A stretch of DNA of 27,502 nucleotides from a virus. Each line of letters opens with the position of its first letter. Position 1 is the stretch's first letter. The notes under the pieces were generated by a model. That model saw nothing but the letters and a program-made list of their open reading frames with translations. It did not search any database and had not been told where the DNA came from. Made by a program: the position numbers and the translations under genes. This document shows positions 1 through 27,502 of this stretch, piece by piece. The stretch is from IMG/VR virus record IMGVR_UViG_3300032046_005475, positions 1 to 27,502 of that record; one strand, 5' to 3'.

Positions 1-42
1 TTGACCGGTAATATCATAAAAAATGATAAAGGAGCAATACTC

Positions 43-285
43 ATGGTAATGATTAGATTAAAGGTAGAGGTAATAAAAAATTGGCTGAAAAACAAAACGA
101 CACCTCCAAGGAATTCTGAAGAGATGGCCGATCAACTTGGAATCAGCCAGAGTCTTTTCTCAATGATTCTTTCAGATAAGCGTCAGGTTACTCCTTCGGT
201 CCTACGCAAACTCTGTGAGCTTACCGGCTATGATGTCGGCGATCTTTGTTTTTATGACCGCAGCAGAGATCCGGTAGAAGAATAA
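43..285 (+). CDS. XRE-type helix-turn-helix regulator
   Basis: An 80-residue protein that probably binds DNA as a small Cro/CI-like regulator. Residues about 25-60 fit a classic XRE helix-turn-helix: SEEMADQLGIS is the first helix and turn, QSLFSMILSDKR the recognition helix, and the TPSVLRKLCELTG helix follows, as in lambda-repressor-like domains. The reading frame is open upstream to base 1 (TTG), but the ATG at 43 is preceded by AAAGGAG at 28-34, so I place the start there. It is the first gene of a co-directional cluster and ends 57 bp before the next start. No partner repressor on the other strand is visible, so its role in a lysis/lysogeny switch is only inference. Confidence 0.85.
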   Translation: MVMIRLKVEVIKNWLKNKTTPPRNSEEMADQLGISQSLFSMILSDKRQVTPSVLRKLCELTGYDVGDLCFYDRSRDPVEE

Positions 286-342
286 CCGCTACCTATATTA
301 TAAACCACTTTTTCGATTTTGTGGGAGATAAAAGGAGAGCGC

Positions 343-747
343 ATGTCAGGAAAACCCACCGTAAAGAATGAACTCACTGAAGAACTCATGGAAGCAGTAT
401 CTATACTCAGCAACTTTTCCTCCGATATTGATGCAGTTATCTCAAACCTAAATATCAATGAAACCTTGGATCACGAAAATGACAGACTTCGCAACGAAGC
501 GGTGGGTTTTTTTCTTGATTCCTTGGAAGCTTATAACGCAAAAGACTACGAAGGCATGCAGAAATTTATTCATGCTGGCATTCAAAAAATGCACCAACAA
601 GCCGAAATTGATTTTAAGGATGATAAGCCACGCGTTGATGTCAGGATCAAGCTTTCTGAGGTGCGCTGCAAAGCGGTTTTTAATCAGGGAAGCATCCTTA
701 AACTTATAGGTAAACTCGGAGGAAGAAATGCAGGCAGTTCAAGATGA
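343..747 (+). CDS. hypothetical phage protein, acidic helical
   Basis: I do not recognise this 134-residue protein. It is acidic and looks mostly helical for residues 1-100, then has a basic C-terminal stretch (KLIGKLGGRNAGSSR). The start was set at ATG 343 because AAAGGAGAG lies at 331-339; an in-frame ATG at 319 has no such site. The 3' end overlaps the next gene by 20 bp, which suggests translational coupling. It has no signal peptide, membrane segment or Cys cluster. Its position behind an XRE regulator suggests an early regulatory or accessory role, but no function can be given. Confidence 0.7.
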   Translation: MSGKPTVKNELTEELMEAVSILSNFSSDIDAVISNLNINETLDHENDRLRNEAVGFFLDSLEAYNAKDYEGMQKFIHAGIQKMHQQAEIDFKDDKPRVDVRIKLSEVRCKAVFNQGSILKLIGKLGGRNAGSSR

Positions 748-919
748 GATTATTGATTTGAATCGGGCCTGTCAGATCATCGGCATTTCCGTAGGTTATG
801 CCTACCAGATTTACCATACCTGGCCGAATTACGGCGTCAGGATCCTCAAGCATCAGCCAAACGCCAGGCCGCGATTCTATACGGAAGACATCTACCGAAT
901 GATGGAGAGCCGGAAATAA
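728..919 (+). CDS. small helix-turn-helix DNA-binding protein (excisionase-like)
   Basis: A 63-residue protein with a MerR/excisionase-like winged-helix look. DLNRACQIIGISVGYAYQIYH (residues 10-30) reads as a helix-turn-helix, followed by a short wing containing RPRFYTEDIYRMM. This layout (activate a helix-turn-helix, then an aromatic R-P-R-F-Y-x-x-D-I wing) is typical of small phage DNA-binding proteins such as Xis or Cox. The ribosome site GGAGGAAG (719-725) sits just before ATG 728, inside the end of the previous gene. No integrase is seen in the window, so the excisionase label is a fold guess, not a demonstrated role. Confidence 0.7.
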   Translation: MQAVQDEIIDLNRACQIIGISVGYAYQIYHTWPNYGVRILKHQPNARPRFYTEDIYRMMESRK

Positions 920-931
920 AAGAGGTGCCTC

Positions 932-1405
932 GTGAATCCCCTCGATCGAATCATCGCACAAGTCAAAGAAGATATCTTCCCCTTTGCCATAGGGGCAATG
1001 ATTCTCGCCTTTATTTTTCTCAGCTTAACGCTCGCGCGGGCGCAGGTTCCTGTCCCGGAGAATCTCTGGCAAGGGTTAATCGCCGAGGACGTCTCTGGAG
1101 GATATACAGGTATGTATGCAGTAGCGTGCTGCGTAAGGAATCGATTGAACAGTGGGATGAATCATGGCCTCTGCGCCTTAAAGCGCAAGGACCTTGCCTC
1201 GTTCTGCAGGAAGGAGGGGCCCCGGGCTGAAAAGGTAGCAAAAGAGATAGTCGCAAAGGTATTTTACGAAGGCGCGCCGGACGTCACGCACGGCGCAACC
1301 CATTACGAAGCCGTGGAAAGATACGGCTTGCCGAAATGGGCAAAGAGGATGAGCGTGACGGTTAAAATCGGAGAGCATACGTTTTTTAGGAGAGGCCTCA
1401 AATGA
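932..1405 (+). CDS. membrane-anchored SleB/CwlJ-like cell wall hydrolase (endolysin)
   Basis: Probably the phage lysin, cleaving peptidoglycan. Residues about 16-38 form one hydrophobic segment ending in ARAQ, consistent with a signal-anchor or cleavable Sec signal. The rest matches the SleB-type hydrolase_2 family: Glu52 in AEDVSGGYTGMYAVACCVRNR aligns with the catalytic Glu of the family's E-A-R-G-E block. Later DVTHGATHYEA and WAKRMSVTVKIGEHTFF match the C-terminal family blocks (G-A-T-H-Y, I-G-x-H-x-F). The start is GTG 932 with AAAGAGGTG upstream. The stop overlaps a one-helix protein (1402-1515), forming a probable lysis pair. If the N-terminal helix is a signal anchor, release from the membrane could time lysis. 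Confidence 0.85.
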   Translation: MNPLDRIIAQVKEDIFPFAIGAMILAFIFLSLTLARAQVPVPENLWQGLIAEDVSGGYTGMYAVACCVRNRLNSGMNHGLCALKRKDLASFCRKEGPRAEKVAKEIVAKVFYEGAPDVTHGATHYEAVERYGLPKWAKRMSVTVKIGEHTFFRRGLK

Positions 1406-1515
1406 ACGACTACTATAAGGGAAGATTTGCCGATTCCGTCCACGAAGCAATCATCGTGGTGGCTTGCGGAGTGCTGGCAGGTGTACTCATACTCATAGGA
1501 GTGTTGTGTAAATGA
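1402..1515 (+). CDS. small single-helix membrane protein (holin-like candidate)
   Basis: A 37-residue protein starting at ATG 1402, overlapping the lysin stop codon (ATGA), with AGGAG at 1389-1393. Residues 14-35 (EAIIVVACGVLAGVLILIGVL) are a clear transmembrane helix, preceded by a short polar N-terminus with DYYKGR. Tiny one-helix proteins next to endolysins are often holins or lysis regulators; here the link rests only on position and topology. Its stop codon overlaps the next start by four bases. Confidence 0.6.
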   Translation: MNDYYKGRFADSVHEAIIVVACGVLAGVLILIGVLCK

Positions 1516-1661
1516 ACCCCAAAGACAAGGCTTTTCTGAATCAAATCTATCAGAAGTATTACGGCAAACAGACGGATATATCCGAGCGCGAGCATGAAGA
1601 GCGCGTCCTGAAATTCGACGAGCGGAGGGGTGCGGCGAGGGAAGGAGAGGAATTATCATGA
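1512..1661 (+). CDS. small charged protein, unknown
   Basis: A 49-residue, strongly charged protein (MNPKDKAFLNQIYQKYYGKQ at the start, then acidic/basic helix with EREHEERVLKFDERRG). ATG 1512 overlaps the previous stop, and its own stop overlaps the nuclease start at 1658 (ATGA), so it sits in a chain of coupled small genes. There is no recognised domain. Its in-register overlaps on both ends are the main reason to believe that it is translated. Confidence 0.55.
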   Translation: MNPKDKAFLNQIYQKYYGKQTDISEREHEERVLKFDERRGAAREGEELS

Positions 1662-2755
1662 TTGATCTTGCAAAAATTATTGAGCAATTGGTATTAGAAG
1701 ACAATGAGAAACGCGGTAAGAACTACGGCCCCCGGGATCATTTCTGGGCGAGCGATGTCTTTAAATGTAAGCGCGCATTATTCTATGAATTTAAACTGGA
1801 TATTCCAAAGAAAGCCTTAGATGCGCGGGCCCTGATGATCTTTAAGGCTGGGGATGCCTTTCATGATCTGGTAAAAAATTATCTCTGGCGTTCTGGGGTT
1901 TTGCGTCAAGAAGAGGCACGTCTTCCGCAAACCGCAAAAACTGAACTTAATCTTACCGGCCGTTTTGATGCGATGGTTTCTACTACTCCGGAAGGTGATC
2001 GAGAACTCGTGGAAATCAAGAGCATCAGTCATTTTGGTTTTGAGGATATGTCAGAACCAAAGGAAGAATGGCTCGGCCAGCTGATGATCTATATGCATTA
2101 TCTCGGGGTTAAGAATGGAGTTATTTTTGCCATCAATAAAAATACTTCTGAGATGAAGCAGTGGTCTATCGACTACGATGAGAAAGTCTTTGCAAAAGCC
2201 AAGGGCTATTTTCTTGAGGTGGCAAAATTCATCAAAAAAAATAAGGAACCAGAACGGCCTTTCGCACGTGACAGTTGGCAATGCGGTTATTGTAAGTTCA
2301 ATGGCCATTGTTGGCGCGATTGTCCTATCCCTGAACCGCCTGCTTTTAAGATTGATGCTACTATTGAACCGCCTTCCCAAGAGGTCCTCGAATCAGCGAT
2401 CAACGCTTATTGCTCGCTTGATGAACAGCTTAAGATGCTCAGAAAAGAATATGAATCAGCAAAGATGATTGTCGAGATTTATTTCAAGACAAGCATCGAA
2501 AAGACTGTTTCAAGCAGTAATTTTTCAATCGAGAGAATCCAGCGGCAGAATGTCAATTACGATCCCGAGAAACTCCGCCGAGGTTTAGGTTCCGAAAAAT
2601 TTGCCCTTATCAGCAACCCCTCATCGACGTTAATTAAACAAGCGTTAAAAGAAGGACTTGTGGATCCTACGGTGGTTGAAAAAACTAAATCTTACGAATA
2701 TACCGAGATTCTAAAAATCAAAAATGGAGAAAGGAAGGCGACAAATGCCGATTAA
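1658..2755 (+). CDS. Cas4/RecB-like PD-(D/E)XK nuclease with Cys cluster
   Basis: A 365-residue nuclease, probably acting in phage recombination or replication. Catalytic-core residues of the PD-(D/E)XK fold are visible: His69, Asp104 in GRFDAMV, Glu119-x-Lys121 in LVEIKS, and Gln141...Tyr145 in QLMIYMHYLG. One Cys (Cys37, FKCKRALFYEF) near the N-terminus plus Cys209, Cys212, Cys218 and Cys222 near residue 210-222 (WQCGYCKFNGHCWRDC) match the Fe-S cluster pattern of Cas4 and AddB nucleases. The last 130 residues are helical and not assigned. Start ATG 1658 follows GAAGGAGAGG and overlaps the previous stop. There are no cas1/cas2 genes or repeats nearby, so a CRISPR role is not indicated. Confidence 0.85.
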   Translation: MIDLAKIIEQLVLEDNEKRGKNYGPRDHFWASDVFKCKRALFYEFKLDIPKKALDARALMIFKAGDAFHDLVKNYLWRSGVLRQEEARLPQTAKTELNLTGRFDAMVSTTPEGDRELVEIKSISHFGFEDMSEPKEEWLGQLMIYMHYLGVKNGVIFAINKNTSEMKQWSIDYDEKVFAKAKGYFLEVAKFIKKNKEPERPFARDSWQCGYCKFNGHCWRDCPIPEPPAFKIDATIEPPSQEVLESAINAYCSLDEQLKMLRKEYESAKMIVEIYFKTSIEKTVSSSNFSIERIQRQNVNYDPEKLRRGLGSEKFALISNPSSTLIKQALKEGLVDPTVVEKTKSYEYTEILKIKNGERKATNAD

Positions 2756-3938
2756 AACTATCTCAGATATCCGGCGTTGCCCGCGGCTCGGGCATATCCG
2801 GTTAGGTATCAAGAAAGTTTCAGAGAAGACTGGTAAGGAATATCCGGCTGAAGTTGATTATTTTATTCTTGATCCCCAGACTGGTGATCAGGGGCGCAAT
2901 GATCAGTTGAAAGTTCAGTTTAAGGAACTCTATGGCGAAAAGCCTACCGCCATTAAAATCATGTTCCCGCCGGTTGAGGCAGAGATATTCTTTCAACAAT
3001 GGTACAAGCGTTATGGATCGGGGACATTACTCAAATGTAAAGGTGACGGTGAAACCGCCGTCTGCGCGCTTCCTGAATTTGCTGAAGGCCTTGAGGTTGT
3101 TGGTAAAGACGAAATGGGACTTACCAAGGTTGAATGCCTTGGTCCTGAGTGTATCTATCAAAAGGATAATTCCTGCAACCGACTAGGGGCGTTGCAAATC
3201 CTCTTACCTGAGTTATCAGGGATAGGGGTTTGGCAAATCAGCACCGGGTCCTGGAATTCCATTGTCAATCTGAACTCTGCACTGGATTGGTTGAGGGGGC
3301 TTTGCGGAAGATTCGCCATGCTCCCCATCACGTTGCGCCGGGTGCCTACGGATATTTCCTACGAGGGGAAGAAATCCAAACATTATATTATGCAAATCGA
3401 CTTGGAAAATGCCAGTATCGAACAGTTGCAAAAGGCAGCTTTGATTTCCCCAGAAAAGGCGGCAATAGGCGCTTTGCCGGCTCCTGATGAAACCAAGGAT
3501 CCTTTACTCTATTCAGAGGCTGAAAATGGCAAGGGAAGCGTCCCTGCAGTCGAGAAGGTCAAAGAAACCTTCAGTGCTCAGGTTATCAATGAAGAAAATA
3601 TTGTCCCGGGGCCCGCGCCTTTAACGGTAGGTGAAGCGTTGAAGATCAAGTTGCAGGAGGGGAAAGAAACCAAGCCTTTTGACGTGAGGGGGATCCTCTC
3701 TGATGCCAAAACAGAAACCTTTACCAAGAAGGATAAGACTAAAGGCGAAGTTACTCATTATATTATCTCATCGGAAGACAACAGTGACTGGATGACAATC
3801 TCCAAATGGGGTAAATGCGCTGACAATGTTCGGATTGGTGATCTGGTGGTATTTGAGAATGTCAAAATCAGTATATTTAAGGGAGAAAGAAAACATCTCG
3901 CCTTAGCAGTCTCGTTATTAAAAGCAGTTGAAAACTAA
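2745..3938 (+). CDS. Gp3-like (recombination directionality factor family) protein with OB-fold tail
   Basis: A 397-residue protein overlapping the nuclease end by 11 bp; ATG 2745 follows GAAAGGAAGG, better than the in-frame ATG 2724 inside the nuclease. The middle carries a Cys group (Cys98, Cys107, Cys131, Cys136, Cys144) that could bind zinc, followed by STGSWNSIVNLNSALDWL and CGRFAMLPITLRRVP, a block I associate with the Gp3-like/'metal-binding hydrolase' family that includes phage recombination directionality factors. The last ~90 residues (PFDVRGIL ... WMTISKWGKCADNVRIGDLVVFENVKI) read as an OB fold like ssDNA-binding domains. Together with the Cas4-like nuclease this suggests a DNA recombination pair. 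Family placement is from memory of motifs; the biochemical role is inferred. Confidence 0.6.
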   Translation: MPIKTISDIRRCPRLGHIRLGIKKVSEKTGKEYPAEVDYFILDPQTGDQGRNDQLKVQFKELYGEKPTAIKIMFPPVEAEIFFQQWYKRYGSGTLLKCKGDGETAVCALPEFAEGLEVVGKDEMGLTKVECLGPECIYQKDNSCNRLGALQILLPELSGIGVWQISTGSWNSIVNLNSALDWLRGLCGRFAMLPITLRRVPTDISYEGKKSKHYIMQIDLENASIEQLQKAALISPEKAAIGALPAPDETKDPLLYSEAENGKGSVPAVEKVKETFSAQVINEENIVPGPAPLTVGEALKIKLQEGKETKPFDVRGILSDAKTETFTKKDKTKGEVTHYIISSEDNSDWMTISKWGKCADNVRIGDLVVFENVKISIFKGERKHLALAVSLLKAVEN

Positions 3939-3955
3939 AAAAGGAGAAGGTTAAT

Positions 3956-4459
3956 ATGAAAAAAAAGGATACTGTCCTAAGCATACTGCAAGAGATCAGA
4001 AATCTCTTGAAGCAGGAAACAATATCCACGAAGGTTATTTTACCGGCTCCGCGTCAAATCAATGACCGTTTCATTGACAACAATGACGGAACCATCAGCG
4101 ATAAGCAGTTCAATGTTATCTGGGTAAAAGATCCTACGGTCTTAGGAGCAGTTTTTCAAAAAACAATGACCTTTGAGGAGGCAAAGGAGGCTTGCGAAAA
4201 ACTTTCCTACGCGGGTTATAACAGTGGGTGGAGGCTGCCCACGATAGAGGAGCTGCGTTCGATCATAGATTATTCACGGTCTGATCCGGCCTGGGATACA
4301 GACGTTTTTGCCGGAAAACATAACGACTGGTACTGGACAAGCACACCCTGCGCTTGGGATTCGGACGCCGCGTGGTGCGTGGGCTCCGTCAACGGCGTCG
4401 TGTTCTACGACCATAAGTACGGTCATTACTATGTGCGGCCAGTCCGCTCCAGCCAGTGA
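3956..4459 (+). CDS. DGR target protein 1 (DUF1566, C-type-lectin fold)
   Basis: A 167-residue protein whose C-terminal 30 residues are encoded by a diversified repeat. Residues 1-28 are a charged helix, and 38-167 are a DUF1566 domain: RFIDNNDGTISD, VLGAVFQKTMTFEEAKEAC, GWRLPTIEEL, NDWYWTST, AAWCV and YVRPVRSSQ. This domain has the C-type-lectin-like fold in known DGR variable proteins, with the VR forming the ligand-binding surface. Variable residues lie between Val142 and Tyr159. There is no signal peptide, membrane helix or tail-fibre domain. AAGGAG at 3941-3946 precedes ATG 3956. It is paralogous to the next gene. Confidence 0.93.
   Translation: MKKKDTVLSILQEIRNLLKQETISTKVILPAPRQINDRFIDNNDGTISDKQFNVIWVKDPTVLGAVFQKTMTFEEAKEACEKLSYAGYNSGWRLPTIEELRSIIDYSRSDPAWDTDVFAGKHNDWYWTSTPCAWDSDAAWCVGSVNGVVFYDHKYGHYYVRPVRSSQ
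4367..4455 (+). repeat. DGR variable repeat VR1
   Basis: An 89-bp copy of the template repeat at 5484-5572. I aligned the two by hand without gaps: 14 mismatches, all at positions that are A in the template (for example AAC to GTC, TTC, TAC or GAC; AAT to GGT). Nine of ten template AAY codons are changed. The last 22 bp and the first 15 bp are identical, as expected for the conserved ends including the initiation-of-mutagenic-homing region. The reading frame stays open and ends two codons later. Confidence 0.95.
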
Positions 4460-4498
4460 TTGACGGTTTGACAATTTAACCTTTAAAAGGAGAGAAGT

Positions 4499-4960
4499 AT
4501 GGCAAAGACAAAAACAGCAAAGAAAGAGGTACTACCGGAGGCACGTTTTATCGACAACAAGAACAATATCATCACCGACCGCAAAACAGGTCTGGAGATT
4601 ACCCAGGACCCTACGGTTCTTGGAGAGATATTCAAGAAGCAGATGACATTCGAGGAAGCGGAGAAGGCCTGCGCCGCACTTGATTTCGCAGGTCATAAGG
4701 ACTGGCGGTTGCCGACCGTGGAAGAGATCTGCGGCATGGTTGATCGTACGAAACATGATCCTTGTTACGATACCAAAATCTTCAAGGGCAAATTCGATGA
4801 TTGGTATTGGAGTAACGAAACTTGTGTCTGGAATAAAGATGCCGCGTGGTGCGTGCACTCCGGCAACGGCTACGTGGACGGCCTCCGTAAGTTCAATCAT
4901 GTCTATGTGCGGCCAGTCCGCTCCAGCCAGTGTCATTTTGCCCCTTTGCCAGTGAGGTAG
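4499..4960 (+). CDS. DGR target protein 2 (DUF1566, C-type-lectin fold)
   Basis: A 153-residue paralogue of the preceding target. A 14-residue Lys-rich start is followed by DUF1566 blocks: RFIDNKNNIITDRKTGLEIT, PTVLGEIFKKQMTFEEAEKAC, DWRLPTVEEICGM, DDWYWSNETCVW, AAWCVHS and YVRPVRSSQ. The VR begins at residue 115. Unlike target 1 it continues nine residues past the VR (ending CHFAPLPVR). AAAAGGAGAG directly upstream gives a strong ribosome site. There is no export signal or fibre domain. The gene ends six bases before the avd start, indicating one transcript for target, accessory protein and probably RT. Confidence 0.93.
   Translation: MAKTKTAKKEVLPEARFIDNKNNIITDRKTGLEITQDPTVLGEIFKKQMTFEEAEKACAALDFAGHKDWRLPTVEEICGMVDRTKHDPCYDTKIFKGKFDDWYWSNETCVWNKDAAWCVHSGNGYVDGLRKFNHVYVRPVRSSQCHFAPLPVR
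4841..4929 (+). repeat. DGR variable repeat VR2
   Basis: A second 89-bp variable copy of the 5484-5572 template. Gap-free hand alignment gives 14 mismatches, all at template adenines, including one in a CAT codon (to CGT) and changes in eight of ten AAY codons. Mutated positions overlap those of VR1 but the outcomes differ, so the two repeats were diversified independently. The 3' 22 bp are identical in TR, VR1 and VR2. Confidence 0.95.
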
Positions 4961-4966
4961 TTGAAT

Positions 4967-5338
4967 ATGAGTACCGCATACGAAGGATTGCCGATTTATA
5001 GAGCAGCGATTGATATGGTCGTTTATTTTGAGACGATCGTCCGCGGATTCTCTCGGTATCACAAATATACGAGCGGTACAGAATTGCGCAACCTTTCGTA
5101 TACGGTTCTTGTTTTGATCGCACAGGCGAATATTAGAGTTGACAGAGAAAATAGGCTCAAATCTGCCCTGGATAAGCTTCAGGAACTCAAAATCAGGGTT
5201 CAGGTGTGCGCGGAAATTAAAGCTTTCCGGAGACCGAACAATTTTCCTACGGCCACCAGGAAGGTTATTGAAATATCAAAGCAATGCGAAGGATGGCTAA
5301 GGAGTTGCCAGAATCCTGGAAGATCAGAATCTTCATAG
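4967..5338 (+). CDS. avd: DGR accessory variability determinant (Avd)
   Basis: A 123-residue, basic, all-helical protein matching the Avd/four-helix-bundle family: YEGLPIYRAAIDMVVYFETI (helix 1), then FSRYHKYTSGTELRN, a family hallmark linking helices 1 and 2, SYTVLVLIAQANIRVD (helix 2), RLKSALDKLQELKIRVQVC (helix 3) and RKVIEISKQCEGWLRSC (helix 4). In the Bordetella phage DGR, Avd forms a pentamer that binds the RT and is required for mutagenic homing. I start at ATG 4967 with AGTGAGGT upstream rather than the TTG at 4961. It lies between the second target and the template repeat, the normal DGR order. Confidence 0.93.
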   Translation: MSTAYEGLPIYRAAIDMVVYFETIVRGFSRYHKYTSGTELRNLSYTVLVLIAQANIRVDRENRLKSALDKLQELKIRVQVCAEIKAFRRPNNFPTATRKVIEISKQCEGWLRSCQNPGRSESS

Positions 5339-5350
5339 GAGAGTGCGAAC

Positions 5351-5461
5351 ATGAAGCCACTGGGCGCTCATGCCACCAGTAAGACAGGTATAAGAACACA
5401 AGAAGCAGTACTGCAAGGATCTGCTTCTGATGGCCGGAAACGGCATCAAGTGCGTGAGTAA
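5351..5461 (+). CDS. possible small ORF between avd and TR
   Basis: A 36-codon open frame (starts MKPLGAHATSKTG, ends RKRHQVRE) with a good AGGAGAG site at 5338-5343 and ATG at 5351, in the stretch between avd and the template repeat. It has no recognised domain and is basic. It could be a real peptide or simply part of the noncoding TR transcript leader that DGR cDNA priming needs. I report it because of the ribosome site; confidence is low. Confidence 0.3.
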   Translation: MKPLGAHATSKTGIRTQEAVLQGSASDGRKRHQVRE

Positions 5462-5483
5462 GTAGTGCGCTGTCGCGTGTTGG

Positions 5484-5572
5484 GCCGCGTGGTGCGTGAA
5501 CTCCAACAACGGCAACGTGAACAACAACCATAAGAACAATCATAACTATGTGCGGCCAGTCCGCTCCAGCCA
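5484..5572 (+). repeat. DGR template repeat (TR)
   Basis: The invariant 89-bp donor of the two VRs. Read in the VR frame it is Asn-rich: ten AAC/AAT codons, two CAT and one AAG fall in the central part. AAY codons are typical of DGR templates because A-randomisation gives many amino acids but no stop. The first 15 bp contain no adenine, and the end (GTGCGGCCAGTCCGCTCCAG and flanking bases) is shared by all three copies. The 3' end overlaps the first codons of the RT open frame in another frame. Confidence 0.95.
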
Positions 5573-6492
5573 ACGGCTCATCAAGCATTTTTTCGTTCGA
5601 GAATATCCACCGGGCATATCTCAACTGCCGGAGGAATAAACGTGGAACTATCAATGCGCTGCGGTTTGAATTTAATGCTGCTGAAAACCTGCTTAAGCTC
5701 GAACGAGAACTTAATGATTACACCTACCATGATTCATACGCCTGCCGAAGAAACAAAGGAACCCATGCCGCCGTCATCCGGCTTCAGAAATTTACCCGCC
5801 AAATAACCAAGAACGGCAAGACCCGCGCATATTTTTTACAGTTGGACATCAAGGACTTTTTTCCAAATATTGATAAGGAAATCCTTTTCCAGTTGATCGC
5901 ACGTAAGGTGAGGAGTTCGGATATCCTCTGGCTTACTCGCATAGTAATCTTTTGGGATTGCACTAAATCATACGTTACTCGAGGCGGTTCTTCATTGCTC
6001 CGTCGTGTCCCTACGCACAAAAGTCTGTTTGGAAAGAATAATGAACGTGGTCTGCCGATAGGAAATCTTACCAGCCAATTTGCCGCTAACGTCTATCTAA
6101 ACGAACTGGATCAGTTTGTGAAGCATCGGTTGAAGGCGCATTATTATCTGCGATATGTTGATGATTTTGTGATCCTGCATACTGATTCGGAACAACTCAA
6201 CAGATGGCGCGGAGAGATTAGTGCGTTTTTGGCACAAAGGTTGAATTTACGGCTGCATCCAACACGGCATAAGCTTTTGTCGGTATCGAACGGAGTTGAC
6301 TTCTTGGGATACATTGTTCGGCCAGGATATATTTTGGTTAGAAAAAGGGTGGTAAACAACCTAAAGTCTAAACTAAAGGAATTGAGAAATTATCCCGATA
6401 AATTAAGGGATTCTATTGCATCTTATCTGGGCCATTTTAAACACGCAAACAGTTATCGCTTGGTTAACAGTTTAGGCTTATGGAAAATTTAA
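5548..6492 (+). CDS. DGR reverse transcriptase, missing the motif 1-2 segment
   Basis: A 314-residue RT that copies the TR into adenine-mutagenised cDNA in DGRs. Motif 3 is LQLDIKDFF (catalytic Asp100); LPIGNLTSQ (169-177) is the DGR-specific form of RT motif 4; YVDD (203-206) is the catalytic motif 5; then NGVDFLGYIVRP and a basic thumb. However, after NLLKLERELNDYTY (47-60) the protein jumps directly to HDSYACRRNKGTHAAV. In Bordetella phage Brt and relatives about 45 residues lie between, including the PK.R and F.DR.V.H blocks of motifs 1-2. The deletion is in frame. The first ATG (5548) lies within the TR and has no clear ribosome site, so the true start is uncertain. Confidence 0.9.
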   Translation: MCGQSAPANGSSSIFSFENIHRAYLNCRRNKRGTINALRFEFNAAENLLKLERELNDYTYHDSYACRRNKGTHAAVIRLQKFTRQITKNGKTRAYFLQLDIKDFFPNIDKEILFQLIARKVRSSDILWLTRIVIFWDCTKSYVTRGGSSLLRRVPTHKSLFGKNNERGLPIGNLTSQFAANVYLNELDQFVKHRLKAHYYLRYVDDFVILHTDSEQLNRWRGEISAFLAQRLNLRLHPTRHKLLSVSNGVDFLGYIVRPGYILVRKRVVNNLKSKLKELRNYPDKLRDSIASYLGHFKHANSYRLVNSLGLWKI

Positions 6493-6860
6493 AAAACACA
6501 ATCTACCAATACCTGGAAACCTACTGCCAAGGGCGTGGCCGGGCTGTGAAGCTCGACCACCTTGGCAGTATTGTTTCTCTGGAGCCGGTCCCTTGGCGTC
6601 ACGTGGCTGAGGCAGTGGAGCAGTTGCGTAAAGAAGGAAAGCCTGTTGCTTCATGTGCCAGGGGAGTATTCATTCCCTCAACGCAAGATGAGAAGAAGTC
6701 GTGCCTCAGGACGATCTACCGCAGGGCGCTGCATACCCTGGAGACAGCCCGGGCCCTTGAGAAGGCCTTTGGCCGGCAGATCGTGGAAGAGGTCAATGAT
6801 GAGTTTAACCAGCTGCCAAGCGGTCAGCTGGAGATGAAAGCTGTCTGTGGAGCGAGGTAA
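6480..6860 (+). CDS. winged-helix-like phage protein
   Basis: A 126-residue protein whose ATG overlaps the RT end by 13 bp. LDHLGSIVSLEPVPWRHVAEAVEQLRKEGKPVASCARGVFIP (residues about 25-66) reads as a winged helix: two helices, then a beta hairpin ending in a G-V-F-I-P wing, as in phage replication or regulatory proteins of this style. The C-terminal half (LRTIYRRALHTLETARALEKAF) is a long helix. I do not recognise a specific family. Coupling to the RT gene is probably positional, since it heads the replication-type cluster that follows. Confidence 0.6.
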   Translation: MENLKNTIYQYLETYCQGRGRAVKLDHLGSIVSLEPVPWRHVAEAVEQLRKEGKPVASCARGVFIPSTQDEKKSCLRTIYRRALHTLETARALEKAFGRQIVEEVNDEFNQLPSGQLEMKAVCGAR

Positions 6861-6863
6861 TCA

Positions 6864-7022
6864 ATGGAGCCTACCGGATTTTGCTGGAAATGCGGGCACC
6901 CTTGTGAACCAAATGAACTGTTTTGTTCTAAAAAACACGAACAGCAATACTATAGAGACCGGGCCCGGCAAGTCAAGCGCGGCAAGAAGGCCGGATACGG
7001 GCTCGCGGGGAGTACGCATTGA
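6864..7022 (+). CDS. tiny zinc-ribbon protein
   Basis: A 52-residue protein with CWKCGHPCEPNELFCSKKH (residues 7-25), a Cys4-type zinc knuckle, followed by a very basic helix (EQQYYRDRARQVKRGKKAG). It starts at ATG 6864 four bases after the previous stop and its own stop overlaps the next ATG at 7022. The overlapping open frame at 6847-7041 lacks these features and I treat it as a shadow. A nucleic-acid-binding adaptor is plausible, but no specific function is recognised. Confidence 0.65.
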   Translation: MEPTGFCWKCGHPCEPNELFCSKKHEQQYYRDRARQVKRGKKAGYGLAGSTH

Positions 7023-7333
7023 TGCCAAGAAAAGAAGCTGACGTCAAGCGCGCGATCGCGCAATACCTGAGGTGCCGCGGCTGCCTGGTGATCCCCTACC
7101 GGAACGTGGGGATTTTTAAGCGGGATACCGGCAAGTATATCCCTTCTCAACAGCTTGGTATCTCTGACCTGTTGGGTCTTACGCGCGAAGGCAGATTTTT
7201 TGCGGTAGAGGTTAAAATGCCGGGGAACAAACCGACCATTTTTCAGGAGAAGTTTCTCGAGACAGTGCGGAGCTTCGGCTGTATCGGTATAGTGGCGTAT
7301 TCGATCGAAGATTGCATGAAAGCTGGATTATGA
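7022..7333 (+). CDS. VRR-NUC domain nuclease
   Basis: A 103-residue single-domain PD-(D/E)XK nuclease of the VRR-NUC type, the phage Holliday-junction-resolvase-like family. Visible core residues: Asp49 in LGISDLLG, Glu63-x-Lys65 in FFAVEVKMPG, and Gln75 in FQEKFLETV, with N-terminal basic helix EADVKRAIAQYL. ATG 7022 overlaps the previous stop and GGGGAG lies upstream; a TTG three bases earlier is less likely. It probably resolves branched DNA during replication or packaging. An 81-bp gap follows, holding only a 15-codon frame with a ribosome site (7349-7396), which I do not count as a gene. Confidence 0.85.
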   Translation: MPRKEADVKRAIAQYLRCRGCLVIPYRNVGIFKRDTGKYIPSQQLGISDLLGLTREGRFFAVEVKMPGNKPTIFQEKFLETVRSFGCIGIVAYSIEDCMKAGL

Positions 7334-7414
7334 CAAGGAGCTGAGACTATGGCGCGCAGGAGAATGGCCAACAGAAATTACTTTATGGGATCTTAAAAAA
7401 CGTGAGGTACTGAA

Positions 7415-8026
7415 ATGCCGACTTATGTAGATGTTCACACCAAGATTTGGAATGATCCTAAATTCAGGTCTTATTCCCGAGATGGTAAGTTAATCTTTCT
7501 TCATGCTTGGGCAAACGACAGCGCGAACCTTTGTTGCATTTACGAGTTCGACAAAGAGACAGCGATGTTTCAGCTTGGTTTTAAGGAAACAGAAAAGGAT
7601 GACTTTGAAAAGCAATTTCTTGCGGTTTTAGAAAAGAGAGCCCTGGAATATGATCCTGAGACCCATCTGATTTGGGTTGTCAACCGCTTTAAATACCGGC
7701 CAAAGAGCCCCGCAGTCATCGCTGGAACCATAACAGAGTTGAATTTTCTTAATAACCACCCTTTTGTTGAAAGATTCATCAAGAAATATACCGGTTACTT
7801 AATACCGTATGCAGACCGTCTCCAGACCGTCTATAGACCATCCTTAGACAAACAAACAAACAAACAAACAACTACTGTTGATAATAATTATTTATTAACG
7901 TATTTATCAACAGAAAACATCAAGAATTTAAAAAGCATTTTTAAAGACGATGTTTCCGTTAAAAGACATCTTTTGCACTTAAATTTTGCAGAAGCTGATA
8001 TAGATGAAGCACTTGGGAGAAAATAA
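7415..8026 (+). CDS. replisome-organiser/DnaD-like phage replication protein
   Basis: A 203-residue protein. The first 115 residues (TKIWNDPKFRSYSRDGKLIFLHAWANDSANLCCIYEF..., then HLIWVVNRFKYRPKSPAV) match the N-terminal winged-helix domain typical of phage replication initiators/replisome organisers. It is followed by a low-complexity linker encoded by a tetranucleotide tract (KQTNKQTTT) and a short helical C-terminus. It probably loads the host helicase or marks the phage origin, by analogy. The base composition of the 3' third is clearly AT-richer than its surroundings (7800-7990), which could be a linker effect or an origin-like segment. There is a 48-bp gap to the next gene. Confidence 0.6.
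   Translation: MPTYVDVHTKIWNDPKFRSYSRDGKLIFLHAWANDSANLCCIYEFDKETAMFQLGFKETEKDDFEKQFLAVLEKRALEYDPETHLIWVVNRFKYRPKSPAVIAGTITELNFLNNHPFVERFIKKYTGYLIPYADRLQTVYRPSLDKQTNKQTTTVDNNYLLTYLSTENIKNLKSIFKDDVSVKRHLLHLNFAEADIDEALGRK
7849..7871 (+). repeat. CAAA tetranucleotide tract in coding sequence
   Basis: Five CAAA units plus a partial sixth, inside the replication-protein gene, encoding the KQTNKQ linker. Because the unit is not a multiple of three, gain or loss of one unit would shift the frame and truncate the protein after the winged-helix domain. Confidence 0.9.
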
Positions 8027-8074
8027 GCATTTTGAGGCTGCAATGAGTGCAATGCCTACAAAAAAGGGGGTCTC

Positions 8075-8527
8075 ATGAATCGTCTTTTTATGGAAACCAC
8101 CAAGATTGAACCAGAGCAAACAGTGTCTGAGATTCAGCGTGTCCTTGGAAAATATGGCGTTGGGGGTGTGATAACCGAGTACGAGAATTGCGAGGTTGTG
8201 GGAGTTGCTTTTAAAGTCAACGTCAGCGGCAAAGACATTCCCTTCCGACTGCCCTGCCGATGGTTGGCGGTTCATCAGGTTTTGCTTTCAAGGCGCAAGA
8301 GGCCGAATAAGCGCAGCAATGACGAGCAGCAGGCAAAACGCATTGCGTGGCGTCAGGTCCTTCGCTGGGTAGAGGCACAGATGGCTCTGGTAGAAACAAA
8401 CATGGTGAAGATTCAGGAAGTCTTTATGCCTTACGTCCAGGTGAGTTTGCAGGGTCAGACACTTTTTGAAAAGCTTGAGCAAAAGGGCTTCGCGAGTTTA
8501 GAGGATAAGCGGGAGAAAAAACTATGA
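8075..8527 (+). CDS. conserved-type phage protein, unknown
   Basis: A 150-residue protein with TTKIEPEQTVSEIQRVLGKYG, VGVAFKVNVSGKDIPFRLPCRW and KRIAWRQVLRWVEAQMALVE, the style of a hypothetical protein frequently found in replication clusters of phages from many bacteria: helix, beta sheet that binds something small or nucleic acid, then a long helix with a conserved Trp. ATG 8075 follows AAAAAGGGGG. Its stop overlaps the next gene (ATGA). I cannot give a function; the location suggests replication or recombination. Confidence 0.65.
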   Translation: MNRLFMETTKIEPEQTVSEIQRVLGKYGVGGVITEYENCEVVGVAFKVNVSGKDIPFRLPCRWLAVHQVLLSRRKRPNKRSNDEQQAKRIAWRQVLRWVEAQMALVETNMVKIQEVFMPYVQVSLQGQTLFEKLEQKGFASLEDKREKKL

Positions 8528-8691
8528 AACGCATCGAGGAGATCGAGGGGTTGCAGGAGAGTCTTGAAAAGCAAAAGCCGACATTGGCCGAGTTATTCCG
8601 CGCGTCGGGCAAGAAGAGCATCAAGGTGTCGGGACACACGTTCTCGTTTTCGGAATTCAACCAGATCAAGATATCGGTCAGGGAGGAATAG
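8524..8691 (+). CDS. small protein, unknown
   Basis: A 55-residue protein (starts MKRIEEIEGLQESLEKQKPT) with an acidic helical first half and a beta-like second half (SIKVSGHTFSFSEFNQIKISV). It starts at ATG 8524, overlapping the previous stop by four bases, and ends six bases before the methyltransferase GTG. The coupled position and typical codon use argue it is real. No family is recognised. Confidence 0.6.
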   Translation: MKRIEEIEGLQESLEKQKPTLAELFRASGKKSIKVSGHTFSFSEFNQIKISVREE

Positions 8692-8697
8692 GAAGTT

Positions 8698-9438
8698 GTG
8701 TATTGCTTAGGTAGTTGTTTTTCAGGTCAAGGTTTAGGGGACTTCGGTTTTTACCTCGGGGGGTGGGAGATATCTTGGCAGATTGAAATAGAAAAATACG
8801 ACCAAAAAATTTTAAACTTACGGTGGCCGGAGAGCAAAAAATATGGCGACATCAAAAAAGTCAGGCCAAAAGAACTCGCAGCAGTTGACCTTGTTTGGGG
8901 AGGGTTTCCCTGCCAGCCATTTAGTTGCGCCGGGAAGCGCAGAGGCAAAGACGATGACCGTAACCTCTGGCCAGAAATGCGCCGGATTATATTCGAAGTT
9001 AAACCACCTTGGGTCGTTATTGAGAATGTTCCTGGAATCGTCGGAATTATGCTCGAAGAAATTCTTGATGACCTGGAGAACGAAGGTTACGAAGCAATCC
9101 CGTTTATATTTCCGGCTCACGCTCTCGGCGCCCCGCACAAAAGAGAAAGGATTTGGATTATTGCCTACTCCCCGGAGCAAAGACAGCGAAGGAGGAAAGG
9201 CAACAATTATACCGGGGACTTACCAGAGAATATCGAAACAAGGAAAGAAGCACGGAGCGAAGTTAGCCGACATTTTCGGTTCTGGGAATCTGAACCCGGA
9301 GTGGGTAGAGTGGTTAATGGGATGCCCCATAGGGTGGACAGACTTAGAGGTCTCGGAAACGGCGTTGTTGTTCAAGTCGCGTATTTTATCGGGAAAATGA
9401 TTATTAAGTGGGAAGAAGATAATATCAAGCAGGTTTAA
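8698..9438 (+). CDS. DNA cytosine-5 methyltransferase
   Basis: A 246-residue C5-MTase that would transfer a methyl group from SAM to cytosine, probably protecting phage DNA from restriction. Motif I is CFSGQGLGDFGF (7-18), motif IV GGFPCQPFS with nucleophile Cys72, motif VI VVIENV (107-111 region), motif VIII ALGAPHKRERIWIIAY, and motif IX/X RLRGLGNGVVVQVA near 215-228 (family usually GNAVVPQ, so the P is a V here). The target-recognition region between VIII and IX is very short (about 160-195), as in compact phage enzymes. It starts at GTG 8698 with GGGAGGAATAGGAA upstream. A second open frame is nested inside (8843-9400). Confidence 0.9.
   Translation: MYCLGSCFSGQGLGDFGFYLGGWEISWQIEIEKYDQKILNLRWPESKKYGDIKKVRPKELAAVDLVWGGFPCQPFSCAGKRRGKDDDRNLWPEMRRIIFEVKPPWVVIENVPGIVGIMLEEILDDLENEGYEAIPFIFPAHALGAPHKRERIWIIAYSPEQRQRRRKGNNYTGDLPENIETRKEARSEVSRHFRFWESEPGVGRVVNGMPHRVDRLRGLGNGVVVQVAYFIGKMIIKWEEDNIKQV
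8843..9400 (+). CDS. overlapping ORF nested in the C5-methyltransferase gene
   Basis: A 185-codon frame lying wholly inside the methyltransferase gene, shifted by +1. It has its own ATG with GGAGAG eight bases upstream (8829-8834). Its translation contains blocks I recall from separately annotated phage proteins: TVTSGQKCAGL, LGSLLRMFLESSE, FLMTWRTKVTKQSRLYF, GFGLLPTPRSKD and PEWVEWLMGCPIGWTDLE. These blocks lie exactly opposite conserved methyltransferase motifs (for instance TSGQKC over NLWPEM, GLLPTP over WIIAYS, EWVEWLMG over GVGRVVNG). So their conservation may echo the methyltransferase, or both frames may be used. Function unknown. The long open frame and ribosome site make translation plausible, not proven. 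Confidence 0.4.
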   Translation: MATSKKSGQKNSQQLTLFGEGFPASHLVAPGSAEAKTMTVTSGQKCAGLYSKLNHLGSLLRMFLESSELCSKKFLMTWRTKVTKQSRLYFRLTLSAPRTKEKGFGLLPTPRSKDSEGGKATIIPGTYQRISKQGKKHGAKLADIFGSGNLNPEWVEWLMGCPIGWTDLEVSETALLFKSRILSGK

Positions 9439-9565
9439 TCGCCCGCGGGGCATCGGCCGGAACGACCGATAAACGGTGCAGAAATCTCGGCCGGTCGATG
9501 CCCGGGGCCAATTGGTGTCAATCGCTGTTACAGAGTAGGCCAGAAGAAAGAAAGTGAGGGGTAAG
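9439..9565 (+). other. intergenic region with long inverted repeat
   Basis: The only sizeable gene-free stretch between the methyltransferase and the next operon section. The arms GGGCATCGGCCGG (9448-9460) and CCGGTCGATGCCC (9491-9503) are inverted repeats with one G-T pairing, separated by 30 bp that hold alternative partners (CCGAT at 9466-9470 can pair with ATCGG at 9452-9456). No T-run follows, so it is not a normal intrinsic terminator. It could be an RNA structure, a protein-binding site or part of an origin. No ORF longer than 20 codons is supported. Confidence 0.6.
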
Positions 9566-9958
9566 ATGGGAAGTAAAAAAGCAGTTTGGAGTTGTGAATT
9601 TTGGATTATGTGTGCGGCAATCTGTTTTTGGGCAACGTGGGCAAGAATTGATATTCACAAAATCAACCAGCGCATTTACCCCGACGGCAACACGCAACCA
9701 TTGGCAACGGAGTGCTGGGTAAAGGAGCAGATTGAGCCAAGGTATGATGGTTATATCTATGGGAAAGACAAAAAAGTAATAAGAGTAAAAATTTTTGCTG
9801 AGTCAACGGATTCTTCGCATTTGATAGTTTATAACAATCACGATCCAAATGAGATATTACTCATTAAGCAAAAGGACTTCCACCGCTATCTTACTCTTGA
9901 GGAGTTGCAGGAGAAGACGGAGGCAAAATGCTTTTCATCAAAGCCATCGCAAAAGTAA
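9566..9958 (+). CDS. single-pass membrane protein, unknown
   Basis: A 130-residue protein with one hydrophobic segment near the N-terminus (FWIMCAAICFWATWARI, about residues 12-28), then a soluble part with YDGYIYGKDKKVIRVKI and HYNDPNE-like polar beta sequence. Start ATG 9566 is preferred over GTG 9554 because GAGGGGTAAG fits as its ribosome site. Not recognised. It heads a run of very small membrane or helical proteins. Confidence 0.55.
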   Translation: MGSKKAVWSCEFWIMCAAICFWATWARIDIHKINQRIYPDGNTQPLATECWVKEQIEPRYDGYIYGKDKKVIRVKIFAESTDSSHLIVYNNHDPNEILLIKQKDFHRYLTLEELQEKTEAKCFSSKPSQK

Positions 9959-10065
9959 CCATCGTGATCATCAGCATCGCGCTTACCCTGATAGGGGTGG
10001 CGCTTTACATAATACATAATTTTAACCAGAAGTTGGAGGATATGCGGAAAGGAGATTTCAAATGA
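9928..10065 (+). CDS. small transmembrane protein
   Basis: A 45-residue protein starting at ATG 9928 inside the end of the previous gene, with GGAGGCAAA upstream. Residues 4-30 are a long hydrophobic helix (IKAIAKVTIVIISIALTLIG...), followed by a short charged tail NQKLEDMRKGDFK. Its stop overlaps the next ATG. It might be a holin- or superinfection-type membrane protein, but size and topology are the only evidence. Confidence 0.55.
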   Translation: MLFIKAIAKVTIVIISIALTLIGVALYIIHNFNQKLEDMRKGDFK

Positions 10066-10238
10066 CCCTCAACAAACTCGCAAAACTCGTCACGGAAATC
10101 GAAGGCAAGAAGGTTCAGGTGAACATCGCGCAGGTCAAGGAGGTTTTGGCGTGCACCAATAAGGCGCTTAAGAAGTGCGGAGTTGACTTTTATACAATCG
10201 TCAGGAACGCGATGAGATCTGCTGATGAGAATTCTTGA
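10062..10238 (+). CDS. small helical phage protein
   Basis: A 58-residue protein (MTLNKLAKLVTEIEGKKVQV..., NIAQVKEVLACTNKALKK) starting at ATG 10062, overlapping the previous stop (ATGA), with AAAGGAG at 10048-10054. The pattern of a helix ending in EGKK, then a helix starting with IAQVKEVL, is one I associate with small conserved phage proteins of unknown role. Probably a DNA- or protein-binding adaptor; function not known. Confidence 0.55.
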   Translation: MTLNKLAKLVTEIEGKKVQVNIAQVKEVLACTNKALKKCGVDFYTIVRNAMRSADENS

Positions 10239-10268
10239 CAATCAAACCCGACCCTAAGGAGCGTGTGA

Positions 10269-10454
10269 GTGATACAGGAAATTATTGAGATAACATATTG
10301 GTGGGAAAGTAGGATATTAGGCATAGGGCTGCTTCTTGCGGAGATCATCGTGTGGCACGATTATAAAACTGAGCCAGGGGTAAAAGAATACCTGGATAAA
10401 ATTAACAACATAGTGCACATGGAAGATAGCTTGATTTCCTATTTGGTACTATGA
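10269..10454 (+). CDS. small membrane protein, unknown
   Basis: A 61-residue protein with GTG start at 10269 and AAGGAG at 10256-10261. Residues about 16-29 (ILGIGLLLAEIIVW) form a short hydrophobic stretch that could span or lie on the membrane; the rest is polar and helical. The stop codon overlaps an in-frame ATG of the next gene. Not recognised. Confidence 0.5.
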   Translation: MIQEIIEITYWWESRILGIGLLLAEIIVWHDYKTEPGVKEYLDKINNIVHMEDSLISYLVL

Positions 10455-10468
10455 AAAGGAAAGGATCT

Positions 10469-10735
10469 ATGAAAACAATCCAGCCAGTAGGTGAATGGGT
10501 ATTGGTGAATATCATCAGCGCATCACAGACAGTCGGCGGCATCGTGCTGCCTGACTCCGCCACTGCAAATTTCAATGATAATGTCGTTGAAGCTGTCGGG
10601 GATAAGGTGACGCGGGTCAAGCCGGGGGACGAAATAATCTTTGTCCCGATGAATCTCGTTAAGATTGAACTTCCCAATTGCGAAAAAGGCAGAATACTGG
10701 TCAGAGAAGAGTTTATTGTGGGGGTGCTGAAATAA
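10469..10735 (+). CDS. GroES-like co-chaperonin (Cpn10)
   Basis: An 88-residue protein matching the Cpn10 fold: MKTIQPVGEWVLVNII at the N-terminal strand, the mobile-loop equivalent with TVGGIVLPDSA, VEAVGDKVTRVKPGDEIIF in the core and ILVREEFIVGVL at the C-terminus. GroES caps GroEL; phage-encoded versions such as T4 gp31 reshape the host GroEL chamber for capsid protein folding. No GroEL gene is seen here, so it would work with the host chaperonin. ATG 10469 with AAAGGAAAGGATCT upstream is preferred over the in-frame ATG at 10451. The residues GGIVLP, which contact GroEL in known members, are intact. Confidence 0.85.
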   Translation: MKTIQPVGEWVLVNIISASQTVGGIVLPDSATANFNDNVVEAVGDKVTRVKPGDEIIFVPMNLVKIELPNCEKGRILVREEFIVGVLK

Positions 10736-10747
10736 GACAAGAGATAA

Positions 10748-10903
10748 ATGCCTAAAGAACGATATTGCCGTATCCACGCGCCCGGATGCAAGATAACATT
10801 TATCCCCAAAAGATGGTGGCATAAGGTATGCGAGAATGAGGCGTGCAAAAAAGAGGCCAGACGGAGGAATTGGCGCGCATGGAGGGTGAAGCAGCTATTT
10901 TAG
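10748..10903 (+). CDS. tiny Cys/His-rich zinc-binding protein
   Basis: A 51-residue basic protein with Cys7, His10, Cys14, His26, Cys29, Cys34 (CRIH-x3-C ... HKVCENEAC), a likely zinc finger, then a basic helix KKEARRRNWRAWRV. It starts at ATG 10748 and ends one base before the control region. Its pattern resembles other tiny zinc proteins in this window (6864, 16177, 19176). Function unknown, possibly nucleic-acid binding or regulation of the adjacent promoter region. Confidence 0.6.
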   Translation: MPKERYCRIHAPGCKITFIPKRWWHKVCENEACKKEARRRNWRAWRVKQLF

Positions 10904-10937
10904 CAATATCATTTGACAATATCAGATTTCCTGATAT
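10904..10937 (+). promoter_or_regulatory. operator-like repeats over the promoter
   Basis: ATATCAG (10919-10925) and CTGATAT (10931-10937) form a perfect 7-bp inverted repeat with a 5-bp spacer, exactly between the -35 and -10 boxes. A direct copy CAATATCA at 10904-10911 and 10917-10924 gives a third half-site, 13 bp upstream. A repressor or activator dimer binding here would control the promoter. The small regulator at 43-285 is a candidate but its site is unknown. Confidence 0.65.
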
Positions 10938-10942
10938 ATACT
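10913..10942 (+). promoter_or_regulatory. strong sigma70-type promoter
   Basis: TTGACA at 10913-10918 is a perfect -35 box. Two overlapping -10 candidates follow: TATATA (10935-10940, 16-bp spacer) and TATACT (10937-10942, 18-bp spacer). A 12-bp palindrome CTTTAATTAAAG (10941-10952) covers the expected start point. It is the best promoter visible in the window and sits upstream of the packaging genes. Confidence 0.75.
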
Positions 10943-10976
10943 TTAATTAAAGTGGGGGGACGCCTCCATAGATTTT

Positions 10977-11013
10977 AGCCGACTTCCTGTACAAGGCGGG
11001 AGTCGGCTTTTTT
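10977..11013 (+). terminator. intrinsic terminator
   Basis: AGCCGACT (10977-10984) and AGTCGGCT (11001-11008) form an 8-bp perfect stem, extendable by a few pairs, followed by TTTTTTATTT. It lies only about 35 bp downstream of the promoter -10 box, so a default transcript would be about 60-70 nt long. Confidence 0.85.
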
Positions 11014-11148
11014 ATTTGCCCGCAGCCGGGCATGGTCGACCAAAACCATTTCCTCAAGTTCGAGGCTTGAGGTGTTCTGTTTGAACTACGACTGCGAGCT
11101 AAATCATTATAACATATTTTGCATTTCGAGGGGTGCAAATAACTCGAT
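11014..11148 (+). other. structured leader upstream of the packaging operon
   Basis: No gene fits here. Successive hairpins are visible: GCCCG/CGGGC (11018-11031), the palindrome TGGTCGACCA (11033-11042), CCTCAAG/CTTGAGG (11052-11072) and GTTC/GAAC (11074-11086). Close to the next start, TTTGCA/TGCAAA (11118-11139) and TCGAG/CTCGA (11126-11147) overlap and exclude each other around a GAGGGG purine run. Possible roles are antitermination, translational control or a packaging (cos/pac) site; none is proven. Confidence 0.5.
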
Positions 11149-12411
11149 ATGCAAGATGCCTCGATAGAATGGAAAAGCGAGAAGCGAATGATCGCAGAGC
11201 TAATTCCTGCCAAATATAATCCGCGACAAGCTTCCAAAAAAGAAGAAAACGACTTATTACTTTCCTTTGAGAAATTTTCTCTCGCAGACCCCCTGGTCAT
11301 TAACCGCAACAACACAGTCATCGGCGGACATTTCCGACTGCGCCTCTTACAGCAAAAAGGAATCCAGGAAGTAGACGTACGGGTGCCGAGCCGATTGCTC
11401 TCTGAAGCAGAGGAAAGAGAGCTCAACCTAAGGCTTAATAAGAATACCGGAAGTTGGGATTTCAAACTGTTGGAGAATTTCGGCAAGGACATGCTCTCGG
11501 ACGTTGGCTTCGATAGCGCGGACTTAGATCGCATCTTCGGCCAGCCGATTCATGAAGACGATTTTGATGCTGAGGCTGAATATCAGAAAATAGCGGTCCC
11601 GAAAGCAAAGTACGGAGATATTTATCAGCTTGGAGAACATCGTTTAATGTGTGGGGATTCCTCAAAAGAAGAAGACGTGGCTCTCTTGATGGATGGACAA
11701 CTTGCTAGGATGATCTTTACTGATCCGCCATATAACGTCGATTATAAATCTCCAGCAGGACTCGATTATTCCTCAAGAAAATTCGGAGGCACGGGAGGAA
11801 GGATTTTTAATGATGATCTATCTGATGAAGAGTGCCTTGCTTTTTACACAAAGGTCTTAAGTAATCTTTTAAAATTCAGTACCGAAGACGCCACGATTTA
11901 CTGGTGGTTTGCCAATAAAAATAACTGGATTAACAGAATGGCCTTCGATGCCACCGGCTGGCACATGAGTCAGATTATTGTGTGGCTTAAGAATTCAATG
12001 ATCTTTAGCCACGGACAGGATTACCACCGGCAATATGAACCCTGCATGCTGGGATGGAAGAGGAAGCGGTCCCATTTTAGCAATAAACAGATTGCGGACC
12101 TCAAGGACATCTTTAATCTCGATTTCGATGATTTTAACGACATGCTCGATGTCTGGTATCAAAAGAGGGATGTTACGACACAGTATCTTCATCCTACCCA
12201 AAAACCTGTCAGGTTGTCTGAGCGGGCGTTAAAGAAGAACAGCGAGCGCGGCGATATCGTTTTGGATCTATTCGGAGGCTCAGGATCCACGCTCTTAGGC
12301 TGCGCGCAGCTCGAGCGCAGGGCGTATCTCATGGAGTTAGACCCAAAATATGTCGATGTAATTATTTTACGCTGGGAAAGGTTCACTGATAAAAATGCAG
12401 TCAAAATTTAA
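11149..12411 (+). CDS. ParB-like domain fused to DNA adenine/N4-cytosine methyltransferase
   Basis: A 420-residue fusion. Residues about 5-130 are a ParB/Srx-like domain (IPAKYNPRQ; INRNNTVIGGHFRLRLLQ), 150-410 a beta-type amino-methyltransferase with catalytic DPPY at 192-195, HPTQKP at 348-353 and SAM-binding DLFGGSGSTLLG at 373-384, the DPPY-first order of the beta class. Such fusions are common next to phage terminase genes, where they probably modify DNA before packaging or protect it from restriction. The start ATG 11149 has only a distant purine run and lies beside a hairpin. The start context matches relatives (IEWKSEKR.IAELIPA.YNPR), so I keep it. It overlaps the next gene by 17 bp. 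Confidence 0.9.
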   Translation: MQDASIEWKSEKRMIAELIPAKYNPRQASKKEENDLLLSFEKFSLADPLVINRNNTVIGGHFRLRLLQQKGIQEVDVRVPSRLLSEAEERELNLRLNKNTGSWDFKLLENFGKDMLSDVGFDSADLDRIFGQPIHEDDFDAEAEYQKIAVPKAKYGDIYQLGEHRLMCGDSSKEEDVALLMDGQLARMIFTDPPYNVDYKSPAGLDYSSRKFGGTGGRIFNDDLSDEECLAFYTKVLSNLLKFSTEDATIYWWFANKNNWINRMAFDATGWHMSQIIVWLKNSMIFSHGQDYHRQYEPCMLGWKRKRSHFSNKQIADLKDIFNLDFDDFNDMLDVWYQKRDVTTQYLHPTQKPVRLSERALKKNSERGDIVLDLFGGSGSTLLGCAQLERRAYLMELDPKYVDVIILRWERFTDKNAVKI

Positions 12412-12796
12412 AAGCGTCAGAGCTATTATGGCGAGTTTAAGAAACGGTACCTCAATTTCTGCCGCATGTAAAGCTGCAAACATTGAAGCAACTACTTTGT
12501 GGCGATGGCGGAAGGCAAGGCCGAAACTCGATGAACTCATTCGAAACGTTATTGATAGCCGTATCCAGATTGTTGAAGACGCGCTTTTTAAAAGCGCAAT
12601 GGAAGGCAACACGACTTCAATTATTTTTTTCTTGACCAACCGTGCGCCTGATCGCTGGGCTGATAAGCGTGCAGTTGTCAATAATACCATTGTCAACAGG
12701 GTGGGGGGAAAGGTAGGAGGAAATGGAAGCTTTACTGGAGAAGACAAAGACCTCCAAAACAGAATCCGGGCCGAGTTTCTTGGCCAAGTGCCTTAA
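12395..12796 (+). CDS. terminase small subunit (probable)
   Basis: A 133-residue protein with an N-terminal helix-turn-helix: GTSISAACKAANIEATTLWRWRKARPKLDELI (about 18-50), the typical DNA-recognition part of small terminases, followed by an oligomerisation-like helix and LTNRAPDRWADKRAV, a block seen in small terminases of this type. It would recognise the packaging site and recruit the large subunit. It overlaps the methyltransferase by 17 bp and the large terminase by 74 bp, a normal packaging-gene order. Confidence 0.75.
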   Translation: MQSKFKSVRAIMASLRNGTSISAACKAANIEATTLWRWRKARPKLDELIRNVIDSRIQIVEDALFKSAMEGNTTSIIFFLTNRAPDRWADKRAVVNNTIVNRVGGKVGGNGSFTGEDKDLQNRIRAEFLGQVP

Positions 12797-14132
12797 TAGC
12801 TTCTCGTTTTATTACTTCTATGCGTTTAGCGTAGCGATAAGGCGCGTCGAGGGTTCTTTTTTCACTCCGTTATTCCACAAGGAAACGTGCGACCGGCTTG
12901 AGATGTATAACCGTACGTCTACTGTGGCCCCGCGATTCCATCTTAAAAGCACAGTCGAAGAAGGGCATGTCAGCTGGAAACTTCTTCGGATGGAACATTT
13001 TTTCAATGAAGGAATGTATTTCTCTTATACCAACGACCTTGCTGCTTACCATACGAAACGACTTAAGCGGTATATCTTTGCCCTCCCCGAGTTATTCGGA
13101 GAATACAGAAACTGCACCGACAGCGAAAGCGTCTTACATTACCGCAATGCAGACGGAAGGATTTTTGTCTGTGAGCCAGCGGGAATCTTGACTTTCCAGA
13201 GAGGCAAGCATCCTCACAACATTTGGGCAGATGATATCCTCCGGGACCCTCAGGTTAGGTTAGACATCACACAGATCGAGAAGATAGCGCGGACCTACTT
13301 TGAAGAGATTGAGCAGATGCCCAAGGAAGGACTTCATCTGGTAGGTACGCCGCAGGACAGCGAGGATCTATTCGCGCAGTTGGAAGGCAACCCCGGGTAC
13401 AACTGCCGAAGATATGATGCCATCGTTGATGAGGCGCGCAAGTTAACTTTATGGCCGCAGCGTTTCTCATGGGAAAAGTTAGTTGAGATACGGCAGCGTA
13501 TCGGAGAGAAAGCTTTCAACAAAGAATTCCGATGCATGCCGGTTCGAGGCGAAGAGGGGTATATCAATCTTTCGACGCTCTCAAGATTCATCAATAGCCG
13601 TCTTCGTAATTATGAAATAAATAATCCTCCGAAACTAAAAGACACCCGGCTCGTGGTTGGCGGCTTCGATATCGGGAAGAAGACGCATCCAAGCCACTTG
13701 TCTTTATTCGCGGAGAGCCAAAAAAAGCTTAAGCAGATACATAGCAAATTCATGGACGGCTGGGATTACAACGATCAGGTCGATTATCTCAGGCAAATCA
13801 TTAAGAATTTTAAAGTCCAGAAGCTTTTCTACGATAACACTCGGGCTGAATTTGAAGGCTTCCAAGAGAGGGGGGAACTTCCAGGGGAGATGGAAGGGAT
13901 AAGCTTTACTGCGGGGAGTAAATTTTCAATGGCCGCAGAGCTTGACCAGATCATCACGGCAGGGCAGATTGAACTGTTAGATGATGCGAGGCAGAAGCGA
14001 CAGATCCTCACGGTGGATTGTGATTTAAAAGCCCCTGAGACACAAGACGGTCATGGGGATGCGTTCTTTAGTCTATGCCTTGCGGCGCACGCTTGGCATG
14101 AAGCAAGCGGGATAATCATCTGGTCGCCATAA
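12723..14132 (+). CDS. terL: terminase large subunit
   Basis: A 469-residue packaging motor. The ATPase Walker A is a deviant RFHLKST (71-77) without the usual G-x4-G-K; Walker B is NIWADDIL (Asp170-Asp171), and the coupling motif is LVGTP (206-210). The C-terminal RNase H-like nuclease keeps Asp316 (GGFDIG), Asp371 (FYDN) and Asp446 (GHGDAFF). It pumps DNA into the prohead and cuts it. ATG 12723 follows GGGGGGAAAGGTAGGA and lies within the small-subunit gene; a start further in is possible because the first 40 residues are weakly family-like. Ends nine bases before the portal gene. Confidence 0.9.
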   Translation: MEALLEKTKTSKTESGPSFLAKCLNSFSFYYFYAFSVAIRRVEGSFFTPLFHKETCDRLEMYNRTSTVAPRFHLKSTVEEGHVSWKLLRMEHFFNEGMYFSYTNDLAAYHTKRLKRYIFALPELFGEYRNCTDSESVLHYRNADGRIFVCEPAGILTFQRGKHPHNIWADDILRDPQVRLDITQIEKIARTYFEEIEQMPKEGLHLVGTPQDSEDLFAQLEGNPGYNCRRYDAIVDEARKLTLWPQRFSWEKLVEIRQRIGEKAFNKEFRCMPVRGEEGYINLSTLSRFINSRLRNYEINNPPKLKDTRLVVGGFDIGKKTHPSHLSLFAESQKKLKQIHSKFMDGWDYNDQVDYLRQIIKNFKVQKLFYDNTRAEFEGFQERGELPGEMEGISFTAGSKFSMAAELDQIITAGQIELLDDARQKRQILTVDCDLKAPETQDGHGDAFFSLCLAAHAWHEASGIIIWSP

Positions 14133-14141
14133 GAGGAGAAA

Positions 14142-16175
14142 ATGGGATTGCTAAACTTATTCGTAAGATTTAGAAAGACACGCGCAGAGCCAATAAAACG
14201 GCGGACTGTGAGAGAAGTCATCAAGAAAAATCTAAGCTGGGGGAAGCTCTTTGCTCTTGGCAAAGAGATGAATTTGTTTGGCGGTAATAAGGTCACAGAA
14301 CCATACAAGCAGGTTGCCACTATCTATAAGGCAATCAAAGCCATTGCGGACAATATCCCCCAAGCCAAGATAATTTTTGTCAATAAAGATGAGGAGGAGA
14401 TAGACGATCCTCTCCTGACCGAGCGTTTTGCCAGGCCTAACGGATATCAAAGCATAAACGACTTCCTTCAGGAGATGGCTGGATATTATTCGCTTTATGG
14501 CGAGGTTTTTCTACTCAAGGATATACAGACTATCGGAGAGGCAGCCGGGACTAAGTTACCGGCGCTTGTCAATCTTAACCCAAAACTGATGAGTGAGTCG
14601 GTTGATTATAGCGTTGGATTGCTAAAAGGGTGGAAGTATGGCACGAAGATTTTCGCGCCAGAGGAGATAATCCACATCAAGGATTTTAATCCTTACAACA
14701 AATTCCGCGGGTTGTCGCCGCTCGCTCCTATTGATGACGAGATGCAACTTGACCAAGATACGATAACCTTTAACAAGAAATTTTTTGAATCTGATGCGAC
14801 GCCGAGTTTTGTCTTGAGTACAGATAAAAGTCTCAGTGATCCACAGCGCAAACGAATTGAAGAATGGTGGAGATCACAGTATGCAGGGCTCGAGAATAAA
14901 TTCAAGATGGCCGTGCTCGAGGGCGGCCTTAAGGCAGAGGCATTAGGGCAAACTCATAAAGACATGGAATTCATTGAGCAGAAGCGGCTTACCCGAGAAG
15001 AGATCCTCGGAATTTGGCGTAGTCCCAAAGCATTGTTCAATATAACCGAAGATCTTAATTATGCCACGTTCGTCGGGCAGATGAAAATCTTCTGGCTCTA
15101 TACGCTTATGCCTATTTTGCAGAAATTCAAGGATGGCTTTAATGCACATTACATAAAACAATATCGGAATGATGTTTTTCTCACCTTTGATATCAAAAAT
15201 GTTCCGGCCTTTGCTGAGGATTTTAAGGAAAAGGTTACCACAGGATCAGTACTTTTCACGATGGGGTTTACCGGCAATGAGATCAACTCAAAACTTGATC
15301 TCGGATTTGAAAATAAACCATGGCGCAATGAGTGGTGGATACCGTTTGGCCAGACGCCGGCAAGTGCGGCAAAAGATGAAGGCGCGGATGGTCTTCCACC
15401 GGAGGACGAGACTCAGGATGGGGCGCAGAAAACCCTGCAATATACCCCGCGCCAAAGAGCAATCATCAGGAGCTTCTTGGCAAGGCAAAGCAATATTGAG
15501 GATTTGTTTCACAGGAAGCTTAAACGGTATTTCTACGACCTGCGCAGCAAGATGCTTAATACAAGCAATGATTTGTTGATCTCTGGCAAGGTTGATGTCA
15601 ACTGGGACAAGCAGGATGATGAACTTGTTGAAAAAACAAAGCCGATGCTAAAGCTTGCCATAGATCAGGGGGTTGCGCATGCAGAGGCAGCCCTGGGAAG
15701 CAAAAAATCGATAGACGATGATGCGCTCGAGCATAAGATCAACAGCTATCTTGCGGTAAGAGCAGATAAAATAACCGGCATCAACAGGACCTTGCAAAAG
15801 AAAGTTTTTGATGTTATCGCCGAGATCACGCAGGCGGGCGGGACGATTACGGATATTGCCGCGGGCATCAAGGAAGAAATCAGGAACATGTTCAATAATG
15901 CGGCAACACGGTCCCGGCTTATTGCGCGTACTGAAACCGTAGGCGCGGTGAATGGAGGGAGTCTTATTTATTATCAGAACGAAGGCGTTGAGAAGAAAGA
16001 ATGGCTCACTGCTAATGATGAGTTTGTCAGAGAAAGTCATGCGAGATGCCAAGGCCAAGGGGCGATAGATTTAGATAAGCCTTTTAAAAACGGGCTCATG
16101 TATCCTGGTGATCAGAACGGAGGCGCGGCCGAGGTTTGCAATTGCAGATGTACCATCGCGCCGGTGGTTGAATAA
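14142..16175 (+). CDS. portal protein fused to MuF-like head protein
   Basis: A 677-residue fusion. Residues about 30-410 match the HK97-type portal family (TEPYKQVATIYKAIKAIADNIP, DFLQEMAGYYSLYGEVFLLKD, EEIIHIKDFNPYNKFRGLSPL, LTREEILGIWRSPKALF), the dodecameric ring through which DNA enters. After a linker (DEGADGLPPEDETQDG), residues about 590-677 match the phage Mu F domain: LIARTETVGAVNGG, WLTANDEFVRESHARCQG, then the Cys block AEVCNCRCTI. MuF proteins are minor head proteins, sometimes carrying toxins at the C-terminus; none is added here. Separate genes are more usual, so the fusion is notable. AAGAGGAGAAA precedes the ATG. Confidence 0.9.
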   Translation: MGLLNLFVRFRKTRAEPIKRRTVREVIKKNLSWGKLFALGKEMNLFGGNKVTEPYKQVATIYKAIKAIADNIPQAKIIFVNKDEEEIDDPLLTERFARPNGYQSINDFLQEMAGYYSLYGEVFLLKDIQTIGEAAGTKLPALVNLNPKLMSESVDYSVGLLKGWKYGTKIFAPEEIIHIKDFNPYNKFRGLSPLAPIDDEMQLDQDTITFNKKFFESDATPSFVLSTDKSLSDPQRKRIEEWWRSQYAGLENKFKMAVLEGGLKAEALGQTHKDMEFIEQKRLTREEILGIWRSPKALFNITEDLNYATFVGQMKIFWLYTLMPILQKFKDGFNAHYIKQYRNDVFLTFDIKNVPAFAEDFKEKVTTGSVLFTMGFTGNEINSKLDLGFENKPWRNEWWIPFGQTPASAAKDEGADGLPPEDETQDGAQKTLQYTPRQRAIIRSFLARQSNIEDLFHRKLKRYFYDLRSKMLNTSNDLLISGKVDVNWDKQDDELVEKTKPMLKLAIDQGVAHAEAALGSKKSIDDDALEHKINSYLAVRADKITGINRTLQKKVFDVIAEITQAGGTITDIAAGIKEEIRNMFNNAATRSRLIARTETVGAVNGGSLIYYQNEGVEKKEWLTANDEFVRESHARCQGQGAIDLDKPFKNGLMYPGDQNGGAAEVCNCRCTIAPVVE

Positions 16176-16176
16176 G

Positions 16177-16302
16177 ATGCGTAAGAAAAAGAAAAAAGAA
16201 GTGAGTCTCTGTGATACCTGCCAATTGAGTTGTTTGACTGCACAACCGGTTACTCATTGCAGAGCTTATTATCGCAGAGACATGTCAAAGGAGAGACGAT
16301 GA
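16177..16302 (+). CDS. tiny Cys-rich protein
   Basis: A 41-residue protein starting one base after the portal stop. MRKKKKKE is followed by CDTCQLSCLTAQPVTHCRAYY, with a C-x2-C-x3-C-x9-C pattern that could bind zinc. The stop overlaps the protease ATG. It has no SD apart from purines in the portal end, so it would depend on coupling. Function unknown. Confidence 0.5.
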   Translation: MRKKKKKEVSLCDTCQLSCLTAQPVTHCRAYYRRDMSKERR

Positions 16303-17255
16303 AAGAGAAGATTCTCAAGACGTTTAAGGCGGAGATCAAGAGCGTGGATGAAGACAAGCATACTCTTGAAGCAGTGATCAGCACCAAGAAGGTTGACCGG
16401 ATGGGTGATGTAGTGTTGCCGAGTTCGATTGAAGGACGGATCAAAACCTATAAGCAGCATCCGATATTGTTGAGCTCCCATAACTACTGGGCGCTTACGG
16501 CCCAAATAGGCAAAGCCGAGGATATCAAAATCGAAGAAGACAAGATCACTGCGCGGTTTAAGTATTTTGTCGGAGAAGGGAATCCTGAGGCAGACTGGGC
16601 GTGGGTCCTGGCATCAAAGGGGATCGCTGCGTTTTCCATCGGTTTTATGGCGCATGAGTTTGAGTATATCACCGAAAAGGATGATGAGGGAAATGAGCGT
16701 ACGACCGGCAGAAAGTTCACTGATGTCGAGTTGCTTGAAGTATCGCAGGTTCTGGTCCCGGCCAACAGAAGCGCCTTGCAGATGAGCATGGAAAGTGCCG
16801 ATGAAGAGCGCGGCCTTTGTGAAGCAGTGATGAAGTCTTTTGAGAAAGGCGAACTCAAAGAGAGGCCTTATGCTCCGGTTGAGACAAAGCCGGTAGATGT
16901 TACGGATGACTATATCCGCGTAAGAATACGCAATCCAGATTTATTCAAGGATGACAGTTTCCGCACGATCTGGATGAGCAAGGACGACGGTATCAAGGCA
17001 ATCGTCGGGAAGTTCAAGGACGAGTCAGATGATTCTACCCATGTGCAAGCAGTGCTTTTTGACAAGGAAAAATGGACTGTCGATAAGGCAAAGCAGTGGG
17101 TTGAAGATCATAAAGACGATTTGAAGTCAATCAATGAGACACATTACTCCGAGGCGCTCTTGGGCAAGGGGACTACAGAGTCCGACACCGAGCCTACACA
17201 AGAGGATATCATCGGAGCAGTGAAGTCCACAATCGCCGAGAAACTCGGCACCTAA
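16299..17255 (+). CDS. HK97-family prohead protease with extra C-terminal domain
   Basis: A 318-residue protein. Residues 5-165 match the HK97 prohead protease (serine protease that trims capsid and scaffold): His61 in LLSSHNYWALTAQIGKA, Ser113 in GIAAFSIGFMAHEF, and acidic Glu144/Glu147 in VELLEVSQVLVPANRSA. Residues about 205-290 (DDYIRVRIRNPDLFKDDSFRTI..., AVLFDKEKWTVDKAKQWVEDHK) form an additional domain found on several phage proteases and of unknown role. ATG 16299 with AAAGGAGAGACG is preferred over the in-frame frame opening 69 bp upstream. It sits in the usual place between portal and capsid. Confidence 0.9.
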   Translation: MKEKILKTFKAEIKSVDEDKHTLEAVISTKKVDRMGDVVLPSSIEGRIKTYKQHPILLSSHNYWALTAQIGKAEDIKIEEDKITARFKYFVGEGNPEADWAWVLASKGIAAFSIGFMAHEFEYITEKDDEGNERTTGRKFTDVELLEVSQVLVPANRSALQMSMESADEERGLCEAVMKSFEKGELKERPYAPVETKPVDVTDDYIRVRIRNPDLFKDDSFRTIWMSKDDGIKAIVGKFKDESDDSTHVQAVLFDKEKWTVDKAKQWVEDHKDDLKSINETHYSEALLGKGTTESDTEPTQEDIIGAVKSTIAEKLGT

Positions 17256-17268
17256 GGAAAGGAGCATC

Positions 17269-18441
17269 ATGTTAGAGGATTTGAAGAAAGCGATTGCCGA
17301 TATGCTCGATCCGTTAACGAAGAAGCTGGCTGAAGTTGAAGGGAAAGCCGGCAAATTCGCTGACATCGAGACTCGCATCAAGAAGATTGAAGAGACTCCT
17401 TTGATGAAGCGCGCTTTCAACATTAACACCATACCTACCGAACACAAAGGTAGGAAGCTTTCGCGGATGGGTTGTTCTATTCGCGAAGCAGTAGCAAAAT
17501 CTCCTTACTCGTTCGGCGCATTCCGCGAGGAAGGCAAAGTCGAGGAGTTTTGTAAGTGGGTCATTGACCTGATTACCGCCAAAACTGCCCTCAACGAAGG
17601 CACAGCGGCTCAGGGTGCGTATCTGGTACCGGAAGAGTATCAGGCCGATCTTATTCAGCTGGCGAGGAATTCCTCGTTTATGCTGAATGCCTGTACCGTG
17701 GTCCCGATGGGGTCTGACACGCTTCATATCCCGTCAGAGGCGACTCACGGCACCTTTACGTGGGAAGATGAAGCAGCAACCAAGACTGCTTCAGAGCCTA
17801 CGTTCGGGGAAGTGAACCTTGTGGCCAAGAAACTTTTCGGGCTCGCGGTTGCATCAAATGAAGTACTCCAGGATTCGCTGATTGACATCCCGTCAATCCT
17901 CACGGAGCAATTCACGTACGGTACAGCGCAGGAGCTGGACAATCAGGTGTTTGAAGGTACTGGATCGCCGGTTTCCGGTGTTTTGACCGCTAAGGCCGGA
18001 TATTCCGTAGTGCTAAGTGGCGCATCATTTAGCACTATCAGCGCGGTGAATCTGAGTCTTGCAATAGAGAAGCTCGAGGAAGGGTATCTCAACGGCGCGA
18101 GATTCTTCTTTGGAAGACTACAGCAGCACTATATCCGTAGCCTGAAGGATAGCAACGGAGCCCCGATCTATGCTCCAGTTGCTGCTCAGCAGCCAGCAAC
18201 CGTTTACGGTTTTCCGTCAAACGTCAGCGAAACAATTGCTGTTACTGATGGTACGACAAAACCGGTTGGAGTATTCGGCAACTTTAAGTATCTTGTCATC
18301 GGTCGAAGACTTGGCCAGATGACGCTTGAAGTTGATCCGTATACGCTGTTTGCCAAGTATCAAACCCAATTCCGCATGGTCACGCGGTGGGCGTTTGATT
18401 ATGGCCAGACAGGAGCTTTCTGTCGGATCATAGCTGGATAG
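17269..18441 (+). CDS. major capsid protein (HK97 fold)
   Basis: A 390-residue protein. Residues 1-45 form a coiled-coil/scaffold-like delta domain (LEDLKKAIADMLDPLTKKLAEVEGKAGKFADIETRIKKIE), likely removed by the protease. The rest follows the phage_capsid pattern: NEGTAAQGAYLVPEEYQADLIQLARNSSFM, VVPMGSDTLHIPSE, EPTFGEVNLVAKKLFGLAVASNEVLQDS, DIPSILTEQFTYGTAQELDNQVFEGTG, and VGVFGNFKYLVIGRRLG. AAGGAAAGGAGCATC gives a strong ribosome site, as expected for the most abundant product. The following 60 bp hold a short inverted repeat (GGTTAT 18441-18446, ATAACC 18486-18491) but no T-run. Confidence 0.93.
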   Translation: MLEDLKKAIADMLDPLTKKLAEVEGKAGKFADIETRIKKIEETPLMKRAFNINTIPTEHKGRKLSRMGCSIREAVAKSPYSFGAFREEGKVEEFCKWVIDLITAKTALNEGTAAQGAYLVPEEYQADLIQLARNSSFMLNACTVVPMGSDTLHIPSEATHGTFTWEDEAATKTASEPTFGEVNLVAKKLFGLAVASNEVLQDSLIDIPSILTEQFTYGTAQELDNQVFEGTGSPVSGVLTAKAGYSVVLSGASFSTISAVNLSLAIEKLEEGYLNGARFFFGRLQQHYIRSLKDSNGAPIYAPVAAQQPATVYGFPSNVSETIAVTDGTTKPVGVFGNFKYLVIGRRLGQMTLEVDPYTLFAKYQTQFRMVTRWAFDYGQTGAFCRIIAG

Positions 18442-18501
18442 GTTATCCGCCGTTTTCGGATGGGCGTTTTGCGGTGTCCGCCAGAATAACCGCAATAAAA
18501 T

Positions 18502-19182
18502 ATGCGTAAAATCACGGTAGCAATACCGAGTTTTAATCCGGTTAAGGAATGGCTCCAACAGCTTCTTGATTCATGCGATGGTGTGGATGAGATTATCATC
18601 AGCGATGATGGAAGCGATCAGCCGATTAACCTTGAGGATTATCGGTTTCCTCATGGGGTGGATGTGCGGCTGCTTAGGAACGATAGAAACCTTGGCATGA
18701 CTGCGAATTTCAATATCGTAACTAATGCCGCTGATGATGGATTCATTACGGTACAGGCTGATGATGACTATTTTGATAAGATATATTTTCAGTTATTGCT
18801 TCGGTTCATGCGGAAGAGTTTAGCTGATGTAGTATATTTTCCGTGTCAGTATTTCGGGAAGCGCGATTTTATCTACGGGGATATACGAAACGTTTCCTTG
18901 AACGATGTCTATGAGAAGAACTACATCTATGGGGCGAGCTTTTTTACCAAGGAGATGTGGCGCTTTTTGGATGGCTTTCAGCTCGATTTCGCGCAGGACT
19001 GGGATTTTTGGCTCCGGGCGCTCAAGAGTGGCTTTAGGTTCGAATACTTTCCTCAGATATGCGCGCATTTCAGGGTAACAGAACGGTCTTATTTTGAGAG
19101 GATGCTTGTGAAGCATGGCCGGCAGCATATACACAAAGTAGTCCACGAGCATGTGGATGCGTGGGGGCTAATGAGATGTTAG
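18502..19182 (+). CDS. family 2-type glycosyltransferase
   Basis: A 226-residue GT-A fold glycosyltransferase. AIPSFNP near the start, IIISDDGSDQ (Asp35-Asp36), ADDDYFD (87-89, the metal-binding DxD equivalent) and QDWDFWLRALKSGFRFEYF (165-183, catalytic base region) are all in the expected order. It would transfer a sugar from a nucleotide donor. No clear ribosome site is visible before ATG 18502, unlike most neighbours. Located between major capsid and connector genes where glycosyltransferases are not standard; it could modify phage proteins, phage DNA bases or host surface sugars. Confidence 0.85.
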   Translation: MRKITVAIPSFNPVKEWLQQLLDSCDGVDEIIISDDGSDQPINLEDYRFPHGVDVRLLRNDRNLGMTANFNIVTNAADDGFITVQADDDYFDKIYFQLLLRFMRKSLADVVYFPCQYFGKRDFIYGDIRNVSLNDVYEKNYIYGASFFTKEMWRFLDGFQLDFAQDWDFWLRALKSGFRFEYFPQICAHFRVTERSYFERMLVKHGRQHIHKVVHEHVDAWGLMRC

Positions 19183-19346
19183 GAACCCGGCAGTCAACGT
19201 ATGAATGTATTTGTGGCGAGAGTATCCAGGGAGAGCCAGCCACGCGGCATATCTGCAGCAAATGCGGCTCCAAGATGCGGGAAACTAAAAGGGGAATCAT
19301 CACTAAGGTTGAATTCAGTAATCGGCTCTGGAAGGGAAGGCGATGA
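19176..19346 (+). CDS. small zinc-ribbon protein
   Basis: A 56-residue protein with YECICGESIQG and HICSKCGSKMRE, two C-x-C/C-x2-C halves forming a zinc ribbon, then a basic end (NRLWKGRR). ATG 19176 overlaps the end of the preceding gene by seven bases and its stop overlaps the next ATG, so all three are translationally coupled. A longer GTG start (19161) is possible. It may be a partner of the glycosyltransferases, but this is only positional. Confidence 0.55.
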   Translation: MLGTRQSTYECICGESIQGEPATRHICSKCGSKMRETKRGIITKVEFSNRLWKGRR

Positions 19347-20455
19347 GCGAGAACGGAAAGGTCAGAGTTTTCTGGGCAACACCTGAGCGCGATATGCGCG
19401 GCAATGCGCTCGGATATAGTTATCAAAACTCGATGCTCAAGAAATATGCATCCCCCTATATTATTGAGGATCCGAGCGCTGACATGATCCTGCAGATGGT
19501 ATCGGCTGAATTCTATACCCACGTTATCGGCAAAATAAATATCCTCTCTACAATGTGGGAGTTTGTTGATGTCCCCGAATCGTATAAAAAGGCGCTAGCC
19601 TTAGCTGATTATGTCATTGTGCCGAGTTCATTTTGCCGTGATATCTTTAAACCCTATACAAAACGGATTCCCTATGTTTGCCATAATGGCGTTGAGCCGC
19701 AAATCTATACCTACAAACAGCGTGAGCTTAACAATGGACAACGCTTCCGGTATCTTTGGTGCGGAGCAAGCAACGTCAGGAAGGGGTATCCTTTTTTGAT
19801 AGAAGCGACAAAACTATGCGATAAATTCCCGCAGATGGAAATATACCTCAAGACTACCATGGTGCGGGTTACTTTTAAAAGCATGCTGAGGAGCATTAGA
19901 ATGTACTGGAAAGATATTATCAGAGACAAAGACACCAAGCGTTTTCATTCGATGCTAAGGATATTGAGGCGCATCCCGAGCCCATTCAATTCAGAGAAAA
20001 TCTTTGTCTATGGAAAGAATAAGAACGTCGTTGTTGATAACCGTAAACTTCCGATAGAAGAGCTGGTGGCGCTTTATCACTCGGCGCATTGTTTCTTATT
20101 CCCCAGCCTCGGTGAGGGATGGGGCCTTACATTGTGTGAGGCTATGGCAACCGGACTTCCTTGCGTAAGCGTCAATCATAGCGGCTGCGCGGATTTCTTC
20201 GATGAAGATGTCGGCTATGTCCTCAAGACTGAGATACAGGAAAACGACCTTGAGAATTATAAGGTACGGAAGTGTCGGATGAGCGTCCCCCTGGTTCAGG
20301 ATTTTTTCAATAAAATGCTTCTTGTGCCTCAGGAATATGACCATGCGTTGCAGAAGGCAAAGCGCGCAAGCGACCGGATCAGGAACAAGTTTACTTGGGA
20401 GCAGTCGGGACACAGATTTGCTGAAATATTGAAAGATATTGCGATGAGAGAGTAG
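19343..20455 (+). CDS. family 4-type glycosyltransferase
   Basis: A 370-residue GT-B fold glycosyltransferase. The C-terminal half has FPSLGEGWGLTLCEAMATGLPCVSVNHSG (253-281), with Glu258 and Glu266 in the E-x7-E arrangement of retaining GT4 enzymes. The N-terminal half has ADYVIVPSSFCRDIF and VCHNGVEP, standard GT4 blocks before the sugar-nucleotide domain, and RYLWCGASNVRKGYPFLIEA starts that domain. There are no membrane helices. ATG 19343 overlaps the zinc-ribbon stop. With the family 2 enzyme it could build a short glycan on a phage or host component. Confidence 0.9.
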   Translation: MSENGKVRVFWATPERDMRGNALGYSYQNSMLKKYASPYIIEDPSADMILQMVSAEFYTHVIGKINILSTMWEFVDVPESYKKALALADYVIVPSSFCRDIFKPYTKRIPYVCHNGVEPQIYTYKQRELNNGQRFRYLWCGASNVRKGYPFLIEATKLCDKFPQMEIYLKTTMVRVTFKSMLRSIRMYWKDIIRDKDTKRFHSMLRILRRIPSPFNSEKIFVYGKNKNVVVDNRKLPIEELVALYHSAHCFLFPSLGEGWGLTLCEAMATGLPCVSVNHSGCADFFDEDVGYVLKTEIQENDLENYKVRKCRMSVPLVQDFFNKMLLVPQEYDHALQKAKRASDRIRNKFTWEQSGHRFAEILKDIAMRE

Positions 20456-20478
20456 AAGGCCAAATTAAGGAGGGAACT

Positions 20479-20799
20479 ATGCGAGCAATTATCGCGGTTG
20501 CATTAGTGCTGTTGATGTTTAGTTTCGCGTTCGCCCAGGAAAAAGAAGTCTGGAAATACGCCGTACGGCAGGTGATAAACGAGAATACCGTCGTGGTGGC
20601 GGTCTACTTCCCTGATACCAAAACAGAGGTCAATCGTCAAATAAGTATTGAGGGGAACTTTGCCACTATGAACGCCACGCAGATTGCCGATATCCTTGGC
20701 GAATCGGTGAAATACCTCAAGGACAATGAACTCCAAAAGGATTACGACTTGCAAAAGAAATTCGATACCCTGATGAATGTTGAGGTCGAGGTAAAGTGA
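20479..20799 (+). CDS. small secreted/periplasmic protein, unknown
   Basis: A 106-residue protein with a Sec signal peptide: MRAIIAVALVLLMFSFAFA then Q, with a likely cleavage after A19. The mature part (VWKYAVRQVINENTVVVAVYFPDTKTEVNRQI, ATMNATQIADILGESVKYLKD, DYDLQKKFDTLMN) is a small alpha/beta protein. I do not recognise the family; this shape occurs near tail-protein genes of some phages. AAGGAGGGAACT precedes the ATG. Its stop overlaps the next GTG. First of three signal-peptide genes in a row. Confidence 0.65.
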   Translation: MRAIIAVALVLLMFSFAFAQEKEVWKYAVRQVINENTVVVAVYFPDTKTEVNRQISIEGNFATMNATQIADILGESVKYLKDNELQKDYDLQKKFDTLMNVEVEVK

Positions 20800-21953
20800 A
20801 AAAGATAATCTTTCTGGCATTTTTTATCCTTTGCATTTTTGGAATCAGCTATGCTTTTTTTAATGAATTAGCAGGAATGTTACTTGATACTGATGTCAGA
20901 ACATCTGCTGCGTCTGGAGTTTCAATGCAGAATAATACCGATAAGCTCGCCATGTCTTTTTACCCAAAAGAGAACCTTGCGATTACCGCAGTTGACATGT
21001 ACTTTGATATAGCGGGAGATGTAACTGATACCAACCTTACCCTTGAAGTACAGACTGATAATGCTGGCAATCCAAGCGGGACATATCTCGGAGCACCTAC
21101 GGCAAAATTTTCCGCACCTGCCGCAGATGGATTAGTTGGAGAACAGACGCTTGGTTCCAATACGGGTGTTTTGGCTAAAAATACCCGCTATTGGTTAGTT
21201 TGCAATTATTCCTCCGGGGGAGAATTAAATGCGACTGATTATCTCAAAAATATGCAAACAGATAACAGCAAAGAACCTTCTCTGGTAATAAAAACCTGGA
21301 ATGGTACGGCGTGGAAGTTGGGGGCTTCTACGACAACAAGCTATATGGTTAAATATTCCGATGGGACATATAGCGGCTTTCCGTTTTCATCTGGGGTAAG
21401 AGGCTTATCAGGAGCTGAAGATATTTTTTCAACAAATGTCCAAGGGGTAATGGTAGTTTTTGGGACAAATGTTACTTTAAGTGGTTGTGCTTTTCAATTT
21501 GATATAACAGGCACTCCAGGCATATTAAATGTATCGGTATATGAAAATAAGACTTTGAAATATAGCGGTTTTAAAGAGGAAGCTTTGATGGGTGATGGTT
21601 CAAGAAACACCTTATTATTTAATGATAGCGTTAGCGTATTGGGAAATACCCCAATTTACATTATATTCTCTCAATCGGGCACTTCTGGGTCTAACGATTA
21701 CGATATGTATGGACGTTCAGTGCAATCTGCTTATTACAACTGGTCTAAACCTCAACATTTCGATTTCGTCTATGGGAATATCAGTAACCAGACTGTGAAT
21801 CTCACCGTAGAAACCGATTGGGTGCCCTATTTTATGATATATTTTACCGACTTCCAGAAGGACTTGAATACGACAGTAGGAGGAGCACCAGGCGGCAACA
21901 ACACCACCTACTATCAAAGCGGTTCACTATTCAACGGAGGGTTCGAACGATGA
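20796..21953 (+). CDS. secreted beta-rich phage surface protein, unknown
   Basis: A 385-residue protein with GTG start overlapping the previous stop. Residues 1-20 (MKKIIFLAFFILCIFGISYA) form a Sec signal peptide. The remainder is rich in beta strands and in N-X-S/T triplets (for example NLT, NYS, NAT, NGT, NVT, NVS, NKT, NDS, NWS, NIS, NQT, NTT), with jelly-roll-like blocks such as LAITAVDMYFDIAG and NTRYWLVCNYSSGG. No catalytic motif is seen. It might be a receptor-binding or decoration protein, or a surface protein made during infection. Codon choice is more AT-rich than in the next gene, hinting at a different source. Confidence 0.6.
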   Translation: MKKIIFLAFFILCIFGISYAFFNELAGMLLDTDVRTSAASGVSMQNNTDKLAMSFYPKENLAITAVDMYFDIAGDVTDTNLTLEVQTDNAGNPSGTYLGAPTAKFSAPAADGLVGEQTLGSNTGVLAKNTRYWLVCNYSSGGELNATDYLKNMQTDNSKEPSLVIKTWNGTAWKLGASTTTSYMVKYSDGTYSGFPFSSGVRGLSGAEDIFSTNVQGVMVVFGTNVTLSGCAFQFDITGTPGILNVSVYENKTLKYSGFKEEALMGDGSRNTLLFNDSVSVLGNTPIYIIFSQSGTSGSNDYDMYGRSVQSAYYNWSKPQHFDFVYGNISNQTVNLTVETDWVPYFMIYFTDFQKDLNTTVGGAPGGNNTTYYQSGSLFNGGFER

Positions 21954-23371
21954 AAAAGATATTGCTCGCTATCATGGCGGGATTGTTTTTAATCTCTTCT
22001 ACCCTCGCGCTGGAGATCAAGAAGGACGCCACTCCGGTGATCTATACGGTCATGGTTAACAGTACCGACGGATACACTCCAGTGACAGGGGTTACAGCTC
22101 CACTCGTCTGGTACATAAAGCAGGGGGGAGCGGCTACGAATCTTACCACCCCAACCTGGGCGGAATTGGACGCGACGAACATGACTGGGCTTTATTCTTT
22201 GGCGCTTACGGCGGCAATGACGGATACGGTCGGAGACTTGGTTGTCTACGTCAAGAAAACTGATTGCAGGGACTTCAGGGCTTCGTTGAATATAGTGGCT
22301 AACCTTGAGAGCGATACGAACACGCTCGCCGTTAGTACGAACACCACCCTCGCCGCCGTGAGCGGAACGCTCAACGCTACCAACGGCAACCTTACCGCGA
22401 CGAATGCGACTATAAAAGCGATGAGTGTTGTTTTGAACAACACGAACGCAAATCTTTCAGCGGCTAACACCACGATAACTTCTATCAGCGGAATCACAAA
22501 CACGACGAACGCGACTCTGGCCGCAGTCAGCGGCGTGCTCAACAACACGAACATCAATGTCACTTTCGCCAACACGACTATCGCATCCGTCAGTGGAATC
22601 GGGAACTCAACCAATGCGACCGTGGCATCGATAAGTGGCATTACGAATACTTCCAACGCGACGATAGCGGCAGTTTCTACTAAACTTAATACCACGAATA
22701 GTACGGTTGCCTTGATAAGCACTAACCTCAATGTGACCAATACCACGCTTGCGGCGGTAAGCACGGTGTTGAATACTACCAATTCCACAGCAAGCAACCT
22801 TAACGTCAACGTGACGAACTGGAACAGTAACGTCTCGAACATGAACGCGAACGTCTCGGCTGTCAAGGCGAAGACCGACAGTCTTACCTTCACCACGGCC
22901 AACAAGGTGGATGCGCGAGTATTCACGGTTGACGACAAGACGGGGTACAGCCTTGCGAGCGCGGACTATCAGAACATCTCGAATACGATATGGGCGAACA
23001 GCACCAGGACGCTGACCAGTAGCCTTTCCGCGTCTGATGTGGACCTGATATGGAATGAGGTGCAGTCAGGCCATACGACCGCGGGGACATTCGGGAAATA
23101 TCTCGACGCGCAGGTTTCGACAGTCGGAGGCGGTTCCTTGACGGTAGCGGACATCTGGAACTATGACATCTCAGGTTATACCACCGCTGGATTCGCGGGC
23201 ACCTATCTCAAGAGCGCCGCGGCGGCCGGAGATCCATGGTCGACCGACGTCTCGAGCGGTTATATCGGCCAGGCAGGGGCATACATGCGGGCTGTCTACA
23301 ATTCCACCAACGGAGTGAAAGAGGGGGCGAGTTACACCGGCATTGAGAATATGATAAGGAGTAATCGCTGA
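21950..23371 (+). CDS. secreted fibre-like protein with Asn/Thr-rich repeats
   Basis: A 473-residue protein. Start ATG 21950, after GGAGGGTTCGAACG, overlaps the previous stop; the frame upstream is open but has no good start. Residues 1-21 are a Sec signal (LLAIMAGLFLISSTLA). Residues 22-115 form a beta-sandwich domain common on phage structural proteins (PVIYTVMVNSTDGYTPVTGV, GLYSLALTAAMTDTVGDLVVYV). Then comes about 190 residues of degenerate repeats of the type N-x-T-I/L-A-A-V-S-x-x-L-N-x-T-N, probably a fibrous trimeric or solenoid stalk, with roughly two dozen N-X-S/T triplets. The end has IWNEVQSGHTTAGTFGKYL and IWNYDISGYTTAGFAGTYL, a paired module typical of phage fibre tips. Not recognised as a known enzyme. 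Confidence 0.7.
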   Translation: MKKILLAIMAGLFLISSTLALEIKKDATPVIYTVMVNSTDGYTPVTGVTAPLVWYIKQGGAATNLTTPTWAELDATNMTGLYSLALTAAMTDTVGDLVVYVKKTDCRDFRASLNIVANLESDTNTLAVSTNTTLAAVSGTLNATNGNLTATNATIKAMSVVLNNTNANLSAANTTITSISGITNTTNATLAAVSGVLNNTNINVTFANTTIASVSGIGNSTNATVASISGITNTSNATIAAVSTKLNTTNSTVALISTNLNVTNTTLAAVSTVLNTTNSTASNLNVNVTNWNSNVSNMNANVSAVKAKTDSLTFTTANKVDARVFTVDDKTGYSLASADYQNISNTIWANSTRTLTSSLSASDVDLIWNEVQSGHTTAGTFGKYLDAQVSTVGGGSLTVADIWNYDISGYTTAGFAGTYLKSAAAAGDPWSTDVSSGYIGQAGAYMRAVYNSTNGVKEGASYTGIENMIRSNR

Positions 23372-24246
23372 TGGATAATTTACAGTATATTAAGGTTAAT
23401 TCGCTGCACTGGATTGTGCAGGCAATACCGGAAAGCGTAACCGGGAATACGGTAAGCGTTGTTATCAAGCGCCTTTCTGACGGCTATACGTGGCATTTTA
23501 CGAGCCTTGTATTTCAGAATGCGGAGAATAGCGGCAGTATGACGTTTGTTTCTGATATTCTCTGGAAACAATCTTTCACGCCTCCCACCGAAGATACGTA
23601 TATCGTCACTATCAACAATGAGACACTTGACGTCAAATATATACAGGTGCTTAAGGCGGTAGGCCAGCCTGCGCCATCGGGCATGACCGGTGCGGAGCTC
23701 ACGACGCTTGCAAATCTCAGGGCATATCTTAAAAAGCAGACTGATGATACTACCGATGATGATTTGCTTGAGGATCTCATCACGCGCATGAGCCAGGCGA
23801 TAGAGACACATTGCAATAGGAGTTTCCATGATTCGACCTATACGGAATATTACCGTGGCAACGGCAAAGACAGAATGCTTTTACGTCAGTATCCAATAAA
23901 TTCGATCACTTCGATACATGACGATACTGACCTTGAGTTCGGTTCTGATACGGCAAAAGACGCAGATGATATCAAAATATCTGATGAAATTGAGGGGATG
24001 GTTATTCTCAAGGACGATATCTTCACGGAGAGCACTACGGAGAACATCAAAGTTATTTACAATGCCGGTTATGCCTCCATTCCTGCGGACCTTGAGCAAC
24101 AGTGTATCAGGTTGTGCGCGGCCGAATATATCGAAAGCGGGGGATTGGTAAATGCTTCCTCTGAGAAGGCCGGGGATCCCGAGAAGATACGGGAGAAAGT
24201 ATGGGAATATCTTGATTCGCATTACAGAAAGCCGCCTTATGATTGA
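23371..24246 (+). CDS. head-tail connector (gp6-like) with N-terminal extension
   Basis: A 291-residue protein. Residues about 105-290 match the HK97 gp6-type connector: LTTLANLRAYLKKQTDDTTDDDLLEDLITRMSQAIETHCNRSF, VIYNAGYASIPADLEQQCIRLCAAEYIE, and REKVWEYLDSHYRKP. Connectors form a ring below the portal. The first 95 residues are a separate beta domain (NTVSVVIKRLSDGYTWHFTSLVF, EDTYIVTINNETLDVKYIQV) not usual for this family. ATG 23371 overlaps the previous stop by one base. It marks the return to the standard morphogenesis order after the accessory block. Confidence 0.8.
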   Translation: MDNLQYIKVNSLHWIVQAIPESVTGNTVSVVIKRLSDGYTWHFTSLVFQNAENSGSMTFVSDILWKQSFTPPTEDTYIVTINNETLDVKYIQVLKAVGQPAPSGMTGAELTTLANLRAYLKKQTDDTTDDDLLEDLITRMSQAIETHCNRSFHDSTYTEYYRGNGKDRMLLRQYPINSITSIHDDTDLEFGSDTAKDADDIKISDEIEGMVILKDDIFTESTTENIKVIYNAGYASIPADLEQQCIRLCAAEYIESGGLVNASSEKAGDPEKIREKVWEYLDSHYRKPPYD

Positions 24247-24859
24247 GCTCACGATTGACAAAAAGGATATTGAAAGGATTGCTGCCAAATTGAGCAAGCT
24301 TTCGGTGCAGGATCAAAGCGGCGCGCTCTACAGCGGTTTTGTCAATGCGTCTTTACTGATTGAGAATGCCCTTAAACAGAATATCAGCGGGACGATACTT
24401 TCAGTCAGGACCGGAAGATTAAAATCAAGTATCGGCAGCATGGTTGAGTCGCGTGATAATGCCCTTAGGGCAATTATTGGAAGCGGGGTAAGGCAAAGGG
24501 GTAGGGTTAAATACGCTAATATCCATGAGACAGGGGGCACCATAAGGCCGGTAAACGTGCAGTTCTTGACCATCCCGCTTACGGCCGCAAAGACAGCAGG
24601 GGGCGCCTCAAGATTTACGGCAAGAGATGTCATGGAGAAGCGCACCAAATACCTTGGTTCGTTCATACGAAACGATATCATTTTTGGTGTTATACAACGC
24701 AAGAGGAAGGGGTCTCCGGGAAAAATAGTACCCCTCTTTGTATTGAAAACTTCGGTTGATATTCCCGCGAGAAGGTACATGTCGGTAACCATGGAGCAGA
24801 ATTCTCAGGGCGTCGTTGATATCATCCTGGCGCAAATCGGAAAGGTTTTGAACGAATGA
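24239..24859 (+). CDS. gp10-like head-tail joining/virion morphogenesis protein
   Basis: A 206-residue protein with the shape of HK97 gp10/phage virion morphogenesis proteins: N-terminal helix KDIERIAAKLSKLS, VRTGRLKSSIGSMVE, then YANIHETGGTIRP (the conserved A-x-x-H-E-x-G block) and C-terminal IPARRYMSVTMEQNSQGVVDIILAQI. ATG 24239 overlaps the connector end by eight bases, and its stop overlaps the next ATG. It would bridge connector and tail tube. Confidence 0.8.
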   Translation: MIELTIDKKDIERIAAKLSKLSVQDQSGALYSGFVNASLLIENALKQNISGTILSVRTGRLKSSIGSMVESRDNALRAIIGSGVRQRGRVKYANIHETGGTIRPVNVQFLTIPLTAAKTAGGASRFTARDVMEKRTKYLGSFIRNDIIFGVIQRKRKGSPGKIVPLFVLKTSVDIPARRYMSVTMEQNSQGVVDIILAQIGKVLNE

Positions 24860-25299
24860 ACCCAAGCACGATTTTATCGCAACTACAAACGCAGTTACAA
24901 GGATCATCGGATTTAAGTTATGTCAATGATGAACACATATTTCTTGGCAGGCGCGTCAACATAACTAATTATCCGGCTATTGCGATTGAGCCGAATGGCG
25001 ACCGTAAAGTAGCCGATAACTATCCCTATGAGCGGATAATCCAAAGTGTATTGTTGATAGGGATGCTGCAAATCTATGACAGTGAAAAGCAAATTGTTGG
25101 GAGCGGGACTATAAAAGGAATTGCGGATTTCAAAAACGACATCAAAAAAGCAATCAGTTCAGATCATACGCTTGCCGGAAACTGTGTCGATATGAATATA
25201 ATCTCGAGCACGGATGATTTAGGAGAAAATTATCCTGTGCGCGGTTTTAATATGGTGATTGAGATTTTGTACGATCAAGACAGAGTAACAAGAGCCTAA
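24856..25299 (+). CDS. tail terminator/completion protein
   Basis: A 147-residue protein in the position of the tail terminator, immediately before the major tail protein. Helix at residues 1-18 (NPSTILSQLQTQLQG), then beta strands with VNITNYPAIAIEPNGDRKVADNYPYERIIQSVLLIGMLQ and a C-terminal strand NMVIEILYDQDRVTRA, the mixed fold of terminator proteins. No key motif makes it certain; synteny is the main evidence. ATG 24856 overlaps the previous stop. Confidence 0.65.
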   Translation: MNPSTILSQLQTQLQGSSDLSYVNDEHIFLGRRVNITNYPAIAIEPNGDRKVADNYPYERIIQSVLLIGMLQIYDSEKQIVGSGTIKGIADFKNDIKKAISSDHTLAGNCVDMNIISSTDDLGENYPVRGFNMVIEILYDQDRVTRA

Positions 25300-25312
25300 A
25301 GGAGGAGGGAAT

Positions 25313-26239
25313 ATGTTAGCGAAGAGGAGTGTTTTGCTGGCAAAAGAGGAGGTAAACTACGGAGTAGATGTCGTTCCTGACGGAACTAATAATGCCTTCC
25401 TCGCAATTGATGCAAAAATAAAGGAAGTTTCAGAAGCGGTTGAGCGCGGGGTGCAGCAGGTATCTCTGAGCAAGAAACCTTCGGTGCTTGGGATTATCTC
25501 CGTTGAGGTGACCTTTAAAATTGAATTGAGGGGATCAAGTACGAAAGGCACCGCTGCAAGAGTCGGAGATCTACTTGAGGCATGCGGTTTCAGCGAGACG
25601 GTAAGCGCCGGCTCGAGCGTGACGTATGTCCCGGCTTCTTCGACTATCAAGTCGGTTACGCTGTACCTCTATCTGGATGGAAGGCGCCATATTGTCACAG
25701 GGGCAAAAGGGAATGTTAAGGCCACGGCCCCGGCAGGAAAGACGGTGCTTTTAGAATTCTCCATGAAGGGAATTTATGCCGCGCCGACAACTACTGCATT
25801 ACCAACAGTAACCCATGAGACTACGATCCCGCCGGTTGTAAAATCAGCGAGCCTTACGCTCAATGCCGTTACTTCTCTTGTAGTGCAACAACTTGAACTT
25901 GATATGGGCAATGAAGTGTCTCCGCGGCCGGATATGAATAGCGCCAACGGTGTCGCCGGATTCGAGATAACCGACAGAAAGCCGATTGCGGTTATCAATC
26001 CGGAATCGGTGCTCATTGCGACGTATGATTTCCGTGCTGATTTACTTGCGACCCCTCGTCAACTATCAGCAGTGATAGGTAGCGCAAGCGGCAATAAGAT
26101 TACCTTTACCATGCCGAAGTTTAACATCATCGACATCGAATATGGCGATCGTGAGGGTACGCTCATCGAGACATTCAAGGGCGAATGCTGCCAGAACGCA
26201 GATGCGGGTAATGATGAGGTTTCTATCAAGTTTGAATAA
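25313..26239 (+). CDS. major tail (tube) protein
   Basis: A 308-residue protein in the tail-tube position. It begins LAKRSVLLAKEEVNYGVDVVPDGTNNAFLAID, then ISVEVTFKIELRGSSTKGTAARVGDLLEACGF, features common in siphovirus tube proteins. It ends in beta-rich ITDRKPIAVINPESVLIATYDFRADL and KITFTMPKFNIIDIEYGDREG. Tube proteins polymerise into stacked hexamers around the tape measure. AAAGGAGGAGGGA before ATG 25313 is a strong ribosome site. The 95 bp after it hold small stem-loops (GCGAT/ATCGC near 26259; GCCGA/TCGGC 26289-26315) but no T-run. Confidence 0.8.
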   Translation: MLAKRSVLLAKEEVNYGVDVVPDGTNNAFLAIDAKIKEVSEAVERGVQQVSLSKKPSVLGIISVEVTFKIELRGSSTKGTAARVGDLLEACGFSETVSAGSSVTYVPASSTIKSVTLYLYLDGRRHIVTGAKGNVKATAPAGKTVLLEFSMKGIYAAPTTTALPTVTHETTIPPVVKSASLTLNAVTSLVVQQLELDMGNEVSPRPDMNSANGVAGFEITDRKPIAVINPESVLIATYDFRADLLATPRQLSAVIGSASGNKITFTMPKFNIIDIEYGDREGTLIETFKGECCQNADAGNDEVSIKFE

Positions 26240-26334
26240 ATAACCGGGGGGCAGGGGGCGATTTTGCCATCGCGGTGTAACCCTTGAGGCCGATAGTTTA
26301 CCTGCGGTTGTCGGCACACCAAAAGGGGGGAGTT

Positions 26335-26703
26335 ATGATCACAGGAATCAGTTTGTTAGAAACAGAAGATTTTGTGAGCATTTTTGACAAGGGTGATCCG
26401 AAGACAGTCTGGAAGATCTCAGTCCTTAATGCCGACATCTTCTCATACGTCGGAAGCAAGGCTGACAAGTCCATGGATGCGCTTATAGAGGTCGTGCGTT
26501 TCGGGCTGAAAGGTTTTGAGAATTTCAAGGATAAATTCGGCAACGATATCAAATTCGACACCGTGAATAAAAGCCTTGGCGGCGTGGACTATAAGATTGT
26601 TGACCCCCACATTGTCAATATGATCCCGGTAGATGTCGTTACTGAACTCGGCGGCCGTATCCTTCGGAATTCAAAGCTTCAGCCGGATGAATCAAAAAAT
26701 TAA
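26335..26703 (+). CDS. tail assembly chaperone, short (G-like) form
   Basis: A 122-residue protein between major tail protein and tape measure, the fixed position of the tail assembly chaperone. It is helical with SMDALIEVVRFGLKGFENFKDKFG. ATG 26335 follows a run AAAAGGGGGG. The last codons are TCA AAA AAT TAA, and the A AAA AAT heptamer allows a -1 shift into the frame that continues to 27020. As in lambda gpG/gpGT, the short form would be abundant and the fused form minor. Confidence 0.85.
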   Translation: MITGISLLETEDFVSIFDKGDPKTVWKISVLNADIFSYVGSKADKSMDALIEVVRFGLKGFENFKDKFGNDIKFDTVNKSLGGVDYKIVDPHIVNMIPVDVVTELGGRILRNSKLQPDESKN

Positions 26704-26742
26704 CCCTGGCAGTAAGGTCAATACAGTTTGACCTTGACTGCC
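26694..26742 (+). promoter_or_regulatory. -1 programmed ribosomal frameshift signal
   Basis: Slippery heptamer A AAA AAT at 26694-26700, in the correct codon register. Seven bases later a hairpin starts: arm GGCAGTAAGGTCAA at 26708-26721, loop of six bases, arm TTGACCTTGACTGCC at 26728-26742, pairing over 14 bp with one bulged G (26736). Slip by one base gives AAA AAA then TTA, skipping the stop TAA at 26701. Confidence 0.85.
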
Positions 26743-27020
26743 GGAAATGTTCTGAGGCGCAGAAGGTTGAGAACGGCTGCGAAGCAGATAGTCCTATAGA
26801 GGACAGGTGGGAGATTGACGGATGGAAATTCAGAAGATGCCCGCTGAAGGTAATCAAGCCGGAGATGAGTCTTTACTTGGGGGCGTATCCATTATTTAAA
26901 CTTGGGATAATGCCTTATGACGGCGGGTGGCTTAATCAATCTCAGAAGTATCTCGACGCGATGACTACGATAGACAACGAAGTAAAAGCAATGGAGTTTG
27001 AAAATGCCAGGAAACAATGA
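26700..27020 (+). CDS. tail assembly chaperone frameshift extension (T-like)
   Basis: A 106-codon frame, in -1 register to the short chaperone form, opening at the frameshift site and closing at 27018-27020. It has no suitable independent start with a ribosome site near its beginning, which supports expression only by frameshift as the C-terminal part of a ~228-residue fusion. It contains KCSEAQKVENGCE and WKFRRCPLKVI (a few Cys), MSLYLGAYPLFKLG and KYLDAMTTIDNEVKAMEFENARKQ. In lambda, the T part binds the tape measure protein; the tape measure gene starts inside its end here. Confidence 0.75.
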   Translation, partial: LTLAVRSIQFDLDCRKCSEAQKVENGCEADSPIEDRWEIDGWKFRRCPLKVIKPEMSLYLGAYPLFKLGIMPYDGGWLNQSQKYLDAMTTIDNEVKAMEFENARKQ

Positions 27021-27502
27021 AGATCTCAACATAATCTTGAATCTTATAGATAATGCCGCTGAGCAGCTTAGAAATTCAATGCAGGGCATCAAAAAAGAAA
27101 CTGATGAGGTGCAAAAATCATCTCAGAAAAGCAGTAAGACTTTGTCTGAGGGATTTAAAGAAGCCGGCAAACAATTAAAGGATTTCAGAAGGACTATGTT
27201 TGCTGTAGCTATTGAGACTGGTTTTATAATCGGGGCAACAAAGGAATGGGCTAAGCACAATCAGGAGACTAAAGAAGCTTACGACGTACTTCAAGTTTCA
27301 ATCAAAGAAATAACTGCGCTTATTGGATCAGTATTCGCCCCCACCATAATAGCCCTTGCAGATCTCATGAAACAGAGTCTTGGCTATATCAAACAGGCAT
27401 TTGATGAAATCAATAAACTCTGGACTGGACTTTTTGAAAAGATGTCTTATGCAATTCAGTATACGATTTCTTTTATCGCAGCCTTCAGCCAGGGGGTCGG
27501 GA
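27004..27502 (+). CDS. tape measure protein, N-terminal part (cut by window end)
   Basis: The open frame from ATG 27004 runs off the window after 166 codons. It is strongly helical: NNEDLNIILNLIDNAAEQLRNSM, ETDEVQKSSQKSSKTLSEGFKEAGKQL, then hydrophobic segments FAVAIETGFIIGA and ALIGSVFAPTIIALADLM. This is typical of tape measure proteins, which set tail length and help DNA entry. It overlaps the chaperone extension by 17 bp. Full length, and any lysozyme or peptidase domain, cannot be seen. Confidence 0.75.
   Translation, partial: MPGNNEDLNIILNLIDNAAEQLRNSMQGIKKETDEVQKSSQKSSKTLSEGFKEAGKQLKDFRRTMFAVAIETGFIIGATKEWAKHNQETKEAYDVLQVSIKEITALIGSVFAPTIIALADLMKQSLGYIKQAFDEINKLWTGLFEKMSYAIQYTISFIAAFSQGVG

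Follow-up and report, generated by a model that had tools for sequence, protein, structure and literature searches.

The diversity-generating retroelement (DGR) of Bordetella phage BPP-1, arranged as mtd-avd-TR-Sp-brt, is among the closest systems for comparison with the cassette described here. In BPP-1, the template repeat (TR) directly follows avd, a structured RNA (Sp) is located 3' of the TR (PMC12875486), a hairpin lies downstream of the VR, and the target is a tail protein. The difference between IMH and IMH* is known from genetic studies to set the direction of homing (PMC3240598). However, a 2026 paper describes the retrohoming step as incompletely understood (PMC12875486), and we found no account of the physical basis of target/template discrimination in the literature searched, subscription papers excepted. 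Many known DGRs have at least two VRs, DUF1566 targets, and Avd (PMC6642488); for these DGRs our search, with the same exception, returned no description of a leader RNA or of pairing with the IMH. DGRs with inactivated RTs have also been collected in DiGReF; their lesions are stops, frameshifts, and insertions, and their VRs still differ from the TR only at adenines (PMC3521204).

The phage cassette analyzed here has in common with BPP-1 a reverse transcriptase (RT) with the SQ and YxDD motifs, Avd, adenine-only exchange, and a difference between IMH and IMH*. It differs in the following respects. The structured RNA is a leader located 5' of the TR, so the order of the two elements is reversed in the leader clade, and there is no Sp RNA between the TR and the RT gene, whose frame opens within the TR. 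No hairpin was seen downstream of the VRs, where the DNA folds no better than shuffled sequences (z = -1.08 and -0.68). The targets are stand-alone Lcl_C proteins, and the RT, unlike that of BPP-1, lacks block RT1. The target family and the layout are those of the DUF1566 (Lcl_C) multi-VR DGRs (PMC6642488), with the RT deletion peculiar to the phage. The cassette also resembles the RT-inactivated DGRs of DiGReF in combining a broken RT with adenine-only VRs, but its lesion is a clean in-frame loss of RT1.

Anatomy of the phage cassette

The window, i.e., the whole stretch of DNA that was analyzed, is a virus record of 27.5 kb, a single metagenomic contig that represents a linear fragment. The contig is a phage, as a preliminary description had held, because it encodes a terminase large subunit (12795..14132; PHROG 38), a portal protein (14142..16175; PHROG 2662), a head protease, and a major capsid protein (17269..18441; PF05065, PHROG 10); the features given here and below as start..end are on the + strand. 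The RT and a hydrolase-like gene at 932-1405 give only a hint of an Omnitrophota host, and it stays a hint because the phage terminase had no match in the three Omnitrophota genomes with the closest DGR RTs. In a search for near-identical phages, the common 3' end of the VRs and the TR was absent from the viral_contigs set.

Two genes encode Lcl_C/DUF1566 proteins: target gene 1 (3956..4459; 167 aa; PF07603, E = 1.2e-30) and target gene 2 (4499..4960; 153 aa; PF07603, E = 8.8e-25), the frame of which continues beyond its VR. VR1 (4367..4455) and VR2 (4841..4929) lie at the C-terminal ends of these genes, and each aligns without gaps with the 89-nt TR (5484..5572). A recount confirmed 14 differences from the TR in each VR, 14/14 of them at TR adenines, as first described. 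The TR contains adenine at 28 of its 89 positions, and the chance that all 14 differences would fall on adenines is approximately 5e-9 per VR; for the union of the varied positions in VR1 and VR2 (n = 19, all on adenines), it is 6e-13. Nine TR positions were varied in both VRs, with the same base in only two cases, and 17 sites distinguish VR1 from VR2. The earlier claim that the two targets were diversified independently is upheld. The common 3' end noted earlier is present, but the identity extends beyond the 20-mer that was quoted, to GTGCGGCCAGTCCGCTCCAGCCA.

Both VRs match the TR at every non-adenine site. Outside the VRs, DNA identity between the target genes falls to 62%, so plain duplication cannot explain this perfect identity; it is kept by homing and is no remnant of duplication. 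The adenine-only exchange likewise shows that homing took place after both targets had diverged, in line with the preliminary description.

The gene for the accessory variability determinant, avd, follows at 4961..5338, with its start at TTG 4961 or ATG 4967. Its product scored 40.8 bits against PF22296 (bAvd), for which the cut-off is 40, and stayed under the NCBIfam cut-off; the match to PHROG 3206, "Avd protein of DGR," had a value of 4e-18. With adenine-only TR/VR differences, RT motifs of the DGR clade, Avd, C-terminal VRs, and an IMH that differs from the IMH*, the cassette is a DGR of ordinary anatomy with two separately diversified targets, and its layout was matched in many of the relatives compared.

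The reverse transcriptase and the state of the phage copy

The RT gene (5548..6492; PF00078; best PDB match, bRT 8ub7) begins inside the TR. Its first ATG is about 25 nt upstream of the TR end, and the same was found in the closest relatives; overlap between a TR and the RT end has been described before (PMC3521204). The position of the RT start codon within the TR, like the leader RNA and its complementarity to the VRs described below, was absent from the preliminary description. That description regarded Avd and the RT as completing the set. Avd and the RT motifs LPIGNLTSQ and YVDD are indeed present, but the RT lacks exactly 45 codons, which correspond to block RT1 of the fingers (KPKxREI...DRVVHH). 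The junction of this 135-bp in-frame deletion is at 5725..5733 (Tyr60-His61-Asp62). The alignment with Bordetella bRT (8ub7) skips bRT residues 59 to about 105, whereas an intact relative aligns with bRT through the skipped stretch, which carries the PKxR motif. Between the two flanks, 44-46 residues were found in 148 of the 148 comparable relatives, i.e., those covering the RT1 stretch, and zero in the phage RT; three further apparent zeros reflect fragmented ORFs, and a single locus, with 33 residues, begins within that stretch.

In the relatives, the ancestral edges of the deletion carry His codons on both sides (CCAT, and CCAC or TCAT), and RT1 was probably lost by a microhomology deletion. 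Of the 57 invariants of the family, the phage RT has lost 13, all of them through the RT1 gap and none by substitution; therefore, either the loss of RT1 is recent or the remainder of the protein is still under selection. All of the catalytic residues are retained, and the frame is kept. In AlphaFold models, the intact relative L003 had a pLDDT of 88.5 and contained the RT1 strands at 65-70 and 76-80, whereas the phage RT had a pLDDT of 80.2, with these strands absent and values < 50 at the deletion junction. Residues 63-267 of the phage RT superposed on several RT domains at approximately 2.2-2.6 Å, and the alignment of the whole chain with bRT was at approximately 9 Å. Block RT1 forms a fingertip loop above the active site, and its charged residues contact the incoming dNTP (PMC12337344), so the deletion would be expected to abolish polymerization.

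The phage therefore lacks one of the blocks RT1 to RT7 of an active autonomous DGR, and it is doubtful whether this copy is active at present. The intact catalytic residues, the kept frame, and the non-adenine identity of the VRs are consistent with recent or continuing homing, and the alternative that best survives our comparison is a cassette that remains active. The RT deletion might be an assembly artifact in a record that is a single metagenomic contig, only a fraction of the population might carry it, or an RT might be supplied in trans by the rest of the phage, a helper, or the host. The agreement of both VRs with the TR at all non-adenine sites, together with an RT frame that has lost no invariant besides those in the gap, speaks for continued activity. 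However, an exact in-frame loss of 135 bp with matching bases at the ancestral edges points to a real deletion. A search with the family HMM found only one RT in the 27.5-kb record, matched as two segments with a gap at positions 63-105, and no second RT. Fresh RT losses with adenine-only VRs are also known (PMC3521204). We regard continued activity as a serious but lesser possibility, and consider that the phage copy is probably freshly inactive, unless it is complemented or misassembled.

A structured leader RNA 5' of the template repeat

The stretch between avd and the TR is conserved among relatives whose RTs differ by approximately 30-40%, and it contains a structured leader RNA of four helices (5358..5469). 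The phage leader scored 101.9 bits against the R1 covariance model, although it is one of the 12 sequences from which that model was built. RNAalifold, applied to a plain MAFFT alignment of the 12 sequences, gave 28 pairs, 19 of them with compensatory changes. In the trimmed alignment, which has 25 pairs, 97.3% of the cells were paired, and 19 of the 25 pairs had changed on both sides. The covariation score of the leader was 0.633, compared with 0.274 ± 0.025 for shuffled alignments and ≤ 0.148 for slid controls. By contrast with these values, the candidate RNA structure 3' of the TR, within the RT ORF, had almost zero covariation. No match to the leader was found in Rfam. A reading of the leader as a coding sequence was discarded on account of stops in all three forward frames, the compensatory changes, and loops of variable length.

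The leader was found in more than 40 related cassettes, directly 5' of the TR. The first covariance model, built from the 12 sequences, matched 19 further DGR loci, and a second model added 11 to 12 more; the loci bearing the leader belong to Desulfobacterota, Proteobacteria, Nitrospirota, and others. In every locus with a TR found, recognized in the relatives by its adenine-only repeat, the TR started within -13 to +73 nt of the leader end. Searches of 732 whole genomes, run blind, gave ten leader matches, which mark DGRs (5 in 148, 3 in 299, and 2 in 285 genomes). The five matches in Desulfobacterota all lie approximately 90-130 nt upstream of DGR RTs. Both Omnitrophota matches and one Proteobacteria match of three correspond to DGRs already in the locus set, and the other two Proteobacteria matches adjoin a TR/VR pair; these two and the Desulfobacterota matches in G435, G361, and G412 come from previously unused genomes. 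The phage carries both the leader structure and a hexamer that fits the VR end and is mismatched to the TR end, the features by which we define, in the present analysis, a DGR clade with a 5' leader RNA.

Leader complementarity to the VR ends and a model of homing

The first six bases of the phage leader, CACTGG (5358..5363), are the reverse complement of the IMH ends of target 1 (CCAGTG, 4453..4458) and target 2 (CCAGTG, 4927..4932, followed by T, with no stop codon at the site), and are mismatched to the IMH* hexamer of the TR (CCAACG, 5570..5575). In the second large class, the leader CACTGT faces ACAGTG in the VRs and AAAGTG in the TR. Rarer leaders have correspondingly changed VR ends: TATCCT with AGGATA, GATTGT with ACAATC, TACTGT with ACAGTA, CACGGG with CCCGTG, and TACTGA with TCAGTA. 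The exact complement of the leader hexamer occurred at the VR end in 30 of the 45 loci and at the TR end in 2, and the complement of the five-base core (leader bases 2-6) at the VR end in 39 and at the TR end in 4; the idea arose on some of the loci later counted, most of which were inspected only afterwards, and L077 and L166 fail in these counts because the scripted window ends before the VR end. On separate inspection of its VR end, L077 fits the pairing. When the hexamers were shuffled among the loci, the exact count was 8.8 (maximum 16 in 5000) and the core count 12.4 (maximum 23 in 5000), to be read with the reservations that six bases are few and that the loci are related and thus non-independent. 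When each core class was represented once, 6.4 of 9 were matched, versus 0.9 after permutation. When the hexamer position was moved along the leader, the VR end was matched in 30 loci at offset 0, 25 at the overlapping offset -1, and ≤ 9 at the others. Leader base 5 paired with the VR in 56 of 57 registers and with the TR in 17. Among six loci retrieved after the blind genome searches, four (L208-L211) had the core in the VR only and L213 had it in both VR and TR, whereas the leader of L212 fits the TR rather than the VR. The exceptions to the rule are L086, L076, and L212, and L072 requires a G-T pair. From these comparisons, we consider it highly probable that the leader 5' hexamer pairs with the VR end, i.e., the IMH.

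Pairing specifically with the target DNA during homing is a further step, which we judge fairly probable. The leader might instead be a scaffold or a cis-regulatory RNA, with its hexamer binding the gene end of the target mRNA or the TR end in the same RNA. A structure by itself says nothing about function, the IMH is situated where the target coding sequence ends, and the structured RNA of BPP-1 recruits RT-Avd (PMC12875486); moreover, one class of leaders has a match to the TR end just 5' of the hexamer (offset -2, 23 loci). However, the core fits far more VR ends than TR ends, the TR differs exactly where a guide must spare it, and the IMH has a known role in homing as the mark of the recipient (PMC3240598), so we regard this alternative as unlikely. 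Pairing of the leader 5' end with the phage TR end had also been considered as the main idea, and was set aside because the VRs fit better; for the other leader class it stays as a side observation. The original reading of the locus as no more than a complete, active two-target phage DGR of the ordinary kind accommodates the adenine-only exchange in both VRs, Avd, and the SQ and YVDD motifs, but it is improbable, given that block RT1 is absent and that the leader RNA and its pairing are left unexplained. Least probable by far is that CACTG at the start of the leader and CAGTGA, the last codon and stop of the target, are each conserved independently, with complementarity as a mere side effect: many VRs do have CAGTGA as their final bases and 30 of the 45 loci fall into two leader core classes, but VRs without a terminal stop keep the core (CCAGTGT in phage VR2; CAGTCT, CAGTAT, and CAGTTT in others), and, in separate lineages, a rare variant of the leader goes with a VR variant that is likewise rare.

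A comparable feature may exist in BPP-1, where Sp contains AGGTGGTCA, which is complementary to nine VR bases across the IMH/IMH* differences, compared with five for the TR (P about 0.015). The last A of AGGTGGTCA is Sp position 56, the nucleotide reported for cDNA priming. We treat this complementarity as a lead. Among 62 DGR loci in which no leader was detected, candidate guides were in no clear excess over shuffled sequences; therefore, generalization beyond the clade depends on BPP-1 and is weak. In group II introns, short single-stranded segments of the retroelement RNA (EBS) pair with the DNA target (IBS). The leader guide would work in a similar manner, by analogy, although the phage cassette contains no intron or ribozyme and is no member of that group.

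On balance, we favor a model in which the 5' leader recognizes the IMH by pairing, the IMH* spares the template, and the RT of the phage has since been broken. The predicted order of the transcript is avd, structured leader, TR, and RT. In the leader clade, RT-Avd would make errors opposite adenines as it copies the TR, and the cDNA would replace the VR of the Lcl_C target genes. The leader, as part of the template RNA, would fold just 5' of the TR and keep its first six bases single-stranded, and this free 5' end would pair with the coding strand at the IMH, the six bases that close the VR. Such pairing could hold the complex at the target and open the duplex, presumably as an R-loop, exposing the other strand beside the 20-plus bases common to TR and VR, where the cDNA would be primed or joined. 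Within these six positions the IMH* departs from the IMH, most often opposite leader base 5, and its mismatch to the leader would mean that the TR is no target. The phage RT would later have lost the RT1 fingers block, probably by microhomology deletion, leaving a copy that is most likely inactive now or dependent on another RT. For the broader proposition that DGRs are RNA-guided, with a transcript segment (the 5' leader here, perhaps Sp in BPP-1) pairing with the IMH of the target DNA while the IMH* spares the template, we consider the case evenly balanced.

Within the literature searched (subscription papers excepted), the proposed leader-IMH pairing appears to be new. The RT deletion is a reminder that adenine-only VRs record past activity, which is evident in this phage, and not present activity. 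The leader model annotates a class of DGRs in which the structured RNA and the template stand in the reverse order relative to BPP-1. If the six-base guide is true, the target choice of a DGR would be readable from its sequence, and leader pairing could explain how such cassettes choose the targets that they rewrite.

Coding potential of the TR end and target 1

The 3' end of the TR in the window (5548-5572) can be read in two frames: the targets read it as YVRPVRSS, and a shift of one base gives MCGQSAPA, which is possibly the start of the window RT. This two-frame reading is also kept in relatives. The short opening segment of target 1 (MKKKDTVLSILQEIRNLLK, 3956-4060) is common to targets in the related loci L002, L006, and L071, and its sequence is possibly that of a helical oligomerisation or docking segment.

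Other genes of the window

A small hydrolase/endolysin-like gene (932-1405) hints at the host: two Omnitrophota MAGs carry genes next to their DGRs to which it is 64-70% identical. The window also contains a probable cytosine methylase, judged by its sequence (8698-9438), an N6/N4 DNA methylase (11149-12411; PF01555), and, within the structural module, two ORFs that appear glycosyltransferase-like (18502-20455).

Proposed pairing of the structured RNAs

At the related locus L110, avd and the leader both lie on the minus strand (the segments 6567-6680 and 7012-7326), opposite to the RT, which indicates that the leader goes with avd and not with the orientation of the RT; a scripted search found no TR at this locus. 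In BPP-1, positions 48-56 of the Sp RNA (AGGTGGTCA) are complementary to nine IMH bases of the VR (shuffle P ~0.015), and this complementarity spans IMH positions at which the TR differs from the VR.

In leaders of the CACTGT class (L075, L078, L080, L088, L091, and others), GATCACT, which runs from the flank just 5' of the hexamer into the hexamer, is complementary to the TR end AGTGATC; with the compared six bases shifted to offset -2 from the hexamer start, a TR match was found in 23 loci. This TR-complementary stretch overlaps the VR-pairing hexamer. Taken together, these matches suggest that the CACTGT-class leader may act as a switch between RNA-internal pairing and target pairing.
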